Positions 1-64,000 of a stretch of DNA of 64,000 nucleotides are shown here, one piece after another. Origin of the DNA: Candidatus Methanoperedens sp. (GTDB lineage: Archaea; Halobacteriota; Methanosarcinia; Methanosarcinales; Methanoperedenaceae). How positions within the stretch are numbered: position 1 is the first letter of the stretch; each line of letters opens with the position of its first letter. The DNA lies in contig JAPZAS010000035.1 in the NCBI GenBank assembly GCA_027460525.1, positions 1 through 64,000 of the forward strand, read 5' to 3'. The notes under the pieces are model-generated. The model had not been told where the DNA came from. It did not search any database and saw only the letters and a program-made list of their open reading frames with translations. A program made the position numbers and the translations under genes.

Positions 1-562
1 GTATCGGGAACAATACCACAACCGCGTTCTTCGGGTTCTTCTTGAAAGAAACCACCGCAGTACCCTTGCCACCCACAGAGGCAGCGCCATTGATATCAAA
101 TACAGGAAGCGAAAGCGTCACGCCATTATAATTAAACTCGGGACGCGAGATCATCACAGAGCCGGAAGGATATTTTGACCACACGCCACCGCCCTCGTAC
201 GCTACTATCCTGTCGCCGAGCTGATATTCCACCTTCCCCATTGGCATTGTGAAACTAAAAATGCCGCCGTTCACCACGATATAACTTGGGCTTGTGCTGT
301 TCGGCTCAACCGTCAGGGCACCGCCGCCGAGATTGATGTTGGTTGTCTGCAGCGGCGAATCCCCGAGAACTGCCCTGCTTGCGTGGGAGTCGAGCACCGT
401 AAAGGTCTGCTCAGCATTCTTAAGATTTGCCGTGTCCTGCAGGCTGAGAATCGAAGGCACGCCGTAGAGGGCTATCATGCTCACTCCGAGAACGGTTATG
501 CCCAGGATGATCATATGACCTACAATCTCTGCCTCTGCTCTTTCGTATGTTAGTAGTTTCAT
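1..562 (-). CDS. Pseudopilin-like membrane protein, DUF7289-type (partial)
   Basis: The frame starts at ATG 562 and runs off the left edge, so the C-terminus is missing; 187 codons are visible. The N-terminus is short and charged (MKLLTYERAEAEIVG) and is followed by one hydrophobic helix at about residues 14-36, then an extracellular beta-rich region with Asn-X-Ser/Thr sequons. This is the architecture of archaeal pilin-like proteins of the DUF7289 type, and the start resembles the next gene upstream. Its ATG overlaps that gene's stop as ATGA, so the two are co-transcribed. The likely role is a minor subunit of a type IV pilus-like or secretion structure. The family assignment is from resemblance only. 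Confidence 0.7.
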   Translation of the reverse strand, partial: MKLLTYERAEAEIVGHMIILGITVLGVSMIALYGVPSILSLQDTANLKNAEQTFTVLDSHASRAVLGDSPLQTTNINLGGGALTVEPNSTSPSYIVVNGGIFSFTMPMGKVEYQLGDRIVAYEGGGVWSKYPSGSVMISRPEFNYNGVTLSLPVFDINGAASVGGKGTAVVSFKKNPKNAVVVLFPI

Positions 563-1320
563 ACAATTCCAGTGTTCAGTTGAATATTCAATATATAAAC
601 ATCGATATTATTTGTTGTTGCCAGTTTTACGGTGCAACTTCCAGATGATTCGCTTGAGATGCAATACTGCCAGAACATTACATTGCCGAAATAAGTCTTC
701 CACCCATTCCAGTAACTGCTACTGATATTTACCGTGATATTACTGACGTTTCTATACAAAATAACCCCAGGCGCACCGCTTGCCGTAACCCTGCTTATAC
801 CATATCCACCTATGGATGAGGTTCCTAACATTGTAACAACAGGTATGACAAGCACATTGCTGCGGTTTGTAATAAGCGGCTTAGAGACAAGGAGGGTGTT
901 GCCGCCGGGATACTTCGCCCATACACCTGTGCCTTCGTAAGCAATCACGGTGTTTCCTACGGTGCTTTCAATACTGCGCATCTGTGTGGTGTAAACCAGT
1001 GTTACATTATTACCTGTCGAATCTATTGCAGTTATATTAATCGTGCTGCTCCCATTAACGCTCAGCGTTCCCCCATACACCTTAAGCTCCACGCTCTGGG
1101 AGGGTGTCTGCCCGAGCACTATTTTATTAATGTTCGCAGCTAAAACAATAAAGCTCTGCTTTGTATTTTCAATATTATTTGCATCCTGTGCATTCTTCAC
1201 CATAGGATAGCCTGCAACCCCTATAATTCCTATGAAAAACACAAGGATTCCAAGGATTGTGACAAAGTCCACTACTTCGGAGACTGCATCTTCAGAGTAA
1301 AGAAGTTTTATTATTTTCAT
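559..1320 (-). CDS. Pseudopilin-like membrane protein, DUF7289-type
   Basis: A 253-residue protein with a charged N-terminus containing a Ser-Glu-Asp-Ala motif, one membrane helix (about residues 17-40) and a long outer domain. The outer domain has several Asn sequons and a 'YEGTGVWAKYPGG' segment, closely parallel to 'YEGGGVWSKYPSG' in the following partial gene, so the two look like paralogues from a tandem duplication. Start and stop overlap neighbours by 4 bp on each side. No enzymatic motif is visible. By analogy with haloarchaeal and methanogen operons of this type it is probably a minor pilin-like subunit, but the function is unproven. Confidence 0.75.
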   Translation of the reverse strand: MKIIKLLYSEDAVSEVVDFVTILGILVFFIGIIGVAGYPMVKNAQDANNIENTKQSFIVLAANINKIVLGQTPSQSVELKVYGGTLSVNGSSTINITAIDSTGNNVTLVYTTQMRSIESTVGNTVIAYEGTGVWAKYPGGNTLLVSKPLITNRSNVLVIPVVTMLGTSSIGGYGISRVTASGAPGVILYRNVSNITVNISSSYWNGWKTYFGNVMFWQYCISSESSGSCTVKLATTNNIDVYILNIQLNTGIV

Positions 1321-1790
1321 TGTCCTCCGATTTTAATCGTATTATCGGTTCTGCTGTAAATAAATTTATAATTCTGAGCGCTGCTGTATATTGGAGTCTG
1401 ATTAATGCTGGATGAAGTGTTGAAAGGAATCCATGTTTGAGCGCCGTTATCAGTCGTAAGTATTATCTGTTTGGTGTTGGTTATATTGACTGAATAGCCC
1501 TCATCCGCTATGGATGCAGGAATCGAGAAATCGTATTCAAGACTGTTCACAGTGCCGCCGTAGGAATTGCTTATGTTCACCAGCGTGTCCATTGTGGTTA
1601 TCCTGACGGCAAGCTCGCTTCCCAGGATTTCAAAGCTACTCTGCATGGCTGCTTTTTCGGAATTCTGCGAAAGTGTATAAAAAGAGAGGACAAGAGAACA
1701 GAAAACCACCACGGAAATGGAGAACATCAGTATGAAACCCAATGAGATGGATACCGCATCCTCATTTTTTATCAGGTTTTCAGGTCTCAT
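1317..1790 (-). CDS. Small pilin-like membrane protein, DUF7266-like
   Basis: A 157-residue protein starting MRPENLIKNEDAVS, with one hydrophobic helix (about 16-40) and an outer domain with sequons (NIS, NIT, NTS, NQT). The Glu-Asp-Ala tripeptide just before the helix recurs in its neighbours and is reminiscent of the processing/E5 region of type IV pilins; this is an inference. It sits in the middle of the leftward operon, overlapping the downstream gene by 4 bp and lying 4 bp after the preceding stop. The family name DUF7266 is a best guess from size, position and N-terminus. No catalytic motif is seen. Confidence 0.7.
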   Translation of the reverse strand: MRPENLIKNEDAVSISLGFILMFSISVVVFCSLVLSFYTLSQNSEKAAMQSSFEILGSELAVRITTMDTLVNISNSYGGTVNSLEYDFSIPASIADEGYSVNITNTKQIILTTDNGAQTWIPFNTSSSINQTPIYSSAQNYKFIYSRTDNTIKIGGQ

Positions 1791-1794
1791 ATAA

Positions 1795-2553
1795 TCACCA
1801 CGGGACCGAAACGGGAATCGTGAGATTTGCGCGCACCCTGCTGGTTGAAAACGCTACTGTGGCATTCAGGATGTAATCGCGGGCGCGGATGAAGTTACTG
1901 CCGTAGGTGGTGTTGCCTGTTATGCTGTAATTCCCAGTAACATTGGCACCGTTTACGAAAGAGATATTATACGCTGATGTTATATTTGCCTTGATTTGAG
2001 CGTTATTAACAGTGCGATTTCCAAGGGAAGTGAAGTTTATTTGCCAAGTTTTTGTTGCGTTTTTAATACTTATATTAAAGGGAGTTGTTATTGCAGTTAT
2101 ATTGACGAATATCGTTGCATTATTAACACTTTCAATCACAGTCCAATTAGGTGCGCCGCCTGCCATCCCGTTTTTTGTGAAATAAGCATAAAGATTATTA
2201 TTCCAGTTGCCGATATCCCAGCTCCCGTTCACACCACCCCCGTGCAGCGCATAAATCTCTGATAAATTCCCATTGAAATCTTGCATTTGTCTGCTAAAAT
2301 TGGCAATCTTCTGGGTTATGGTTGTCCCATTTGCGCTACTGTATGCGCTTTTCATTTCATCTGCTGTAATTTGCATCATGTTCACGATTTCATATTTTAC
2401 AGGATCGCTTCCTGCTTCGCCAGCCATATTTCCCTGGAATATGATGTTGTTAAACAAAATCGTGGTAATCACAAGACCGAGAGCGATAATAAAGCCTGCC
2501 AGCAGCATAAATTGAGCGTCCCGGTTATCTATTAGTCCCATCACATTCTCCAT
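1795..2553 (-). CDS. Pilin-like membrane protein, DUF7261-like
   Basis: A 252-residue protein with N-terminus 'MGLIDNRDAQFMLLAGF', one membrane helix (about 14-38) and a very Asn/Thr-rich exterior with many N-glycosylation sequons. Two starts are possible, at 2553 or an internal ATG at 2541; the longer overlaps the upstream gene by 13 bp. The Arg-Asp-Ala-Gln motif before the helix matches the pattern of the other members of the operon. The sequon density suggests a heavily glycosylated surface subunit. The function is inferred only from operon context. Confidence 0.7.
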   Translation of the reverse strand: MENVMGLIDNRDAQFMLLAGFIIALGLVITTILFNNIIFQGNMAGEAGSDPVKYEIVNMMQITADEMKSAYSSANGTTITQKIANFSRQMQDFNGNLSEIYALHGGGVNGSWDIGNWNNNLYAYFTKNGMAGGAPNWTVIESVNNATIFVNITAITTPFNISIKNATKTWQINFTSLGNRTVNNAQIKANITSAYNISFVNGANVTGNYSITGNTTYGSNFIRARDYILNATVAFSTSRVRANLTIPVSVPW

Positions 2554-3146
2554 AAAGTAAGCTTAACATCGACAATATTATACAGATTGGTAGAAGGGTC
2601 GATATCCTCAATCGGGTAATTCGGATTGTTGTTTGGATTAGGGTTGTCGCTGCTATACAATACGATCTTCCTAGAAACTATAACGGCATTGTCTGAAGGG
2701 TCACCGTTGTATATCATTGTCTGGCTTGTAGGTAAAAAAGTACTGTTATCGAGAAAAATCAGCTCCACGTTATGGGCAATCCCCTGCCCGATTAGAGTGG
2801 CGTTCAGGATTGCTGTCAGATTGTTTGTTAGATTATTCGACTGATCGATTTGACCATAGCTCAGTTGAAGGTACTGTGTTCCGTTCCATATATATTCGCT
2901 GCCGCTCCAGTTCAGCACATCATATTTGAGTTTTGAATTGTATCCAGGCTCGGAATAATCCAGCGCGCTTAAAATATCCTGCCCAAGCGCCTGAAGCTCG
3001 GTCTCTGCATGCACATTTGCGGTTGAGGAGGTCAGCGGCGTCATCGAAGTTGCATCAATGGCATATACTATAACAAGAAGCATGATTGTGGCTGCCGCCA
3101 CGCCCTCAAGCGTATGCATCTGGGCTTTTTCGTCCAGCATTACCAT
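2541..3146 (-). CDS. Pilin-like membrane protein, DUF7288-type
   Basis: A 201-residue protein starting MVMLDEKAQMHTLEGVAAATIML, with the Lys-Ala-Gln motif and Glu before a single helix that is typical of archaeal class III signal/pilin-like N-termini. The remainder is an outer domain ending 'VDVKLTLWRM'. The upstream gene ends in a similar 'TAILSVRVW', as these paired proteins do. It overlaps the upstream gene by 7 bp and the downstream one by up to 13 bp. It is probably a structural minor pilin-like subunit; no enzyme motifs are seen. Confidence 0.72.
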   Translation of the reverse strand: MVMLDEKAQMHTLEGVAAATIMLLVIVYAIDATSMTPLTSSTANVHAETELQALGQDILSALDYSEPGYNSKLKYDVLNWSGSEYIWNGTQYLQLSYGQIDQSNNLTNNLTAILNATLIGQGIAHNVELIFLDNSTFLPTSQTMIYNGDPSDNAVIVSRKIVLYSSDNPNPNNNPNYPIEDIDPSTNLYNIVDVKLTLWRM

Positions 3147-3721
3147 ACCCTCACAGAAAGAATGGCTGTTTGATTATAGCCTGAAGAAGAATTTATAATC
3201 AATACCAGACGTTTGGTCTGCGCTATATCTGTATTCTCGGGGACAGGCGCACCACAAACTAATGGGAGACCCATATCGCTTACAGTACCATTTGGATAGG
3301 TAAAGCTTTGATTCATCACAGTTCCGTTTAGGTAAGCAACCGTTACATTCATGTCAAAAAATGTTTGTTTGATAAATAGCCCGAGTGAACAAAGCGCATT
3401 ATTATAGTTTGCCGAGCCCATGGATTTGCCCGCACAGGGCACAAAACTCGAAGTTTTGTTGGAATAATTCAACTGTGTATTATTGAAATTATACAGTTTG
3501 CTCTGGTCTATAACATTCAGCGCCCCTGATGTATCCGCATGGAGCATTTGCTCCACCAGCAACGTGGCTGCCCTGTCCGCAGCCAGTGCAGCTTTATCCG
3601 AGCCTGACTGGAAGGGTATGAATAAACCCGATACAAACTGGAATACAAAAACAACAGAAAGGAGAAATATCCCTATGCCTGCGATGTAGTCTATGGTCAT
3701 CTGGGCAGAATCGCTTTTCAC
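3140..3721 (-). CDS. Pilin-like membrane protein, DUF7287-type; first gene of operon
   Basis: A 193-residue protein starting MKSDSAQMTIDYIAGIG. The Ser-Ala-Gln-Met-Thr motif precedes one hydrophobic helix (about 11-33), and the outer domain includes a Cys-containing segment (PCAGKSMG...ALCSLG) and sequons. It is the promoter-proximal gene of the six-gene leftward set. In haloarchaea comparable sets follow a secretion ATPase and a TadC-like membrane protein; neither is present upstream here, so the assembly motor must be encoded elsewhere or beyond the left edge. Confidence 0.73.
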   Translation of the reverse strand: MKSDSAQMTIDYIAGIGIFLLSVVFVFQFVSGLFIPFQSGSDKAALAADRAATLLVEQMLHADTSGALNVIDQSKLYNFNNTQLNYSNKTSSFVPCAGKSMGSANYNNALCSLGLFIKQTFFDMNVTVAYLNGTVMNQSFTYPNGTVSDMGLPLVCGAPVPENTDIAQTKRLVLIINSSSGYNQTAILSVRVW

Positions 3722-3839
3722 AGGTTAGACTTGGTTTTCAATCTAAATAAGACTTCTCATTATTATGCTTATGAAAGTATGATCAAAGAAAATTGCATTT
3801 CATCCAGGCAGGTAAAAATATAAAAATTGTTCACCGGAT

Positions 3840-4151
3840 TTAAGTGGTCAGAACAATCTCGATGCTTATATCCTTGGGCACCTGTATGCGCATCAACTGG
3901 CGCAGCGCCCGCTCATCCGCATCAAGGTCAATGAGCCTCTTATGCACACGCATCTCCCAGTGGTCCCATGTGGCGCTTCCCTCGCCGTCAGGGCTTTTCC
4001 TGCACGGCACCATTAATTTTTTTGTGGGCAGAGGCACAGGACCCGAGATGCTAACTCCGGTTTTTACTGCTATGTCTTTTACCTGGGAACAAATCCCATC
4101 AAGTGTAACAGGACTTGTCCCTGATAAACGTATTCTTGCCTTTTGAACCAT
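3840..4151 (-). CDS. rps10: 30S ribosomal protein S10 (uS10)
   Basis: A 103-residue archaeal uS10, starting [12 protein letters not shown] and ending in the family's '[13 protein letters not shown]'. The start at 4151 was chosen because it gives the normal family length and has GGAG a few bases upstream; a longer in-frame start at 4226 would run back into the tuf coding region. It is the last gene of fusA-tuf-rps10, the usual archaeal order. S10 is a head protein of the small ribosomal subunit. Confidence 0.95.
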
Positions 4152-4185
4152 TTTAAACTCCGTTTTAAAAATAGAAAATAGAGAA

Positions 4186-5454
4186 TTACAGGCGCGGTTT
4201 AATATCCTGCACCATGCCTGCCGCAATGGTCATTCCCATATCCCGAACCGCAAAGCGTCCGAGCTGAGGGATATCTTTAACTTTTTCAATGCACAGCGGC
4301 TTGGTGGGTTTTATGATGACAATCGCTGCGTCGCCAGCCTTGATGAAATCAGGGTTTTCCTGCGCCACCTGACCGGTCTTGGGGTCAAGCTTCTTCAGTA
4401 TGGCTGTGATCGTGCCTGCAACCTGCGCGGTATGGCAGTGTATTACAGGCGTATAGCCTGCCGCGATTGCTGATGGGTGCTGCAGCACAACGATCTGGGC
4501 GGTAAATTCTTCTGCCACCATAGGCGGTTTATCGGGATGCCCGCAGACATCGCCTCTTCTTATATCCTTTTTCTCAACACCTCTTACGTTCCATCCAATA
4601 TTATCGCCTGGAATCGCTTCTTTGATCTCCTGGTGATGCATTTCAATGGATTTGACTTCGCCCACTGCCTTGGCGGGCATGAATATTACCTTGTCTCCGG
4701 GTTTCATCTTTCCGGTTTCAACACGCCCTACCGGCACCGTGCCAATACCAGAGATGGTATATGAGTCCTGCACAGGAATGCGCAGCGGCAGGCTTGTTGG
4801 CTTTTCAGGCTCTTTCAACATATCTAGAGCTGCCAGCAATGTCGGGCCTGTGTACCATTTGGTATTCTCACTCAGCTTGGCGAGATTATCTCCCTTGAAA
4901 GCAGATGTTGGGATGAAATTCATTTCGTCCGGCTTATAACCAACCATCTTGAGCAATGTGCCTAGTTCGGCTTTTACCGCATCGTATCTTGCCTTGTCAA
5001 AGTTTACTTCATCCATCTTGTTGAGGGCTATGATCAGCTGTTGAATACCAAGCGTTCTTGCAAGGAAAACGTGTTCTTTGGTCTGGGACTGAACACCCTC
5101 TTTGGCTGCGCAGACAAGTATGGCTGCATCGGCCTGAGATGCGCCTGTGATCATGTTCTTGACAAAGTCCCTGTGACCCGGGCAATCCACGATCGTGAAA
5201 TAGTATTTTGCAGTATCGAATCGCTGGTGAGCGACGTCTATGGTGATACCCCTGTCCCTCTCTTCCTTGAGGGAGTCCATGACCCATGCGAAAACGAAGG
5301 ATTCCTTGCCTTTCGCCTTTGCCTCTTCCTTATACTTTTCGATAATGTGCGGTGGTACAGCACCAGTCTCAAACAATAATCGTCCGACGAGGGTTGATTT
5401 CCCGTGGTCGATATGCCCGATGACTGCTAAATTTAAATGTGGTTTCTCTGCCAT
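4186..5454 (-). CDS. tuf: Translation elongation factor EF-1A
   Basis: A 422-residue GTPase that delivers aminoacyl-tRNA to the ribosome. G1 motif GHIDHGKST (about 13-21), DCPGH switch II and NKMD base-recognition motifs are visible, followed by the two beta-barrel domains; the protein ends '[12 protein letters not shown]'. The length is normal for archaeal EF-1A. A strong ribosome-binding site (AAAGGAGAAATATT) precedes the ATG. It lies 68 bp downstream of fusA and 34 bp upstream of rps10, consistent with one transcript. Confidence 0.97.
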
Positions 5455-5522
5455 AATATTTCTCCTTTAATTTGTTACAATGTTTTGTGACCGTATTGTT
5501 GTTTTGGTTTTTAAACCTTGCG

Positions 5523-7712
5523 TTAGGGACTTATGAAATCGCTCGGTTTTGGCATTTCAAGTTTAAGTCCTCTCCTCTGCCTGATGCTCATCACGACTTC
5601 ATTGAGCATGTTCCCAGGCACGGGTTCGAATCCCGCAAATTCCGTGCTCCACAGGGCTCTGCCTTCGGTTGCGGAGCGTATATCTCCTGAAAACCCGAAC
5701 AATTGCGCAACAGGCGCCTTGGCTTCGATAATCGTGGTGTCGCCTTCTGATTTCATATCGAGTATAGCGCCGCGCCTTCCCTGAATCTCGCGCATCGCAC
5801 CCCCCATCTGGTCCTGGGGCACGTGAATAAACACTTTCTGGAATGGTTCAAGCAGCGTCGCACCCGCCATGAGCATTGCAGCCTGGATAGCCTGTCTTGA
5901 TGCAGGTATCACCTGAGCAGGTCCTCTGTGCACGGCATCTTCATGAAGTTTGGCATCCATCAATTTTACCTTAACTCCCATGACCGGCTCTCTGGACATC
6001 GGTCCTGCCTTCATGACTTCCTCAAAGCCTTCGAGAACGAGTTCCATAGTTTCATGCAGGTACTGGATGCCTTTGGTCATGTCGATGAAGATATTGGTCT
6101 CGTAGATATGGGTTATTCCCTTGGCTTCATCCTTGGTCATGCCAGCTTTCAACATGATATCCCTGCGTTCCACTTCCTGCTGCCTCATTGATATTTCATT
6201 ATTTTTTATTAGTTCTATTACAGCAGGCGACAACGGTTCAACTTCCATGTAGAACTTATTATGGCGGTTGGGAGACTTACCTTCCACAGGTCCGGCGTGG
6301 CCCTGGACAGTTTCCCTGTAAACCACAATGGGTTTTGAGGTGGTGATCTCAACGTGCTTGTCGCGCTGGATGCGGTGAGCCACGATCTCAAGATGCAGTT
6401 CACCCATTCCAGCCAGCAGATGCTCTCCAGTCTCCTGGTTGATCATTACTTTAAGCGTGGGGTCTTCCTTTGCGACCTGCCTTAATACTTCAACGAGTTT
6501 GGGGAGGTCTTTCATGTGTTTTGCTTCCACAGCTACTGTCATAACCGGTTCGCTGACATGCCTTATGCTCTCAAAAGGCGTCATACTCTTTTCAGTGGAC
6601 GCTGTCGAGCCTACGATAGCATCGGAAAGACCTGTTAATGCAATAATGTTGCCTGCAGTGACCTTTTCGACCTCGATACGCTCAGGACCCATGAAAAGCC
6701 CTACCGACTGTACCCTGTTCGGGTTTGGCATTCCTGAGATGTAAAGTTCTTTGCCGCGCTCGATTGTTCCTGAGAAAAGTCTTCCACTGGCTACCTCGCC
6801 CGCATGCGGGTCTGTGGTGATGTCCGTTACCATGAGGGCTACTTTGCCATTTGGATCTACGTTTATCATGGATTTTCCGATTTCACTTTCCTTATCGCCG
6901 TGCCAGATAACCTTGATTCTCTCTTTCTGTGCCTGAATCGGATTGGGCAGGAATCGTATAATCATATCGTTCATCACGGCACTGAGAGGTGCTTTTTCTG
7001 CAAGTTCCTTCTGGTTATCAGCCTGGCAGTATTCGATTACTTCCTTAAAACCGATGCCTGTCTTTTTCATGAAAGGAACGCTGATTGCCCAGTTGTTGAG
7101 TGCTGAACCAAATGCCACTTTCCCGGTAGCGGCGTCAAGTCGTAACTCGTCGTAACTATCAGGTTTCATACCTTTTATCAATTTATTGATTTTATCAATC
7201 ACTGCCCCCAGGCGCATCTGCATATCCTGGGGCGTGAGCTTTAACTCGTTGATAAGCCTGTCAACCTTGTTAATAAAAAGTATGGGTTTTACGTTCTCAC
7301 GCAGCGCCTGGCGCAGTACCGTCTCGGTCTGAGGCATCGCTCCTTCCACTGCGTCCACCAGTACCACGGCGCCGTCCACAGCCCTCATGGCGCGCGTAAC
7401 GTCGCCGCCGAAGTCAACGTGTCCTGGCGTGTCGATAAGGTTGATGAGATATTCCTTGCCCTCAAACTCGTGCACCATCGAAACCGTGGCTGCATCGATG
7501 GTTATTCCGCGTTTTTGTTCTTCCTCGTCAAAGTCCATGAATAACTGCTCGCCTGCCAGCTCTTTTGAAATCATGCCTGCGCCGGCGAGTAGATTATCGG
7601 AGAATGTTGTTTTACCGTGGTCTATATGTGCAACCGTACCGATGTTTCGGATAAACTCAGGTTTATCCATCAGCGCAGTCACACGTTCGACCATTTTCTT
7701 TCTTTTGCCCAT
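5523..7712 (-). CDS. fusA: Translation elongation factor EF-2
   Basis: A 729-residue translocase GTPase with [14 protein letters not shown] and NKVD motifs near the N-terminus. The 'DAVHRGPAQ' loop near the C-terminus is where archaea modify His to diphthamide. The length is typical of archaeal EF-2. GAGGT lies just upstream of the ATG and a TATA box about 50 bp upstream, so fusA is the first gene of this transcript. rps12 and rps7, which precede it in many euryarchaea, are absent here. Confidence 0.97.
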
Positions 7713-7758
7713 TACGAATTACCTCTTTTAGTGGAATTTTTTGTTCTCTATTATTCTA

Positions 7759-7770
7759 TCCTATATAAAC
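7759..7770 (-). promoter_or_regulatory. TATA box of fusA-tuf-rps10
   Basis: Read leftward the sequence is GTTTATATAG, a good archaeal TATA box. It is placed to start transcription roughly 20-25 bp closer to the fusA ATG (7712), giving a short leader that contains the GAGGT ribosome-binding site. Confidence 0.6.
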
Positions 7771-8208
7771 ACTTTGAAAATTTGGAAAACATTAGGGGGA
7801 GTGGTTTTTGGCTTAAGCAACACCATCCTTTCTTCGGTTAAATAGAATTCCTTCCCGATTACCAAAATTGTTAAGTGATGCCTGAATAGTATTCTATTAA
7901 TGAAAGTAAAACAAAGAATCGGTGATATACATCGAAATGAAGGCAATAATTACTGATGAAATGAGGCGAAGATATAACTTGGAAAAAGAGCACTTAACAT
8001 GATACAGATAAAGGGTTGCTAATCTTGCCCACTCCTAAACTTGAAGCTGAAATGGGAAGTCTTAAAGAACTATTTGACAAAAAGGCAGGAGACGTGCTGC
8101 GCGAAGCCCGCAAAAAAGACAAATTGAGGGAAAGGGCACTGGAGGAACTTTGAACGACATATTTGATAGTGTTGATGCGGGTATTATGAACGTGTGAATG
8201 AGGATATA
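7771..8208. other. Intergenic region, possible small-gene remnants
   Basis: About 440 bp between fusA and the dioxygenase gene without a convincing gene. One short rightward frame (TTG 8025 to stop 8153, 42 codons) encodes a charged helical peptide ending 'KLRERALEEL', resembling the C-terminal half of small antitoxins. A 15-codon frame overlaps its end and stops at 8197. Both may be decayed relics of a toxin-antitoxin pair. The stretch 7771-7930 shows nothing recognisable. Confidence 0.3.
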
Positions 8209-9030
8209 ATGACCGGAAACACCAAAGAAAACCCGCATGAAGAGAAAATGCCTGTATTATTCATAGGGCATGGTTCGCCTCTTAATCTCATTTTAAAAAA
8301 CAACTTCACCAGAAGCCTTTCAAAACTTGGGAAAAACTTACCCAGGCCGAAGGCAATAATGGTAATCTCGGCGCACTGGTTGACAGAGGGGACATCCGTT
8401 TCATGTATGGAAAAACCCAGGACTATTTATGATTTCTATGGATTTCCGGATGAGTTATATGAAATGGAATACCCGAGTCCTGGTTCACCCGGTTACGCCG
8501 GATTCGTAAAAGAATCAATACAAAAAGCGCAGGTAAAATGCAGCACCGACTGGGGACTTGACCATGCTTCGTGGGCTGTTTTAAGGCACATGTATCCTGA
8601 GGCGGATATTCCGGTATTTGAAATGAGCCTCGATTATTCTTTTAATGAATGGCACCCGAAACCGATAAGGTACCATTACGAGCTGGCATCCGAGCTTGCA
8701 GGATTAAGGGAAAGAGGGGTTTTAATCATAGGTAGCGGTAATATTGTACATAACCTTGGGTTAATTGATTTTGGAAATATAGATGCGAAGCCCTATGACT
8801 GGGCTGTGGAATTCGATGAGGAAGTAAAATATAATCTGCTCAATAACAATCATAAGGAGTTAATCAACTTTCAGGAAATGAAGGGGGCGGCATTATCAGT
8901 TCCGACGCTTGACCATTACCTTCCGATGATATATGCGATGGCTTTGCAGGTAAAAAATGAACCGCTGAAATTCACTTATGAAGGATTTCATTACGGTTCA
9001 ATTTCCATGAGATGCTTCCAGATTGGATGA
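8209..9030 (+). CDS. Class III extradiol dioxygenase, 4,5-DOPA dioxygenase (YgiD) family
   Basis: A 273-residue member of the LigB/DODA superfamily. Visible family motifs are FIGHGSP near the N-terminus, 'VISAHW', 'GLDHASWAVL', 'GSGNIVHNLG' and 'LDHYLPM'. The His residues are the expected non-haem Fe(II)/Zn ligands and acid-base residues. Bacterial homologues open catechol-type rings such as DOPA using O2; the substrate here is unknown. ATG 8209 was preferred over GTG 8194 because GAGGAT precedes it at correct spacing. An O2-using enzyme is unexpected in a presumed anaerobe, though the SOD, rubredoxin and desulforedoxin genes nearby also point to oxygen exposure. Confidence 0.85.
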   Translation: MTGNTKENPHEEKMPVLFIGHGSPLNLILKNNFTRSLSKLGKNLPRPKAIMVISAHWLTEGTSVSCMEKPRTIYDFYGFPDELYEMEYPSPGSPGYAGFVKESIQKAQVKCSTDWGLDHASWAVLRHMYPEADIPVFEMSLDYSFNEWHPKPIRYHYELASELAGLRERGVLIIGSGNIVHNLGLIDFGNIDAKPYDWAVEFDEEVKYNLLNNNHKELINFQEMKGAALSVPTLDHYLPMIYAMALQVKNEPLKFTYEGFHYGSISMRCFQIG

Positions 9031-9502
9031 AATGGAGCAGAAGGGAGCGGCTTTACGGGCATGAAAATGCCTATCGCCACCGACCCCGGATTGAAATCCG
9101 AAAGGCATCGGCGTGGATGCTCGATGTTTTGTATTCTTAGAGTACTGCAGGATTCATTTTTTTGCAGCGCTGGGACTTTATTGAATTCGCAAGAGCATCG
9201 CTAAGCCCATTTTATTTACGTTTTGGAATAACGGGTTCTATAAAGAACAAAAAGAACACAAAAAACACATAATACAGCGGTTCTTTTAAGCTGTATCCTA
9301 AGAATCCTAAGAATCCTAAAAATCCCCAAAACCAATGTAATTTGACTTTTCCTGGTTTATTTTCCAAATTTTTTCCTCTTTCTTATTTGGGCACGACCAC
9401 TTCATTTACTTTTGGGATATGCGCACTGAGGTTTCAGGTTTTGGGAGGTTGTTCTGGATTCTTATCGCTTTTTGAGAGCATAAGAACACTTATAGTCTTC
9501 AA
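9031..9502. other. Intergenic region with hairpins downstream of the dioxygenase
   Basis: No convincing gene. Three clear inverted repeats follow the dioxygenase stop: GGCAT-gaaa-ATGCC (9058-9071), CGGATT-ga-AATCCG (9087-9100), and an outer imperfect pairing of CCACCGA with TCGGCGTGG (about 9078-9116) enclosing the second. They could form a terminator or a small structured RNA. Further on, a short 'aagaatcct' unit is repeated in tandem near 9299-9325. The rest shows nothing recognisable. Confidence 0.35.
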
Positions 9503-10075
9503 TCACTGTACAGAACGCCTCGAAACCGCAGCCATTTTTGGTGGCGTTTTTATAATGCTCAAATAATAGTCTACAAGCTCCTGCGTTTCCGGAGAGGATG
9601 GAGAAGATTCGTATTTGAGCGAATCAATCTCTTTCTTGATATCTTCGATTATCTCCGAAAAACGCTTTTTGTAATTAAGGGGAAAGGCAGGCGAATGAAT
9701 GAGATATTTCAGGGTTTCTTCATCCGCAAATATCATTTTTTTGGTCCATTTTTCAATAGGCGTGCTCAGGCAGGAAATCGTATTCTTACCGGGCAAAGAA
9801 ACGTAGTCGATTATGAAATGCATCGAAAGCAGGCTTAATGAAGTTATATCCCTTGTAAGAAATAGGTCGTTTGCGCTGAGAAAGGATAATTTCAATTCCG
9901 GAAAGTGCATCTTATGCTCATAGAGGATGACAAAGTTGTTGCGGGCTTTTCCGGTTCGCTTGTGAATAGTTCTTATGGGTATTGCATACGCATCAAGCCT
10001 TTCAAGAAGCCCGCTCTCACGATAATTAAACATCTTATTTAAGATAGTAATATTGTAGTATTTAATATTTCCCAT
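9503..10075 (-). CDS. Hypothetical protein
   Basis: A 190-residue protein I do not recognise. It begins MGNIKYYNITILNKMFNYRE and is mixed alpha/beta in character, with no membrane helix or signal peptide. The segment 'YAIPIRTIHKRTGKARNNFVILYEHK' followed by 'LSANDLFLTRDITSLS' recalls nucleotidyltransferase-like or kinase-like folds but no defining motif is present. The C-terminus is charged and probably helical (KKRFSEIIEDIKKEIDSLK). It stands alone between an intergenic region and transposon debris, so context gives no function; its composition does not mark it as clearly foreign. Confidence 0.5.
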   Translation of the reverse strand: MGNIKYYNITILNKMFNYRESGLLERLDAYAIPIRTIHKRTGKARNNFVILYEHKMHFPELKLSFLSANDLFLTRDITSLSLLSMHFIIDYVSLPGKNTISCLSTPIEKWTKKMIFADEETLKYLIHSPAFPLNYKKRFSEIIEDIKKEIDSLKYESSPSSPETQELVDYYLSIIKTPPKMAAVSRRSVQ

Positions 10076-10187
10076 GATTATATTAATGAATTAATTATTA
10101 TCATTATGAGGCGTTTTCAATTTAATCCGTATCAGTCACCATACCCCGTACTTAATGATGATACACGGGCTTGTTATCGTTTTTTGC

Positions 10188-10383
10188 CTATAAACCTTCC
10201 TCACCAGCAGCGCAATTCTGCGTGGAAATGTATTTCTCAACCACTTCCCAGCCCTGCCCGACCGGGCCATGATAGCAGCCGGGAGCCCAGAGATGACCTT
10301 CACACCATTCCCTGAGATGCGGAAATTCCTGTCTCTATATCCTGCTTGATCTTCCTTTGATTTTCTTAGCGAAAATGGGTGCA
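10188..10383 (-). pseudogene. IS200/IS605-family TnpA transposase remnant
   Basis: Read leftward in one frame from about 10383, the translation gives 'FAKKIKGRSSRI', a stop, then 'EFPHLREWCEGHLWAPGCY' and 'GQGWEVVEKYISTQN', ending at a TAG at 10188. This is the characteristic C-terminal half of Y1 HUH transposases of the IS200/IS605 family, including the 'GHLWAPGCY' segment. The N-terminal half with the HUH motif is missing and there is an in-frame stop, so the copy is dead. Two other frames across this interval look like short genes but are shadows of this relic. Confidence 0.7.
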
Positions 10384-10388
10384 CACAG

Positions 10389-10988
10389 TCAACATTTCGA
10401 TTTCATTCGCATAACCCGTTTCACAGGAATTAACATGGACACCTGCTGCTGATATTTCCTGTACTCTTCACCGAAAACAGAGAGCAACCTTCTCTCTTCG
10501 ATAAATGCTCCTATTATGAGGTATATAGAAACAAGCAAAACTGCTATTATGTCAAGCTGGCTCATTTCCATTTTGGTGAATAACAGGAGTATGCCGCCTG
10601 TATAAAGCGGATGGCGGACTATCCCGTAGGCGCCGCCTGTTATCAGTATATTTTTTGCTTTCTGCCGTATGCCCATGAATTCAAGGACATCCGTCTGGTA
10701 AGAAGCATAGACAAACATTCCGAGCGCGCCCAGGCGAATCAGGATAATGACAGGATAAAGACTTTCAGGAAGGCTATAAACAAGAGGAGTAGAACCTGTA
10801 AAACTTACCCATATAAAGAATGCAGGCGCAAATGTGAGAAAGCTGATAATCGTATACATTATCCTGTAAAAGCGGTATCCCTTTCCAAGCAGCTTCTCGC
10901 CCTTATCTTTGATATAATCTGCGGCAAGGAGGCTATGGAGCCCTGCAAAAACAAGGAAATAAAGTATGAAACTTATAATGATGTTCAT
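10389..10988 (-). CDS. Membrane methyltransferase, isoprenylcysteine carboxyl methyltransferase/PEMT-like
   Basis: A 199-residue integral membrane protein with about five hydrophobic segments. The C-terminal motif 'GAYGIVRHPLYTGGILL', followed by a 'FIEERRLLSVFGEEYRKYQQQV' tail, is the S-adenosylmethionine-binding signature of the ICMT/PEMT/NnrU-like family. Such enzymes methylate prenylcysteine, phospholipid headgroups or other hydrophobic substrates in the membrane. The substrate is not predictable here. It is transcribed away from the desulforedoxin-like gene, from a short shared intergenic region. Confidence 0.75.
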   Translation of the reverse strand: MNIIISFILYFLVFAGLHSLLAADYIKDKGEKLLGKGYRFYRIMYTIISFLTFAPAFFIWVSFTGSTPLVYSLPESLYPVIILIRLGALGMFVYASYQTDVLEFMGIRQKAKNILITGGAYGIVRHPLYTGGILLLFTKMEMSQLDIIAVLLVSIYLIIGAFIEERRLLSVFGEEYRKYQQQVSMLIPVKRVMRMKSKC

Positions 10989-11062
10989 TTTTTGCTGTCC
11001 AATCGTATAACTAAAAGATTATATAACCTGCCAATTATAGTGAATTATAAGGAGGTTAAATT

Positions 11063-11185
11063 ATGGGCGTTGAAAAAGTAGGCGAGAAATACAGATGCAA
11101 TATATGCGGCAACGAGGTCGTTGTGACAAAAGCAGGCGGAGGAGCGCTGGTCTGCTGCGGCGAGGATATGCAACTCATTGAATAG
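11063..11185 (+). CDS. Desulforedoxin-like small iron protein
   Basis: A 40-residue protein starting [20 protein letters not shown], with a CxxC (Cys-Asn-Ile-Cys) and a later adjacent Cys-Cys pair followed by Gly-Glu-Asp-Met. This is the FeCys4 pattern of desulforedoxin and of the N-terminal domain of desulfoferrodoxin. The superoxide reductase domain is absent, so it is a stand-alone electron carrier. A near-perfect ribosome-binding site (GGAGGT, 11051-11056) precedes the ATG. It lies beside superoxide dismutase and a zinc-ribbon gene, suggesting an oxygen-stress role. Confidence 0.85.
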
Positions 11186-11206
11186 GGTTCAGGATACCAT
11201 ATCTCG

Positions 11207-11506
11207 CTATCCTGATTTACTCTGCCACCTTTTAAGTTTTGAAATGGTGGTTTTTGCCAAATTTTTTGCTTCCTTCTCCGGCATTTCCTCCAACGTTACC
11301 ATGAAGCCAGCTACTTTTTCAATCATTTGCTGCATGGTAATATCGGGGTCTGTGAACTTCCCATTCTGGAAGCAGAATTTACAGTATTCTTTACTCATAC
11401 TTCCATTCGTATTTATTCCAAAATCCTCTGGCTTGTTCATGGGCATGCCGCAGCTCTGGCAAAAGGGACCTTCCGGTAGTTTTGGTATTGCCATTTTCAA
11501 CATCAT
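11207..11506 (-). CDS. Zinc-ribbon domain protein (Zn_ribbon_2 type)
   Basis: A 99-residue protein. The N-terminal half carries 'CQSCGMPM' and 'EYCKFCFQNGKFTDPDIT', the Cys4 arrangement of the putative zinc-ribbon family PF12674, and the C-terminal half is a charged helix (EKEAKNLAKTTISKLKRW). The function of the family is not known; members are often annotated as transcription-linked or stress proteins. Its ATG overlaps the stop of the superoxide dismutase gene by 4 bp, so the two are made from one transcript and translation is probably coupled. Confidence 0.8.
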   Translation of the reverse strand: MMLKMAIPKLPEGPFCQSCGMPMNKPEDFGINTNGSMSKEYCKFCFQNGKFTDPDITMQQMIEKVAGFMVTLEEMPEKEAKNLAKTTISKLKRWQSKSG

Positions 11507-12093
11507 TCGAACATCTTATCTACCCAATCTTCCATTGTCCAGTCAATCGCCTTGAAGAATGCCTCGATATAATCGGCTTTCTTAATTCCGTAGTCAACCA
11601 TATATGCATGTTCAAACACATCCATGACTAGAAGAGGAGTTGCACCGCACAGATGTCCCCCATCGTGTTCATTTATCCAGGCATTAAAGAGCCGGTCAGC
11701 CCAATGGTCGTAATATAACATAACCCATCCTATGCCGCGCATGGCTCCGGTTGCCTTGAAATCCTTTTCCCAGTTCTCGTATGACCCGAAATCCGAAGCT
11801 ATCTTCTTGTACAGGTTTGTACTTTTATCGATTGGTTCGCCGCCCTTCACTATATTGCCGAAATAGTACTCATGCAGCCGCATCCCGTTGAATTCCCAGC
11901 CAAACCGCCGCTTCAGTTCTGCATATTCCGGCGTTCCTGTCTTCCCGTCTTTTAGCATCGCATTCAGTGCATCAGTTAATTTATTTGTGTTCGTCACGTA
12001 GCCCTGGTATAGCGTGAAATGGTTTTTCAGCAACTGGTCGCTCAACCCTTTCGTGCCCAGCAGGCTATCGAAGTTTTTTGGTTCGTATGCCAT
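11503..12093 (-). CDS. sod: Superoxide dismutase, Fe/Mn family
   Basis: A 196-residue cytoplasmic superoxide dismutase. The metal ligands are recognisable: His in 'LLKNHFTLYQGYV', His in 'GMRLHEYYFGNI', and Asp and His in 'VMDVFEHAYMVDYG'. The protein has the compact length of archaeal Fe/Mn-SODs and atypical members of the family. It converts superoxide to O2 and H2O2. It is the first gene of a two-gene leftward transcript with the zinc-ribbon protein and faces the desulforedoxin-like gene, forming a small oxygen-defence group. Confidence 0.92.
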   Translation of the reverse strand: MAYEPKNFDSLLGTKGLSDQLLKNHFTLYQGYVTNTNKLTDALNAMLKDGKTGTPEYAELKRRFGWEFNGMRLHEYYFGNIVKGGEPIDKSTNLYKKIASDFGSYENWEKDFKATGAMRGIGWVMLYYDHWADRLFNAWINEHDGGHLCGATPLLVMDVFEHAYMVDYGIKKADYIEAFFKAIDWTMEDWVDKMFE

Positions 12094-12173
12094 ATTGTAA
12101 CACCCCGTAACTAAGTATGGCTTCGATGGTTTTTATAGTTTGTCACTTGGCATCAATTCACATGACTCGGATA

Positions 12174-13589
12174 TTATATATGAATCACCTTCCCCAGCGC
12201 TGCTTCAGCCGCCTCTGCAAGAGCTTCGGGAAGCGTGGGGTGGGGATGAATCGTCCCGGCCAAGTCCTCAAGGAAAGCGGCATTTTCTATGGCAAGTGAG
12301 GCTTCGCTTATCAGCATGGAGGCATTTGCTCCCACGATGTGGATGCCCAGAATTTCGCCGCTCTTCTTATCCGCCACCACCTTCACGAACCCTTCAGTCC
12401 CATCCCCGGTAAGCGTAAGCGCACTTCCTGAGGCTCGGAAGGGGAACCTGCCTGTAATTATTTCAAAGCCCTTCTTCCTTGCACTTTCTTCGTCCAGACC
12501 AACGGTAGCTATCTCTGGCTCGGAAAAGACAGTTTCGGGTATTGCCCTGTTATCAAAGGCACTTGGCAGACCTGCTATTACCTCGGCAGCCACTTTGCCT
12601 TCCCTGAAAGCTTTATGCGCCAGGAATGGAGCACCTGCCACGTCCCCGACTGCGTATATCCTCGGGTCTGTTGTTCTTCGCTTCTCATCGACTTTTATAA
12701 AGCCCTTTTTATCAAGCTCCGCCTTTGTATTTTCCAATCCCAGATTCACGCTGTTGGGTTTCACGCCCACAGCCACCATTATTTTATCAGCTTTGAGTTC
12801 GGTTTTTTTGCCCTCTTTATCGCTGATGGTTACTATTACCCCCTTGTTTTCCATACGCATTCCTTCAGGTTTGGAATTGTAATATACCTCCATTCCCAGT
12901 TTCTTCATTTTCTGGCTCACCACTTCGACCAATTCCGGATCGAATTTGGTCAGTATCCGGGGCGAGCGCTGGATTATTTTCACCCGTGTACCAAGCTTGG
13001 CATACATCGTCCCGAGTTCTATACTGATGTATCCGGCGCCGATGATTATCATGTCATCGGGCACTTTCATAAGGCTCAGAGCCTCATTGGAGTTGATAAC
13101 AAACCTGCTATCATAGGGAAATCCCGGGATATCCGCAGGTCGCGAGCCTGTTGCTATTATTGCATTCCCAAACTTGATGGTAGAAGTTTCACCATCAGGT
13201 AAAGTAACCCTTGCCTTATCAGAGGACTCAAGATAAGCCTCGCCCTTTATCACTTGCACGCCGTATTTCTTGCAGAGAAAGCCTATTCCGTCCCTGAGTT
13301 TTTTTACAACCTCGAATTTCCACATCTGGAGCTTTTTAAAATCGAATTCAACCGAACCCTTTATCCCCATATTCCCCGGATTTTTTATTTCGTAGATAAG
13401 GTTAGCGGCATGGATTAAAGCCTTTGAAGGAATGCAACCGCTGTAAACGCAAACGCCGCCGAGGTCGTACTTCTCCACAAGTATCACGTCCTTGCCGAGC
13501 TGCGAAGCCCGTATAGCCGCCGTGTATCCACCCGGACCGCCGCCGACAACCAGGACATCGCAGCCTGTAATAATATCTCCCATTACCAT
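12174..13589 (-). CDS. lpdA: Dihydrolipoyl dehydrogenase (E3)
   Basis: A 471-residue flavoprotein disulfide reductase. It has an N-terminal FAD motif (GGGPGGYTAA, about 16-25), the redox pair Cys47/Cys52 in 'GGVCVYSGCIPSK', an NAD-binding 'IGAGYISIELG' and the C-terminal catalytic 'HPHPTLPEAL'. It reoxidises dihydrolipoyl-E2 with NAD+. The start overlaps the E2 stop as TAATG; an ATG two codons later is also possible. It is the last gene of the lipA-pdhA-pdhB-pdhC-lpdA transcript. Confidence 0.95.
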   Translation of the reverse strand: MVMGDIITGCDVLVVGGGPGGYTAAIRASQLGKDVILVEKYDLGGVCVYSGCIPSKALIHAANLIYEIKNPGNMGIKGSVEFDFKKLQMWKFEVVKKLRDGIGFLCKKYGVQVIKGEAYLESSDKARVTLPDGETSTIKFGNAIIATGSRPADIPGFPYDSRFVINSNEALSLMKVPDDMIIIGAGYISIELGTMYAKLGTRVKIIQRSPRILTKFDPELVEVVSQKMKKLGMEVYYNSKPEGMRMENKGVIVTISDKEGKKTELKADKIMVAVGVKPNSVNLGLENTKAELDKKGFIKVDEKRRTTDPRIYAVGDVAGAPFLAHKAFREGKVAAEVIAGLPSAFDNRAIPETVFSEPEIATVGLDEESARKKGFEIITGRFPFRASGSALTLTGDGTEGFVKVVADKKSGEILGIHIVGANASMLISEASLAIENAAFLEDLAGTIHPHPTLPEALAEAAEAALGKVIHI

Positions 13590-14797
13590 TACATCACATC
13601 CACCAGCAGCAAATCCGGGTCTTTCAGGTGCTCTATAAGGGTATTCATAAACCTTGCAGCCTGCGCCCCGTCCAGTACCCTGTGGTCAAACGACAGCACA
13701 AGAGGCAGTATCTTTCGTATCTTGATTTCTCCATCAATCACGACTGGCATCTCTCGTATCCTGTGCACGCCGAGAATTGCAACGTCCGGAGGATTGATTA
13801 TGGGCGTTGAAAAAATCCCGCCTATACTTCCTATATTCGTTATGGTGAAGGTATTGCCCTTTAGCTCGGGAAGCTTAATTTTCCGGCTTCGCGCCTCCTG
13901 AGAGAGCCTTTCAGTCTCCTGCGCAAGTTCCATTATGCTCTTCTCGTCTGCGTTCTTTATGACAGGAACCATCAAACCGTCCGGAGTGTCAACCGCTATC
14001 CCGATGTTATAATAGCGTTTTAATATTATTTCATTTTTCTCGGAATCAAGGGATGCGTTGAGGTACGGGTGCTGCTTCAACGCTACCGTCACCGCTTTGA
14101 CGATAAATGCAAGGTAAGTGAGCTTTATGCCTTTCTCTTCTGCTGTCTTTTTCTCCTTTTCCCTGAGTTTCACAAGCTCCGTGACATCCGCCTCGTCCAT
14201 TGAAACCACGTGCGGCGCTGTGAATAAAGATTTAACCATCCTGTCCGCTATGGTCTTGCGTATGCCTTTTACTGCAATTCTCTCTTCCAGGGCTTTTATT
14301 TCCGGCGCGGCTTCAGCCACAGCTTCAGTCGGTTTTGGCGCTTCTTTAAATTTTTTAACATCCTCATCGGTAATCCTGCCGCCTGGTCCTGTCCCTGCAA
14401 CTCCGGATATATCCACGCCCAGTTCCCTTGCCAGGCGCCTTGTTGAGGGAGAAGCTAAAACCCGCTCCGGCATCTCAGGCGGCTTCACTTCAGGTTTTAA
14501 TTCCGCAGGCTTTGACTCAGGTTTAGCTGCGGGCTTTGCCTCAGGAATTTTTACCTCTTCACCTGGCAGGGCAAGCGAGGCAAGGATACTTCCAACTTTT
14601 ATATTATCTCCCTCTTTTCCATAGAGTTTCGATATCTTCCCGGCTTTCGGTGATGGTATTTCAACAATCGCCTTGTCAGTCTCGATCTCAGCCACAGCCT
14701 GGTCAGCCTTTATTTCCTCTCCGACTTTTACAAGCCACTTAACAAGCGTGCCTTCGGTTACACCCTCGCCTACATCTGGAAACTTTACATCCACCAT
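13589..14797 (-). CDS. pdhC: 2-oxoacid dehydrogenase E2, dihydrolipoyl acyltransferase
   Basis: A 402-residue E2. The domains in order are one lipoyl domain (1-76; lipoylated Lys42 in ETDKAIVEI), a Pro/Ala/Glu-Lys linker, a peripheral-subunit-binding domain (about 113-150, 'SPSTRRLARELG...GPGGRITDEDV'), a second linker, and the catalytic acyltransferase domain (about 170-402) with the active-site 'DHRVLDGAQAARF'. It forms the core of the complex and passes acetyl (or another acyl) groups to CoA. A single lipoyl domain matches archaeal and Gram-positive E2s. It lies 9 bp after E1 beta. Confidence 0.95.
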   Translation of the reverse strand: MVDVKFPDVGEGVTEGTLVKWLVKVGEEIKADQAVAEIETDKAIVEIPSPKAGKISKLYGKEGDNIKVGSILASLALPGEEVKIPEAKPAAKPESKPAELKPEVKPPEMPERVLASPSTRRLARELGVDISGVAGTGPGGRITDEDVKKFKEAPKPTEAVAEAAPEIKALEERIAVKGIRKTIADRMVKSLFTAPHVVSMDEADVTELVKLREKEKKTAEEKGIKLTYLAFIVKAVTVALKQHPYLNASLDSEKNEIILKRYYNIGIAVDTPDGLMVPVIKNADEKSIMELAQETERLSQEARSRKIKLPELKGNTFTITNIGSIGGIFSTPIINPPDVAILGVHRIREMPVVIDGEIKIRKILPLVLSFDHRVLDGAQAARFMNTLIEHLKDPDLLLVDVM

Positions 14798-14806
14798 AAT
14801 CTCACC

Positions 14807-15778
14807 TCAGAAAGCCGCCACCTCTTTTATGGCATTGGCTACCTTTTCGGCATCGGGCAGGTAGTAATCCTCAAGCTTGGGCAGCGGTACCGGGACATCG
14901 TATCCTGTAACCCGCCTAACCGGTGCTTCAAGAGAAAGGAATGCTTTCTCGTTAATCCTTGCAATTATCTCAGCCCCCAGACCCAGAGTCCTTGGCTCCT
15001 CGTGGACTATTACCGCTCTTCCTGTCTTCTTGACAGAATCTATTATGAGCTTATCATCCAGAGGCGAGAGCGTGCGTAAATCTATTAACTCAACGCTTGT
15101 ATCCTTGACCTTTTCCAGGGCTTCCTGGCATACCCTGACCATACCGCCCCAGCATATCAGGGTCAGCTCATCTCCTTCGGTGAGCTTTTTGCCTTCGCCG
15201 AGGGGCACTGTATAATCCCCTTCGGGTACTTCTTCCTTGAAGGCACGGTAAAGCCTTTTTGGCTCGAAAAAGAAAACAGGGTCGGGATCCCTGATCGAGG
15301 ATATAAGTAAACCTTTTGCATCGTATGGAGATGATGGTATCACCACCTTCATGCCAGGGATGTGGATAAAAAACGTTGCCACTGCTTCCGAATGGTGCTC
15401 CAATGCTCTCACCCCTCCACCATAAGGCGCCCTTACGACAAGGGGGCAGTGGTACGCCCCTCTTGAGCGGTACCTGATTCTGGAAGCATGGGCAGCCAGT
15501 TGATCTATCGTCATATAGCTGAATCCCTCGAACTGTATCTCTGCCACAGGCTTGAGCCCTGAGACTGCCATGCCTATCGCAGTCCCGACAATGCCAGATT
15601 CAGCAAGTGGCGTATCGATTACCCTTTCGCTTCCGAACTTTTCAAGAAGCCCCTCGGTTACCCTGAACACCCCGCCGTCCACGCCCACATCCTCGCCCAT
15701 AACCACAACTGAAGGGTCTCTTTTCATCTCTTCATGCAGGGCAAGGTTGATTGCCTGCACCATGTTGAGTTTAGCCAT
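14807..15778 (-). CDS. pdhB: 2-oxoacid dehydrogenase E1, beta subunit
   Basis: A 323-residue transketolase-like beta subunit. The N-terminal 'VVMGEDVGVDGGVFRVTEGL' and 'DTPLAESGIVGTAIGMA' segments are diagnostic, as is the 'HHSEAVATFF' catalytic His region. The C-terminal domain has 'GRAVIVHEEPRTLGLGAEI'. With the alpha subunit it forms the thiamine diphosphate-dependent decarboxylase. The sequence is closer to pyruvate/branched-chain E1 beta than to 2-oxoglutarate enzymes, but the substrate cannot be fixed from sequence alone. Only 2 bp separate it from E1 alpha. Confidence 0.94.
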   Translation of the reverse strand: MAKLNMVQAINLALHEEMKRDPSVVVMGEDVGVDGGVFRVTEGLLEKFGSERVIDTPLAESGIVGTAIGMAVSGLKPVAEIQFEGFSYMTIDQLAAHASRIRYRSRGAYHCPLVVRAPYGGGVRALEHHSEAVATFFIHIPGMKVVIPSSPYDAKGLLISSIRDPDPVFFFEPKRLYRAFKEEVPEGDYTVPLGEGKKLTEGDELTLICWGGMVRVCQEALEKVKDTSVELIDLRTLSPLDDKLIIDSVKKTGRAVIVHEEPRTLGLGAEIIARINEKAFLSLEAPVRRVTGYDVPVPLPKLEDYYLPDAEKVANAIKEVAAF

Positions 15779-15780
15779 GT

Positions 15781-16854
15781 CTATCCCTTCTTTTTTATAA
15801 AGTCAAGGAGTTCTTCCATCTGCTCTTTTAAGTGCGGAGGCATTTCCGCATACACATACCTGAACATGTTCTCCACCCCCGGCTTATAGGCTTCAGCCTC
15901 TTCCACAGCCTTCTCGACTTCTTCTGTGAGTTCTTTTATCAGTTTGTCTTCGTAGCTCTGGCTCCAGATGCCTTTTTTCTCAAGATATATGCGCAGGCGC
16001 TTTATCGGGTCTTTTTTTCTCCATTCCTCTACCTCAGCATTTTGTCTGTATCGTGTGGGATCATCGGATGTTGTATGCGCACCCAGGCGGTAAGTATAGC
16101 ATTCTATGAATGTGGGTCCGCCCCCTGACCTTGCTTTCTCAAGTGCAGCCTTTGTCGCGCTGTAAACCGCGAGCACATCGTTGCCGTCCACCTGGATCCC
16201 ATCAAAACCATATGCCAGAGCCTTCTGAGCCAGTGTTTTGGAAGCAGTCTGCCTCTCGCGCGGCAGGGATATGGCGTACTGGTTGTTCTCGCAGATGAAG
16301 ACTGTTGGAGTCTTGAATACTCCAGCGAAATTCATACCTTCATGAAAATCCCCTTCGGAAGTGGCACCATCCCCTAAATATACAGCAACAGCTATATTTT
16401 CCTTCTTAATTTTTGCAGCCCAGGCTGCACCTACTGCATGGGGTATCTGGGTTGACACAGGTATATTAACGGTAAAGTTTTTGGGAGGGATGTTCATGTT
16501 GGCATCTTCAGAACCCATCCAGTAAATATAGATAAACTTCAGAGGAATCCCTCTTGCTATTTGAACTCCGTGCTGCCTGAAGTAGGGAAAAAACCAGTCA
16601 TCGGGTGCCATGGCAAAAGCACTTCCTATCTGGCAACCTTCGTGCCCAAGGCATGATCCAAAGGTAAGCATTCTGCCCTGGCGCTGAAGCTTCAGGGCTT
16701 TATCATCAAACATGCGCGTGAGCACCATCGTCCTGTAAAATTTTTCAAGCGTTTCCTTATCCAGAGCTGGCTCCAAACTCTTGTCCACATTGCCTTCAGG
16801 GTCAAGAATCGAAAGCCAATCCACGCTCATATCCAGAATTTTTTGTCTTGGCAA
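15781..16854 (-). CDS. pdhA: 2-oxoacid dehydrogenase E1, alpha subunit
   Basis: A 357-residue thiamine diphosphate-binding alpha subunit. The ThDP motif begins with GDG at 161-163 and ends with Asn-Asn at 190-191. Other family segments are 'GSCLGHEGCQIGSAFAM' and the phosphorylation-loop-like 'GAHTTSDDPTRYR'. It decarboxylates pyruvate or a related 2-oxoacid and transfers the acyl group to lipoyl-E2. It follows lipA by 29 bp, so lipoyl cofactor synthesis and the enzyme that needs it are on one transcript. Most anaerobic archaea use ferredoxin oxidoreductases instead. Confidence 0.94.
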   Translation of the reverse strand: MPRQKILDMSVDWLSILDPEGNVDKSLEPALDKETLEKFYRTMVLTRMFDDKALKLQRQGRMLTFGSCLGHEGCQIGSAFAMAPDDWFFPYFRQHGVQIARGIPLKFIYIYWMGSEDANMNIPPKNFTVNIPVSTQIPHAVGAAWAAKIKKENIAVAVYLGDGATSEGDFHEGMNFAGVFKTPTVFICENNQYAISLPRERQTASKTLAQKALAYGFDGIQVDGNDVLAVYSATKAALEKARSGGGPTFIECYTYRLGAHTTSDDPTRYRQNAEVEEWRKKDPIKRLRIYLEKKGIWSQSYEDKLIKELTEEVEKAVEEAEAYKPGVENMFRYVYAEMPPHLKEQMEELLDFIKKKG

Positions 16855-16883
16855 TTTTATACCTCCCTCAGGATTATATGATT

Positions 16884-17798
16884 CTATACCTTTTTAATCT
16901 TTACTGAATTTGCCATATACGAACTTCTGACAAGAGGACCGCTGACAACCGAAAGAAACCCCATATCCTCGGCTTTTTTCTTAAAGTAAGCAAATTTCCG
17001 AGGAGATACGTACTCTTTAACTTCAATATGCTTCATGCTGGGTCGCAGGTATTGACCCAGCGTAAGCAGTTCTACGCCTGCTTTTCTCAGGTCACCCATC
17101 GCGCACATTACCATTTCCGAGGTCTCCCCGAGACCAAGCATCAGGGAAGATTTTATATGGGGAGAAGAAGACATCTCCCTTAGTTTCTTCAGCACTTCCA
17201 TGGACAAAACATACCCCGCTCTTCTATCCCTTGCCAGAGCCTGAAATTCCTTAACAACTTCTATATTATGCCCTATCACATCTGGATTGGCTTTGATTAT
17301 CTTCCCGAGGCATTCCGCATCCCCCTGAAAATCAGGAATCAACGCCTCAACAATTATAGTGTTATCATGACATTTTATTGCGTTAATGCATTCTGCAAAA
17401 TGCTCTGCACCGCCATCGGGAAGGTCGTCCCTGTCAACAGAGGTTAAGGCAACGTATCCCAAGCCCAATTTTCCAACAGCCTCTGCCAGCCTTTGCGGTT
17501 CTGAAGGGTCAAGAGGTTCGCCCTTCTTCCCTTTTTTCACGGCACAGAATCTGCAGTTTCTGGTGCAGATGTTTCCCATGATCATTAACGCAGCAGCTCC
17601 TCTGCTCCAGCACTCTCCCGTATTCGGACAGCTTGAACCTGTGCAGACCGTGTTCAAATTATACTCGTGTAAGACTTTATTTAAAGTCTGGAACTTTGTC
17701 CCAGCCGGAGGTCTCGTTTTAAGCCAGCCGGGTTTTATCATAAAAGATAGTTCATTTCTATTCAGATAAGCTTTTTTCAAGAGCAATCTTTTTGTCAT
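16884..17798 (-). CDS. lipA: Lipoyl synthase
   Basis: A 304-residue radical SAM enzyme that inserts two sulfurs into octanoyl-E2. The auxiliary cluster cysteines ([13 protein letters not shown]) and the radical SAM 'CTRNCRFC' motif are intact, and the C-terminal '[10 protein letters not shown]' supplies the conserved Ser. An internal ATG at 17741 would give 285 residues, nearer the usual bacterial length; no clear ribosome-binding site decides between them. It heads the pdh transcript. LipB is absent; the nearby bipartite ligase may supply the acyl substrate. Confidence 0.93.
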
Positions 17799-17826
17799 TA
17801 CAGAAGGATTTACCCGCGGTGAGGAA

Positions 17827-17982
17827 ATGATAAAGTATCGATGTACTGTCTGCGGCTATATATACGACCCTGATGCCGGCGACCCGCCGAGGGCGAAGCC
17901 GGGAACTGCTTTTGAAAATCTGCCCGAGGACTGGGTCTGCCCTGTATGCGGCGCGCCCAAAGAGATGTTTGAGAAGATATAA
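17827..17982 (+). CDS. Rubredoxin
   Basis: A 51-residue rubredoxin with the two Fe-binding pairs 'CTVCGYIY' and 'CPVCGAPK' and the usual '[19 protein letters not shown]' core. GAGG lies just before the ATG. This mononuclear Fe(Cys)4 electron carrier is often used with oxygen- or peroxide-reducing enzymes. It is wedged, on the opposite strand, between the lipoate ligase pair and lipA with only a few bases to spare on its 3' side. Confidence 0.95.
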
Positions 17983-17985
17983 TCA

Positions 17986-18726
17986 TTACCTCAGATACAT
18001 CCATTCCTCGCTCTTGTATTTCTTCCCGGCAAGCTCTTCCGCCCGTGCGATTTCAGTCTCGCTCCATGTCCCAAACTCAAAGTCCTTGCCCTCTGTGAAC
18101 GCCGAAACCAGAGCCTGATAAACCTCACTCTTATCCAGATCGCAATGCCGCAGAATGCACGTCACCCTCTCCTCTGCACTTTTTATCATCTTGTCTGAAA
18201 TCTTCTCCCTGCTCACGTTCAGCACGCTGAACATGGTCGGGAGATCAAGGTCGTACAGCAGCGTGCCGTGCTGCAATAATACCCCGCCCCGGCGTGTCTG
18301 GGCGCTGCCAGAGATTTTCTTGTTTCCCACAAGAATATCGTTTATGGGTCGAAACTCTGCTTCGATACCCAGACTTTCAAGAGCCCTGACGAGCCAGCCG
18401 CATATCAGCCTGTACGACTCTATTATATTTTTGGGGAACATTTTAAGAGGCGCAATCACGCCGTATGTTATTTCCTGGTCGTGGTACACCGCTCCCCCGC
18501 CTGTCCATCTTCTCACGCAGTCTATGCCTGAATTTTTACATTCTTCGAGATTGACCTCGTCTCTTATACTCTGGAAACACCCGATGGAAACGGCGCGCGG
18601 TTTATAGCAATAAAACCTTATGGTGGGCGGGGATGCCCCGTTTCTTACCCCTTCCCATGCAGCTTCCTCGATAGCCATGTTCGTATAGGCATCACATGCT
18701 TCCATCTCTACTACCCTCCACTTCAT
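17986..18726 (-). CDS. lplA: Lipoate-protein ligase, catalytic subunit (LplA)
   Basis: A 246-residue member of the biotin/lipoate ligase fold. Visible motifs are 'RRWTGGGAVYHD' (lipoyl-adenylate binding) and 'KKISGSAQ' with the catalytic Lys. The accessory C-terminal domain found in E. coli LplA is missing and is encoded by the gene immediately upstream, as in Thermoplasma's two-protein ligase. It attaches lipoate, or perhaps octanoate, to the E2 lysine at ATP cost. The ATG overlaps the upstream stop as ATGA. Confidence 0.92.
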   Translation of the reverse strand: MKWRVVEMEACDAYTNMAIEEAAWEGVRNGASPPTIRFYCYKPRAVSIGCFQSIRDEVNLEECKNSGIDCVRRWTGGGAVYHDQEITYGVIAPLKMFPKNIIESYRLICGWLVRALESLGIEAEFRPINDILVGNKKISGSAQTRRGGVLLQHGTLLYDLDLPTMFSVLNVSREKISDKMIKSAEERVTCILRHCDLDKSEVYQALVSAFTEGKDFEFGTWSETEIARAEELAGKKYKSEEWMYLR

Positions 18727-19004
18727 TTAAGCGCCTCCTTAATCACAAGAGCAAGCGATTCGGCGCTTATGCCTATCATCTGGGCGTCATGGGCTGAAAC
18801 TATCTTCTGGATTTTAGATGCAAAAGTTTCCATAACATCATCTTTTTTCATGCCGAGCATACTTTCTTCGATTTTTTCCAGGATGTCCTCTGGATGCAGG
18901 AAAAAATCCCCGGTGATCTTGAGCTTCGTGATTGCGTTATCGTATTCCAGCTCTACTTTTACAAGCTTCCCTTCTTTTACTTTACGGCTGGCGTTCGAAA
19001 TCAT
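18723..19004 (-). CDS. Lipoate-protein ligase, accessory C-terminal subunit (LplB)
   Basis: A 93-residue protein with the fold of the lipoate ligase C-terminal domain (PF10437): 'KLVKVELEYDNAITKLKITGDFFLHPEDILEKIEESM'. In the Thermoplasma acidophilum bipartite ligase this piece is required for lipoate activation. Here it lies directly upstream of, and overlaps by 4 bp, the catalytic subunit gene. The name should not be confused with bacterial LipB, an unrelated octanoyltransferase. Confidence 0.88.
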   Translation of the reverse strand: MISNASRKVKEGKLVKVELEYDNAITKLKITGDFFLHPEDILEKIEESMLGMKKDDVMETFASKIQKIVSAHDAQMIGISAESLALVIKEALK

Positions 19005-19059
19005 ATAACCATCTTATCGTGACCGTTACATTACGTGTTGGGGAGTTGTATATATAATC

Positions 19060-19129
19060 AACCACAGAGAACACCGAGAGCACAGAGAGATGCTGTTTTT
19101 CTCTGTGTCCTCTGTGCCCTCTGTGGTTT
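19060..19129. repeat. Long imperfect inverted repeat ('ACCACAGAG' type)
   Basis: Arms ACCACAGAG...CACAGAGAGA and TCTCTGTG...CTCTGTGGT face each other around a short loop of T residues. The same purine-rich logic appears in repeats at 29337, 30345 and 42760. It lies between the divergent lipoate-ligase and YkgJ-type genes. It could fold in either strand's RNA or be a mobile-repeat relic. Confidence 0.7.
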
Positions 19130-19208
19130 CATATTTATAAGATGATGACTGCATATAATGCATCATATCTACCAACACAAATTGAAACGGTCACTCTTAT
19201 CTCAAAAG

Positions 19209-19218
19209 ACTTTATATC
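19209..19218 (+). promoter_or_regulatory. TATA box for the YkgJ-type gene
   Basis: CTTTATATCT lies about 25 bp before ATG 19241, which would make the transcript leaderless. This supports the downstream ATG over the in-frame ATG at 19142. Confidence 0.45.
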
Positions 19219-19240
19219 TTGGCTCTCACGATGTTTATTC

Positions 19241-19882
19241 ATGGACGCTGCCTCTCTCGGACGCAGGATAGAGCGCCTTACCTATACACATTCGGAAGTG
19301 TACAGTGCAGATATTCTGAATTCCGGATTTTCCTGCATGCGCTGCGGCTGGTGCTGCAGGGAGAATTTCAACATCAGGATAACCCCAAAAATTTCGCGCC
19401 CATCCAATGCGATTTCTATTTTTCCAGATGACATAAGGCGCATAATCAAAGGGACAGGAATGAAATGGGATGAAATCGCACAGCCTGATATATATTCGTG
19501 TTTATCAGACGGGGAAAAAATAATGGCAATCGGCTGGATACTTTTGCGCAGCGATAAGAATGAATGCATATTTTACAGAAAAAACGAGTGCACCATCTAC
19601 GAATATCGCCCGATGATTTGCAGGTGTTATCCTTTTTTTATGGGCGAGGCTGGGGTTGAGGTCATGCACTGCGGGGGGCTGGGGAATAAAATCACGCCTA
19701 AGCATGCAGAAATGGCGCTCCTGCTGAAGCGGTATGAGATTAAGAAGCTTCGAAGTTACATCAGCATTCTGGCGCAGTTAGAAGAAAAATTGGATTTAGC
19801 TAACCTTCGCCAGCTTACGAGGGATTATTCCGGCGATGTTCTAGTCTGTGATGGAGAAAAAATATCGCTGCATCAATTATAG
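19241..19882 (+). CDS. YkgJ-family cysteine-cluster protein
   Basis: A 213-residue protein with the YkgJ/UPF0153 cysteine pattern: 'CMRCGWCCRENFNIRIT' and later 'CIFYRKNECTIYEYRPMICRCYPF'. The conserved cysteines probably hold an Fe-S cluster or zinc. Proteins of this family are widespread in methanogens; their function is unknown. The start at 19241 was chosen because it gives the family N-terminus and has a TATA box at leaderless distance; an upstream ATG at 19142 adds 33 residues unlike the family. Confidence 0.82.
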   Translation: MDAASLGRRIERLTYTHSEVYSADILNSGFSCMRCGWCCRENFNIRITPKISRPSNAISIFPDDIRRIIKGTGMKWDEIAQPDIYSCLSDGEKIMAIGWILLRSDKNECIFYRKNECTIYEYRPMICRCYPFFMGEAGVEVMHCGGLGNKITPKHAEMALLLKRYEIKKLRSYISILAQLEEKLDLANLRQLTRDYSGDVLVCDGEKISLHQL

Positions 19883-19930
19883 CTGTTGAGGAAATGATTA
19901 TAATCGTTACTGTAATTCAAAATCGGCAAT

Positions 19931-19941
19931 CCTTATATTTA
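19931..19941 (+). promoter_or_regulatory. TATA box of mvk-ipk
   Basis: CCTTATATTTA ends 30 bp before the mevalonate kinase ATG, so the mvk-ipk mRNA should be nearly leaderless, which matches the lack of a ribosome-binding site before mvk. Confidence 0.5.
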
Positions 19942-19971
19942 TCTATCGCATCTGTGATGCTTTAGATACGA

Positions 19972-20871
19972 ATGACCACCACCTGCTCAGCCCCTGGCAA
20001 AATATACCTATTCGGCGAGCATGCGGTGGTGTACGGAGAACCTGCCATTGCTTGCGCCATTGAGCTTCGAACCCGCGTGTGCGCCAGAAAAGCAGATGCT
20101 GTAGCCATATCATCAGATCTTGGAAATACGGCGCTGGATTTCGAGGTGCACCCCTATGTTTCATCGGCAATTAAAAAATTAGGTTCGCCTGATGTTGCAA
20201 TTGAAATAACCTCCGACATTCCTGTTGGCTCGGGGCTGGGCTCATCCGCCGCAGTCACCATTGCAACGCTTGCCGCCATCAATATCGAATTCGGGCTTGG
20301 ATACGAAAACGAAGAACTTGCAGGAATGGGACATGGGATAGAAAAGGAAGTTCAGGGCGCAGCCAGCCCCACGGATACCTTTGTATCCACGTTCGGAGGA
20401 GTGGTTGAGATACCTTCACGAAAGCGATTGGAGCTTCTGGACTGCGGCATCGTGATCGGCAACACGAATAAGGGCGCTTCGCCCAAAAAAACTGCAAAAC
20501 TCGTACAGCAGGTTGCAAGACTCAAAGAGGAATATCCTGATTCCATAAACCCGATAATCAAAACCATCGGTTCATTTGCCAGGCATGGCGAACTCATGGT
20601 TTCGGAAAAAAATTACATCTCTCTTGGTAAACTCATGAACGTGAACCACGGCTTGCTCGATGCCCTCGGCGTGTGCACAATGGAACTTTCGGCGCTTGTG
20701 TATGCTGCGAGAAACGCGGGCGCATACGGGGCAAAGCTCACAGGTGCTGGCGGGGGAGGATGCATGGTGGCGCTGACGCATTCGCCCAAAGACGTGGCGG
20801 CGGCGATAGAAAAGGCAGGAGGGCAGGCGATAATTACCAGATTCACCTCTGAAGGGGTAAAAGAGGAATGA
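19972..20871 (+). CDS. mvk: Mevalonate kinase
   Basis: A 299-residue GHMP kinase. N-terminal 'APGKIYLFGEHAVVYGEPA' and the ATP loop 'DIPVGSGLGSSAAVTIA' are diagnostic, and the C-terminal 'KLTGAGGGGCMVAL' is the third GHMP motif. It phosphorylates mevalonate to mevalonate 5-phosphate, the entry of the archaeal isoprenoid route. Its stop overlaps the ipk start as ATGA. With ipk, fni and idsA it covers most steps from mevalonate to C15/C20 prenyl diphosphates; the decarboxylation step is not in the window. Confidence 0.97.
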   Translation: MTTTCSAPGKIYLFGEHAVVYGEPAIACAIELRTRVCARKADAVAISSDLGNTALDFEVHPYVSSAIKKLGSPDVAIEITSDIPVGSGLGSSAAVTIATLAAINIEFGLGYENEELAGMGHGIEKEVQGAASPTDTFVSTFGGVVEIPSRKRLELLDCGIVIGNTNKGASPKKTAKLVQQVARLKEEYPDSINPIIKTIGSFARHGELMVSEKNYISLGKLMNVNHGLLDALGVCTMELSALVYAARNAGAYGAKLTGAGGGGCMVALTHSPKDVAAAIEKAGGQAIITRFTSEGVKEE

Positions 20872-21641
20872 GCCCGGTGATTTTAAAGATAGGCGGAAGC
20901 GTGATCACAGAGAAGGATTCCGATATTCCCGAATGTGCAAAAGTAGATGTCATCGACAGGATATCGCATGAGATTGCTGAATTTAAATCTGAATCCGATT
21001 TAAACATAATTCTTGTTCACGGCGCAGGGTCGTTCGGTCATCCCCAGGCGATGAAATACAAGCTCAACCAAGAATTCAATGCCAAAGGTGCATATCTCAC
21101 CCACGCTTCGGTAAAAAAATTAAATTCAACAGTGCTGGAATCATTAAATAAAGCAGGCGTACCATCGCTTCCGGTCCACCCATTAAATTCCTGCCTTTTT
21201 GAAAACGGCAAACTGGTTTTTTTCCAGCTTGAGCAAATTAAAGTCATGCTGGAGCGGGGCGTAATGCCTGTACTTCACGGCGATGTGGTTATGGACAGGA
21301 TTAAAGGAGTTGCAGTCCTGTCAGGCGACAGGATAATACCATACCTTGCGCTTGCTTTGAAAGCATCAAAAATAGGTGCAGGCAGCGACGTTGATGGCGT
21401 GCTGGATGAAAAGGGTAATGTTATTAAAAAAATCACACCACTTAGTTTTATGGACATGAAAAAACACATCAAAGGCTCAACTTCCACCGATGTAACAGGC
21501 GGAATGCTCGGTAAGGTATCCGAGTTATTGGAACTGGCAAACAAGGGAATTAGTTCGCGCATTTTTAATGCATCCGGGAAAGGTATGGTATCAAGATTTT
21601 TGTACGGCGAAGAGATAGGAACGTTAATAGCAGACAAATGA
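20868..21641 (+). CDS. ipk: Isopentenyl phosphate kinase
   Basis: A 257-residue amino acid kinase-fold enzyme. 'ILKIGGSVITEKD' at the N-terminus, 'LVHGAGSFGHP' with the catalytic His, and 'TDVTGGMLGKV' near the C-terminus identify IPK rather than acetylglutamate or UMP kinase. It converts isopentenyl phosphate to isopentenyl diphosphate in the archaeal alternative mevalonate pathway. It is translationally coupled to mvk. Confidence 0.96.
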   Translation: MSPVILKIGGSVITEKDSDIPECAKVDVIDRISHEIAEFKSESDLNIILVHGAGSFGHPQAMKYKLNQEFNAKGAYLTHASVKKLNSTVLESLNKAGVPSLPVHPLNSCLFENGKLVFFQLEQIKVMLERGVMPVLHGDVVMDRIKGVAVLSGDRIIPYLALALKASKIGAGSDVDGVLDEKGNVIKKITPLSFMDMKKHIKGSTSTDVTGGMLGKVSELLELANKGISSRIFNASGKGMVSRFLYGEEIGTLIADK

Positions 21642-21643
21642 GA

Positions 21644-21656
21644 TTTATATAAAAGG
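21644..21656 (+). promoter_or_regulatory. TATA box upstream of fni
   Basis: TTTATATAAAAGG starts 2 bp after the ipk stop. Transcription would begin near 21672-21680, giving an approximately 90-nt leader that contains most of the two palindromes described next. Confidence 0.6.
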
Positions 21657-21665
21657 TCGAACTTA

Positions 21666-21757
21666 GATGACCCCGTCTAAAAAAGATGAGTATCATTGGG
21701 TTCATCAAACTTTGATGAACCCGTCTAAAAGAATAGTATAATAATGGGTTCATCAAA
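21666..21757 (+). repeat. Two back-to-back palindromes in the fni leader
   Basis: Unit 1 (21666-21709) pairs GATGACCCC with GGGTTCATC, imperfectly. Unit 2 (21711-21757) pairs TTTGATGAACCC with GGGTTCATCAAA, 12 bp perfect. The junction, GGGTTCATCAAA-c-TTTGATGAACCC (21698-21722), is itself a perfect palindrome, so alternative folds are possible. Each unit has CGTCTAAAA in its loop. A third unit is at 29849. Confidence 0.8.
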
Positions 21758-21769
21758 TAGAGGTACTGA

Positions 21770-22876
21770 ATGACCACATCGGACAGGAAGATTGAACATT
21801 TATTGTTATGCGTTGAGAAGGACGTTGAAGCGCACAGAACGCATCTTGGACTTCGAGCCAGCGGTTTTGATGACATCGAGCTTGTGCACAACTGTCTTCC
21901 TGAGATCAACAAGAAAGCCCTTGATCTTGAGGTCGAGTTCCTGGGTAAGAAAATGCGCGCTCCCTTCCTGATCGCCTCGATGACAGGCGGACATCCTGAT
22001 ACAAAGTCTGTGAATGCAACGCTTGCAGGCGCAGCAGAAGAACTGGGAATAGGCATAGGCGTGGGCAGCCAGAGAGCGGCAATCGAAGACCCGAACATGG
22101 AGGACTCGTTCAGGGTGGTCAGGGAAAAAGCCCCGAATGCGTTCATATACGGAAACGTAGGCGCAGCCCAGCTTAATGAGTTCGGGATTGAAGGACTTGA
22201 GCGGGCTGTGGAGATGATAGGGGCTGATGCCATGGCGATTCATCTGAATTTCCTTCAGGAAGCCATACAGCCCGAAGGCAATATTGATGCAACCGAATGT
22301 CTCCTTGGAATTAAGGAAATCTGCAAAGAACTTTCAGTACCTGTGATTGTAAAAGAAACGGGTGCAGGTATCGCGCATTCCCAGGCATTGGCGATATGCG
22401 AAGCAGGGGCTGCTGCTATCGATGTTGGCGGTCTTGGCGGGACAAGCTGGGCAGGGGTCGAAACCTACCGGGCGCAGAAGCGCGGTGATTTGTTATCCCA
22501 ACATCTCGGGAAGCAATTCTGGAACTGGGGGATACCTACAGCGGTCAGCATCGTGGAATCCTCGATTTCAATTCCTGTCGTTGCAACGGGAGGCGTACGC
22601 TCAGGCATTGACGCAGCAAAATCTATTGCCCTTGGAGCATCCCTCTGCGGCATTGCACTGCCTCTTGTGGCTCCTGCTTTGAAAGGGCAGAAGGATGTGG
22701 TGGATAAACTGACCATGGTCATCGAAGAACTCAAAGTTGCTCAATTCTTATGCGGATGCAGGACAATTGAAGAACTCGGCAACGCACCTCTTGTCATTAC
22801 AGGTAGAACGAGAGAGTTTTTGGAACAGAGGGGATTTGAAACGGTTAAATTTGCGAGAAAAAGATATAAAGTATAA
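21770..22876 (+). CDS. fni: Isopentenyl-diphosphate delta-isomerase, type 2
   Basis: A 368-residue FMN- and NAD(P)H-dependent isomerase. It starts 'RKIEHLLLCVEKDVEAHRT', and the TIM-barrel motifs 'MTGGHPDTKSVNATLA', 'HLNFLQEAIQPEGN', 'VKETGAGI' and 'VATGGVRSGIDAAKSIALGA' are present. It interconverts IPP and DMAPP. It lies between ipk and the RNase J gene, and has its own TATA box and a structured leader. Confidence 0.96.
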   Translation: MTTSDRKIEHLLLCVEKDVEAHRTHLGLRASGFDDIELVHNCLPEINKKALDLEVEFLGKKMRAPFLIASMTGGHPDTKSVNATLAGAAEELGIGIGVGSQRAAIEDPNMEDSFRVVREKAPNAFIYGNVGAAQLNEFGIEGLERAVEMIGADAMAIHLNFLQEAIQPEGNIDATECLLGIKEICKELSVPVIVKETGAGIAHSQALAICEAGAAAIDVGGLGGTSWAGVETYRAQKRGDLLSQHLGKQFWNWGIPTAVSIVESSISIPVVATGGVRSGIDAAKSIALGASLCGIALPLVAPALKGQKDVVDKLTMVIEELKVAQFLCGCRTIEELGNAPLVITGRTREFLEQRGFETVKFARKRYKV

Positions 22877-22915
22877 TTTAAATATAATTTAATAATTATT
22901 ATGGAGTGAATTAAA

Positions 22916-24253
22916 ATGACAGAAATAGGAATTATTGCAGTCGGCGGCTACAATGAAATGGGCAGGAACATGACCGGGATAAGGATTGATAATGATATCA
23001 TTGTTCTGGATATGGGACTGCAGCTGGACAGGGTGCAGATACATGAAGACGTGGAAATAGACAAAATGCACTCGATGGACCTGATAAAGATAGGTGCCAT
23101 TCCTGACGATACAGTCATGAAAGAAGTAAGCGGAAGCGTCAAAGCCATCGTATGCACGCACGGTCACCTCGACCATATCGGGGCAATACCGAAACTTGCG
23201 CACAGGTACAAAGCACCTATAATCGCAACTCCTTATACAGCGGAACTGGTCAGGCATGAGATATCCGAGGAAAAGAAATTTAAGGTAACAAATGAAGTAA
23301 TTCCCCTGAGGCTCGGGGGAACATATAACCTCACCCCTGATATACAGATCGAATTCATCAGGATACAGCACAGCATAGTGGATTCGGCTTTTGCTGCAAT
23401 CCACACACCGGGTGGGGTAGTTTTGTATGCCAGCGACTTCAAACTGGACAGGACGCCAACTTTGGGCGAACCACCAGACTTCCAGAGGCTCAGAAAACTT
23501 GGAAAAGAAGGCGTCAGGGCTATGATAACCGAAAGTACGAATTCAGGACTCTCAGGGAAGACGCCCTCGGAGCAAATAGCAAAAGACCTGGTGCGAGACG
23601 TTTTACTTGGAACAGAGGAGACCGATTCAGGTGTCCTGATTACCACATTCTCATCCCATGTGGCACGCATTAAAGCTATCATTGAGGCTGCAGAGGAAAT
23701 GAACAGGATCCCGGTACTTCTTGGCAGGTCCATGGAGCGCTATCTTTCAATAGCCGAGAAGATGAATTATATAAAATTCCCTGAAAATCTTGAAATTCAC
23801 GGCAACCGAAATGCCGTTGAAAAAGCCCTGAGGCGCATATCCCAGGATGGGAAGAAAAAATACCTCCTTATAACCACGGGTCATCAGGGCGAACCCGATT
23901 CCATTCTCACAAGGATAGCAAACCTGGAGACGCAGTTCAAGATAGAGCCAGGGGATAAGGTGATTTTCTCGGCGAACACAATCCCGAGCCCCATGACGAT
24001 GGCGAACCGGCATGCCCTTGAGATAAAATTGAAAATGCAGGGAGCACGAATATATGAAAATGTGCATGTGTCAGGGCATGCGAGCAGGGAAGACCACTGG
24101 GAACTCCTGAGGATGATATCTCCAGAGCAGGTGATACCGTCTCATGGGAACATGACCATGCATGCAAGCTATGTCGAAATGGCTGAGGATGCAGGATACG
24201 TTTTCGGGGATACTGTGCATATAATGAGAAACGGTGAGGAGATGGTTTTATAA
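22916..24253 (+). CDS. rnj: Archaeal ribonuclease J
   Basis: A 445-residue beta-CASP metallo-beta-lactamase nuclease. The metal motif 'THGHLDHIGAIPK' is at about 81-93, with further MBL motifs 'RIQHSIVDSAFAA' and 'YASDFKLD', the beta-CASP insertion, and the C-terminal 'HVSGHASREDHWELL' and 'SHGN' motifs. aRNase J is a 5'-3' exoribonuclease in mRNA turnover. Its position inside the isoprenoid cluster, between fni and idsA, is a known euryarchaeal arrangement. GGAGTG precedes the ATG. Confidence 0.94.
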   Translation: MTEIGIIAVGGYNEMGRNMTGIRIDNDIIVLDMGLQLDRVQIHEDVEIDKMHSMDLIKIGAIPDDTVMKEVSGSVKAIVCTHGHLDHIGAIPKLAHRYKAPIIATPYTAELVRHEISEEKKFKVTNEVIPLRLGGTYNLTPDIQIEFIRIQHSIVDSAFAAIHTPGGVVLYASDFKLDRTPTLGEPPDFQRLRKLGKEGVRAMITESTNSGLSGKTPSEQIAKDLVRDVLLGTEETDSGVLITTFSSHVARIKAIIEAAEEMNRIPVLLGRSMERYLSIAEKMNYIKFPENLEIHGNRNAVEKALRRISQDGKKKYLLITTGHQGEPDSILTRIANLETQFKIEPGDKVIFSANTIPSPMTMANRHALEIKLKMQGARIYENVHVSGHASREDHWELLRMISPEQVIPSHGNMTMHASYVEMAEDAGYVFGDTVHIMRNGEEMVL

Positions 24254-24540
24254 AAAACTTTAGGAAAGTTTTATCAAGGAACTTTGGGAAAGTTCCATCA
24301 AACGAGGGGTATGCTTTGCATACCCCAACACAGCGTGAACCGATGTTTCGGTTCTCAAACGACGGGTATGGCGCACCATACCCGAACACGCCCTCCCGAG
24401 GCGTGACTCGGGAAGGGTATGCTTCGCATACCCTATGCATCATAAAGCGAGGCGTCGCTAAAACTTTAGGAAAGTTTTATCAAACGACAGGTATGCGAAG
24501 CATACCTGAACACCGGCTAAAGCGAGGTCTCGCTTTATGA
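24254..24540 (+). repeat. Array of about ten short palindromes between RNase J and idsA
   Basis: The whole intergenic stretch is made of hairpin-forming units: AAAACTTTAGGAAAGTTTT (24256 and 24460), GGAACTTT-ggg-AAAGTTCC (24278), GGGGTATGC-ttt-GCATACCCC (24306), GAACCGA-tgt-TCGGTTC (24337), GGGTATGG-cgca-CCATACCC (24364), CCCGAG-gcgtga-CTCGGG (24395), GGGTATGC-tt-GCATACCC (24415), AGGTATGC-gaa-GCATACCT (24490) and AAAGCGAG-gt-CTCGCTTT (24519). The last abuts the idsA ATG. A sister array is at 47240-47449, in the same orientation relative to transcription. Confidence 0.9.
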
Positions 24541-25499
24541 TCGAAGAAATCCTGCAGCAAAAAGCCAAAATGGTGGATGAAGCCATCCCCAGATTCCTGC
24601 CCATAACCCCGCCTGATGAGATGTATAAAGCCATGCGCCACCTGCTGGATGCTGGGGGAAAGAGGCTTCGCCCTTCTGCACTGCTGCTGGCAACAGAAGC
24701 CGTCGGGGGCAAGCCTGAAAATGTACTTCCTGCGGCAGTGGCTATCGAATTGATACATAATTTCACGTTGATCCACGATGACATCATGGACGAGGCTGAC
24801 CTTCGAAGAGGGCTTGCGACGGTACATAAAAAATGGGGTGTGTCGGGAGCGATAGTTGCAGGGGATGCCCTTTATTCAAAGGCTTTTGAGATTCTTTCGT
24901 GCACAAAAAGCGAGCCTTCGCAGCTTGTGGAAAGCCTTGAACTTATGTCGAAAACGTGCACGGATATATGCGAGGGGCAGTGGATGGATATGAATTTCCA
25001 GACCCGAAAAGATGTGACAGAGGCAGAATACATGCGCATGGTGGAGAAAAAAACCGCCGTGCTTTTTGCCAGCGCCGTGAAAATGGGGGCGATATTATCT
25101 GGCGCCAATCGGGATTATGTGCGGGCGTTATGGGATTTCGGGCGCCTGACAGGGGTTGGATTCCAGATTTACGACGATGTGATTGACCTTATAACGCCTG
25201 AGGGGATACTCGGGAAAGCGCAGGGCGGGGATATTATTGAAGGCAAGCGTACGCTTATTGTTATCCATGCGCTCTCAAAAGGGGTCAGTATTGATGCGCT
25301 TGGGAAAAGCAATGCCACACGAAGCGAGGTTTCGGCAGCCTTGACTTCGATGAAAGAATCGGGTTCGATCGATTATGCCATGAACAAGGCTTTGAGTTTC
25401 GTGGAGGAAGGTAAAGCCGCGCTTAAGGTGCTGCCTGATTCTGAGGCAAAGAAGTTGCTTATCAGGGTTGCAGATTATATGATTGAGAGGAAGTACTAG
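24537..25499 (+). CDS. idsA: Bifunctional short-chain prenyl diphosphate synthase (FPP/GGPP synthase)
   Basis: A 320-residue trans-prenyltransferase. The first Asp-rich motif is 'LIHDDIMDEADLRRG' and the second 'YDDVIDLITP'; 'GGKRLRP' is the IPP-binding signature. It makes the C15/C20 prenyl diphosphates for archaeal ether lipids. The ATG directly follows a hairpin whose 5' arm and loop contain the only candidate ribosome-binding site (GAGGT, 24524-24528), so translation may depend on RNA folding. Confidence 0.95.
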   Translation: MIEEILQQKAKMVDEAIPRFLPITPPDEMYKAMRHLLDAGGKRLRPSALLLATEAVGGKPENVLPAAVAIELIHNFTLIHDDIMDEADLRRGLATVHKKWGVSGAIVAGDALYSKAFEILSCTKSEPSQLVESLELMSKTCTDICEGQWMDMNFQTRKDVTEAEYMRMVEKKTAVLFASAVKMGAILSGANRDYVRALWDFGRLTGVGFQIYDDVIDLITPEGILGKAQGGDIIEGKRTLIVIHALSKGVSIDALGKSNATRSEVSAALTSMKESGSIDYAMNKALSFVEEGKAALKVLPDSEAKKLLIRVADYMIERKY

Positions 25500-25517
25500 C
25501 GGGAAAGTCCACCGCTA

Positions 25518-25862
25518 TTACTTTTTCGGAATGTCTTGAAAAAGAGGTCTTAGAGTTGGGATTTCCTCTTTTACTGTCATCCAGACAACTTCTAACTTGA
25601 CACCAAAATACTCGTGAATAACCTTATCTCTCATCCCTGCTATGCGCTTCCAGGGAATTTCAGGATTCTTTGTTCTTACATCCTCAGGAATCCTTTTTAC
25701 GGCTTCGCCTATTATTTCCAGCGCCCTTATTACAGCAAAAATAGTCTTGTCATCATGAATAAAATCACTGTAGTCCATGTTTTCCGTAAATTGCATGGCT
25801 TTGTCCATGGCATCTACTATGTCTTCTATATAGTCCCCGTACTCTCTTTTATACATAGACAA
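25518..25862 (-). CDS. hepT: HepT-like ribonuclease toxin
   Basis: A 114-residue HEPN protein. The Rx4HxY catalytic motif is intact at Arg78-His83-Tyr85 in 'GMRDKVIHEYFG'. It pairs with the nucleotidyltransferase gene directly upstream, overlapping it by 14 bp, as in HepT/MntA modules. There the HEPN protein is the RNase toxin and the MntA partner neutralises it by AMP transfer to the Tyr. It faces idsA tail to tail with 18 bp between them. Confidence 0.88.
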   Translation of the reverse strand: MSMYKREYGDYIEDIVDAMDKAMQFTENMDYSDFIHDDKTIFAVIRALEIIGEAVKRIPEDVRTKNPEIPWKRIAGMRDKVIHEYFGVKLEVVWMTVKEEIPTLRPLFQDIPKK

Positions 25863-26142
25863 CTTCCTTTAAAATGCGTTTCCCTATCCTTGGCTTAAGC
25901 GCTCCTTTCATCACGAGGTCTACTTTAACACCTAAGAGTTCACTGAGGTATTCCTCAATTTCAATAAATTTTAGTAATCCAATTGCTTTCCCAAGCTCCA
26001 CAAGAATGTCAAGGTCGCTGGCTTCTTTTTCTTCTCCTCTCACGTATGAGCCAAAAATACCTATCTCTTTGACCGGATACTTTTGTTTTATTTCTTCCTT
26101 ATGCTGCGAAAGGATATTTTTTATTTCATCGAGGGTTTTCAT
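25849..26142 (-). CDS. mntA: MntA-like minimal nucleotidyltransferase antitoxin
   Basis: A 97-residue MNT-fold protein with the 'GIFGSYVRGEEKEASDLDILVEL' signature; Gly-Ser and the Asp-x-Asp metal pair are intact. It is the expected antitoxin for the following HepT. ATG 26142 (MKTLDEIKNIL) was chosen to match family N-termini; an in-frame ATG at 26178 would add 12 residues and start 2 bp after the preceding gene. Confidence 0.85.
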   Translation of the reverse strand: MKTLDEIKNILSQHKEEIKQKYPVKEIGIFGSYVRGEEKEASDLDILVELGKAIGLLKFIEIEEYLSELLGVKVDLVMKGALKPRIGKRILKEVVYV

Positions 26143-26180
26143 TTTAGTGATATTTGTGTTGATTATTTCTGAGACCATAT

Positions 26181-26792
26181 TTAATGACGGCCCTGCATTT
26201 GTTTTTTCAAGTCATTTTTAATCAGTTCTATGAGGTCTTCATATTCTTTCTTCTTGGCTCTATTATCGTCTACTAACTGCTGAATTTCAGTAGGAATAAT
26301 TCGTTCTTGATTTAGGTCTCTATATAGTTGAATTAACTCTTTCTTTCCAATCTGATAATTTTTAAACGCATTAAGTAATTTTGATAATCGTTCATAATGC
26401 ATGTCTTCAATAAAAAGACAACTTTTTTCAACTTCATCGATCGTCTTTTTTAATTGTATAGAAAATTTTCTCAGATTCTGTTCATTTGCTTCTTCCCAGA
26501 GCATATCAGCGGTTAATTTTAAATCATAGAGAGAACTCCAAAGTTTGTTATATAACTCAAACTGTTGCCTTGAATAACGCAAAGCAGTTTCTTTAATCAT
26601 ATCTAACTCATTTTTGTAAGCTTCTAGCTCCTTTTGATAATTACTTTTAACAGATTCAATATATTTGTCTGACCATATCTTGCCAAAATAGGATGACATT
26701 GCCAATATTATAGCACCAGCTCCTCCCACAGATATTATGAACGTCGAAACGACTTGAACAGCTTCAATCCAACCCATTTTGGTACCTAACAA
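26181..26792 (-). CDS. Membrane-anchored coiled-coil protein, unknown function
   Basis: A 203-residue protein with one N-terminal membrane helix (about residues 9-34, Gly/Ala/Ile-rich), then almost entirely charged helix with coiled-coil character to the C-terminus. There are no Cys pairs or enzymatic motifs. It sits 2-38 bp upstream of mntA depending on the start used, on the same strand, so it may be the first gene of a three-gene unit with the toxin-antitoxin pair. I do not recognise the family. The AT-rich coding sequence suggests it belongs to the accessory region rather than to ilvD. Confidence 0.65.
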   Translation of the reverse strand: MLGTKMGWIEAVQVVSTFIISVGGAGAIILAMSSYFGKIWSDKYIESVKSNYQKELEAYKNELDMIKETALRYSRQQFELYNKLWSSLYDLKLTADMLWEEANEQNLRKFSIQLKKTIDEVEKSCLFIEDMHYERLSKLLNAFKNYQIGKKELIQLYRDLNQERIIPTEIQQLVDDNRAKKKEYEDLIELIKNDLKKQMQGRH

Positions 26793-26808
26793 TTATATTT
26801 ATGCACGC

Positions 26809-28497
26809 TTAGTATTTTAATACAGCGCCCTTATCCGCAGAACCCACCTGCTTCTGGTATCGCGCAAGATAGCCCTTCGTAACCTTAGGCGCAGGTGCCT
26901 TCCACATCTTCCTTCTTTTTTCAAGTTCCTCCTGCGAAATTTTGAGATTCAACACCCGCTTTGGAATATCAATCTCAATAATATCGCCGTCCCTCACAAA
27001 CGCGATAGGTCCTCCGTCAGCCGCCTCTGGCGAGACATGACCGATGCTAAGACCTCGCGTGCCTCCTGAGAACCTGCCGTCCGTGATGAGCGCAATTGAA
27101 TCAAGTCCCATGCCAGCTATTGCCGCCGTTGGCGAAAGCATCTCCCGCATCCCTGGTCCGCCTTTTGGCCCCTCGTATCTTATAATCAGGCAATCGCCGG
27201 GTTTGATTTTCTTTCCCATTATAGCCTTCATCGCTTCTTCCTCGCTATCAAAAACGCGCGCATGTCCTTCGTGGTGAAGCATTTTCTGGCTCACAGCAGT
27301 TTGTTTTATCACAGAACCTGAAGGAGCAAGGTTTCCTCGCAGCACAGCTATGCCACCTTCTGCATGTATAGGGGAGTCAAGGCTGGCGATTATCTCCTTA
27401 TTGGCGAGCGGATTCATGATTATATACTCATCCAGGTTTTCGCCGACGCCTTTCCCTGTCACAGTCAGCGCATCCAAGTAAAGCATGGAGCGCAGACGCT
27501 GCTGGATTGCAGGCACTCCTCCGGCGCGCTCAAAATCGATAAGGTAGCGGTCTCCTCCCGGTCTTAAGTTTATAAGGTGCGGCGTCTCCCTGCTTATTTC
27601 ATCGAACTTCGAAAGCGGGAGTTCAAGCCCGAATTCAAGTGCTATTGCAGGAAGATGAAGCGCAGTATTTGTGCTGCCCCCGATTGCCATGTCGATGCGT
27701 ATCGCATTGTCAAGCGATTCCTGTGTGACTATCTGCCTCGCTGTAATCTCTTTTTCCACAAGTTCAAGGAGCTTCATACCCGAGTGCTTTGCTATCCGTG
27801 TCTTTTTGGCATCCACTGCATGCGCTGTGCCGCATCCGGGCAGGCTCAAGCCCAGCCCCTCTGTGACGCACGCCATCGTATTGGCGGTAAAGAGTCCCGC
27901 GCATGAGCCTGCGCCGCAGCATGCACAATCCTCCAGGTTCTTGAGCTCCTGGTCTGAGAGTGTGTTGTTCCGGCGCGCTCCAACAGCCTCGAACAACGAA
28001 ATAACATCGCGGGGCTCATCCCCTACAATTCCAGGCATCATGGGTCCGCCTGTTACAACGATTGTGGGGATGTCAAGCCTGCCTGCAGCCATCAGATGCC
28101 CGGGAACGATCTTATCACACGTGGGTATCATGACCATGCCGTCAAACTGGTGCGCCTCCACCATGAGTTCAATGCTGTCGGCTATCAGTTCCCTGCTCGG
28201 AAGGGAATTCTTCATGCCAGTGTGACCCATCGCGATGCCGTCGCATATCCCTATGGTGTTGAATTCAAACGGCACGCCTCCTGCCATTCGTATACCTGCT
28301 TTTACGGCTTCGGCGAGCTTATCAAGATGGATGTGTCCGGGTATTACCTCGTTCCAGGAGTTCACCACGCCTATGAAGGGAAGAGCCATTTCTTCATCGG
28401 TCAGCCCGACGGCTTTTAATAAGGACCTGTGCGGGGCGCGCTCAAGTCCTTTTTTGATATTATCGCTTCTCATGATACCTTGTGTAGAGTACCTCAA
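26809..28497 (-). CDS. ilvD: Dihydroxy-acid dehydratase
   Basis: A 562-residue Fe-S dehydratase of branched-chain amino acid synthesis, converting 2,3-dihydroxy acids to 2-oxo acids. Cluster-ligand regions '[15 protein letters not shown]' and '[20 protein letters not shown]' are present, with '[13 protein letters not shown]' and the C-terminal '[19 protein letters not shown]'. The length is normal. A TATA-like ATATATAGC lies about 50-60 bp upstream (around 28549-28558, leftward). The housekeeping gene is bracketed by toxin-antitoxin modules on both sides. Confidence 0.96.
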
Positions 28498-28630
28498 TTA
28501 TTTTAAACATTCCGTTTGTACATCACGGCTCCGATGCATAAATATCACTGGCTATATATTAAATCTCAGCGCCGCGTTTTGAAAAGGCATCGGCGCATCA
28601 GATACGCATACCTCTTTTCATTTTACAAAT

Positions 28631-28978
28631 CTAACTTTCCTCCTGGATCATTCGTTCCAGTTCTATCAAAATATCTTCTACCATCCTTTCCTTTGATTCA
28701 AGAACGGCTTCCTTTACATGCTTGTGGTGAGGGAAAGTCCTTATTTGTTTGTGGTGTGGCGCATTGTCCCACCTGATGATAAGTTTCTGTCCTTTGGATA
28801 CGTGATAGGCGTATCTTCGAATCTTGGGTGTGGCATGCTCCCAGACATGAAGCTTCCAGCCATTTACTAAACGCACCTGGATTTTTAATTTATAGTACTC
28901 CCCAAATGCATCGGAATCGATTGAGAGAATAGAATCAACAATTCTGGATTCCCTTAAAATATTGATTACTCTATGCAC
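28631..28978 (-). CDS. DUF6516-type toxin-like protein
   Basis: A 115-residue protein. The segment 'KGQKLIIRWDNAPHHKQIRTFPHHKHV', then 'ESKERMVEDILIELE', is typical of the DUF6516 family found as the toxin-side partner in archaeal and bacterial TA-like pairs. His-rich 'PHHK...PHHKH' may form an active or metal site. It overlaps the 3' end of the upstream antitoxin-like gene by 8 bp. Activity is unproven for this family as far as I can state. Confidence 0.75.
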   Translation of the reverse strand: MHRVINILRESRIVDSILSIDSDAFGEYYKLKIQVRLVNGWKLHVWEHATPKIRRYAYHVSKGQKLIIRWDNAPHHKQIRTFPHHKHVKEAVLESKERMVEDILIELERMIQEES

Positions 28979-29288
28979 TTATACCAGTCTCTCTGGCTGC
29001 TTTTTTCCAGACTTTCAGCATGTTTTCTGCGGCTTCCCACTCCATCCATTCATCCTCTTCTGCGATGGACGCGCCTTTTTGTAATTTCTTTGAAAAAGCA
29101 TCAAAGGATCCATATTTTTTCTTAAATGCTGTAAGCTGTTTTTTATAAAATTCTATTTTGTGCTTGATGAATTCCTTAGTAACATCCCTCACGAATTCTC
29201 TGGTTGAATCGTATAAACCAAGCTCTACCAGTGGTTTGGCGGCCTGCTTTAATTCGGTCAGAACCTCATTCTCAATTTCTGAACTCAT
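28971..29288 (-). CDS. Antitoxin-like partner of the DUF6516 protein
   Basis: A 105-residue, highly charged, mostly helical protein beginning MSSEIENEVLTELKQAAK. It has a 'LGLYDSTREFVRDVTKEFIKHKIEFYKKQL' region resembling ribbon-helix-helix-type antitoxin partners that precede DUF6516 genes. ATG 29288 was preferred; an in-frame ATG at 29330 adds a short Lys-rich tail unlike the rest. Its stop overlaps the toxin start, a typical TA arrangement. Confidence 0.65.
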   Translation of the reverse strand: MSSEIENEVLTELKQAAKPLVELGLYDSTREFVRDVTKEFIKHKIEFYKKQLTAFKKKYGSFDAFSKKLQKGASIAEEDEWMEWEAAENMLKVWKKAARETGISA

Positions 29289-29336
29289 AATATCTTTCTT
29301 GGAAGCGTGAGGGTAAAAGCTTTTTGTCAAAGTACA

Positions 29337-29522
29337 GGTTCGTTGTTTTTTATCGCTTTGCGCTCTTGGCGTCTTTGCGGTTGATGTTCAGGCTCACCGC
29401 AGAGGGCGCAAAGGACGCAAAGACAGGATGACGGGTAATTCAAACGAACTTTCAGACAGGATTTACAGGATTGACTGGATATTTTTCATCGCGTGAATCC
29501 TGTTATCCTGTCCTAATATACT
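29337..29522. repeat. Direct repeat copy A (approximately 185 bp)
   Basis: It starts GGTTCGTTGTTTTTTATCGC and ends CCTGTTATCCTGTCCTAATATA. Internally it has a hairpin of GCGTCTTTGCGGT against ACCGCAGAGGGCGCAAAG, and a second of 'caggatttacagg' against 'cctgttatcctg'. Copy B at 30345-30527 matches it almost throughout in the same orientation. The two bracket the 29.6-30.3 kb cassette. Confidence 0.85.
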
Positions 29523-29624
29523 CCTTCAGCGAGAGTTCGTGTCAATTCGGCGCAACGGTTAAAGAGGGGAATAAAGTATATACGTTATACAGTTTAAATA
29601 TATACACTAGAAAGTTGATGTAAT

Positions 29625-29867
29625 TTGATAACATGGAACAATAAGCCATTAATTCCAGACCATAATAGAAATGCAGATGGCGAGATGGTAGAACTTGGGC
29701 TTGAAATGTATCAGGTAATAGAATTGCTCGAAAACGGAACTGAGGTAAGCAAAAGAAAAAAAGGCATAGTTGAAAAATGGTGTCAGAGAGGAAAGAACAT
29801 CTACATCGTGGCAATCGAGGACTATGAGGATTACTGGCTGATAAGGCATTTTGATAAACCCGTCTAA
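29625..29867 (+). CDS. DUF4258-like toxin candidate
   Basis: An 80-residue protein. 'GLEMYQVIELLENGTEV...KGIVEKW...GKNIYIVAIEDYEDYWLIRHF' resembles the DUF4258 fold (RelE/MqsR-like), normally paired with a zinc-finger antitoxin, as here. The start is uncertain: TTG 29625, or ATG 29685 for a shorter form. The last five codons and stop (Phe-Asp-Lys-Pro-Val-stop) lie inside a palindromic repeat, so the original C-terminus may have been replaced. Confidence 0.6.
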   Translation: MITWNNKPLIPDHNRNADGEMVELGLEMYQVIELLENGTEVSKRKKGIVEKWCQRGKNIYIVAIEDYEDYWLIRHFDKPV

Positions 29868-29897
29868 AAAGGATGAATATCTTTGGGTTTATCAAAA
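29849..29897. repeat. Palindrome unit overlapping the end of the DUF4258-like gene
   Basis: TTTTGATAAACCC and GGGTTTATCAAAA form 13-bp perfect arms around a loop with CGTCTAAAAAGGATGAATAT. This is the same element as at 21666-21757, with compensating changes in both arms (GATGAACCC to GATAAACCC). It contains the stop codon of the preceding gene and ends about 50 bp before the AbrB-type gene. Confidence 0.85.
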
Positions 29898-29949
29898 GTC
29901 GGAAAAATTCGCGCTACAAAGGACAAATTAAAAATATTGCGAGGTGAAC

Positions 29950-30273
29950 ATGACTCATAAATGCAATGTCTGCGGAAAAGAGATGAAGGAAGTAAGCGAT
30001 ATCAACCTGAAAGGGTTCGTGATACGCGGCTGGAGATGCGAGTGCGGTAACGAACACAGCAACCCGGAGGACGTGGATAACATAGTCAAATACTTCAAGG
30101 CATTGAAGAAAGGCGTGGAGGCTACGGTATTCAAGTCGGGCAACAGCATCTCGGTGCGCCTGCCGAAAGTGATAGCTGACCTGTATCACCTGAATACGAA
30201 CCTGAAGCTGCCCATCGAGACAGAGCCGGGCGGGATAAGGCTGAAGGTTGTGAGGAAGAAGGTGGAGGCGTGA
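29950..30273 (+). CDS. Zinc-ribbon/AbrB-type antitoxin
   Basis: A 107-residue two-domain protein. The N-terminal zinc ribbon has 'CNVCGKEM' and 'WRCECGNEH' (YgiT-like). The C-terminal SpoVT/AbrB swapped-hairpin DNA-binding domain is 'ATVFKSGNSISVRLPKVIADLY'. This combination is expected for the antitoxin and autorepressor of the toxin candidate just upstream. ATG 29950 was chosen because GAGGTG (29941-29946) precedes it. A scrap of a second copy of this gene survives at 30530-30561. Confidence 0.8.
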   Translation: MTHKCNVCGKEMKEVSDINLKGFVIRGWRCECGNEHSNPEDVDNIVKYFKALKKGVEATVFKSGNSISVRLPKVIADLYHLNTNLKLPIETEPGGIRLKVVRKKVEA

Positions 30274-30312
30274 TTGCACTGGAAGATTAACAGCGGACTC
30301 AAAACGAACTCG

Positions 30313-30332
30313 TACGAACTCTGAGTTCGTAT
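30313..30332. promoter_or_regulatory. Short perfect palindrome after the antitoxin gene
   Basis: ACGAACTC-t-GAGTTCGT lies in a stretch where GAACT/AGTTC words recur several times (30304-30350). It could be a terminator stem or the target of a regulator. It directly precedes direct repeat B. Confidence 0.4.
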
Positions 30333-30344
30333 TGAGTTAGTACA

Positions 30345-30527
30345 AGTTCGTTGTTTTTATCGCTTTGCCCTCTTTACGTGCTTCGCGGTTGATGTTCAGG
30401 CTCACCGCAAAGTCGCAGAGGACGCAAAGACAGGATGGCAAAATTCAACACGAACTTTTCAGACAGGATTTAAAGGATTGACTGGATAATTTTCATCCTG
30501 TGAATCCTGTTATCCTGTCCGAATATA
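30345..30527. repeat. Direct repeat copy B (approximately 183 bp)
   Basis: A second copy of the repeat at 29337-29522, same orientation. It begins AGTTCGTTGTTTTTATCGC and ends TCCTGTCCGAATATACCT. Differences are scattered substitutions, for example 'gcgctcttggcgtctt' against 'gccctctttacgtgctt'. It is followed at once by a fragment of the AbrB gene. Confidence 0.85.
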
Positions 30528-30529
30528 CC

Positions 30530-30561
30530 TGGCGCCTGCCCAAAGTGATGGCTGATTTCCT
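30530..30561 (+). pseudogene. Scrap of a second AbrB-type antitoxin gene
   Basis: 'TGGCGCCTGCCCAAAGTGA' and the following 'TGGCTGATTTCC' match codons 'RLPKVIADLY' of the intact gene at about 30157-30190, here reading RLPKVMADF. Nothing else of the gene remains. It shows that the cassette was once present more than once and that the repeats took part in its duplication or loss. Confidence 0.6.
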
Positions 30562-31024
30562 ATTTTGCAAAGAATCTTCTAGTAAAAAAATTCGATATAA
30601 AGACTATAATAATTAGAGCTATCAAATATGGAAAATTTTCTTTAATTAAAGGTGAGCTAATAAACTCAGACAGTAGGAGCGAAATGGTTCCAATTATCAA
30701 AAAAAATATCCCGATATCAAATAAAGTATTAGCGAATATATTTGTTATTCCCAATTGGCCAATATTAAAATAGTCAGTATGTATTAATTTCTCTCCTCTC
30801 TCTTTTTTTTCAATTGTAGGTAAAATATCCCCTTTCACCACCGTTTCCCGGTAAATTAACACAACACCAGAGAGTATTAAACAAAAACCAGATAATGTAA
30901 AAAGAGAAACCTCCGAAATACTACTATTAGCCTTAACGAATTCGGCTATCAGTAAGCAAACTGACCCTAATGTAATGATAGAGATTTCCGTGTCTATCTT
31001 TGTTACAAACATTCTAAATTTCAT
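30560..31024 (-). CDS. Hypothetical four-helix membrane protein
   Basis: A 154-residue integral membrane protein with two hydrophobic pairs: residues about 16-34 and 42-60, a charged loop with 'KKERGEKLIHTDYFNIG', then about 93-118 and 130-150. The C-terminus is basic. The family is not recognised. ATG 31024 was preferred to the GTG three codons upstream. The coding sequence is AT-rich compared with the RPA genes next door, and its 3' end runs into the cassette scrap, so it is probably part of the accessory region. Confidence 0.6.
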   Translation of the reverse strand: MKFRMFVTKIDTEISIITLGSVCLLIAEFVKANSSISEVSLFTLSGFCLILSGVVLIYRETVVKGDILPTIEKKERGEKLIHTDYFNIGQLGITNIFANTLFDIGIFFLIIGTISLLLSEFISSPLIKENFPYLIALIIIVFISNFFTRRFFAK

Positions 31025-31060
31025 AAATCCCACATCTGAAGTGTCATTTGTTATAAAAAT

Positions 31061-31084
31061 AAAAAAAGGGCAGGGAACAGCCCT
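31061..31084 (-). terminator. Hairpin terminator of the RPA operon
   Basis: Read leftward the sequence is AGGGCTGTTCCCTGCCCT followed by seven T residues, a bacterial-style hairpin plus U-run. The 5' arm overlaps the stop codon of the RPA-associated gene. Confidence 0.65.
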
Positions 31085-31580
31085 ACCTCGCCCTCACCGA
31101 CTCCAGCGCCTGCGCCACCATCGCCTTATAAGCATCCACGTTCACGACCCATCTGTCCCTTGTCGCAGCGTCCACTACCTGCATGGACTCAGCCCTGATG
31201 GAGATAAGAACGTTCCCTTCCTTGGTGGTAAATGTTGTCGGCTTTCCGATGACCGCGATGAACTCAGGCGGCGCGGTCTTTGCCAGTACCTGCGCAGCCT
31301 CGGGCTGGTACTGCCCGGCTGTCACATAGAAGACGCCTGTAGGGTCAACGATACGACCGCGCCAGAAATCAGAGTCGTTCCCCACATTTTCTTTTTCTGT
31401 GAGCGTGCCCACGATGAAAATGCGGTTGCATTTTGCTCCTGTCGGTGTGATAAGATACTGTTTTGGATACTGGTCGTCCTGTCCTTCCTTTAATTGGAGA
31501 TTTGACTCATTTAGTTCTGCCGCAAACACACGGTGCGCTACTTCACGAACGTATACTGATCCATTTTCAGCCATGATCAC
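31083..31580 (-). CDS. RPA-associated OB-fold protein
   Basis: A 165-residue protein of the COG3390 type found beside archaeal replication protein A genes. It reads 'REVAHRVFAAELNESNLQLKE', then 'TPTGAKCNRIFIVGTLTEKENVG', with an OB-fold-like 'DPTGVFYVTAGQYQPEAAQVL'. Such proteins form a complex with RPA on single-stranded DNA in some euryarchaea. Its start overlaps the RPA stop by 4 bp. A hairpin terminator lies at its 3' end. Confidence 0.88.
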   Translation of the reverse strand: MIMAENGSVYVREVAHRVFAAELNESNLQLKEGQDDQYPKQYLITPTGAKCNRIFIVGTLTEKENVGNDSDFWRGRIVDPTGVFYVTAGQYQPEAAQVLAKTAPPEFIAVIGKPTTFTTKEGNVLISIRAESMQVVDAATRDRWVVNVDAYKAMVAQALESVRAR

Positions 31581-32518
31581 GCCTCCATTGCAAGAGGCGC
31601 CGCAGTTACTGCAAGTAACCTCTTAATGTCTTCATCGATCGGTTTTACATCTAGTTTGATGGAATCGACCAGTATGAACCTGTCAAGTTTCCTTCCGGTC
31701 ACTACATAATAGCGTCCCACAAGCTTATTTTTCATAAAATCAAGAACAACGCCCTGGTCAAGCGCTTCTGTTGCCATTTCCTTTGCTTTTTCAAGGGTGA
31801 TACCGGTGAACGCTTCGGTTATTTCTCGGTTCATGAGGATATCTTGTACCTTTTCACCATCATCAAGGATAGCTTTAATTCGCAAGTCATATAACCCTTC
31901 AACCTTTCCGTGTTCGCCACAAGCGCCTTTTACAAGCGCCCGGTTGCATTCGGGACATCTCTTTATCAGACCTGAACCGCTCTGGACATCCACGATCGCA
32001 CCAGTGAATTCGGTGAGTGTGTTTCCCACCTCGATATTTTCATTTATCGGAATAATTTCACTGGTTTTATTTAAACTGACACTAAATCGCTCTTGCCATT
32101 CAGAAGTTACCACATTCTTAAATAGGTAGCATTTTCCTTCTTCAATCTGGGGAAGGTTTGCCTTTGTCCATTTCTTGAATGCTATTGTTCCCGATTCATC
32201 GCCAAGCAGTCCGCTCTGGGAAAGAGATTCGTGCCTAGCATCCCACAACTGGACTACTTTACCCCGCACCGTTACCCATTTTCCATCCTCTTTTATATCT
32301 GATACCTTTACCTGCGGAGTTTCACGCGGAGCGAAAAATTCACTCTTGGGAACATTATGTTTCTTTAAGAAAGAGTTTATCACGTTTCTGCGTGCTTCTT
32401 CAGGAGGGACCTTGAATTTATTTATCAACTGGTCCAAACTTGATTCTATTTCACTTGTCTCTACTTTAACGCCCAGTTCCATGAATCGGGCTTCTATCTG
32501 TTTTGCTATTTCTTTCAT
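31577..32518 (-). CDS. rpa: Replication protein A, single-stranded DNA-binding protein
   Basis: A 313-residue RPA with an N-terminal helical region, at least two OB folds (about 70-155 and 165-270) and a zinc finger in the second (CPEC...CGEHG). It binds ssDNA in replication and repair. ATG 32518 was chosen because GAGG sits just upstream; a TTG four codons earlier is less likely. It forms an operon with the COG3390 partner. The length matches the multi-OB RPA subunits of methanogens. Confidence 0.92.
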   Translation of the reverse strand: MKEIAKQIEARFMELGVKVETSEIESSLDQLINKFKVPPEEARRNVINSFLKKHNVPKSEFFAPRETPQVKVSDIKEDGKWVTVRGKVVQLWDARHESLSQSGLLGDESGTIAFKKWTKANLPQIEEGKCYLFKNVVTSEWQERFSVSLNKTSEIIPINENIEVGNTLTEFTGAIVDVQSGSGLIKRCPECNRALVKGACGEHGKVEGLYDLRIKAILDDGEKVQDILMNREITEAFTGITLEKAKEMATEALDQGVVLDFMKNKLVGRYYVVTGRKLDRFILVDSIKLDVKPIDEDIKRLLAVTAAPLAMEA

Positions 32519-32614
32519 ATCTTTCCTCAAGCCTCTTGTTTATTTTTATTTGAGAGGCAAACTATACCTTAGCCTGACAACATATAAAGCTTCTCAGAGA
32601 GCGGAGTGAAAGTA

Positions 32615-32627
32615 ATAATATATAATA
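32615..32627 (+). promoter_or_regulatory. TATA box of nadE
   Basis: AATAATATATAAT lies about 25-30 bp before the nadE ATG, predicting a leaderless or nearly leaderless mRNA. Confidence 0.5.
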
Positions 32628-32648
32628 GAGAATCTCAATTTAAAGCAG

Positions 32649-33422
32649 ATGAACCAGATTAGCTATCCTGCAATTAAAAATAAAATAGCCAGCTTCATAA
32701 GCGTCAAAGTTCAGGAATCGGGGGCTAGAGGAGCAGTCATAGGTTTGAGCGGGGGAATAGATTCATCATTGACGGCATATCTTGCGGTAGAGGCGCTCGG
32801 TAGAGAGAATGTGCTGGGGCTCCTGCTGCCCGAGAAAGGCATCACATCAGAACAGGATATCGATGATGCAGTGGAAGTCGCAAGAATACTGGGCATAGAG
32901 CATAAGCTCATTGAGATATCTTCGGTTTTGCGCTCATTTTCAAAAGTCATAGCGGATTTCGATAAAATGAATATCGTTGCAAACGGTAATCTAAAAGCGC
33001 GCACTCGCATGTGCATATTGTATTATCATGCAAACCTCATGCGGCGCATGGTTGTGGGAACAGGGAATAAGACGGAACTGCTGCTCGGATACTTCACAAA
33101 ATACGGCGACGGCGGCGTAGATATTGAACCCATCGGCTGCCTTTATAAAACTCATGTACGCGGGCTTGCCCGTTATATGGGCGTACCTATCAGGATTATT
33201 GATAAAACCCCCACGGCAGGCTTATGGAAGGGACAGACCGATGAGGGCGAGCTGGGTGTATCCTACGATACGGCAGACAGAATACTCACCATGCTGGTAG
33301 ATGAAAAAAAGCACGTTTCCGCGGTAAAGACGAATTTTCCTCCCGATATTGTGGATCAACTGGCGGCGCGCATTTCTTCAAACGAACACAAGCGGATGCC
33401 ACCTGCATCTCCCGAAATCTGA
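32649..33422 (+). CDS. nadE: NH3-dependent NAD+ synthetase
   Basis: A 257-residue ATP-pyrophosphatase enzyme that amidates deamido-NAD+ using ammonia. The 'GLSGGIDSSLTAYLAVEALG' P-loop and 'GTGNKTELLLGYFTKYGDGG' are diagnostic. There is no glutaminase domain, as is common in archaea. The C-terminal 'SSNEHKRMPPASPEI' shows the gene is complete. Its last 137 bp are overlapped antisense by the extended 3' end of tiaS. Confidence 0.96.
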   Translation: MNQISYPAIKNKIASFISVKVQESGARGAVIGLSGGIDSSLTAYLAVEALGRENVLGLLLPEKGITSEQDIDDAVEVARILGIEHKLIEISSVLRSFSKVIADFDKMNIVANGNLKARTRMCILYYHANLMRRMVVGTGNKTELLLGYFTKYGDGGVDIEPIGCLYKTHVRGLARYMGVPIRIIDKTPTAGLWKGQTDEGELGVSYDTADRILTMLVDEKKHVSAVKTNFPPDIVDQLAARISSNEHKRMPPASPEI

Positions 33423-34653
33423 TGAGTGGCTTTGAGAGATGCCTCCGTGCGGACGGGGGCACTTCATAAAATCTAGGTGAAAGGTTTCTTTGTAGCGTCT
33501 CAGTAACCTTTTCTTTTTTTACTGCCCCGCATTTTTCACACCTGTAGCCCTGTTCTTTGCCCATGGACTTCATTCGTTTTCTGCAGCAGAGGGGGTTTCG
33601 CAGTTCATGCGGATTGAGGGATATTACCTTGATTTTTTCAATGTTCAGAGTCCTGTCTTTCACGCTTCCACAGACTGTTACCTCATCCCCTGCGCGAAGC
33701 TGCCTGATGATATTGCGAAAGCCCTTTGTGGGCTCAAAGGCAGCGCATTCCAGGGCGGCGGTGCCGTCTGCCAGCCCGAAGATAACATGCCCGCCTTCTA
33801 TCGTTTTTGGGGGGCTGCTGACCGTGCCATTGAGGCTGTATGAACGGTCGTTCCTGACCTCGTTGATGTTTGCAGGAATCAGGTGCATATCGGTATTCTG
33901 GTTTGTCCTATAGACAACATATCGTTCGATTGGCTCGCTTTTTATCATTGAAAATGCATTTCTTACCGCGCTTTCGCTCTCTCCCCGAATGCCAAAAAGA
34001 ATCGGGTCCGGCGAGTGGGGGGCAAACACGATGCGCTTATTCTCGTAATCCACGGTGTCCCATGTGTCAGGATACGTGGTGGCATCGGCAGCCCATACCG
34101 AATCCTCTTCGATTTCCCGCAATGTGCCCCACTGTTTTTTCTCACGGTATGCTATCAGCTCGTATGTGAAATCAGGAATACCGCAGAGCGCAAAGCCTGC
34201 AGCAGCAAGCGCTCCGATCAATCCCCTCCCGTTCTTGAATCCCTTGTGGCTTATCCCATGGCGTTTTAGCAGTTCCTTGGCTTCATGAATTTCCAGCACA
34301 TCCTGCACGGCTCGCATCGAGAATCGGGACAGTTCATCCTGCATCTCTTCTGTAGTATCTTCAACAAAAACGACTCCAGGGTTGGTGTTTTCATCTGAAA
34401 GAACAGCCATATCTTTCACGGTTTCAATGACCAGCTCTTTTACTTTTCCAGCGCCTGTGCCATTTTTCAATTCAAGCGGAATTGCGATAGCGGCGTTGCC
34501 GCGTGTTTTATATATTATGTTGGGGTTCAGGCGGACAAGAAGCGGGTATTCGTCTACCGTTCCGTATTTTTTAAGTTTTTCGATGAGCACGGCTGCAAGA
34601 TACGTTGTGCACATGCCTTCTCGTGAATCCGTGTCGTCGAGCCCTATAATCAT
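33286..34653 (-). CDS. tiaS: tRNA(Ile2) 2-agmatinylcytidine synthetase
   Basis: A 455-residue TiaS, which makes agmatidine at C34 of the AUA-decoding tRNA-Ile. It reads 'IIGLDDTDSREGMCTTYLA' at the N-terminus, an OB-fold region 'LNGTVSSPPKTIEGGHVIFGL', and a C-terminal zinc ribbon 'CCRKRMKSMG...YRCEKCGAVKK'. Family members normally end soon after 'YEVPPSARRHLSKPL'; here the frame runs on for about 40 residues of low-complexity tail antisense to nadE. Loss of the ancestral stop is likely. Confidence 0.93.
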   Translation of the reverse strand: MIIGLDDTDSREGMCTTYLAAVLIEKLKKYGTVDEYPLLVRLNPNIIYKTRGNAAIAIPLELKNGTGAGKVKELVIETVKDMAVLSDENTNPGVVFVEDTTEEMQDELSRFSMRAVQDVLEIHEAKELLKRHGISHKGFKNGRGLIGALAAAGFALCGIPDFTYELIAYREKKQWGTLREIEEDSVWAADATTYPDTWDTVDYENKRIVFAPHSPDPILFGIRGESESAVRNAFSMIKSEPIERYVVYRTNQNTDMHLIPANINEVRNDRSYSLNGTVSSPPKTIEGGHVIFGLADGTAALECAAFEPTKGFRNIIRQLRAGDEVTVCGSVKDRTLNIEKIKVISLNPHELRNPLCCRKRMKSMGKEQGYRCEKCGAVKKEKVTETLQRNLSPRFYEVPPSARRHLSKPLIRFREMQVASACVRLKKCAPPVDPQYREENSSLPRKRAFFHLPAW

Positions 34654-34684
34654 AAGTCCTCACTATCTCCGTCGCATAATATAA

Positions 34685-34694
34685 CTTTATATAG
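34685..34694 (+). promoter_or_regulatory. TATA box of the COG1395 regulator
   Basis: CTTTATATAG is centred about 27 bp before the ATG at 34717, predicting a leaderless mRNA. It lies in the 63-bp divergent space shared with tiaS. Confidence 0.55.
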
Positions 34695-34716
34695 ACGTAG
34701 GAACAATCGAAATTTA

Positions 34717-35682
34717 ATGAATAAAGAGTTACTTATAACTCGTGCCATCGCTATTTTGAGCAGGGCTGGCTTTATCATTTCCGAGCGCTGTGATATCCGC
34801 CCCAGGAGTTTTGATATGGCAGCCAGACGTGATAATTTACTGCTGTTGATTAAGGTCATCTCCAATATCGACGGATTAAATGAGGAAACTAGCAGGGAAA
34901 TGCAGTTCCTTTCAAAACATCTGAACGGGTATCCCATTGTAATAGGAGAAAAAACCCGCGACCATTCCCTGGAAACAGGTGTGGTCTATTTCAGGTATGG
35001 CGTCCCTGCATTTGACATAAACACAGTGCATGACTGCTTTATAGAGGACAGCCCGCCTTTGATTTATGCCGAGCACGGCGGCTTGTATGTAAATATCGGA
35101 GGAAACATCCTGAAAGAAGAACGCATCAGGAAAAATATATCCCTGGGCGCGCTTGCATCGCTGCTCGGGGTCTCAAGAAGGACTATTAGCAAGTACGAGG
35201 AAGGCGAGATGGCGGCAAGCGTTGATGTTGCGCTCAAACTTGAGGAAGTACTGGACAGGGGTTTTACGGTTGCGGTTGACCTGTTCGAAAAACTTGATTT
35301 GAACGATCCCCGGAAAAAAGCAGATGTCGCAAACGAATATTCAAATATTTTCTCAATCTTAAAGAATATGGGATTCGAGGTGTCGCCTATTTCCCAGGCG
35401 CCATTCGATGCGGTATCCCAGTCTTCAAACCGAAGGGATGAGACCACGATACTGACAGGCGTGGGTGAATGCACAAAAACGATGGTCAAAAAGGCGCATC
35501 TGATGAGCAGTATATCCGAGGTTGCTCATACCCAGTCGCTGTTGATAGTACATGGGGCAAGCAAGACGAAAAATATTGAAAGAACCGTTCTTATGGAAGA
35601 TAAGGAGCTAAAAAAATACAGCGACAAGGATGATTTTATAGACCTTTTACATGAGCGAGGGCGGCGGATCGAGGTTTCATGA
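34717..35682 (+). CDS. Predicted HTH transcriptional regulator, COG1395 family
   Basis: A 321-residue archaeal regulator. The N-terminal third is an endonuclease-like alpha/beta domain ('SFDMAARRDNLLLLIKVISNIDGL...'). A Xre-type helix-turn-helix is at about 130-190 ('RKNISLGALASLLGVSRRTISKYEEG'), followed by a second alpha/beta domain. Members are often encoded beside tiaS in euryarchaea, as here, but the target genes are unknown. The length is normal for the family. Confidence 0.85.
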   Translation: MNKELLITRAIAILSRAGFIISERCDIRPRSFDMAARRDNLLLLIKVISNIDGLNEETSREMQFLSKHLNGYPIVIGEKTRDHSLETGVVYFRYGVPAFDINTVHDCFIEDSPPLIYAEHGGLYVNIGGNILKEERIRKNISLGALASLLGVSRRTISKYEEGEMAASVDVALKLEEVLDRGFTVAVDLFEKLDLNDPRKKADVANEYSNIFSILKNMGFEVSPISQAPFDAVSQSSNRRDETTILTGVGECTKTMVKKAHLMSSISEVAHTQSLLIVHGASKTKNIERTVLMEDKELKKYSDKDDFIDLLHERGRRIEVS

Positions 35683-35945
35683 AGGGTCGAGTTTCAGAAA
35701 AGTGGGAGCGTTTCGATTTGTTGTGGGGTTTGTCCTTCGATAAAATATCCCTCAAATACAGGGTTATGGCAAGACACAGAAATCACAGAGTTGTAACACC
35801 CTTACAAGAATTAAACATCGTTCAAAACAACTTTTTAAATAGCTTTATTCAGGAGAGAGGGAAAGTTTAAAACCAAAAAGTTTAATAAGAGATAATATTA
35901 TTTAAAAGTCTGAAGTAATATATAAGTTCTCAAAATCCAATTGAT
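35683..35945. other. Intergenic region after the COG1395 regulator
   Basis: A 63-codon frame (35679-35870) overlaps the regulator's stop but has a composition unlike a protein gene and no homology I can see. From about 35870 on the sequence becomes very AT-rich. No RNA gene or clear terminator is visible. Confidence 0.3.
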
Positions 35946-36125
35946 TTGCTTATAACAATTTTTGTATTAATTATTTTGATTTCTGTTTTTGTGCCCCTTT
36001 TATCTCAACTTGCGGGAGGTTTCGCTTCATTCCTTTTTTTTATCGCAGCTATATTTATTATTCTTGCATTAATCCTCCCACTTTTTAAAAGGTTAATTTG
36101 GGATTTCTCACGCAAAATGGGATAA
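35946..36125 (+). CDS. Small two-helix membrane protein (uncertain)
   Basis: A 59-codon frame from TTG 35946, almost wholly hydrophobic: helix one 'LITIFVLIILISVFVPLL', then a Gly-rich turn, then helix two 'FASFLFFIAAIFIILALI', with a basic tail 'FKRLIWDFSRKMG'. There is no ATG start or good ribosome-binding site. It overlaps the next small membrane frame by 28 bp in another frame, so the two may be one gene split by a frameshift. The family is not recognised. Confidence 0.35.
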   Translation: MLITIFVLIILISVFVPLLSQLAGGFASFLFFIAAIFIILALILPLFKRLIWDFSRKMG

Positions 36126-36322
36126 ATCTTTTATTAGTGATTATAGGTGCACCTACTGGTTTTTATGCGAATTGGCAATTTAATATTGATGTTCAAGAAA
36201 AATATTTTATTACTTCAGTTCTTATAACGGTAATAATGTTTGTTTTGGTATTAATAAAAATTGATTTAGTTAAAGAGGAATTATTAGAAACAGTAAGACC
36301 TTCGGGGAAAAAACCTAAATAA
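36098..36322 (+). CDS. Small membrane protein (uncertain)
   Basis: A 74-codon frame from TTG 36098 with two hydrophobic segments ('INLLLVIIGAPTGFYANW' and 'YFITSVLITVIMFVLVLI') and a charged C-terminus ending 'ETVRPSGKKPK'. The amphipathic layout looks protein-like, but the start is weak and it overlaps the preceding hydrophobic frame. It may be the second half of a frameshifted four-helix protein. The region is AT-rich and probably acquired. Confidence 0.4.
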   Translation: MGFLTQNGINLLLVIIGAPTGFYANWQFNIDVQEKYFITSVLITVIMFVLVLIKIDLVKEELLETVRPSGKKPK

Positions 36323-36481
36323 AAAATATCTATTTATCATAATATATGTTTAATCTTATTTAGATACGTAATTATCCATGCTTTTTTTAATTCGCAGTAT
36401 TGAAATCAAGAATTGAAAGGAATTAAAGAGAAGGGCATATCGGCGCCTGTGACGGATAGCACAGATTTTTGGGTAAAGCCC

Positions 36482-36703
36482 TTACGCTGCTGCCTTTGTA
36501 ACTGAAGGCATTTCCAATTTAAGACCTGTCAAATCTTCCATCTTGAATTTTTCTTTTATGTTAAGTATTTCTATTCCTACAACCTTGCCAGTGGCATCGT
36601 AATCAACGATAAGACCCTTCTTTATTTCCTCGCTCTCTTCTATCGCGTCCTCACTGATTCTGAAGTAGAGCGCATCACTTTCCAGATCGATTTTAATTCT
36701 CAT
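36482..36703 (-). CDS. DUF2283 domain protein, probable antitoxin
   Basis: A 73-residue protein that is a textbook DUF2283: 'IDLESDALYFRISEDAIEESEEIKKGLIVDYDATGKVVGIEILN'. These proteins accompany DUF4258 toxins in many archaea and bacteria. Its ATG overlaps, as ATGA, the stop of a degraded DUF4258 frame just upstream, so the antitoxin has outlived its toxin. The C-terminal extension is 'TGLKLEMPSVTKAAA'. Confidence 0.8.
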   Translation of the reverse strand: MRIKIDLESDALYFRISEDAIEESEEIKKGLIVDYDATGKVVGIEILNIKEKFKMEDLTGLKLEMPSVTKAAA

Positions 36704-36807
36704 CTTTGTTTCCTCAACCTTTTATCATAAAACATTGTTATCACTGTATATGGTTCTTCCCTTCCTTTAATAACTATTCTCAAAACTTTTTTCCCAATGG
36801 ACTTTGC
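36700..36807 (-). pseudogene. C-terminal remnant of a DUF4258 toxin gene
   Basis: An open stretch of about 35 codons ends 'LRIVIKGREEPYTVITMFY' followed by a basic tail and TGA. This is the typical last strand of DUF4258 proteins. Upstream the frame meets a stop at 36808-36810 and no N-terminal domain is present. It overlaps the DUF2283 ATG, as an intact toxin would. Confidence 0.55.
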
Positions 36808-36864
36808 TCATCTGACAGTTAAATCTTTTAATTTCTAAAATAATAGACTGAGCAAGGTGACAGA

Positions 36865-38151
36865 ATGACTGAGAAAATTGATTGGTACGATGAATTTGTT
36901 GATCTGAACTATACCCCGGCAAAGAATGATTTAATATGCCTCTATTATTTCGAACCTGCAAAGGGGATAAACGCAAAAGAAGCCATCGGGAGAATCGCCT
37001 CTGAAAGTTCTGCGGGCACATGGACCACGCTCCACGAACTGCCTGCGCGAGTTGCCAGGATCAAGGCGCGCGCCTTTGAATTAAACGGCAGATACGTAAA
37101 AGTGGCTTACCCGATTGACCTCTGGGAGCCCGGCAATGCGCCGCAGTTGCTGAGCGGCATAGCAGGCAACATCTTTGGCATGAAAGCCTTGCGGAACTTA
37201 AGATTAATGGATGCCTCCCTTCCTGCAAAGTATATCAGCTCCTTCAAAGGACCGCATCACGGAATTTCAGGAATCAGGTCGCTATTGAAAGTAAAAGAAA
37301 GACCCATCACAGGCGCAGTGCCAAAACCCAAAATCGGCTTCAGCGCTGCAGAACATGCAGGGGTTGCATACGAAACATGGATGGGCGGGTTTGACCTTGT
37401 AAAAGATGATGAAAACCTGACCTCCACTTCCTTTAATCGTTTCGAGGAGCGCGTAGAGCGAATGGCGAAATTGAGGGATAAAGCGCAGAAGCAAACAGGG
37501 GATGAGAAGGATGCACTCCTGAATATCACGGGCGAAACGAAGGAAATGATACGCAGGGCGAAATTACTTTCTGATTCCGGATTCCGGTTTGCCATGATCG
37601 ATGTGGTCACCTGCGGCACAGCCTCTGTCCAGACTCTGCGCGAGGAATGCGGCGACCTTGGCCTGGCGATACATGCCCACCGTGCGATGCATGCAGTCTT
37701 TGACAGGAATCCAAAACACGGGATTACGATGTATTTCCTGGCTAAACTTATGCGCCTGGTAGGTGTGGATGAAATCCATGCGGGTACGGCGGTTGGGAAA
37801 CTGGTGAGCACTAAAAAGGAGATAACCCAGATTGCCGCTGTGCTTCGCGACCCTGCAATAACAGAACCGCTGCCGCAGGATTGGGGCTCGATAAAACCTG
37901 CGCTCCCTGTTTCTTCGGGCGGGCTTCATCCCGGTTTAATACCTTCCGTGATGCGCATACTTGGAAATGACTGCACGCTGCTTGTGAGCGGCGGAATACA
38001 CGGACATCCGGAAGGAACGCGTGCCGGCGCAATGGCTACGATGCAGGCGATAGAGGCGTCAATGGAAGGGATTGACCTACGTGAGTACGCAAAAAAGCAT
38101 AAAGAATTACAGCAGGCACTGGAAAAATGGGAATATTTAAAGCCTAAATAA
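36865..38151 (+). CDS. rbcL: Ribulose-1,5-bisphosphate carboxylase, form III
   Basis: A 428-residue archaeal RuBisCO. Catalytic residues are intact: Lys154/Lys156 in 'AVPKPKIGFS', carbamylated Lys180 with Asp182/Glu183 in 'FDLVKDDEN', His in 'HAHRAMHAVF', loop-6 Lys in 'HAGTAVGKL', and 'SGGLHPG' and 'SGGIHGHPEG' for phosphate binding. Form III enzymes fix CO2 onto RuBP derived from nucleosides or, in some methanogens, in the reductive hexulose-phosphate pathway. The nearby ribose-1,5-bisphosphate isomerase favours the nucleoside route. It ends overlapping the next gene tail to tail by 8 bp. Confidence 0.95.
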   Translation: MTEKIDWYDEFVDLNYTPAKNDLICLYYFEPAKGINAKEAIGRIASESSAGTWTTLHELPARVARIKARAFELNGRYVKVAYPIDLWEPGNAPQLLSGIAGNIFGMKALRNLRLMDASLPAKYISSFKGPHHGISGIRSLLKVKERPITGAVPKPKIGFSAAEHAGVAYETWMGGFDLVKDDENLTSTSFNRFEERVERMAKLRDKAQKQTGDEKDALLNITGETKEMIRRAKLLSDSGFRFAMIDVVTCGTASVQTLREECGDLGLAIHAHRAMHAVFDRNPKHGITMYFLAKLMRLVGVDEIHAGTAVGKLVSTKKEITQIAAVLRDPAITEPLPQDWGSIKPALPVSSGGLHPGLIPSVMRILGNDCTLLVSGGIHGHPEGTRAGAMATMQAIEASMEGIDLREYAKKHKELQQALEKWEYLKPK

Positions 38152-38863
38152 ATAATCTTTTCTCAACTTTTTTCCTTGGCGGTTTCTTTTCGGGTTTTTC
38201 ATTCTCATCAGTTTTTTTCTCAGGTATTGCCTTTGTTTCTTCCTTTATATCAGCAGCTTTTTCAGGTTCTTTTTTAGCTGGTTTTTTTCTTTTGATCTCT
38301 TTTTTCTCAAGCTTTACTTCCTCTATTTCAGGAATCTGGATTTTTTCTGATGGCGCAGCCTCTTCTTTTGTTGCCTGTTCGACAATTTCTTCAGGTGCCT
38401 TTTTAGCAGCCTTTTTCTTTTTTCTCTCTTTTTTCACAGGCATCTCCTTGACTTCAGGCAGCCTGTCTTCAAGTTTAACTTCGGTTTTTTTTGCACCAAT
38501 ATCAGGTGTGATTGTCATGGGTTTTTCAGGGTGCTTAATATCATGCGCCTTCACGTCAAAACTTTCTGGCTTGATTTCAGCAGGTGTATTATTGTCACCA
38601 AGGTAAAGTGTGCGTTCTTTCTTTTTCGGTGATGGCTTTTCAGCAGGTGTATTATTGTCACCAAGGTCAAGTATGCATTCTTTCTTTTTCGGTGATATCA
38701 TTTCAGCAGGTGCTATGTTAGTGATACCAGCCAATTCGGACTGCTGTTTTTCAGGTTCGCTTTTCTTTTCCATTTTTCGAATGCGCACAAACAAAAAAAT
38801 CACAATTATTATGAAAATAACGTTTGTAATTGCAAGTATGATTTCAATTTCAGTTAATGTCAT
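38144..38863 (-). CDS. Membrane-anchored Lys/Glu/Pro-rich protein with 21-residue repeats
   Basis: A 239-residue protein with one N-terminal membrane helix (about 5-26) followed by a highly charged, disordered-looking region. Two consecutive 21-residue units ('PAEMISPKKKECILDLGDNNT' and 'PAEKPSPKKKERTLYLGDNNT') and the start of a third are visible. The last part is an AlaLysLys/GluGlu-rich tract. No known domain. It lies between RuBisCO and the R15P isomerase, antisense to the former. Confidence 0.6.
   Translation of the reverse strand: MTLTEIEIILAITNVIFIIIVIFLFVRIRKMEKKSEPEKQQSELAGITNIAPAEMISPKKKECILDLGDNNTPAEKPSPKKKERTLYLGDNNTPAEIKPESFDVKAHDIKHPEKPMTITPDIGAKKTEVKLEDRLPEVKEMPVKKERKKKKAAKKAPEEIVEQATKEEAAPSEKIQIPEIEEVKLEKKEIKRKKPAKKEPEKAADIKEETKAIPEKKTDENEKPEKKPPRKKVEKRLFI
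38576..38720. repeat. 63-bp in-frame tandem repeat
   Basis: Units begin at 38576, 38639 and 38702 (the last partial), each starting TTCAGCAGGTG. The first two differ at only a few bases, so the duplication is recent. The period of 63 bp keeps the reading frame. Confidence 0.9.
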
Positions 38864-38901
38864 AATATCTCCTTTCCGATTTAATATTAATAGTATAATA
38901 C

Positions 38902-39849
38902 TTAATGCTTTTGATAGCCGTCAAAGTTCATCTCGCCAATTTCCCATCCCAGGTATTCCCTGATAATAATATATGCCATCTCAGGAGGTATCGCCCCGAC
39001 CTCGGTGCATATAAGGTCAATGTACTCACGCGGTGTCACATCAAACGCAGGGTTTTTCACGCACACATTGGTAAACTCGCCCAGCATTTCCCCGCTTATG
39101 ACCTCACTGCTGTCGCGCTCCTCTATCTCAACAAGTTCACCCAATATCGTTCGTGGGCTGAATTTATAGGTCTCGGCAGCTATTATCACATTTTTCCTGG
39201 CTTCATGGGCAGCCAATGCCAGTTGTGAAGTCCCGATCTTATTGATGACCGAGCCATTCACAGTCACGGCATCAGCTCCCATTATCACAAGGTCAACATC
39301 CTTCATGAAATATCGCACAGCTGAATCCACGATCAAAGAGGTTTTTATCCCGATGGCATCGAGCTGTTTTATCGTAATATGCCCCTGCATTCTGGGGCGT
39401 GATTCCGTGGCGATAACGTTGATAGCCTTTCCCTGGGCATGCGCTGCCGCAAAAATCGAGATTGCAGCCGCAGAGTTGCAGTGCGTCATTATGGTATCCC
39501 CGTCTCGCACCCTCCTTGCGCCTATCTCTCCTATCCTCTTGACCGCGTTCTCGGAACCGGCGATAAATTCATCTGCCAGTTTTTTAATAATGGTTTTTGC
39601 CTCATCCACGGTTTCACCTTTATACCGCATCACAGCCCTCACAGCATTTGGCAGCGATACCGCAGTGGGGCGCGTGCTCACAAGAAGCTCTGCGGCATAA
39701 TTCATCTTTTTGTTAAACTCGTCCAAGTCATTTGTTTTTATCCTGCCTGCATAATCACGAAGCTCCCCTGCCGCAGCCCGTGCAATCCTGCCCGCGCCCC
39801 GTATTTGCATGGTTTTTATCTTTTGTGCAATTTCTTTAAGCTGCTTCAT
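38902..39849 (-). CDS. e2b2: Ribose-1,5-bisphosphate isomerase
   Basis: A 315-residue eIF2B-like isomerase. The N-terminal 'MQIRGAGRIARAAAGEL', the central 'THCNSAAAISIFAAAHAQGK', 'DLVIMGADAVTVNGSVINKIGT' and the C-terminal 'FDVTPREYIDLI' match R15P isomerase rather than methylthioribose-1-phosphate isomerase or eIF2B. It converts ribose-1,5-bisphosphate to ribulose-1,5-bisphosphate, the RuBisCO substrate. AMP phosphorylase, the third enzyme of that pathway, is not in the window. It overlaps cobQ by 14 bp. Confidence 0.9.
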   Translation of the reverse strand: MKQLKEIAQKIKTMQIRGAGRIARAAAGELRDYAGRIKTNDLDEFNKKMNYAAELLVSTRPTAVSLPNAVRAVMRYKGETVDEAKTIIKKLADEFIAGSENAVKRIGEIGARRVRDGDTIMTHCNSAAAISIFAAAHAQGKAINVIATESRPRMQGHITIKQLDAIGIKTSLIVDSAVRYFMKDVDLVIMGADAVTVNGSVINKIGTSQLALAAHEARKNVIIAAETYKFSPRTILGELVEIEERDSSEVISGEMLGEFTNVCVKNPAFDVTPREYIDLICTEVGAIPPEMAYIIIREYLGWEIGEMNFDGYQKH

Positions 39850-41293
39850 GTTCCTCCAGAAAGCTGTATATCAAGTCCATATTCAAATGAGCCCCAACAA
39901 GCTTTGCGAGTTCCTCTATACCATCGCTCATTTTTTCATCTGTATAGGTCAGTCCTTTGCGCTTATATAAATAGCCAAGGAACGAGTTTTTTATATTTTC
40001 GTTTTCAAATAGCCCATGAAGGTATGTACCTATCACAAGTCCATTATCGCTCACGCTCCCGTCATCCCCGAAGGCGGGCTCCCCTCCAGCAGTTTCACCC
40101 ATATGGATCTCGTACCCTTTTACTTTTTCACCTTTTATCAGCCCGAGAATAGCCCCGTCTCCTGTAACAATCTTCTCTGCCTGCCTTGTTTTTTTCTCGT
40201 ATCTGCCAAACTGAGTGGATACATCGAGAAGTCCCAGACCCTTTACCGAACATGCGCCGCAGCTTCCTTCTACCCCGCTGTCGTTGATATCATTGCCCAG
40301 CATCTGGTAGCCCCCGCAGATTCCTATAACAGGAATTCCTTTGTCCGCTTCTTTTGTTATTCTTTTGTCCATTCCTTTTGAGCTTAATTCTTTCATGTCG
40401 TCCATGGTATTCTTGGTGCCGGGCAATATAATAGCATCCGGCTCATTTAATTCATCGCCAGGCTCGATATACCTGACATCTGCGCAATGCTCAAGCGGCT
40501 CAAAATCCGTGAAGTTTGAGATATGACGAAGCCTTATCACTGCAATCCTGACCGGCTTGCTGTTCTGGATTTTATCTTTTATGGACACAGAGTCCTCGGA
40601 CGGGATTTTCATATCCATGTACGGGATAATCCCGAGTACAGGCAGACCCGTGAGCCCTTCAAGCTGTTTTATGGCGGGCAGGAGCAGTTTCATATCGCCC
40701 CTGAATTTATTTATCACAATCCCGCGAACAAGCTGTCGTATATCAGGAGGTAATAACTGCAAAGTACCATAGATACTTGCAAACACCCCGCCGCGCTCGA
40801 TATCCCCCACAAGTATCATCGGCGGCTTTGCATAACGCGCCATGCCGACGTTCACTATGTCACGATGGTAAAGGTTGATCTCAGCCGCGCCTCCTGCACC
40901 TTCGATTATAATCACTTCATGGGCACACGCAAGCCGGCTATATGCGTCCTTGACGATTGACCTTATCCCGTCTATTGAATCATAATATTCTCCGGCTTCC
41001 CTGTCTGCATAAGGTTTCCCGAGGAGAATCACCTGAGAGATATGATCTCCTTTTGGCTTTAAGAGAACTGGATTCATATCAGCAGAAGGCTTTTGTCCTG
41101 CGGCTTGCGCCTGTATCGCCTGGGCTATCCCTATCTCCCGTCCGTCCTCTGTTACCCACGAGTTAAGGCTCATATTCTGCGCCTTAAAAGGAGCGACGTT
41201 ATATCGTTTTGACAGAATCCTGCAAAGCGCAGTTACAAGTACGCTTTTCCCCACATGGGATGCAGTTCCTATTACCATGAGGTTTTTTGTCAT
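39836..41293 (-). CDS. cobQ: Cobyric acid synthase
   Basis: A 485-residue amidotransferase of cobalamin synthesis. N-terminal 'VIGTASHVGKSVLVTALCRIL' binds ATP, followed by 'PFKAQNMSLNSWVTEDGREI', and the C-terminal glutaminase domain has the nucleophile Cys in 'VIGICGGYQMLG' and 'KGYEIHMGET'. It amidates the side chains of the corrin ring. Cobamides serve methyl transfer in methanogens and relatives. It is the upstream partner of the R15P isomerase gene on the same transcript, with no evident functional link. Confidence 0.94.
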   Translation of the reverse strand: MTKNLMVIGTASHVGKSVLVTALCRILSKRYNVAPFKAQNMSLNSWVTEDGREIGIAQAIQAQAAGQKPSADMNPVLLKPKGDHISQVILLGKPYADREAGEYYDSIDGIRSIVKDAYSRLACAHEVIIIEGAGGAAEINLYHRDIVNVGMARYAKPPMILVGDIERGGVFASIYGTLQLLPPDIRQLVRGIVINKFRGDMKLLLPAIKQLEGLTGLPVLGIIPYMDMKIPSEDSVSIKDKIQNSKPVRIAVIRLRHISNFTDFEPLEHCADVRYIEPGDELNEPDAIILPGTKNTMDDMKELSSKGMDKRITKEADKGIPVIGICGGYQMLGNDINDSGVEGSCGACSVKGLGLLDVSTQFGRYEKKTRQAEKIVTGDGAILGLIKGEKVKGYEIHMGETAGGEPAFGDDGSVSDNGLVIGTYLHGLFENENIKNSFLGYLYKRKGLTYTDEKMSDGIEELAKLVGAHLNMDLIYSFLEEHEAA

Positions 41294-41313
41294 GTATCTG
41301 CCAGTCAGGCATG

Positions 41314-41937
41314 CTATTCTATCTTGTCCACTCTTGTCACGCGCAGCAGAGCATTCAGGGGCACGCCTGAGATATCATCTGTACCTTTCTTATCTACCAG
41401 TACTGCAATTGCTAAAGTCTTGGCTCCCATTCCCTCAAGTACAGCCACGGCTTCTGAAAGTGTTGTGCCTGTTGTGACAACGTCGTCTATCAGGACGCAG
41501 TTCTTTCCCTCCACCTGCGCGAAGTTCTGGCTGATTGTGCCTTTTCTTTCTTTCGACCCGGGCTCCCATTTCTGCTTATTCGGATGGTATGTGCTGAATT
41601 CGCATCCAAGTTCATCTGCTACAAGGTTGGCAAGCGGAATCCCGCTCAGGGCAACACCAACCACAACATCCACGCACGCCGATTCATCAAGGCAGTCAAG
41701 TATCATATCTGTCAGTGCGCCTGCTACCAGACGCTGCCTGATCGAACTTCTGCCGATGTTGCTCCAGTCGATGTAAATATCCTTGGGCGCCGCCGCTGCA
41801 TCTCCTCTCTTTGCATGGGTCAGAAGCCATGTGGCGGTCTCGCGGGAAACGTTGAGTTCATCCGCAATCTGACCTGTTAAAAGCCCTGCAGCCTGAAGTT
41901 CAAGTGCTTTCTTGGTAAGTTCTTCGATTGTCTTCAT
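41314..41937 (-). CDS. gfcR: Orotate phosphoribosyltransferase-like transcriptional regulator
   Basis: A 207-residue protein with an N-terminal HTH ('LTGQIADELNVSRETATWLL') and a C-terminal phosphoribosyltransferase domain with the PRPP loop 'VLIDDVVTTGTTLSEA'. This is the architecture of GfcR, which in haloarchaea controls sugar metabolism genes. ATG 41937 was chosen for family length and because a TATA box lies just upstream; a longer frame to 42069 passes through that promoter. Confidence 0.88.
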   Translation of the reverse strand: MKTIEELTKKALELQAAGLLTGQIADELNVSRETATWLLTHAKRGDAAAAPKDIYIDWSNIGRSSIRQRLVAGALTDMILDCLDESACVDVVVGVALSGIPLANLVADELGCEFSTYHPNKQKWEPGSKERKGTISQNFAQVEGKNCVLIDDVVTTGTTLSEAVAVLEGMGAKTLAIAVLVDKKGTDDISGVPLNALLRVTRVDKIE

Positions 41938-41960
41938 AAATATCAATGGCAATACTTTTT

Positions 41961-41973
41961 CTTTGTATATAAG
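41961..41973 (-). promoter_or_regulatory. TATA box of gfcR
   Basis: Read leftward, CTTATATACAAAG lies 24-36 bp before the ATG at 41937. This predicts a leaderless mRNA and supports that start. Confidence 0.55.
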
Positions 41974-42040
41974 AGGTCTGATACAGAACGTCATATTTTT
42001 ATGTGAGAGGATCATTTTACCATAATAAGGGAGTGATTGA

Positions 42041-42757
42041 ATGATAATAGTCAGAAATCCAGAAACCATCTATCAAGCAAGCGGTCAAATCCAGAACGGC
42101 ACCTTTCACGGAAGATGGCACTTCTCCTTTGACCAGTACTACGATCCTGAATATACCCACTTCGGCCCCCTGCGCGTGTTTAACGATGATACGCTCTCCC
42201 CCGGCGCAATCTGGCCTCTGCATCCTCACCGTGATAACGAGGTCGTGACCTACTGCGCAGGCGGGGAGTTCAGGCACGAGGACGAGCACGGGAAAGGCGG
42301 GATACTCAGGAAGGGCTGGGTGCAGCATACCACAGTTGGAAAGGGTATGTGGCATTCTGAGATCAATAACAAGCCTGACGAACCAATGCGCTTCATCCAG
42401 ATGTGGTTTTTCCCGACAACGCACGGATTGGAACCCTCGGTAGAGCAGAAAAAAGTTGAAAAAGCAGACAGGACGAATAAATTCCTGCCCATCGTATCCA
42501 ATTCCCATCCAGGGGCTCTGCGCATAGTCTCGGATGCAGCGGTCTATTCCTGTTTCCTGGAGGCTGGTAAAAATGCAAATCACAGGCTTGCTGCCGGTCG
42601 AGCTGCATACCTCTACGTGCTGGAGGGCGGACCCTTGGATGTGAACGGCATCCACATTCCAGCGCTGGGCGCAGCAAAAATCACGGAAGAAGCAGAACTG
42701 CGCGTTGAAGCAAAAAAGGATGCGGAGCTTCTGCTTGTGGATGTGCTTCTGGTCTAA
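42041..42757 (+). CDS. Pirin-family bicupin protein
   Basis: A 238-residue bicupin of the pirin/YhaK type. The metal-binding N-terminal cupin has 'WPLHPHRDNEVVTYCAGGEFRHEDEHG' and 'WHSEIN', giving the usual His/Glu ligands. YhaK-like pirins can show quercetinase activity, but the natural role is unclear. GGAGTG precedes the ATG. It is transcribed divergently from gfcR. Confidence 0.88.
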   Translation: MIIVRNPETIYQASGQIQNGTFHGRWHFSFDQYYDPEYTHFGPLRVFNDDTLSPGAIWPLHPHRDNEVVTYCAGGEFRHEDEHGKGGILRKGWVQHTTVGKGMWHSEINNKPDEPMRFIQMWFFPTTHGLEPSVEQKKVEKADRTNKFLPIVSNSHPGALRIVSDAAVYSCFLEAGKNANHRLAAGRAAYLYVLEGGPLDVNGIHIPALGAAKITEEAELRVEAKKDAELLLVDVLLV

Positions 42758-42759
42758 CT

Positions 42760-42833
42760 AAATCACCGCAGAGGCGCAGAGAACGCAAAGCGTAGTGCAA
42801 TCTTTGCGAACTTTGCGTCTTTGCGGTGAGATT
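42760..42833. repeat. Imperfect inverted repeat ('CACCGCAGAG' type)
   Basis: CACCGCAGAGGCGCAGAG and further CGCAAAG face CTTTGCGTCTTTGCGGTG across a short loop. It shares words with the hairpins inside the 29.3 and 30.3 kb repeats and with 19060-19129. It lies between the tail-to-tail pirin and metalloprotease-like genes, where it could end both transcripts. Confidence 0.7.
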
Positions 42834-42843
42834 CCTGTTGACT

Positions 42844-43362
42844 CTAAGCGATGTAGCTTGCGCTTCCCCTGTCAAAACCCTCCACAAGCTCAAGCCTCAT
42901 ATCATCAGCCTGCCATGCAGCATCGGGATAGACAAGATTCTTGAAGAAATGCGTTGTGTCAGCAGCTATTCTTGTGGCAAGGTGCTCTTCCCCGAATGCC
43001 TCTTTTGTAATCTCCAAAACCATCTGTCTTACTCCGCTTTCACTGAGGTACCCCAGCGTGTGCAGGTACTCGTGCAGCAGGACATGAAAGATGTAGGGTT
43101 TGTAAAGCTCTGGTCTTGTTTCACTGATTCTCTCAAGCGGGATTTTATTCATTACGATGACGTTTGAGCCCACGGGATAGAAGGCTCCAAAAAACCCCTG
43201 CGGGTGGTTGCCCAGGTTTGCCAGTCCGAGCATGATGCCGCCACGGCTCTTTTTTCTACTCTCCCATACCGCAGACTTCACAACCTCAAAGATGTCTGCC
43301 AGTGTCCTTGCGTTATCCAATCGTGCATGAAAGTTCCTTACGTTATTTGTTTCTATTTCCAT
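42844..43362 (-). CDS. HEYLH-motif metalloprotease-like protein
   Basis: A 172-residue protein with 'HVLLHEYLHTLGYLSESGVRQM', an HExxH zinc motif followed by a possible downstream ligand. There is no signal peptide, and the N-terminal part is 'GGIMLGLANLGNHPQGFFGAFY'. Small conserved archaeal proteins of this kind exist, but I cannot name a characterised homologue. The substrate is unknown; protease activity is an inference from the motif. Confidence 0.7.
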   Translation of the reverse strand: MEIETNNVRNFHARLDNARTLADIFEVVKSAVWESRKKSRGGIMLGLANLGNHPQGFFGAFYPVGSNVIVMNKIPLERISETRPELYKPYIFHVLLHEYLHTLGYLSESGVRQMVLEITKEAFGEEHLATRIAADTTHFFKNLVYPDAAWQADDMRLELVEGFDRGSASYIA

Positions 43363-43458
43363 CTTAGTTCTTTTACCTCGTTTATAATTCGTTATGTTAC
43401 GAACATATATACATTGACGCGCTGTAATTAATACCTTTTGCTCCCACCAGCCGCAATG

Positions 43459-43469
43459 GTTATAAAAGA
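43459..43469 (+). promoter_or_regulatory. TATA box of the DsbA-like gene
   Basis: GTTATAAAAGA is about 25 bp before the ATG at 43491, giving a nearly leaderless mRNA; no ribosome-binding site is present. Confidence 0.5.
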
Positions 43470-43490
43470 TAAACCTGATAAACTAAGTAA

Positions 43491-44192
43491 ATGTCTAAAA
43501 AGAAGAAGCAAAAGCTCCCCGAGAAAAAATCAAACACGACCCTAATATATGCAGCAGTGGCAGTGCTGGCAATAGTTGTTATTGCGGCGCTGGTATTATA
43601 TTTCCCTTCCACCCCACAGGTGAAGCCGGCTGAGAAACTTCCGACTGCCGGAGAGTATGTCAAGCTAGATTTGCCCACTACTTATGAGCCCGGCAAGGTT
43701 AAAATCATGGAGTTTTTGAAATTCAACTGCCCTTTTTGTTATAATCTTCATATGAACCTGCCCCAGATTCTGAAAAAATATGGCGATAATGTCACGATAA
43801 CTTATGTTCCAATAGTATGGCTAGGGAGAGAATCAACCAAGAGCATCGAAGCTTATATCATCGCTGACCACATGGGGAAGGGCAAAGAGATGCAGGATGC
43901 CTTGTTTAATGAGGCGGCTGCGGAAGGATTAACGCAAGGAAAAGAAGATTTGATGATGATGCAGAACGTGCAGACCCTCGAAAGCGTGGCAGCGAGCATA
44001 GGACTTAACTCATCAAAATTCAACCCGCAACTTGAGGGAAATCAGGCGAGTGATGCAGCCAATGCAAATCTCCAACTCATGAATAAATACGGCGTGCAAA
44101 GCACTCCTACAATCATAATCAACGGGAATATTGAGGTCAATCCCCCGACGGCAGAGAATCTTGACACGGTTATAGGCTCGCTCCTGAGTTAA
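43491..44192 (+). CDS. Membrane-anchored DsbA-family thiol oxidoreductase
   Basis: A 233-residue protein with a Lys-rich N-terminus, one membrane helix (about 17-38), then an exported thioredoxin-fold domain. The active-site pair is Cys80-Pro-Phe-Cys83, and the cis-Pro loop is 'YGVQSTPTIIING'. It is like archaeal and bacterial DsbA/DsbG-type proteins that oxidise or isomerise extracytoplasmic disulfides. It converges with, and overlaps by 4 bp, a CcdA/thioredoxin fusion that could supply or receive electrons. Confidence 0.87.
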   Translation: MSKKKKQKLPEKKSNTTLIYAAVAVLAIVVIAALVLYFPSTPQVKPAEKLPTAGEYVKLDLPTTYEPGKVKIMEFLKFNCPFCYNLHMNLPQILKKYGDNVTITYVPIVWLGRESTKSIEAYIIADHMGKGKEMQDALFNEAAAEGLTQGKEDLMMMQNVQTLESVAASIGLNSSKFNPQLEGNQASDAANANLQLMNKYGVQSTPTIIINGNIEVNPPTAENLDTVIGSLLS

Positions 44193-45868
44193 ATTATCCC
44201 TGCGTACATCAAAACCGCAATTATGAGCAATGTCGCCCCGGTAATCAGGCGTAGCAGTGCTCTTTTTTCTTTCCTGAACTTCTCGACCTTTTCAGGATTC
44301 AAGCCGAATGCAATGGCAGCGCCAAGCACAAGCACAGGCAGCACCACGCCGAGGTTGTAGGCTGCAAGATATACAAATCCTGTACCCTCACCTTTTCGTA
44401 CCATATCGAGAATCACAAAATAGACTGCGCCCACGCATGGGGCTTTTATGAGAGAGAAGATGGCACCCATCAAAAATGAGGCTGGAAGGCTGACCTTCCT
44501 GGTCACGCTCTCCGTCAGGCGGATGAAAGCTTTCGGGGTATAGAAGGAGGATTCCGTATTTTTCCGGAGATGATATGCATCATACACATGCCAGAGCCCG
44601 AGGATTCCTATCAGAACCACAAGGATGTTCCTGATAGTGGTCTGCAATGCCGGGGTTTGTTCAAATATCCGTAATATGCCTATCCCCACTATCAAATAAG
44701 TCACGAAAATACCGAGGCTGAACATTATGACGATAAGAAGAACATTGCGCCTCCTGCCTGTGGTTGCAAGGGTGACGGATGCGATAAAAGCCAGTATAGC
44801 CAGGAGGCAGGGGTTAAAGCCTGCCAGGAAACCCACCACAAGCACAGATGGCACCGACAGAGTAATTGTTTTTTCCACTAAAACATTGCCTTGGGAAACG
44901 GATGTGCCTTCGAGAGCTGCTTTTAAAAGTGCTTCAAGCTTTGCTGTATCGCCGTTATAGTCCTCGTATGCTATCAGTTTTTCTTTGTTTATGACAATCG
45001 ACGGCACGCCAGGGAGACTGTATTTTTTCGCAAGTTCAAGTCCCTCGGTAGTGAGAACATTGTATTTTGAAAATACTACCCTTTCGCCGTAGGAGTTGAC
45101 CACATTCTCAACCACAGGCGTAGCTTGTGCGCATTTTGAGCAGGAAGGGTCATAAAAGTATTCAACTGTTAATTTATTCACGGTCTGTGTGTTATTATTT
45201 GCCAGCCGATTGCTAATCGGTGTATTATTAATCTGTATATTGCCTGACGCCGCGGAAACGTTTGAGCCTTCCCTCTCAAGTGTGATTTTCTTATAGGTCT
45301 CAAAAGCCTTTCCGCCGAAATTTACTGTGGCATTGATGGAATACACGCCCGGCGCAATTGCAGAACATTCCTCGCATGATGGGGTCTTGAACTCAAAATC
45401 AAATCTGTTTGAGCCTTTTCTAATAGAGGCGTCCCTTGTCTCGCTTATCGATGCCCTGCCAAACGCATTGTTAATCCCGGAAACCTGAATCTGCCCTTTT
45501 CCATCGTCAGATGAATTAAAGTCTAACTGCACTTTCAATGTCTCATTCGAATGGTAAACATCCTTTTCCGTGAATATCGAAAGAATCAGGTTTGCAGAAT
45601 CGGCTTCCAGTTTTCCGGCTTTGTATGTGCCGCACACACTGGAAAGAGTCCAATTTCTATACTCTCCTGTAAAATTCACGGTTTTTTCAAATGGGATTCC
45701 TGAAACAGTATTATTCTCAAAAATCAAATTGATGCAGATTTTTTTACCTTCAAACGCTCCCGGATTCGACATTAAATCTGAAGGCGAAACTACTTTGTAT
45801 GCGGATGTCCCGAGACATCCGAGCACCGCAAAAATAGTTAAAACAAGGATTATATATTTATAATTCAT
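44189..45868 (-). CDS. Thioredoxin-CcdA fusion, DsbD/ScsB-like transmembrane thiol-electron transporter
   Basis: A 559-residue protein. In order it has a signal or lipoprotein-like N-terminus ('VLGCLGTSAY'), an exterior beta-rich region (about 25-205), a thioredoxin-like domain with Cys243-Ser-Lys-Cys246 and cis-Pro 'YSLPGVPSIVIN', and a CcdA-like bundle of six or more helices (about 345-559) with the paired Cys in 'GFNPCLLAI' and 'IKAPCVGAVYF'. CcdA/DsbD proteins carry reducing power across the membrane. The order (thioredoxin before CcdA) differs from that of classical DsbD. Confidence 0.85.
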   Translation of the reverse strand: MNYKYIILVLTIFAVLGCLGTSAYKVVSPSDLMSNPGAFEGKKICINLIFENNTVSGIPFEKTVNFTGEYRNWTLSSVCGTYKAGKLEADSANLILSIFTEKDVYHSNETLKVQLDFNSSDDGKGQIQVSGINNAFGRASISETRDASIRKGSNRFDFEFKTPSCEECSAIAPGVYSINATVNFGGKAFETYKKITLEREGSNVSAASGNIQINNTPISNRLANNNTQTVNKLTVEYFYDPSCSKCAQATPVVENVVNSYGERVVFSKYNVLTTEGLELAKKYSLPGVPSIVINKEKLIAYEDYNGDTAKLEALLKAALEGTSVSQGNVLVEKTITLSVPSVLVVGFLAGFNPCLLAILAFIASVTLATTGRRRNVLLIVIMFSLGIFVTYLIVGIGILRIFEQTPALQTTIRNILVVLIGILGLWHVYDAYHLRKNTESSFYTPKAFIRLTESVTRKVSLPASFLMGAIFSLIKAPCVGAVYFVILDMVRKGEGTGFVYLAAYNLGVVLPVLVLGAAIAFGLNPEKVEKFRKEKRALLRLITGATLLIIAVLMYAGII

Positions 45869-45886
45869 GATACTTTTATCGCTTTT

Positions 45887-47242
45887 CTATTTTTCGAAAA
45901 ATCTCCTGAGAAACTTCCTGAATTCCTCATCCTTGACATCCAGTATCTTCTCATCTTCCAGTGCATGAAGCTCCTTTTTAATGCTCAACGCAAGATGCTT
46001 TCCCAGGCTGCAATTCAGGATTTCCGAATCTACAAGTTTCGGAGCCTCGTGATATTTCCTCGGGATCTCAACCATGTATTTCCCGTTCCGGATAAATACA
46101 TTGGAAAATGTGTTCGAATCCTTATATTTGGATTTGAATGCAAGAGCATGTTCTTTTGACCAGACAAAAGGACCGCCATGCTTCCTTACCAGCGGGAGCC
46201 TTGCAGTCTCAAGTTCAAACAGTACAATCGCTTTTTTATCAGAAGCCCACACGCTGCTGTTATACACGCAAAATTCGTATCTCTCGAACATCTCATTGAC
46301 GGAATATTCAAGCTTATGAAGCTGCGGGAATAATACATCCTCAACTACATCAGGCGCTTCAAGTTCAATGGCTATCAGTGATGTCCTTCTTGCGGCAAGG
46401 ATTTTCCTGAATTCATCATCCGAAAGCGGCTCTGGAACCTTCCTGGTGAAATAAGCCTCATCAGGATTTTCCAGGAACTCGCAGGCTTTATCCATAAAAA
46501 TGCACAGGTTATCAAGCGACAGCGCCGCAGCAACATTGCGCTGCGGGTCGGTAGGGTCAACCACGACCATGGGGTCATTGTGTGAAGCGGTACCGTGCTC
46601 TTCTATGTCAATGGTTATTCCAGGCTTCCAGTCGCGCGATGCTTCAAGAACCTTCATGAATGAGCCGTATTGAATTACAAGCAGTTCCACAAGATAGCCG
46701 GAAAAACCATGCGTCTTAAGCTCCGAGCCGTAGACGCCTGTTCCTTTCATGAACTGCTTTAACAGCAGCACCTCGTCCTCAAGTCCCTTGATCATGGAGG
46801 CAACGTAGATATTGTGGAAGGGTGTCCTGTCAACTGCGGATTTTATTTCCGAAGCGCGCTCCACGTTGAAAGCAGGGACAAGATCGACCTCGAAGCCGTC
46901 AACGACGGCATGGATGTAGGGATGCTCAGCATACCGCTCTTCAAAGCTCTGCGCATCCTGCGAGACTTTCCGTGCGACATAGAGCCCTTTTTCTTCAAGT
47001 TCCTCGCGTTCCAGGGAAGGAGGGAACATGATAAAAATATCAAGGTCGTGCTCTCCTGATATCCATGTTCCGCGCGCGGCAGAGCCCACGAGCTGTGCGC
47101 TGGCGCTGATGCCTTCCTGCTGTGCTGTGGAATTAACTCTGGCGATTATGCTTTCGGCAAGCGATGCGAGCCTGACTTTTTCTGCTTCGCCGGGTTTTAT
47201 GCGTGAAAGGATCGAGGCGCAGATTTTATTGATGGCGATCAT
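45887..47242 (-). CDS. cca: CCA-adding tRNA nucleotidyltransferase, archaeal class I
   Basis: A 451-residue enzyme that adds or repairs the 3' CCA of tRNA. The nucleotidyltransferase signature 'LVGSAARGTWISGEHDLDIF' (Gly-Ser and Asp-x-Asp) is near residue 48-67. The length is normal for archaeal Cca. The ATG at 47242 immediately follows, on its strand, the 3' arm of a palindrome (AAAGGG...CCCTTT-ATG). It is downstream of thpR, a common archaeal pairing, across a 207-bp palindrome array. Confidence 0.95.
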   Translation of the reverse strand: MIAINKICASILSRIKPGEAEKVRLASLAESIIARVNSTAQQEGISASAQLVGSAARGTWISGEHDLDIFIMFPPSLEREELEEKGLYVARKVSQDAQSFEERYAEHPYIHAVVDGFEVDLVPAFNVERASEIKSAVDRTPFHNIYVASMIKGLEDEVLLLKQFMKGTGVYGSELKTHGFSGYLVELLVIQYGSFMKVLEASRDWKPGITIDIEEHGTASHNDPMVVVDPTDPQRNVAAALSLDNLCIFMDKACEFLENPDEAYFTRKVPEPLSDDEFRKILAARRTSLIAIELEAPDVVEDVLFPQLHKLEYSVNEMFERYEFCVYNSSVWASDKKAIVLFELETARLPLVRKHGGPFVWSKEHALAFKSKYKDSNTFSNVFIRNGKYMVEIPRKYHEAPKLVDSEILNCSLGKHLALSIKKELHALEDEKILDVKDEEFRKFLRRFFEK

Positions 47243-47449
47243 AAAGGGTTACGCCCCTTTATGACGTATAGGGGTATCTGCGATACCCCTTGTTTTGATA
47301 AAACTTTCCTAAAGTTTTTCATAAAGGGTTACGCCCCTTTATGACGTATAGGGGATATTTTATATCCCCTTCCCGAGTCACGCCTCGGGAGGGCGTGTCC
47401 GGGTATGGCGCACCATACCCGTCGTTTGATAAAACTTTCTTAAAGTTTT
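47240..47449 (-). repeat. Array of short palindromes between thpR and cca
   Basis: Units in this array are CATAAAGGG-ttacgc-CCCTTTATG (47240-47263, again at 47320-47343), AGGGGTATC-tgc-GATACCCCT (47269), AAAACTTTCCTAAAGTTTT (47299, variant at 47431), GGGGATAT-ttt-ATATCCCC (47351), CCCGAG-tcacgc-CTCGGG (47371) and GGGTATGG-cgca-CCATACCC (47401). Several are exact reverse complements of units at 24254-24540, so both arrays have the same sense relative to their genes. A block of about 35 bp is directly repeated 80 bp apart. Confidence 0.9.
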
Positions 47450-47986
47450 TCATTGTAGTTTTATTTCCCTCAGTGTCTCATAAATCGGTCCCTTCGAGGT
47501 AAGCGTGCTTTTCTTTAAGGTTATGGACTCCACATTCATCGCGCCGAGGTCAATGTCTTCCAGTTTTTTTATTTTTTCAAGGAGCGCTGCCTTATCTTTG
47601 AGCTGCTTCACCCGCGCAAGCGTGGCATGCGGGGAAAACCTATCATCCTTTTCAAACTTGAAAGGCGAAAGTACTCGTTCAACCTCGCCATGCAGCGCCT
47701 CGAAATTCCCCTCGGCGCCGAGCCAGATGACCCTGATATAGGCAGGCTTCGGGAATATCCCGACTCCTTTAATCCTTGCGTCAAAAGGCTTGCAGTTAAT
47801 CTGAGATAGGGCGGATACAACGGGCTCGACGTTATCCTCGGAGATATCCCCCAGGAATTTCAGGGTTATATGTACCTGCGGGGGTTCTACGAGTTTGATG
47901 CCGGCTGTATCAAGCACGGATTCTATTCTTTCTATCTCAGGAATGAACCTGTCAGGCAATTCCACGGCTATGAACGTGCGCAACAT
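47450..47986 (-). CDS. thpR: RNA 2',3'-cyclic phosphodiesterase (LigT-like)
   Basis: A 178-residue 2H phosphoesterase. The two catalytic His-x-Thr motifs are 'HITLKFLGDI' and 'HATLARVKQ'. It hydrolyses 2',3'-cyclic phosphates on RNA ends. It starts MLRTFIAVELPDRF, typical of the family. Neighbouring cca suggests a tRNA-end processing context. Its stop is followed directly by the palindrome array. Confidence 0.94.
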   Translation of the reverse strand: MLRTFIAVELPDRFIPEIERIESVLDTAGIKLVEPPQVHITLKFLGDISEDNVEPVVSALSQINCKPFDARIKGVGIFPKPAYIRVIWLGAEGNFEALHGEVERVLSPFKFEKDDRFSPHATLARVKQLKDKAALLEKIKKLEDIDLGAMNVESITLKKSTLTSKGPIYETLREIKLQ

Positions 47987-48077
47987 AGGTATATATTCAA
48001 TTTATGAGCTTAAAAAAGAATAGCATTCGATAACTTGATAATAAATAAAGCATTTTAAGGAACAAAGGTGTAAACTT

Positions 48078-48260
48078 ATGAAAAGAGACCTGATGGATAT
48101 CCTGTGCTGCCCGATGTGCAAAGGCGACCTCGTGCTTGAGGTTACGGAAGAGAACGAGAAGGAAATCTTAAAAGGAACACTTTACTGCGGGAAATGCAAG
48201 GAGTATTATCCAATAGATGACGGCATACCCAACATGCTCCCGCCAGAGCTGCGGGAATAA
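48078..48260 (+). CDS. Trm112-family methyltransferase activator-like protein
   Basis: A 60-residue zinc-binding protein with 'MDILCCPMCKGDLVLEV' and 'GTLYCGKCKEYYPIDDGIPNMLP', the Cys4 pattern of Trm112/UPF0434. In eukaryotes and archaea Trm112 proteins bind and activate several RNA and protein methyltransferases. It is followed 16 bp later by the UPF0146 gene on the same strand. Confidence 0.9.
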   Translation: MKRDLMDILCCPMCKGDLVLEVTEENEKEILKGTLYCGKCKEYYPIDDGIPNMLPPELRE

Positions 48261-48276
48261 TCCCCGTATTTAAAAA

Positions 48277-48678
48277 ATGATTTCGGATTACGAAGACATT
48301 GCAGAATATATTCTTAAGAACTACAGGAACAAGGTGGTGGAAGTGGGTGTGGGCAGCCTGCCGCATGTTGCTTTGCTATTAAAAGATAAACTGGATGTGG
48401 TCGTGACCGATGTCAATGAACAGAAACCTCCTGGAGTGAAATTTTGCAGGGATGATATATTCGCACCTGATTTGTCGCTCTACATCAATGCCTCTCTTAT
48501 ATATTCAATAAGACCGCCAATCGACCTTCAGGAAGCTATGGCAAAAGTTGCAAAGGAAGTCGGGGCTGACCTGCTTGTCAGACCTTTTGGGAATGAAAAG
48601 GCTGATTTGAGCAGGTATTTTAAAAATTATACATTGATGAATTACAAGAAGGCGAGGTTTTATCTATACAGGTCATAA
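48277..48678 (+). CDS. UPF0146 family protein
   Basis: A 133-residue protein of the archaeal UPF0146 family: 'YILKNYRNKVVEVGVGSLPHVALLLKDKLDVVVTDVNEQ', a Rossmann-like opening reminiscent of SAM methyltransferases, then 'SLIYSIRPPIDLQEAMAKVAKEVGADLLVRPFG'. The function is unknown. The methyltransferase-like fold next to a Trm112-type activator is suggestive but not evidence of a complex. Confidence 0.85.
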   Translation: MISDYEDIAEYILKNYRNKVVEVGVGSLPHVALLLKDKLDVVVTDVNEQKPPGVKFCRDDIFAPDLSLYINASLIYSIRPPIDLQEAMAKVAKEVGADLLVRPFGNEKADLSRYFKNYTLMNYKKARFYLYRS

Positions 48679-48692
48679 TGGAAAAATAAAAA

Positions 48693-49523
48693 CTATCCCT
48701 TCCTCACCTTGAAAAAATATATCAATAAAATTATTACAATCCCAGCCCCAAATACACTTGCATCCCTTGCCTTTGATGCAACTTCAGTCACGGGTTTTGT
48801 AACCTTCTCTCCCGCAGGCGAAGTGGCATTCGTAACATTTGCCACAGATGGCTGAACCACAAAAGATGTATTTTTAGCCAGATTCAGGGTAATCTCACCC
48901 CTATTCTCGGACACATTCTGAGAAACTCCCCTGAAAAATCCTGTAATCTCAACATGATCGCTGAAAATTCTTGTGACATTTCTCATACCGCTGGTATTAA
49001 TAACATCAACCCCTGGCGGCAAGACTATTGTTACAGGCGACCCTGCCTCTCCCAGGAACCAGATACTGCTCGCGTTAAAAATACTATCCTTCCACCTGTA
49101 AGTGACTTTGTACTTGTTTTCAATAGGATCTGAAATACTGGTATTCCCGATAATCCCTGGCGACAGCGAAGAATCCACATCAATCACCTCAATCCCGGCT
49201 GTTTCGTTAATCCCTGTATTTAAATACGGGGTCTTTATCCTGACATCCAGTTCCCTGTCAATCGCGCTTCGAAGCCTGTTGCGAATCTCCTTATCAAGTT
49301 TCAGGAGCTCCCATGCGGTAATGAAACTGTCGTTATTTCCAAACTCTGAATCGATACTTGTCCTGTATATCACTGAATCAATGCCTGTAAATGTCTCGGT
49401 GTAGCCCCAGGTCATATTATATTCGTTAACTGTAATGTTATTAATCCACTGGCGTCCGGCGCTGGCAGCACCTGCTGAGGTGGCTATGATAATAAGGGAA
49501 AGAAAGACAGGGACGAGCCTCAT
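48693..49523 (-). CDS. Secreted, C-terminally membrane-anchored glycoprotein-like protein
   Basis: A 276-residue protein with a clear signal peptide (about 1-22, 'LIIIATSAGAASA'), an exterior domain with roughly ten Asn-X-Ser/Thr sequons, a Thr/Pro linker, and a C-terminal membrane helix ending in the basic 'KVRKG'. Topology: outside with a C-terminal anchor. No enzyme motif. It overlaps the methionine aminopeptidase stop by 4 bp, so it is co-transcribed with pepQ-map. Similar proteins occur in methanogens, but I do not know a function. Confidence 0.7.
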   Translation of the reverse strand: MRLVPVFLSLIIIATSAGAASAGRQWINNITVNEYNMTWGYTETFTGIDSVIYRTSIDSEFGNNDSFITAWELLKLDKEIRNRLRSAIDRELDVRIKTPYLNTGINETAGIEVIDVDSSLSPGIIGNTSISDPIENKYKVTYRWKDSIFNASSIWFLGEAGSPVTIVLPPGVDVINTSGMRNVTRIFSDHVEITGFFRGVSQNVSENRGEITLNLAKNTSFVVQPSVANVTNATSPAGEKVTKPVTEVASKARDASVFGAGIVIILLIYFFKVRKG

Positions 49524-50395
49524 TTAGTTATCACCTCGCATCCGTCAGCAGTAACAAGAATGGTGTGTTCAGCCTGTGAGATAAGCCCGCCCTGGATTTC
49601 CTTCAATACAGGGTATGGCTGGATGATGCCTGCTTTGATCAATTGCACGAGGGCGAAATCCACGCGCTCCCCGAGCCATCTTTTCGCAAAAGGCAGTGTC
49701 TTGTACTTCCCTATCTCCTGCAATAATGCCCTGGCAGAAGGATGGCGAACGGGTCTATTCGATATTAAATGATATATTTCGGCATTGCCTGCATCGTGTA
49801 TCTTTCCAGCACCATTGGTTGCGAATGGTTCGATAGCAACTATATCCCCTTCCTCGAGCACAACGCTGTGCGGCATTCGTTTATTGGGAATGGACGGAGG
49901 AGCATGCTGGATGTACTGTGCAAGCCCGTGCCCTGTGAGGTTGATTATGGGTTTAAACCCGAACGAACCGATGGTATCCTCGACCACGCCCCCTATTTCC
50001 GAGGTATTCACGCCTGCGTGGATGAACTTGAGCGCCCTCTCCAGAGCAGCTTCGGCTGCCTCAACAAGTCTGGGATTGCCGGAAAGGTCAACGGTCACAG
50101 CAGTGTCTGCAATGTATCCGTCGATATGCACTCCGATATCCAGCTTCACCATATCCTTCCCGAAAACCGCCGTATCATTGAAAGACGGGGTTGCATGGGC
50201 AGCCTCATCGTTTCTTGAGATGTTCACAGGAAAAGCAGGCTCTCCACCCTTTTCCCGTATCAGGTTTTCAGTGAACTCGGCTACCATCAGCAAACTTGCA
50301 CCTTCCGCCACCTTTTTAACTGCCTCCTCCCTTACTTCGGAAAGGATTTTTCCAGCATGGCGGTATTTTTCGATTATTTCATCGCTATTTTTCAT
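49520..50395 (-). CDS. map: Methionine aminopeptidase, type II
   Basis: A 291-residue archaeal MetAP2. Metal and substrate residues are seen in 'HATPSFNDTAVF', 'VKLDIGVHIDGYIADTAVTVD' (the Asp pair), 'LTGHGLAQYIQH' and 'AIEPFATNG'; the C-terminal Glu is in 'QAEHTILV'. The insertion helical domain (about 160-245) is the type II mark. It removes N-terminal Met from new proteins. It overlaps the peptidase gene upstream by 4 bp. Confidence 0.96.
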   Translation of the reverse strand: MKNSDEIIEKYRHAGKILSEVREEAVKKVAEGASLLMVAEFTENLIREKGGEPAFPVNISRNDEAAHATPSFNDTAVFGKDMVKLDIGVHIDGYIADTAVTVDLSGNPRLVEAAEAALERALKFIHAGVNTSEIGGVVEDTIGSFGFKPIINLTGHGLAQYIQHAPPSIPNKRMPHSVVLEEGDIVAIEPFATNGAGKIHDAGNAEIYHLISNRPVRHPSARALLQEIGKYKTLPFAKRWLGERVDFALVQLIKAGIIQPYPVLKEIQGGLISQAEHTILVTADGCEVITK

Positions 50396-51543
50396 CCAGG
50401 CACCAGATTCTTTTCAAACGTAGTTAAATTCTTGCATCCGCTTTTGGTGACCAGCACCACGTCCTCAAGCCTTACGCCGCCGATTTTCCTGTAATACAGA
50501 CCCGGCTCAACCGTGACCACTGCACCTGCTTTCAGCTCCTTTCCATTCTCGCTCAGGCTGGGAGCTTCATGGATGTCAAGCCCCACGCCGTGCCCGGTTG
50601 AGTGGATGAAGCCTTCTGTGAATTCGCCGCTTTTGCCCCTTGCGGTCTCGTATCCCCGCTCTTCGAGAAGATCGCACACGATGCCGTGGATTTCGCTTCC
50701 GCTGATGCCTGCTTTTATTTTCGCAATCGCAGCAGCCTGTGAATCCCTGACAGCGAGGTACATGTTTTTTAATTCTTCCGAAGGTTCGCCGCGCATCACA
50801 GTCCTTGTCATATCTGAATAGTACCTCTCTTTTTTTGAACGCGGAACCATGTCTATAACAATGGGTTCATCGGGGCGCAATTCTCCTTCCCCCTTCCAGT
50901 GAGGGTTTGCGCTTCCTTTCCCGCATGCAATAATGATGTCCGATGCCTCGGCGCCAAGTGAAAGAAGCTCCCTCTCAATGATCGCCCTTACATCCTCTGT
51001 TTTCAGGGGCGAATTTTCCTGCCACAGTACTCCGCGCTTTATTTTTGCATTTTTAATAGCAGTGAGCGCTTCTGCAAGCGCCTTTTCGCCTGTCTTCTGG
51101 GCATATTCTATGGCTTTGATTTCGCTTTGTTTTTTAATCTCACGCATGTCACGAAACGGGCTTTTAACCGGGACAACATCAAAACCATCCTTCCTTGTGC
51201 AATCAGCAAGCTGAACCGAAAAATTATACGGCACTGCAATGCGTTTTACATTCTCGGAATGGAGGAACTCGCAAATCATTTCGCAGTACGCGGCATCAAC
51301 ATCCTTGTGTGCCTTGAGCTTTTCCATTATGCTGTATTTCGAGGTAGGAAGCACTTCCCCGATTCTTGATTCTTTTCGCGCTCTCCCGAGTTCCATGTCT
51401 GAGACAAGAAGCTTCTCGTTCTTTGAATTAAGGTATATGAAAGAATCGTATGCTAAAAACCCTGTGGCATAGTACATGTCTGCATTGTGCTCGCTTTCAG
51501 ACACCATCAGGAAAGCATCGGCCTCGGGAAGATTCAGTTTCAT
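50392..51543 (-). CDS. pepQ: Xaa-Pro dipeptidase/aminopeptidase (M24 family)
   Basis: A 383-residue creatinase/prolidase-fold metallopeptidase. The C-terminal catalytic domain has 'PIVIDMVPRSKKERYYSDMTRTV', 'HSTGHGVGLDIHEAPSL' and 'AVVTVEPGLYYRKIGGVRLEDVV', which supply the five metal ligands. The N-terminal domain is the usual creatinase-like fold. It cleaves X-Pro bonds. It leads the pepQ-map-glycoprotein transcript. Confidence 0.93.
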   Translation of the reverse strand: MKLNLPEADAFLMVSESEHNADMYYATGFLAYDSFIYLNSKNEKLLVSDMELGRARKESRIGEVLPTSKYSIMEKLKAHKDVDAAYCEMICEFLHSENVKRIAVPYNFSVQLADCTRKDGFDVVPVKSPFRDMREIKKQSEIKAIEYAQKTGEKALAEALTAIKNAKIKRGVLWQENSPLKTEDVRAIIERELLSLGAEASDIIIACGKGSANPHWKGEGELRPDEPIVIDMVPRSKKERYYSDMTRTVMRGEPSEELKNMYLAVRDSQAAAIAKIKAGISGSEIHGIVCDLLEERGYETARGKSGEFTEGFIHSTGHGVGLDIHEAPSLSENGKELKAGAVVTVEPGLYYRKIGGVRLEDVVLVTKSGCKNLTTFEKNLVPG

Positions 51544-51583
51544 CTGTCACAGAAAGGAAATGATTGTACATATTACCTTCGGA

Positions 51584-52141
51584 TTAAATCCAGATTGTTG
51601 CGTATCGAGCCAGAAACATTGCCACCAGCGCCGCATACGGGACTGCGATATTATCATGCTTATTAACTGCACCTGCCAGCATCCCGAAGGCGCCCCCGAC
51701 GAGCGCTATCCAGCCTGCGAAATAAAAGCCTGATAACGATGCAGCAATGAATCCTGAGAGCGTGCCTTCCCATGATTTATTCGTATTAAATGAGAACCTG
51801 TGCCGCCCGTATCTCCTGCCCACCACGCCTGCAACGCCATCCCCGGCAGCAAGAGCTGCAATTGCGGCAAAACATATCTTTTCATCGATGAAAAACGAAA
51901 GGTAAAGAAGTGAAAGAACGGATATGAAATACGACAGGGGCTCGATAGAGAAATCTTTTAATTCGTTTTCCCTGTAAACCATGGAAAGAATATGCGGAGG
52001 AATTTTTTGTTTTAGGGCTTCGAGCATAAGATAAATAGCAAAACCCGATAACAAAAGAACAATCGTCTGGTTCTTCCCGATGAAGCCTGCGATTACCGGG
52101 ATTAAGACCCCGCCAATATGGATTACCTTCCGCAGCTGCAT
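51584..52141 (-). CDS. Dolichol kinase/DGK1/VTE5-type CTP-dependent membrane kinase-like protein
   Basis: A 185-residue polytopic membrane protein. 'RKVIHIGGVLIPVIAGFIG', then 'ALAAGDGVAGVVGRRYGRHRF...KSWEGTLSGF', is the SEC59/DGK1/VTE5 signature. Relatives phosphorylate dolichol, diacylglycerol or phytol using CTP; here a polyprenol or other isoprenoid alcohol is a plausible substrate (inference). ATG 52141 was chosen because it begins 5 bp after the RNase III-family stop and gives the family N-terminus. Confidence 0.82.
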   Translation of the reverse strand: MQLRKVIHIGGVLIPVIAGFIGKNQTIVLLLSGFAIYLMLEALKQKIPPHILSMVYRENELKDFSIEPLSYFISVLSLLYLSFFIDEKICFAAIAALAAGDGVAGVVGRRYGRHRFSFNTNKSWEGTLSGFIAASLSGFYFAGWIALVGGAFGMLAGAVNKHDNIAVPYAALVAMFLARYATIWI

Positions 52142-52145
52142 GATA

Positions 52146-52580
52146 TTAAATCTTGAACCATTCGATAATGGTTTTCCGGGAGGCATCATACCCCCCGTCA
52201 AGATAGATTGCACCTATCAAAGCTTCAAGAGTTTCGGCGAGAACGTACTGTTTTTCATTCGCTTTCTGTCTTATCTCTCCAAGACCCAGTTTAATAGAAT
52301 CCCCGATTCCGAGTTCCCGACTGATTCTTGCAAGCCCTTCCTCGCTCTCAAGTTCCATTTTCCGGTTCGTGATATCTTCCCGCGTCTTACAGCCTGATGC
52401 TATCAGTCGATCCACCAGTGCAGTTTTCAAAACAGCATCGCCAAGAGTCCGGAATATTTCCTGGTCTTCGCATACATTATTTTGCTGTTTTTGCTCATTC
52501 GCATAAGCCTTTCTTGTCAGGGCGCGGTTTAATAAATTTTTGTCTGAGAAAGTATAGCCAAGAGCATCTTCAATTGTCAT
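52146..52580 (-). CDS. RNase III-family protein with altered active site
   Basis: A 144-residue single RNase III domain without a dsRNA-binding domain. The signature region is 'FRTLGDAVLKTALVD', and the C-terminal motif is 'LAETLEALIGAIYLDGGY'. Compared with bacterial RNase III, the Asp of LGDAVL is kept (Asp48), but the acidic residue three or four before it is Arg44, and the Asp of 'ADxxEA' is Glu116; Glu119 is kept. Cleavage activity is therefore uncertain. It lies between the histone and the DGK1-like gene, close-packed on the same strand. Confidence 0.85.
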   Translation of the reverse strand: MTIEDALGYTFSDKNLLNRALTRKAYANEQKQQNNVCEDQEIFRTLGDAVLKTALVDRLIASGCKTREDITNRKMELESEEGLARISRELGIGDSIKLGLGEIRQKANEKQYVLAETLEALIGAIYLDGGYDASRKTIIEWFKI

Positions 52581-52591
52581 TATATCAAAAG

Positions 52592-52819
52592 CTATTTCTT
52601 TATCCTCGCAACCGCAAGCCTGATATCTTCTTCCTTGACCGTGGTACGCTTGGCATGTTTTGCAAGTGTTATGGCTTCACGCGACACTTCAATCCCATAA
52701 TCTTCAAGGATTTTTGCAAGCTCAATGCCTGCGTCATAGCTTACTCTTTCTGCTCCTGCCTTTCGGATAATGCGCTCAACCGGGGCAAACGGAAGTATTG
52801 GAGGAACCTGTCCAGTCAT
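52592..52819 (-). CDS. Archaeal histone
   Basis: A 75-residue histone-fold protein: 'PFAPVERIIRKAGAERVSYDAGIELAKILEDYGIEVSREAITLAKHAKRTTVKEEDIRLAVARI'. It is complete and has no tails beyond an 8-residue Pro-containing N-terminus. It wraps DNA as dimers or longer polymers. AAGGTGA precedes the ATG. A TATA box and an adjoining palindrome lie upstream. Confidence 0.95.
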   Translation of the reverse strand: MTGQVPPILPFAPVERIIRKAGAERVSYDAGIELAKILEDYGIEVSREAITLAKHAKRTTVKEEDIRLAVARIKK

Positions 52820-52870
52820 TTATTTTCACCTTTGAATTAAAATTTACAGTTGATTTAGTTGAAAATAACA

Positions 52871-52894
52871 ATATATATAGTTTGTCGAGACAAA
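52871..52894 (-). promoter_or_regulatory. Histone gene promoter with adjoining palindrome
   Basis: Read leftward: the perfect palindrome TTTGTC-tc-GACAAA (52881-52894), then the TATA box CTATATATAT (52871-52880). The histone ATG is 52 bp further on. The palindrome occupies the BRE position, so a repressor or activator could act there. Confidence 0.5.
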
Positions 52895-52930
52895 ATAAAG
52901 GAAGTATAAATTTTGGTCTTAAACTACCCT

Positions 52931-54694
52931 TCACTTGCCCCAGAAAGGATTCCCTCTGCGTTTTATCTCCATAAATGCCATGAGCGTCTCCTTGTCCTCA
53001 ATTTTCATGGATTCGAAAAGCTCCTGCTCTGCGATCTTCGCATGCTTCTCAGGCACGTCTATGTAAAGAATATCCCCTTCCTTTATCTGCCGCCCCACGG
53101 TGGGTCCATCGATAGCGACTGCAACTTCCTTGCCAGTCGCGGCTTCGCTTTTATTCTCATTGTTTTCCTGAATTCCTTTTATTGTTCCAACAACTACGCC
53201 GTTCTCCTTCATCACATCCAGATTGGTCTTTATCACACCCCCGAGAACACGAACGCCCACAACAGCAGGCTTGCTCTGCCGAAACGTACAGTCTGGCAGT
53301 ATCGTAAATCTGCCCGGCTTTATGATGGTCTCATAACGTTTTTTCTCGATAAGCTGCTTTTGCTCGCTCACCCATTTCTTGTAATCCTCTATGAGCCGGT
53401 ATATGACGTCGTTTATGAATACCCTGATATCCGAACCCATGAGCTCTTCCCTGGCATCGGGCAGGACAGCCACTTCAAATCCAACTATTACAGAAAAAAA
53501 CGGGTCTTTTATGGTCTTTACCTCAGCAACGTCCCGTTTTGATATATCGCCTATGTCAGCCCTGCGTATCGGTATATTCTCCTTCTTCAGCTCGTTCACA
53601 AGGGCTTCAAGTGAGCCGATGGTATCTGCTTTAATAAATATGCCGTTTGACTCTGTCTCAATCCTCACCGCATCTATCTCGGATTTTATCGCCGCCGCCA
53701 CTTCCTCGATATTGTCCGTAGCCACCCGTATCTGCGAGCCGGAAAGCGCGCCTTCAAGACCTGGGGCTGCAATTTTAACACCGGATGCCGCAACCACCTT
53801 CTTTACCTGCTTGAATTTCTCTTCAGCGCGCATCTCAGAAAGTGGTCTTGGTTTTAAAAGTGCCCTTATCTTCGTGGTTATGGGGTTTCCCCTGCTCCCC
53901 ACAACTACCGTATCCCCGACGTTTAACTCCCCATCGTATAATATCACATCAAGCGTGGTTCCCAAACCCACCTCTTCCTTCACTTCAAGAACGGTACCTG
54001 TCCCTGGTCCGACGGCTCTGTATTCCAGGTCCTTTTCGAGGAACTTTTGCGCCAGTCCCATCAATATCATGAGGAGGTCGGGTATCCCATCGCCTGTTTT
54101 TGCACTTACCGGGACCACGCCAATGTTGCGCTGGAAGTCACGAACCCTGTCGTACCTGTCCGAGCTGAACCCCATTTCATAGAGTTTTCCTATGATTACG
54201 TATATCTTTTCATCAAGCAGGGTTTTTGTATGCTCTGCCTGTTCTGGATACGATAGTATGAACGCCTGCCCATGCTGCGGGTTCCAGCCCGGGATCTTAT
54301 CAATCTTGTTTGCAGCCACGATAAACGGGGTCTTAAATCTTTTAAGGATTTCGATGGCTTCTATTGTCTGGGGCTGGAATCCTTCGTTTATGTCCACAAC
54401 AAGCACCGCAAGGTCAGAGAGCGCCCCTCCCCTTGCCCTGAGAGTGGTGAAAGCCCTGTGCCCGGGAGTATCTATAAAAAGCAGGCCCGGTACCTTTGTC
54501 TCGCCCTTGAAAATTGCTCCGCATACTCTTCTTATTACTTCAAGCGGTACTTCTGTCGCGCCTATATGCTGGGTTATCAGACCCGCTTCCCGCTCGGCTA
54601 TCGTGGTACCCCTTATTTTGTCAAGGAGCGAAGTCTTGCCGTGGTCAACGTGCCCCATCACGCACACGATGGGAGTGCGCAGGTTCTGAGCCAT
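52931..54694 (-). CDS. infB: Translation initiation factor aIF5B
   Basis: A 587-residue GTPase for ribosomal subunit joining. It has 'CVMGHVDHGKTSLLDKIRG', 'FIDTPGHRAF' and 'AANKIDKIPGW', then the domain II 'GTGTVLEVKEEVGLGTTLDVILYDG' and the C-terminal domains ending 'FMEIKRRGNPFWGK'. No intein. A TATA-like TTTATATAA lies only about 10 bp before the ATG, too close for normal initiation, so the real promoter may be elsewhere. Confidence 0.96.
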   Translation of the reverse strand: MAQNLRTPIVCVMGHVDHGKTSLLDKIRGTTIAEREAGLITQHIGATEVPLEVIRRVCGAIFKGETKVPGLLFIDTPGHRAFTTLRARGGALSDLAVLVVDINEGFQPQTIEAIEILKRFKTPFIVAANKIDKIPGWNPQHGQAFILSYPEQAEHTKTLLDEKIYVIIGKLYEMGFSSDRYDRVRDFQRNIGVVPVSAKTGDGIPDLLMILMGLAQKFLEKDLEYRAVGPGTGTVLEVKEEVGLGTTLDVILYDGELNVGDTVVVGSRGNPITTKIRALLKPRPLSEMRAEEKFKQVKKVVAASGVKIAAPGLEGALSGSQIRVATDNIEEVAAAIKSEIDAVRIETESNGIFIKADTIGSLEALVNELKKENIPIRRADIGDISKRDVAEVKTIKDPFFSVIVGFEVAVLPDAREELMGSDIRVFINDVIYRLIEDYKKWVSEQKQLIEKKRYETIIKPGRFTILPDCTFRQSKPAVVGVRVLGGVIKTNLDVMKENGVVVGTIKGIQENNENKSEAATGKEVAVAIDGPTVGRQIKEGDILYIDVPEKHAKIAEQELFESMKIEDKETLMAFMEIKRRGNPFWGK

Positions 54695-55031
54695 AGTGCT
54701 TTTATATAAATTTGTATGCTTTTTGTTTCTCTTTGCTATACCATAACCGCGCTAAGACGGTTATAAATGCCATAACATGCTATGACGCATTTAAACATAT
54801 TAAACTATTATTAAGGATATGGGACTTGCAATTATGGTGGTATCGGCGGCCAGGAGAAGTTAGTGAGGAGAACTTAGAGTTATGGTTCTTAAACGCAAGT
54901 ACAAATAGTTGGGGAATACCTGCCAGTAATTGAGTGCGCGCCCAAGCTCTATAGTTTAAACTTTAGCATCCAAAATCGTATTTTTCTGTGCAGTTTTCCA
55001 TGATACGATTCTTAAATTTATTCCCATCATT
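54695..55031. other. AT-rich interval upstream of infB
   Basis: About 340 bp with no convincing gene. A short rightward frame ending at 54933 has a Trp-rich, gene-like stretch ('IWDLQLWWYRRPGEVSEENLELW') but no plausible start, and may be a scrap of an acquired gene. TTTATATAA near 54703-54711 is the only promoter-like word. Confidence 0.35.
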
Positions 55032-55664
55032 ATGAGTATGATTAGTATCATAATATTTATATCAGAGGAAAACAAAATCTATCATATGTCAAAATTTTGT
55101 AGCGTTAATGAAATCCATGTCAAAAGAAAAAGCAAAGGAGAAGAGGTTCGAAGTTATGAAACAGGCGAACCTATGTTCATGAGAGGGGCGACTGCAAATG
55201 ATATTACAGGCTCTATAGATGGCAAGATTTCTTGTGGACTTCCAGCAACCCCTTCATCATACTGGACTACACCTGCCGTATCTAATGTTACAATGGTGGT
55301 AACCTCAACGAATTCTGCGCATTTGTCGAAGAATTTCATAAACAATACCAATTATGACTATACAAAAAAAAGCATCAATTTTGTCAATTTTCCAGAATTA
55401 ATGAAATTGGGTAGAGTATTAGGTTTAGTGACTGTAATAAGCTATACGGCTGTAATTCTTTTTATATGGGCATATGCAAATATACAAGGTTACGTGTATT
55501 TTTCGGCTGGAGAATCGATATTGTCGATAAAGTATCTAGAGTGGGTTTTTGGAATAATCGGGATTTTTGTGGTAATCGATTGCCTGCGAAAAGAACTGAG
55601 AGACGAAATAAGCTATAATAATAAAGAAAATATTAATTTTCATTACAAGAATAAAAGCCAATGA
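55032..55664 (+). CDS. Hypothetical membrane protein in an AT-rich insert
   Basis: A 210-residue protein I do not recognise. The first half is polar ('KFCSVNEIHVKRKSKGEE', then a Thr/Ser-rich stretch). The second half has two membrane helices (about 128-150 and 172-192) and a charged tail. The start is uncertain: ATG 55032, or 55086 with the cleaner N-terminus MSKFCSVNEI. Both its orientation and base composition differ from the flanking translation genes, pointing to insertion between infB and ndk. Confidence 0.5.
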   Translation: MSMISIIIFISEENKIYHMSKFCSVNEIHVKRKSKGEEVRSYETGEPMFMRGATANDITGSIDGKISCGLPATPSSYWTTPAVSNVTMVVTSTNSAHLSKNFINNTNYDYTKKSINFVNFPELMKLGRVLGLVTVISYTAVILFIWAYANIQGYVYFSAGESILSIKYLEWVFGIIGIFVVIDCLRKELRDEISYNNKENINFHYKNKSQ

Positions 55665-55885
55665 AATCAATTTATCGATTTTGGCTTATATTGATTCAGC
55701 CAGACAGATAATGATACGATTTTATACTTTCCTATTCGTCGAGAAACTGTAACGAGATCTCAACATGGAATAAGGGAAATTCATTCTTCAGTGCTTATTA
55801 GACTTGATGGATGGAAAAAAGTTACCAAAAGTCTTGAATAGGCTTTGGTGAGCAATCACATCAGACATGAAGCAGCTTTCTATAT
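55665..55885. other. Interval after the inserted gene, with a possible gene tail
   Basis: A rightward open stretch (55695-55841) translates to 48 residues ending 'SSVLIRLDGWKKVTKSLE', plausible as the C-terminus of a lost protein but without any start codon. It is probably debris of the same insertion. Nothing else is seen. Confidence 0.3.
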
Positions 55886-56335
55886 TTATTCGTACACCCA
55901 GGCTTCATCCACTCTGGAATATTCCAATATCTCGGAATCCTTGAAATGCATGTTTATTTCTTTTTTTGCCGCCTCAGGCGAATCGCTTGCATGCACAAGG
56001 TTGCGCCCGGTATCGAGGGCAAAATCACCACGTATGCTTCCTGTGGCTGCATTCGCAGGATTTGTAGCGCCGTTTATTGCGCGCATTACCGACACTGCAT
56101 TTTTCCCCTCAACCACCATGGAAACCGATGGTCCCGAGGTTATAAAATCGACCAATGAATTAAAAAAAGGTTTCTGGGAGTGTTCAGCATAATGTTTTTT
56201 GGCTAAATCCCTGGAAATCGTACTCAAACGCAGGGCTGCTATTTTAAGTCCGCGCCGCTCTATGCGTCCTATCACTTCGCCCACCAAACCTCGCTGCACT
56301 CCGTCTGGTTTGACCATCACATAGGTGCGCTCCAA
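55886..56335 (-). CDS. ndk: Nucleoside diphosphate kinase
   Basis: A 149-residue NDK. It starts '[28 protein letters not shown]', and the active-site His region reads '[17 protein letters not shown]'. It equilibrates NTP pools. In most archaea infB follows ndk directly; here about 1.2 kb of AT-rich sequence separates them. It is the last gene of L7Ae-S28e-L24e-ndk. Confidence 0.96.
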
Positions 56336-56345
56336 ATTCCCACCC

Positions 56346-56540
56346 TTAAGCTGCTGCTTTCCCTCTTGCTTTACGCCCAGCCTCTGTCCACCTGACCTTG
56401 CGGGGTATCCTGCCGAGGTCTAAATTCCTCTGGCATTTGGTTGAACAAAAATAGAACACAGTTCCGTCTTTCTTTGCATAAAGCTTGCCTGTGCCGGGCT
56501 CTATCGCCCCACCGCAGAAAGAGCATTTCCTTTTTTCCAT
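56346..56540 (-). CDS. rpl24e: 50S ribosomal protein L24e
   Basis: A 64-residue zinc-binding ribosomal protein. It has '[47 protein letters not shown]', with four Cys in CxxC...CxxxC spacing. It sits between S28e and ndk with 4-10 bp gaps, the usual archaeal order. Confidence 0.96.
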
Positions 56541-56544
56541 GGTT

Positions 56545-56760
56545 TCACCTTGACATTAATTTCTTTGCTTCTCTTGAAGTCTCAAGCAGCATCAGGATAT
56601 CCCCTAATTTTACAGGACCTACAATATTGCGGGTGATAATCCTGCCCTTATCCCTTCCATCAAGTATCCTGCACTGTACCTGCATGGCTTCTCCATGCAT
56701 ACCTGTTTTGCCGACGATTTCGATTATTTCAGCTGGATACCCGTTTTCCTCGTCTGCCAT
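56545..56760 (-). CDS. rps28e: 30S ribosomal protein S28e
   Basis: A 71-residue S28e: '[62 protein letters not shown]'. The length and ending are typical. It is located 4 bp after the L7Ae gene on the same transcript. Confidence 0.96.
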
Positions 56761-56764
56761 GCTC

Positions 56765-57133
56765 TCACTTCTTCAATGCCTGGACTTTCTGCGCCACTTC
56801 TTCTACCAATTCTTTGCCCTTTCCCGGTTCTATTATTGCCGCTGCCCCGCTTCCCACGCTTAATCCGGAGGCTGCCCCGAGTTCCACCTGTTTTTTGACA
56901 TAGATATACGGTGTATTCTTTTCTTCGCACAGTGCAGGCAGATGCATCACAATTTCGGGCGGGTTCACGTCCTCGCTTATTATTACAAGTTTTGCAATGC
57001 CGCGTTCGATTGCTTTTGTGGCTTCGTTTGTTCCTTTCTTAATCTTTCCGGTATCCCGCGCCATCTCAAGGGCTTCTAATGCCTTATTGGACAGGTCGGC
57101 GGGAACTTCAAATTTTATGTACGCTTGTGCCAT
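56765..57133 (-). CDS. rpl7ae: 50S ribosomal protein L7Ae
   Basis: A 122-residue kink-turn RNA-binding protein, used in the ribosome, in C/D and H/ACA guide RNPs and in RNase P. It starts [22 protein letters not shown] and contains '[41 protein letters not shown]'. ATG 57133 has GGAG upstream; an in-frame start at 57172 would add 13 non-family residues. It leads the operon. Confidence 0.96.
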
Positions 57134-57208
57134 ATTAATTACTCCTTCAGGATTTTGTCCTTCATAATTCATTGATTAAAAGTATCGGCTTCACTACAGC
57201 ACCATGGG

Positions 57209-57219
57209 GTATATATTTT
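57209..57219 (-). promoter_or_regulatory. TATA box of the L7Ae operon
   Basis: Read leftward, AAAATATATAC lies about 75-85 bp before the L7Ae ATG, giving a leader of around 50 nt that carries the GGAG site. Confidence 0.5.
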
Positions 57220-57223
57220 GCGC

Positions 57224-58102
57224 TTAGGAAGTTTCTTCATTCACTACATTGAACAGGTCAGGTGAAGTTATCTTAATGACGGTATAATTTTCACGTCGGG
57301 TTATGTTGTATTGCGCAAAACCTCGCTGGGTGCTGTTTATTCTTAACCTGTTGAGCCTTGTAAAGTTGTTTGGGTTGATATTGAGGTAGGCTGTAGTCCT
57401 CTCGTAAGTTCCATTGATTGAAGTTCCGATACCCATGTAAAACTGGTTTGCAAAACTCACATTTGAATTCACTATCTGAAACTGTGCCGGCTCCACTTTG
57501 CTTAGCAGTCCTTCGTACGGGTCATAGGCTGTAGTTGTTTTATTCTGGCTATAGATGATGTTCAGGACACCAATCGCGGTTTGTGGTGGTGCAAGAATGA
57601 CTGGATTTCCCATTATATTGTACAACCCATTAAATTGCTGCTCTTGTCTTATGAGGATGGGGAGATCTGTGTTAGGTAACATAATATACTCAAAATCATT
57701 TTTTTCTGGAGACATCGTACTTAGCAGCAGGAATGAGCTGTTCTTACCGGATTGCAGGTTTGAATAATACACTTTTGTGGAACTTGAGTTATAGATCGAA
57801 TCTGCTTCGTTGATGACAGGAAAATTCTGCCTTGCCCATTGTGCCATCTGCGGCGTCATACTCTCAAGATCAACATAATCCGCAGTCACAACACCATACG
57901 GCGTCATGTTCAGTGCGTCTGAGATGGAATAGAGCGGCTGGTTCACAACCCAATATTCGGGATTATATTTCTCCTGCTGTGGCGGCACAGGTGTCTGCTG
58001 AGTCTGATCACTCTGACTTGTTACCATATAAGCGATAGGCACGATTATCATGATCAAAATCATGAAGGCGGCGAGCAATTTGTATGCATTCTGCTGTTTC
58101 AT
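57224..58102 (-). CDS. Secreted or membrane-anchored hypothetical protein
   Basis: A 292-residue protein with an N-terminal membrane helix (about 8-28), a Gln/Pro-rich linker ('SQSDQTQQTPVPPQQEKY') and a large exterior domain with several N-glycosylation sequons. Sections such as 'YGVVTADYVDLESMTPQMAQWARQNFP' and 'LSKVEPAQFQIVNSNVSFANQFYMGIG' look like a conserved methanogen family, but I cannot assign a function. ATG 58102 was chosen because GGGGAGG lies just before it. It is divergent from trpD. Confidence 0.7.
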   Translation of the reverse strand: MKQQNAYKLLAAFMILIMIIVPIAYMVTSQSDQTQQTPVPPQQEKYNPEYWVVNQPLYSISDALNMTPYGVVTADYVDLESMTPQMAQWARQNFPVINEADSIYNSSSTKVYYSNLQSGKNSSFLLLSTMSPEKNDFEYIMLPNTDLPILIRQEQQFNGLYNIMGNPVILAPPQTAIGVLNIIYSQNKTTTAYDPYEGLLSKVEPAQFQIVNSNVSFANQFYMGIGTSINGTYERTTAYLNINPNNFTRLNRLRINSTQRGFAQYNITRRENYTVIKITSPDLFNVVNEETS

Positions 58103-58140
58103 GCCTCCCCTAATTGCTGTTATCATATTAAAGGATAACT

Positions 58141-58186
58141 TTTATATACAATGTATTCATTTATACATTGACGTACAAGATTGTAC
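58141..58186 (+). promoter_or_regulatory. trp promoter with two palindromic operator candidates
   Basis: TATA box TTTATATA (58141-58148), then AATGTAT-tcattt-ATACATT (58150-58169) and GTACAA-ga-TTGTAC (58173-58186), both perfect inverted repeats over the expected transcription start. The second holds TGTACA (58182-58187), the word bound by TrpY in Methanothermobacter trp control (established knowledge). No trpY gene is in the window. Confidence 0.6.
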
Positions 58187-58196
58187 AGTGAGCATT

Positions 58197-59225
58197 ATGA
58201 AAGAATATATCCAGAAACTCGTCCAGAACCAGAGCCTCACGGCAGATGAGGCTGAAACCGCAATATCTAAAATCTTCACCGAAGCAAATGATGCACAGAT
58301 AGCTGCCTTTTTGACCGCACTGAAGATGAAAGGCGAAACGCCGCCTGAGATTGCAGGTCTGGCTCGCGGCATGAAAAAGGCTGCCAATATCATAAGCCCC
58401 AAAGTAGCTGGAATACTTGTTGATACATGCGGCACGGGAGGGGATTCCACGGGCACGATTAACGTCAGCACAGGTGCTGCGATTGTGGCAGCGGGAGCTG
58501 GCGTTCCTGTCGCAAAGCACGGCAACTACTCCATCACGTCGAAATCAGGAAGCGCAGATGTGCTCAAGGAGCTCGGCGTAACGATTGACTTATCGCCCAA
58601 AGATGTGGAAAATATCATAGAAAAAGTGGGCATCGGATTCATGCTCGCCCCGGTATTCCACCCTTCAATGAAACGTGTGGCTCAGATAAGGCGCGACCTT
58701 GGTTTCAGGACAGTGTTCAATATCCTTGGACCGCTTACGAACCCTGCAAATGCAAAGGCACAGGTGATAGGTGTTTTCGACAGTTCCCTGTGCGAAACGA
58801 TGGCGAATGTGCTGAATATTCTCGGGACAAAAAGAGCTTTTGTTGTACACGGCAGCGGGATGGATGAGATATCCAACACAGGCGAAACCCAGATAGTGGA
58901 ATTGAACAACAGCAGAATAACAAAATATACAGTGACACCTGAAAAGCTGGGCGTGAAACGCGCTTCGATCAGTGATATAGCAGGCGGTACGCCGGAAGAA
59001 AACGCAAGCGATATTGTAGAGGTGCTAAAAGGAAAAATGGGAGCAAAACGTGATATCATAGTCATCAATGCAGGCGCGGCTTTGCTTGTAAGCGGAAAGG
59101 CAGATACTCTTGCTTCAGGGATAAAAGCGGCAGCTCATTCTATCGACAGCGGCGCAGCCCTGAATAAGCTGAAAGACTTTGTGAGCGCGGCAGGCGACCC
59201 TGAAAAGCTTGCAAGATTTTTGTAA
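58197..59225 (+). CDS. trpD: Anthranilate phosphoribosyltransferase
   Basis: A 342-residue enzyme adding PRPP to anthranilate. It has 'DTCGTGGDSTGTINVSTGAAIVAAGAG' (the PRPP site), 'VAKHGNYSITSKSGSADVLKELG' and 'FMLAPVFHPSMKRVAQIRRDLGFRT'. ATG 58197 gives the family length; a longer frame back to 58050 would cross the promoter. It is the first gene of trpDFEG. Confidence 0.96.
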   Translation: MKEYIQKLVQNQSLTADEAETAISKIFTEANDAQIAAFLTALKMKGETPPEIAGLARGMKKAANIISPKVAGILVDTCGTGGDSTGTINVSTGAAIVAAGAGVPVAKHGNYSITSKSGSADVLKELGVTIDLSPKDVENIIEKVGIGFMLAPVFHPSMKRVAQIRRDLGFRTVFNILGPLTNPANAKAQVIGVFDSSLCETMANVLNILGTKRAFVVHGSGMDEISNTGETQIVELNNSRITKYTVTPEKLGVKRASISDIAGGTPEENASDIVEVLKGKMGAKRDIIVINAGAALLVSGKADTLASGIKAAAHSIDSGAALNKLKDFVSAAGDPEKLARFL

Positions 59226-59289
59226 TTTAAAAACCGCTGATAAACGCAGATGAACGCAGATTCTATGAAACTAAAGAGAGCAACAAACA

Positions 59290-59940
59290 ATGAAAGTAAA
59301 AATATGCGGTATCAAGACTGAACGCGACCTTGGCATGGCAATAAATGCAGGAGCAGACGCTGTGGGATTTATTACAGAAGTACCCGTTGACTCACCCAGG
59401 AAAATCAGTCTCGGGGAGGCATCACGACTAATCTTGAAAGTGCCGGTGTTTGTTACTTCTGTGCTTGTCATCATGCCCGAGAATGCCGAACAGGCGATAC
59501 ACATGATTCATAAAGCAAAACCGGGTGCAGTTCAGGTGCACAACGCTCTTGGAATTTCGGAGCTAAAAAAAATCAAGGAAACGGGTGTTAAACTTATTAA
59601 AACAATACCCGTACCCCAGGATTCCGAACCTGGAACGCTGATAAGACTGGTAGGTGAGCTTTCCGGCATAGCGGATGCTGTACTCCTCGATACTGTCATG
59701 GAAGGAAGAACCGGCGGAACTGGAATGCCCCATAACTGGGAGGTAAGCTCTGAGATTGTTCTTCACGCAGGCATGCCTGTGATACTGGCAGGAGGGTTAA
59801 ACCCGGAAAATGTAAGAGCCGCTGTGCGTACCGTGCGCCCGTATGCTGTTGACGCAGCCTCAGGCGTTGAAACTGCTGGGAAAAAAGATGAAAAGAAAGT
59901 AATTGACTTTATCAAAAATGCGAAGGGTTATGAGATTTGA
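59290..59940 (+). CDS. trpF: Phosphoribosylanthranilate isomerase
   Basis: A 216-residue TIM-barrel isomerase. 'VKICGIKTERDLGMAINAGADAVGFI' carries the catalytic Cys, 'QVHNALG' follows, 'LLDTVMEGRTGGTGMPHNWE' has the catalytic Asp, and the phosphate site is 'PVILAGGLNPENV...DAASGVET'. It follows trpD by 64 bp and overlaps trpE by 11 bp. Confidence 0.95.
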   Translation: MKVKICGIKTERDLGMAINAGADAVGFITEVPVDSPRKISLGEASRLILKVPVFVTSVLVIMPENAEQAIHMIHKAKPGAVQVHNALGISELKKIKETGVKLIKTIPVPQDSEPGTLIRLVGELSGIADAVLLDTVMEGRTGGTGMPHNWEVSSEIVLHAGMPVILAGGLNPENVRAAVRTVRPYAVDAASGVETAGKKDEKKVIDFIKNAKGYEI

Positions 59941-61474
59941 TATTGGGGAGAAGGATTTCATCCAGCTTGCGGAAGAAAAGCCTGTGATAATCCAGTTAAT
60001 GGCTAAGGTGAAAACTGCACGTTCTCCTCTTGATCTGTATGCGTCTCTGGACAAAAAATGCGCATACCTCCTTGAATCCGTGGAGAAAGAAAAAAGGCAT
60101 GCACGTTTTTCATTCGTTGGGACAGAACCTGATGGGGTTGTAACAATTAAGAACCGGATGTTAAGACTCGATTACACGAAGAGGACAAACTTGATAGGGT
60201 TTATTGAGGCTTCGCTTTCAAAAGTTTGCGAAATGAACAACGATGTACCTGTTATCAAAGAAGGTTTTGATACCATGGACGCGCTCAGATCGGCTTTTGC
60301 AGCTTCGGATATAAAATTTGTTGGCAGAGGATTTGACAGGCAGGTGTTCCTCGGAGGCGCAATCGGTTTTTGCGCCTATGACATGGTGTATGACTGCTGG
60401 CTCGACATAGAGGCTAAAAAAAGTCTTGCTCCGGATGCGCAGTTTGCGCTCACCACGAAAACAGTGGTTTTTGACCACCTGACAGATGAAACGTATATAG
60501 TCATGACACCGTTTGTCCTGAATGGAGATGCTCCGGAAGAAGTTTACCGGGCTGCTCAGGAAGATGCGCGGAAACTTGCTTTTGCGATAAGCTCTGCAAA
60601 ACCACTCGCTGAGAAGAAAAAAAGGTCTTTGAAAATAACATGCAATATGGAAAAAAAGGAATACGAAGACGCTGTAAGGAAAGCAAAGAAGCACATATTC
60701 GACGGCGACATCTTTCAGGTCGTGCTCTCGCGCAGGTATGAAATAATTACTGACCAGTCGCCGCTTGAGCTTTATACTGCCCTGAGAAAAGTAAATCCAA
60801 GCCCTTACATGTACCTCTTTGAGTTCAATGGCACTGCCATTATAGGCGCAAGCCCCGAGACCCTGCTTTCTGTCCATAAACGGAAGGTTATAATCAACCC
60901 GATAGCCGGCTCATGCCCTCGCGGGGAGACTGCGCAACAGGATGAAGCATATGCGAAGGAGATGCTGGGCAGCGAGAAAGAGCGGGCTGAACATGTGATG
61001 CTTGTTGACCTCGGGCGCAACGATGTGCGGATTGTCTCAAAAGGCGGCTCGGTTAAAGTGGATGATTTCATGTCCGTGCTGAAATACTCCCATATCCAGC
61101 ATATAGAGAGCACCGTTTCCGGCGAGCTGCGCGATGAATGCGACCAGTTCGATGCCACGAGAGCAATCTTTCCTGCAGGCACGCTCTCGGGCGCGCCCAA
61201 GATTCGAGCCATGGAGATAATACACGAGCTTGAGAAGGATGCAAGGGGCATTTACGGCGGAGGCGTGGGCTACTATTCCTGGAACGGGGATGCTGATTTT
61301 GCTATAGTGATAAGGACGATAATCAAGAACGGAAGGTCGGCAATAGTGCAGGCTGGCGCAGGCATTGTTGCGGATTCTGACCCTGAATACGAGTATAACG
61401 AGACTGAGCGCAAGATGGCTGCGATGATAAAGGCAATTGGAGGTGCGGTGGCGCATGAAAGTATTGTTTGTTAA
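59930..61474 (+). CDS. trpE: Anthranilate synthase component I
   Basis: A 514-residue chorismate-utilising enzyme. C-terminal motifs are 'IFDGDIFQVVLSRRYE', 'PYMYLFEFNGTAIIGASPETLL', 'NPIAGSCPRGETAQQD', 'MLVDLGRNDVRIVSKGG' and 'ARGIYGGGVGYYSWNGDADFAI'. The start was placed at ATG 59930 (MRFDIGEKDF), 10 codons inside the longest frame, because it matches the family and overlaps trpF by only 11 bp. Together with TrpG it makes anthranilate. Confidence 0.95.
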   Translation: MRFDIGEKDFIQLAEEKPVIIQLMAKVKTARSPLDLYASLDKKCAYLLESVEKEKRHARFSFVGTEPDGVVTIKNRMLRLDYTKRTNLIGFIEASLSKVCEMNNDVPVIKEGFDTMDALRSAFAASDIKFVGRGFDRQVFLGGAIGFCAYDMVYDCWLDIEAKKSLAPDAQFALTTKTVVFDHLTDETYIVMTPFVLNGDAPEEVYRAAQEDARKLAFAISSAKPLAEKKKRSLKITCNMEKKEYEDAVRKAKKHIFDGDIFQVVLSRRYEIITDQSPLELYTALRKVNPSPYMYLFEFNGTAIIGASPETLLSVHKRKVIINPIAGSCPRGETAQQDEAYAKEMLGSEKERAEHVMLVDLGRNDVRIVSKGGSVKVDDFMSVLKYSHIQHIESTVSGELRDECDQFDATRAIFPAGTLSGAPKIRAMEIIHELEKDARGIYGGGVGYYSWNGDADFAIVIRTIIKNGRSAIVQAGAGIVADSDPEYEYNETERKMAAMIKAIGGAVAHESIVC

Positions 61475-62030
61475 TAACAAGGACTCCTTCGTGTGGAATC
61501 TTGTGGATTACGTGTCCATATTCGAGCCCGATACTGTTGTGGTCCCGAATACCATTTCGCTTGGCGAAGTGAAGGAACTCAATCCTGATGCCATAGTGAT
61601 ATCCCCGGGTCCGGGGCATCCCGCAAATCCGAAGGACATAGGAAGCTGCCTTGAGATTATAAGGGAATCGAGCGTTCCCCTGCTTGGCGTATGCCTCGGT
61701 AATCAGGCGATAGCAGTGGCTTTCGGCGGAGAGGTGAGCCATTCCCCCTCAGGACCCCTGCACGGCAAGACCTCGCTCATATACCATAACGGCAACAGCA
61801 TTTATCAGGGATTGCCCAATCCTGTTGTGGGAGGTCGGTACCATTCCCTTGCCATAACGAAGCTGCCGAGCGAGCTTGAAGTTACAGCAAGGACGCAGGA
61901 TGGCATCATAATGGGAGTGAAACATAAGCAAAGACCGATATTCGGCTTGCAGTTCCATCCCGAGTCCGTGCTCACGCCGCACGGGTTGCGGATTATTGAG
62001 AATTTTTTGGGATTGGTGCGGAGAAGGTGA
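61455..62030 (+). CDS. trpG: Anthranilate synthase component II (glutamine amidotransferase)
   Basis: A 191-residue class I glutaminase. Nucleophile Cys is in 'LLGVCLGNQAIAVAFGG' and the His-Glu pair in 'GLQFHPESVLTPHG'; 'SPGPGHPANPKDIG' is the oxyanion-loop region. ATG 61455 was chosen for family fit and overlaps trpE by 20 bp. trpC, trpB and trpA do not follow, so the rest of the tryptophan pathway is encoded elsewhere. Confidence 0.95.
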   Translation: MKVLFVNNKDSFVWNLVDYVSIFEPDTVVVPNTISLGEVKELNPDAIVISPGPGHPANPKDIGSCLEIIRESSVPLLGVCLGNQAIAVAFGGEVSHSPSGPLHGKTSLIYHNGNSIYQGLPNPVVGGRYHSLAITKLPSELEVTARTQDGIIMGVKHKQRPIFGLQFHPESVLTPHGLRIIENFLGLVRRR

Positions 62031-62064
62031 AACTAAACCTGCCAAAAAATATATCCGAACGTCT

Positions 62065-62502
62065 CTACACATCCACTATCACAGTCGCTCCCCATCCCTT
62101 TGCCGTCTCTTCAACTTTAAAATTATGCAGCGCAACCGCCTTGGCATCGGCAAGCAATTCGTGCTTTTCCTGATCAATTTCTTCCCCGCAGGCTTTTACC
62201 CTAAGATAACATGTATTTTCTTTTTGCTCGATATCCAGCTCGAACCTGTTAAACAATAACCGCTCAGCATCCTTATAAAAAATCAGCTCCTGCAGGAAAT
62301 TAAATAAGAGCATCTCCACATCCAGAGCCTCAACCTCAAAACATTTCTCCACCTTCTGCTCTAACTGCCCTAAGTCCTTTATCATGGCATTCGTTAATGC
62401 AAAACCAGAGGATTCAAATAATTCCTCCATGGTTTTTCCCCAGGCTTCAAAAGCCACATCAGCAATCGCAACATCTTCCAGGTATCTGTACGGCATAATC
62501 AT
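62065..62502 (-). CDS. Archease
   Basis: A 145-residue archease: 'YRYLEDVAIADVAFEAWGKTMEELFESSGFALTNAMI', and the C-terminal 'KAVALHNFKVEETAKGWGATVIVDV' with the conserved metal-site Asp. Archease activates the tRNA-splicing ligase RtcB for multiple turnovers. Its ATG overlaps by 4 bp the stop of the shortened rtcB gene upstream. A full-length RtcB is presumably encoded elsewhere. Confidence 0.95.
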   Translation of the reverse strand: MIMPYRYLEDVAIADVAFEAWGKTMEELFESSGFALTNAMIKDLGQLEQKVEKCFEVEALDVEMLLFNFLQELIFYKDAERLLFNRFELDIEQKENTCYLRVKACGEEIDQEKHELLADAKAVALHNFKVEETAKGWGATVIVDV

Positions 62503-62792
62503 CCTTTGATGTTCCCGAAAGGAACAAGTTTTGCAACAGGAAGCGAGATGCCAGCCAGTGCAGTAGCCTCTACCACATCATCTATTTCCTTGTATGCAAA
62601 CCCTGCCTCTTCCGCAGCGCCGTTGGTTATCTGGTCGTAGACCTGTAAATCCATGGCATCGATAAGCTTTTTGGTTGCAACTATCCTTGCAGGCACCCTC
62701 ATTCCCTGCTTAAAACCCGGCGGTATATCCCAGACGACATCTGAGATTTTAGTGAATTCGGGTTTCTTGAATTGCAGTTCTCCAAAAGGCAT
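62499..62792 (-). CDS. Internally deleted RtcB ('mini-RtcB'), 97 residues
   Basis: Residues 12-60 match the N-terminus of RtcB RNA ligase ('KISDVVWDIPPGFKQGMRVPARIVATKKLIDAM'), and residues 65-97 match its extreme C-terminus ('YKEIDDVVEATALAGISLPV...GNIKG'). About 380 residues that normally lie between are gone, including every metal-binding His/Cys and the guanylylated His. The junction is in frame and the gene is packed between tldE and archease. It cannot be a ligase. It may be a recent deletion product or a retained small protein, perhaps an archease or RtcB partner (inference). Confidence 0.75.
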   Translation of the reverse strand: MPFGELQFKKPEFTKISDVVWDIPPGFKQGMRVPARIVATKKLIDAMDLQVYDQITNGAAEEAGFAYKEIDDVVEATALAGISLPVAKLVPFGNIKG

Positions 62793-62827
62793 GTTAAATT
62801 TTCGCTCCCAATAATTATTACAGGCGA

Positions 62828-64000
62828 TTATCCCACGATTCTCATCTTTGAAACCCTCACGGTCGGGGTAATAACATTCCCCACTTTCCTTGTATCCTTC
62901 CCCATGCCATCGATATTCTTAAGCACATCGAAGATATTCCCTGAAATCATCATGGATTTAATGGGCGAAGAAATCTCCCCGTTTTTGATCAAAAACGAAT
63001 TTCGCGCTTCAACAGAAAAATCCCCTGAAATAGGGTTTGCAGTGTGCGCCCCGATTACTGTATTCACAATAACGCCGTCTTTTGTTTCATCAATAATGTC
63101 AAATACAGGATGTTCAATAATCAGGTTGCGTGTGCCTATCGAGGGCGTGGAGGTGAAGGAAGCGCGAACTGCATTACCCGTACTTTCTTTCTTCTCCTTG
63201 CCTGCTGCATAACAATCATAAAGGAATGAAGACAGCTCACCGTTTTTCACAACAGCAGTTCTCCTGGACGGAGTACCCTCGTCATCGCATGACGATGTCC
63301 CGAGCCCTCCCGCAAGCGTTCCGTCATCTACGATAGAGAGGTCATTCGCACCAATAATAGTATTCATTTTCCCTATCAGGGCTGAGCGCCCTTTCTGCAC
63401 GTTATCAGCATTTAGCGAGGCAACAAGGGTATTCTCCAGGATATCTGCAAAAGCCAGAGGTTCAAGAAGCACGGCGCAATCGCATGTTTGCGCACTTATG
63501 CCGTGCTGCGAACGCAGAGCAAGCAGCGAAGCTTTCTCTCCGATCTTATGAAAATCAATGCCAAGATTCCTTGACATGTCGAATTCAGAAGCCGTTGACA
63601 TTGGCGCATCCTTTGTAATGGTATCCACTGAAGCCTCTACGATGGTATCGTCTTCTGTTATTTCAACGCCATGTGAGTTCAAAACCAGCTTAGTTGAAGA
63701 ACCGCATACGAAATGCCCGGATGTAGGCACGACACGAGGACTGGATTTTGCCCCTCTGATCATCTCCAAAGTATAATCGATGCACGACTCGATTTCGATA
63801 TTTTCAAGTTTCTTATCAAAAATACCCGTGACTTCAGCAGGCTTTTTTTTACCGGGAAGACCAGACCACTGAGGGTCGCTCCCCCTCACCTTTGCGGATT
63901 TCACAGCAAGAACACAGGCTTCTTCGATTCGCTCCATATCATTGGTGCTTGAAAAACCCACCGCGCCGTTCACGATTGCCCTTATCCCGATGCCCAGGAC
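62828..64000 (-). CDS. tldE: TldE/PmbA-family protein (5' end beyond window)
   Basis: 390 codons are visible, the last at 62828 and the first cut by the right edge; a GTG at 63973 is in frame, but upstream codons ('VLGIGIRAIVNG') continue the homology. Motifs are 'GDFSVEARNSFLIKNGEISSPIKSMMISGNIFDVLKNI' and 'GTLAGGLGTSSCDDEGTPSRRT'. The HExxxH zinc motif of TldD is absent, so this is the TldE-type subunit of the TldD/E protease, which acts on modified peptides. It is followed by mini-rtcB 35 bp later. Confidence 0.92.
   Translation of the reverse strand, partial: VLGIGIRAIVNGAVGFSSTNDMERIEEACVLAVKSAKVRGSDPQWSGLPGKKKPAEVTGIFDKKLENIEIESCIDYTLEMIRGAKSSPRVVPTSGHFVCGSSTKLVLNSHGVEITEDDTIVEASVDTITKDAPMSTASEFDMSRNLGIDFHKIGEKASLLALRSQHGISAQTCDCAVLLEPLAFADILENTLVASLNADNVQKGRSALIGKMNTIIGANDLSIVDDGTLAGGLGTSSCDDEGTPSRRTAVVKNGELSSFLYDCYAAGKEKKESTGNAVRASFTSTPSIGTRNLIIEHPVFDIIDETKDGVIVNTVIGAHTANPISGDFSVEARNSFLIKNGEISSPIKSMMISGNIFDVLKNIDGMGKDTRKVGNVITPTVRVSKMRIVG

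Follow-up and report, generated by a model that had tools for sequence, protein, structure and literature searches.

Palindromic hairpin arrays with an open mini-ORF at ATGA stop/start junctions in Candidatus Methanoperedens

Experiments in Haloferax and E. coli have demonstrated termination-reinitiation at overlapping stop and start codons, to which the Shine-Dalgarno motif contributes to a varying extent (PMC6728339). The described elements closest to the one reported here are the mycobacterial interspersed repetitive units (MIRUs), dispersed repeats with a small ORF that overlaps its neighbours at a −4 spacing and in the same orientation, and which are thought to be mobile (PMC12548453; PMC4473831) and to insert in such a way that coupling is kept (PMC12548453); they are described as being without dyad symmetry (PMC4473831). 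Palindromic repeats are represented by the Rickettsia palindromic elements (RPEs), which occur in frame within protein genes (PMC10969869), and by REP/BIME repeats and MITEs such as Chunjie, which are multi-copy and intergenic, some of them residing in operons (PMC2817692, PMC10969869). Short ORFs that deliver the ribosome to the start of the next gene are known from bicistronic designs and leader uORFs (PMC5995908, PMC4833913, PMC12548453). Finally, the Methanoperedens-associated Borgs carry perfect head-to-tail tandem repeats, whose unit lengths are divisible by three when located within ORFs; host genomes are said to contain virtually none of these repeats (PMC9879509).

The Methanoperedens element resembles a MIRU in possessing a small ORF whose ends overlap the contiguous ORFs (ATGA) and in the shared orientation of junction copies and flanking genes; it differs in being archaeal, in consisting almost wholly of perfect hairpins and in growing by hairpin modules. 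Because MIRUs are described as lacking dyad symmetry and the element is palindromic, it resembles them in its manner of working without belonging to them. One copy, in the linker of a Kae1-Bud32 fusion, lies in frame as RPEs do, but the main niche of the element is the stop/start overlap between genes, and its peptide is unconserved whereas RPE ORFs are described with a conserved peptide. With REP/BIME repeats it shares the many-copy mosaic of palindromic units, yet no intact RAYT/Y1 gene was found in this genome, and descriptions of REP/BIME include neither a conserved frame nor ATGA ends. In contrast to bicistronic designs, it is natural, repeated, dispersed and placed between two existing coupled genes. 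A literature search found no paper describing this repeat in Methanoperedens, and comparable elements between coupled genes were known from mycobacteria, with none found in archaea. The reading that we favour, at a probability of roughly three in four, is that of a genus-restricted mosaic palindromic element at ATGA junctions which preserves termination-reinitiation coupling by means of an open mini-ORF.

The analysed window of 64 kb contains only two hairpin clusters of this type. The first occupies positions 24254–24536 of the forward strand, between a gene for an RNase J family beta-CASP ribonuclease (22916–24253, forward strand; TIGR00649, E 6e-146) and idsA (24537–25499, forward strand), which was assigned by family match to isoprenyl diphosphate synthase and whose product is 93% identical to its counterpart in a named Candidatus Methanoperedens MAG, in line with the genome belonging to the Methanoperedens group. 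Hairpin search resolved this array into units A, B, C and D plus variants, and the first-pass annotation, which had reported about ten mostly perfect hairpins filling the 283-base gap, was borne out by the 10 non-overlapping perfect hairpins with arms of 7–9 bp that we identified. Folded as RNA the array has a z-score of −11.5, and none of 100 shuffled sequences folded equally well. The terminal D hairpin (24518–24539, forward strand), TAAAGCGAG-gt-CTCGCTTTA, is followed directly by TG and thereby runs into the ATG of idsA, again as previously noted, and comparison with the 16S tail identified a Shine-Dalgarno-like GAGGT 5′ of this start codon. What that annotation overlooked is the main point, namely that the arrays are in-frame mini-ORFs with a translational-coupling architecture. 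At idsA a 96-codon ORF (24250–24540, forward strand) spans the entire array and its TGA stop overlaps the idsA ATG. Its first codon is ATA because RNase J of this genome ends in TAA; in most relatives RNase J ends in TGA within an ATGA. The ATA is shared with the two closest relatives, while most relatives and other copies have ATG, and the relay at this junction may be weak, fail or start from a different codon, even though the frame there remains open.

The second cluster (47239–47449) comprises 8 hairpins and separates a gene for a LigT-type RNA 2′,3′-cyclic phosphodiesterase (47450–47986, minus strand; family match) from cca, encoding the CCA tRNA nucleotidyltransferase (45887–47242, minus strand; family match). 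It was correctly recognized earlier as a sister array, and it contains two mini-ORFs on the minus strand. The TGA stop of the LigT gene overlaps the ATG of the first (47319–47453; 44 codons, MKNFKKVLS...GRNPL), which has ATGA at each end, and the TGA stop of the second (47239–47322; 27 codons, the basic unit) overlaps the ATG of cca.

Each array combines a small set of hairpin units and their variants into a mosaic, with a preferred succession of units. Unit A is AAAACTTT-nnn-AAAGTTTT followed by ATCAA, unit B is GGGTATGC-nnn-GCATACCC, unit C is TCCCGAG-gcgtga-CTCGGGA, and unit D has the form CATAAAGSG...CSCTTTATG. The smallest element, of which 19 copies were collected, is composed of A+B+D and measures 84 bases or 27 codons (ATG AAA AAC TTT ... 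CT TTA TGA). The genome harbouring the window (G000; 2.44 Mb, 37 contigs) contains approximately 40 exact copies of A and 16 of D. A genome-wide count of CATAAAGS...SCTTTATG relative to start codons, as proposed on first inspection, returned these 16 units, each ending on the ATG of an ORF, as compared to none for the reversed-pattern control; 12 of them abut ORFs of 159–777 codons, one a 53-codon ferredoxin-like ORF, one a 45-codon ORF, and two the next mini-ORF of the same palindrome family. The consensus of unit D is GAGGTG-7 nt-ATG, in which GAGGTG is complementary to the 16S tail ...GGATCACCTCC; a second subtype has AGGGG instead. In most reading frames unit D also contributes a stop codon that lies at the ATG or just ahead of it. 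The arrays differ from Borg repeats in being diverged palindromic mosaics located in a Methanoperedens genome, the exception that resembles Borg-style repeats being a tandem array of unit A directly after a gene stop on contig C24 (L162:2502–2812; 36-bp period, 8.7 copies, 96% matches).

The first-pass annotation had interpreted the ATG as part of the repeat, so that the palindrome would have supplied the start codons of two housekeeping genes. Comparison with orthologous gaps that lack an array refutes this. The three nearest relatives (G001, G006, G010) have LigT and cca joined by a single ATGA, with a cca start identical to that found here, while all Methanoperedens examined for the RNase J-idsA junction share the equivalent idsA start. 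At five such loci RNase J and idsA overlap directly by four bases (ATGA in L010, L017, L018 and L022; GTGA in L016), and in other species shorter mini-ORFs are present, such as MKNFRGGL (L025), MKNFRKVLSNINPGGL (L007) and MKNFKKVLSNEVCASHTRSFINRGGV (L009). Likewise, one further junction (L173) is an empty ATGA in G010 and holds three different arrays in G000, G001 and G006, and a geranylgeranyl-reductase junction (L149) is an empty single ATGA in several species. As the empty-site orthologues begin at the same codon, the comparison indicates that idsA and cca have retained their ancestral start codons and that the element inserted beside them, adding one ATGA; creation of the start codon by the repeat was rejected on the evidence of the empty sites. 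What is supported of the earlier proposal is a dispersed palindrome family, varying in size between species, that abuts gene starts.

In a typical element an ATG overlaps the upstream stop (ATGA), the frame is open across all hairpins, and a TGA overlaps the next ATG (ATGA), with mini-ORF lengths ranging from 16 to 107 codons. Frame usage was counted in copies carrying unit A or D, taken as stretches around pattern matches, and 78 arrays whose D end faces a gene were included (approximately 3,140 codons per frame). Interior stops amounted to 25 in frame 0 and to 159 and 137 in the remaining frames, and 68 of the 78 arrays were open in frame 0, as compared to 3 and 8 in the other two frames; since the copies share descent these counts are not fully independent and are indicative rather than exact probabilities. 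The ATG-to-ATG distance modulo 3 left remainders of 2, 0 and 1 in 58, 12 and 8 arrays, respectively, where the search pattern applied to relatives included ATG and the leading ATG was thus partly selected for, unlike the open frame and the terminal ATGA. About 10 of the 78 are off-pattern, some of these being two tandem mini-ORFs linked by ATGA, as at cca. In 52 elements the first codon overlaps the upstream stop; from 48 of these, short steps led on to a gene of 100 codons or more, and 39 of the relay steps were −1 (ATGA) overlaps. Junction copies lie in the same orientation as the flanking genes, and reversed or unlinked copies occur elsewhere. As a control, 15 G000 arrays of the same hairpins located outside coupled junctions had no preference for any frame (stops 20/10/17; open 5/8/4); these may belong to a separate lineage of the family.

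The hairpins themselves are well conserved. In a set of 18 elements of equal length, pairing holds for 98.4% of stem cells, and compensatory change was evident at 8 doubly changed pairs (33 cells), with 0 of 500 shuffles as good. Such pairing, together with the fold z-score of −11.5, the Shine-Dalgarno-like site and start codon within or beside the stem of unit D and, at this one locus, the presence of RNase J upstream, would also be expected if the hairpins were a regulatory mRNA structure involved in processing, stability or thermosensing, with the open frame a by-product of the unit sequence. We regard this explanation as unlikely, as the same units have no favoured frame outside coupled junctions and the array is missing at cca in the closest relatives, while the genes that follow the arrays are unrelated in function (idsA, cca, aIF2-beta, argH, a reductase and an Sso10a-like gene). 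In addition, length changes at a given junction are mostly in threes: over 16 junctions occupied in at least two genomes, 22 of 32 length differences were divisible by three.

The peptide, in contrast to the stems, is not conserved at the amino-acid level, the ratio of nonsynonymous to synonymous change in the mini-ORFs being 5.5 against a neutral expectation of 3.5. The recurrent opening MKNF-KVLS and the length of the open frames might be taken to mean that each mini-ORF is a gene for a functional small protein and spreads as such, but nonsynonymous changes are not avoided, modules swap freely over a range of 16–107 codons and some hairpin units are read in a second frame once an internal stop has been lost, making this very improbable. 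No Pfam match was found for the mini-ORF peptides, and on this ground and that of the absent amino-acid conservation a functional peptide was rejected. We propose that selection would maintain the hairpins, at the DNA or RNA level, and the open frame rather than the peptide.

Copy number differs markedly between genomes. With up to 3 mismatches allowed, G000 has 32 occurrences of the first unit and four further genomes (G001, G006, G010, G016) have 19–39 each; counts in the remaining Methanoperedens genomes that were searched are 0–9, and the other families searched lack the unit. Phage and plasmid collections yielded no record matching the element, and three pattern hits in IMG/VR, which were without the rest of the element, were ascribed to chance; spread by phages or plasmids was dismissed accordingly. 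A RAYT-driven REP was similarly excluded owing to the absence of an intact Y1 gene from this genome, in which the single Y1 match is an IS200-like transposase remnant with an internal stop (window positions 10218–10373, minus strand). The absence of an intact Y1 transposase, and the internal mosaics that differ between species at one and the same junction, would fit a spread in which repeats with common ATGAAAAAC...CTTTATGA ends undergo ectopic gene conversion or template switching, a route compatible with a relay. The clean single-ATGA empty sites, with flanks otherwise undisturbed, point instead to discrete insertion, and we therefore consider the conversion route possible but doubtful.

We infer from the sequence the following course of events for an element that preserves coupling. 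It would insert at, or survive at, the four-base ATGA where the stop of an operon gene overlaps the next start, in a transposition-like manner. The inserted copy would place its own ATG within the upstream ATGA, and a new ATGA at its end would hold the old downstream start. A ribosome finishing the upstream gene would then reinitiate on the mini-ORF, read through it and reinitiate on the downstream gene, the hand-over being aided by the Shine-Dalgarno-like GAGGTG or AGGGG of the exit hairpin D and by its near-start stops. The fresh exit ATGA could accept the next copy, with extra units adding lengths mostly divisible by three or forming additional mini-ORFs joined through ATGA, and the element would be tolerated because coupling between the genes is preserved. 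That it is a selfish archaeal palindromic element, each copy being a built-in translation relay that allows arrays to grow without uncoupling operons, is the interpretation towards which we incline, albeit by a small margin over its being false. If correct, archaea would have a counterpart to the mycobacterial MIRUs that apparently arose independently, small mobile DNA would have a recurrent safe harbour in ATGA stop/start overlaps, and selection on ribosome hand-over rather than on the peptide could keep a repeat open. The many copies, empty sites and same-junction length variants offer a natural test of translational coupling in archaea; for annotation, it is relevant that such mini-ORFs are easily called hypothetical genes or left as spacers.

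Copies were also found away from stop/start overlaps. The Kae1-Bud32 fusion (L170:1547–3157) carries an A+B element in frame in its linker, and the matching genes of G001 and G006 contain the same unit; in several congeners, kae1 and bud32 lie side by side as two genes. A tRNA-Tyr(GTA) gene (L165:2423–2608, minus strand) contains a 111-nt intron filled by three hairpins of the palindrome family. The linker and the intron are places that tolerate an insertion, which is what a selfish element would be expected to occupy. Four G000 loci (L152, L156, L158, L167) carry arrays of a second class that begin with CCGCAGATGAAAAAACTT; these start away from ATGA gene overlaps, have no favoured frame and may constitute a separate lineage of the palindrome family. 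Lastly, several contigs (L177, L198, L259, L260 and L261 in G011; L183 in G013) share the flank GCTTTCCCGT-ATGAAAAACTTT together with a similar start downstream, which suggests a multi-copy gene travelling with the element.

Follow-up and report, generated by a model that had tools for sequence, protein, structure and literature searches.

The window, by which we mean the whole 64,000-nt stretch of Candidatus Methanoperedens DNA that was analysed, carries on its minus strand thpR (47450-47986), encoding a 2'-5' RNA ligase of the LigT family (Pfam LigT_PEase 1.4e-29, 2_5_RNA_ligase2 7.6e-16), and cca (45887-47242), encoding the archaeal CCA-adding enzyme (Pfam tRNA_NucTransf2 2.8e-44, CAA_C 5.1e-39). 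Between the two genes lies an array of eight perfect hairpins with conserved spacers (47239-47453, minus strand), which also forms two cistrons of 44 and 27 codons chained by ATGA (MKNFKKVLSNDGYGAPYPDTPSRGVTREGDIKYPLYVIKGRNPL and MKNFRKVLSKQGVSQIPLYVIKGRNPL). Micro-cistron 1 (47319-47453, minus strand, ATG to TGA, 44 aa), delimited by its open reading frame and palindromes, begins in the ATGA at 47450-47453, where the TGA stop of thpR overlaps its ATG, and contains the hairpins AAAACTTT..AAAGTTTT, CGGGTATGG..CCATACCCG, TCCCGAG..CTCGGGA, AGGGGATAT..ATATCCCCT and TCATAAAGGG..CCCTTTATGA. Micro-cistron 2 (47239-47322, minus strand, ATG to TGA, 27 aa) is a canonical 80-nt unit and one row of the 32-unit alignment described below; it contains AAAACTTT..AAAGTTTT, AGGGGTATC..GATACCCCT and TCATAAAGGG..CCCTTTATGA, and its TGA overlaps the ATG of cca. 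The sequence TCATAAAGGG-ttacgc-CCCTTTATGA is present twice, at 47239-47264 and 47319-47344, 80 bp apart and identical at 36 of 36 positions in a repeat search, and the segment between both copies includes CCCGAG-tcacgc-CTCGGG and GGGTATGG-cgca-CCATACCC.

A sister array with ten strong hairpins (24250-24540, plus strand; sequence, palindromes and frame check) lies between the gene of an RNase J-like beta-CASP protein (22916-24253, plus strand; Pfam RNase_J_b_CASP 3e-26), whose stop is the TAA of an ATAA at 24250-24253, and an idsA-like polyprenyl (geranylgeranyl) diphosphate synthase gene (24537-25499, plus strand; Pfam polyprenyl_synt 1.1e-73). It is open for 96 codons, from the ATA at 24250 to a TGA overlapping the idsA ATG at 24537; that the left ATG is replaced by ATA, with the frame open nonetheless, counts against the interpretation favoured below. 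Read along the genes, both arrays begin with AAAACTTT-nnn-AAAGTTTT-ATCAA and end in a hairpin whose 3' arm enters the start codon (..CCCTTTATG or ..CGCTTTATG). In the 64 kb window there are 49 perfect palindromes whose arms are 7 or longer, 18 of them within the two arrays (~0.5 kb), and mononucleotide shuffles of the whole window gave 31, 23 and 24.

The initial annotation had described the units of the thpR-cca array, with TCATAAAGGG..CCCTTTATGA twice at a distance of 80 bp, and is accurate on the sequence. Its statement that both arrays share the same units, order and sense is borne out by a comparison along the genes with 24254-24536, in which the spacers match too, and the placing against the start codons is indeed alike. 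Its account of the array as hairpins between genes holds, but it overlooked both the open frame (44 + 27 codons) and the bare ATGA of the empty junction.

A dispersed family of covarying hairpins

The two arrays belong to a multicopy family. A 26-nt unit pattern, allowing up to 3 mismatches, was found at 46 places in the 2.44 Mb genome of the window (0 for the backwards control) and is present in 21 of the 34 genomes of the taxonomic family. Within the order, 17 of 185 genomes contain a longer pattern. These are all Methanoperedens (genus g1), and none of the other 26 of the 27 genera scanned has it. The modules follow a common order, with one or more AAAACTTT hairpins, a GGTATG- or CGTATG-type hairpin, often a TCCCGAG hairpin and finally a terminal hairpin, which is either TCATAAAGGG..CCCTTTATGA or CATAAAGCGA..TCGCTTTATG. 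Other copies in the window's genome precede genes for argininosuccinate lyase, aIF2-beta, NurA, an HhH-GPD glycosylase and geranylgeranyl reductase, among others. Since these host genes are unrelated, RNase J and ThpR are chance neighbours, and the functional tie to one or the other, which had been suggested from the window alone, was rejected as unsupported.

Covariation was assessed in 32 aligned 84-nt units, obtained from 33 80-nt units by leaving out L137 and L285, which are in another register, and adding the unit of the window. In this alignment, 98.1% of the cells were paired and 82 cells had changed on both sides, compared with 27 in shuffles (0/500 as high) and 0-20 when the partners were slid by one to three columns. 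The hairpins covary and have therefore been kept as hairpins. At gathering score, Rfam had no match in the window, and a viral contig collection had no exact match to one element pattern. Among open-licence PMC papers, the literature on Methanoperedens palindromes, miniature inverted repeats and ATGA overlaps contained no title on such an element, and the available portion of a paper on Borg tandem repeats (PMC9879509) describes nothing of the kind.

Junctions with and without an array

The arrays are flanked by ATGA or a variant of it on the left and by ATGA on the right. At the thpR-cca junction, 3 of 10 Methanoperedens-type relatives (L048, L055 and L056, by eye) have a bare ATGA overlap and no array. 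The RNase J-idsA junction was surveyed in 28 of 30 loci, the remaining two having no RNase J in the locus, and a bare overlap was found in 8 of the 28 loci with both genes, once as GTGA. Two of the eight belong to the sister genus (L201, L202), and another is G015, the closest genome, grouped with that of the window at 100/97 support in a tree of 28 genomes; since its close relatives carry the array with the ATAA left end, G015 probably lost the array or acquired an allele without it. Because array-free orthologous junctions consist of just the ATGA overlap, the array is an insertion bounded by ATGA on either side.

The idea that the RNase J-idsA junction was filled just once, in an ancestor, was rejected, as the open-element state and the empty state each require 5 changes on the tree of 28 genomes. 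Considering the starred branches of this tree, at least 5 open-element and 3 empty-state changes are forced, a pattern that allows for gains, losses or exchange. At a third site, upstream of a winged-helix gene, 16 of 28 loci have the start at -1 relative to the upstream stop, and 11 of the 28 contain an insert or what remains of one (row counts). In L177-L184, the RNase J and idsA genes are separated by unrelated-looking ATGA-to-ATGA spacers of 42-47 nt, mostly with GGAG near the idsA start, which are possibly decayed older inserts that gained a ribosome-binding site.

Across the family, arrays were compiled in a discovery set and in a held-out set of 100 regions, the latter comprising four further genomes, with G010 and G011 covered in part and about ten places omitted, mostly near contig ends. 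The right-hand ATGA starts an ORF of at least 60 codons in 36 of 45 discovery and 44 of 47 held-out arrays. Terminal-hairpin copies number 76 and 78 in the two sets, and 47 and 48 of these end at an ATG. For reference, 113 ATGAs in the window are free for insertion, 30 at gene starts and 83 wholly non-coding. Most ATGA-flanked copies are at a start codon, often exactly at the stop/start overlap of two operon genes.

Copies outside ATGA have mixed flanks (TCAA/TCAA, inverted flanks, or flanks within other repeats), which speaks against the favoured interpretation. Six non-ATGA copies (L120, L160, L165, L124, L132 and L133) are embedded in a different dispersed repeat and have ATCTGCG/ATCCGTG-like sequences on either side. 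In L119 (minus-strand copy at 5725) and L039 (5959), the copy is found between GGTTCATCAA and TTGATGAA-like flanks and thus occupies the loop of a GGGTTCATCAAACTTTGATGAACCC-type hairpin; GGGTTCATCAAACTTTGATGAACCC also occurs as a separate hairpin at 21698-21722 of the window. A different arrangement was observed in L031 (G000, contig 24; 1294-1650 and 1310-2062), with eight or so 36-nt repeats, each composed of hairpin 1 and a spacer. They are open as NFKKVLSKQEGL repeats and continuous with a 250-codon frame that is, by eye, GNAT acetyltransferase-like and for which no ATG start was seen.

Open frames through the hairpins

The A of the left ATGA begins a frame (ATG AAA AAC TTT..) that crosses the hairpins and stops in the TGA of the right ATGA. 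The commonest form of the micro-cistron has 27 aa, with its TGA overlapping the ATG of the next gene. Of the 43 ATGA-ended discovery arrays, 30 are fully open, the thpR-cca array being counted as not open because it consists of two chained units; with the rules unchanged, 35 of 39 ATGA-flanked arrays of the held-out set are open. Arrays without a recognisable left junction (2/45 discovery and 8/47 held-out) stand outside the 43 and the 39, and clusters in which hairpin 1 reads backwards (11/101 and 6/98) were removed before the counts of length, ATG context, stops and GAGGT.

Several features of the frame exceed what chance would give. Against an expectation of 1/3, distinct array lengths are 2 mod 3 in 13 of 16 held-out cases (p = 1.2e-4) and in 22 of 32 overall (p = 4.5e-5). 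Among arrays of in-frame length, 65 of 67 over both sets are open, compared with 9.5 expected when stems, loops and spacers are shuffled with pairing kept; array copies are related by descent, so that such counts are not independent trials, and a young copy may be open partly because its source was. Openness also depends on context, with 65 of 94 distinct cases open when the array ends at an ATG and 5 of 51 elsewhere. Moreover, the loop of hairpin 1 would give TAA or TAG one base over in 53 of 69 copies of the usual register, versus 1 of 12 in the shifted register, in which the first hairpin lies one base further from the ATG (p = 1e-5).

At single sites the picture is more varied. Between RNase J and idsA, the 11 inserts that were assigned by reading as element-like (23-287 nt between the two ATGAs, some decayed beyond their hairpins) all have a length of 2 mod 3, and 10 are open, versus 1 of 9 of the other short spacers. 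At the winged-helix site only 4 of 11 inserts have an in-frame length, which counts against the favoured interpretation; of the other seven, four stop 16 nt and one stops 6 nt before the ATG, distances that may still permit some reinitiation. At a fourth site (HhH-GPD gene), 2 of the 5 inserts that were looked at keep the frame and are open.

From the left ATG, translation is predicted to end at +4 in 35 of the 39 held-out arrays; in 3 others it would end at -6 nt, and in the remaining 1 early. For the discovery arrays the corresponding numbers are 30 at +4, 3 at -6, 2 at -16, 2 reading on and 6 early, three of the latter being, by eye, tandem pairs in which unit 1 stops at or near the ATG of unit 2. 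In CCCTTTATGA-type copies the three frames would stop at +4, -6 or -16 nt from the next start, and thus reinitiation may be possible in all three. In addition, GAGGT is present 5' of the ATG, in the terminal hairpins, in 43 of 82 arrays (23/43 and 20/39). Just 5' of the ATG, this is presumably a Shine-Dalgarno motif, and the downstream gene might initiate on its own through it, as a second route to expression.

Interpretation and comparison with known systems

We consider it likely that the array represents one copy of a palindromic element that is dispersed in Methanoperedens, probably non-autonomous, inserted at ATGA, open-framed and tolerated as a translated, doubly overlapping cistron. The element would insert at an ATGA and leave ATGA on both sides. 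The left ATGA would retain the TGA stop of the upstream gene and give the insert an ATG, the insert would consist of one to several hairpin modules of 80 to about 290 nt with an open frame, and the right ATGA would supply both the TGA stop of the insert and the ATG of the downstream gene. A ribosome ending the upstream gene would then reinitiate on the insert, unfold the hairpins as it translates them, stop at the second ATGA and start once more on the downstream gene. In Haloferax, according to the available part of one study, reinitiation requires an overlap or a very short gap, and a gap of ~20 nt nearly abolishes coupling (PMC10666635). If an insert of 80-290 nt were not translated, the genes should therefore lose their coupling, while a translated insert overlapping both neighbours by ATGA should keep the coupling, which would account for the survival of open copies at start codons. 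The micro-cistrons are probably translated, and coupling is probably what selects for the open frame; the family has presumably spread by transposition, and the element appears to be mainly selfish rather than useful. An element that seeks start-codon ATGA sites and one that only survives there both agree with the data. Whether its niche is the stop/start overlap itself, where it would duplicate the ATGA, form a doubly overlapping micro-cistron and add 80-290 nt without breaking coupling, we regard as evenly balanced.

Stop/start overlaps rank with the most frequent gene junctions of prokaryotes, and coupled translation should be lost when one of them receives an insert, a problem that these elements appear to solve by being translated. 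If this is true, the many copies and empty sites would be natural gene-by-gene tests of selection on coupling in an archaeon that is hard to manipulate, and would offer a route for tiny open reading frames to arise between operon genes. It would also explain a class of hairpin-rich gaps in Methanoperedens operons, which could be mistaken for regulators or terminators.

The same observations were weighed against other explanations. The strong covariation (82 double-sided changes, 0/500 shuffles as high) and the stable predicted fold of the thpR-cca array RNA (-98.6 kcal/mol, z = -9.9) would also suit a cis-acting RNA device, with the hairpins acting in the mRNA through processing, stability or control of the downstream start codon, as would the start codon inside the terminal stem and the GAGGT in or beside the loop in about half of the copies. 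However, neither open frames nor 2 mod 3 lengths would follow from such a device, more than a third of the terminal-hairpin copies are not at an ATG, the host genes are unrelated and the array is absent at many orthologous junctions; we regard it as unlikely. Rather more doubtful is a functional family of small proteins, of 27 to about 96 aa, encoded in operons with the hairpins being incidental. The frames are open and the N-terminus MKNF(R/K)KVLS is conserved, but identical modules are read in differing frames and give unrelated peptides (MKNFRKVLS, MKTLGKFYQ, MKKLYESFI), the middle hairpin slides by one base between the EGYALHTLY and EGVCAIPLY types, compensatory stem changes alter the peptide, and the micro-cistron peptides had no Pfam or NCBIfam match. 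As all three reading frames are used across the hairpins, it is unlikely that the peptide is the conserved feature.

Y1 (HUH) transposases cut at a tetranucleotide beside a hairpin, and a hairpin-ended element with a fixed adjoining tetranucleotide could derive from IS200/IS605 or REP/RAYT elements and be moved by such an enzyme. The window also contains a remnant of an IS200/IS605-type Y1 transposase (10218-10373, minus strand), which has a TAG inside it; no other Y1_Tnp match was found in the genome. Yet Y1_Tnp is absent from G029 despite its 43 pattern places, G016 lacks such places but has 10 Y1_Tnp matches, and hairpin 1 was nearby in 0 of 30 Y1 loci. With copy numbers disagreeing and the 30 loci lacking a nearby copy, Y1/HUH transposase was rejected as the mover, and we give this origin as little credence as the small-protein family. 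No other mobilising enzyme and no full-length partner transposon was found, and hairpin-1 clusters without a nearby end hairpin, inspected by eye over 420 nt each, showed no transposase-length insert between both ends that would represent an autonomous version. As hairpins between genes, the arrays might finally be taken for simple transcription terminators, which the initial annotation had rightly doubted, or the junctions for independent promoters. The sense-strand hairpins are not followed by a T run, the last one being followed by the start codon, the sole terminator-like match of the thpR-cca array is antisense, and neither the precise ATGA boundaries nor the open frames would be expected of terminators, which makes this explanation highly improbable.

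The inserted, translated element that we favour shares features with several known systems. Like MITEs, it is small, has no transposase gene and has a short duplicated target, since the junction is a bare ATGA when empty and has ATGA at both ends when filled; in contrast to MITEs, its ends (AAAACTTT and CGCTTT/CCCTTT) match in inverted orientation over only 3-4 nt. REP/REPIN sequences with RAYT are likewise intergenic hairpins that are dispersed and often arranged in tandem, whereas the Methanoperedens element has open frames and a copy number that does not follow Y1_Tnp. REP elements reportedly carry a GTAG tag at the hairpin foot, and neither a GTAG nor a CGTC tag was seen by eye at this position in the 32 aligned units. 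Known dyad-symmetric coding repeats, in some taxa tied to mobile elements, resemble the element as well, but in the descriptions available they are tandem protein domains in larger ORFs, with no placing at stop/start overlaps mentioned. As judged from sequence, what appears new relative to known coding palindromes is the separate cistron at a stop/start overlap.

In Haloferax, as far as the accessible parts of two studies report, ATGA-type overlaps couple translation by termination-reinitiation (PMC6728339, PMC10666635). The Methanoperedens arrays share this class of junction, as the start codon of the micro-cistron overlaps the upstream stop in an ATGA; however, the two Haloferax genes overlap directly, whereas in Methanoperedens a mobile micro-cistron would be threaded between them. 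Based on the available text of one paper, Rickettsia palindromic elements (RPEs) are in-frame fusions inside protein genes and have 12-bp terminal inverted repeats (PMC2229807). Like these, the Methanoperedens element is a short dispersed palindrome with an open frame compatible with host-gene translation. In one copy (L156 in G001, 1501 onward) it is even fused in frame as the N-terminus of a large protein, with a 500-codon frame from the element ATG and a 33-nt coding repeat. Unlike RPEs, it usually lies between two genes and forms a cistron of its own that overlaps each neighbour in an ATGA, its host is an archaeon, and terminal inverted repeats of ~12 bp are absent, the ends being AAAACTTT.. 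and ..CGCTTT or ..CCCTTT. Thus, within what that source describes, the element appears to work most like coding palindromic elements such as RPEs, and differs from them in place, ends and host.
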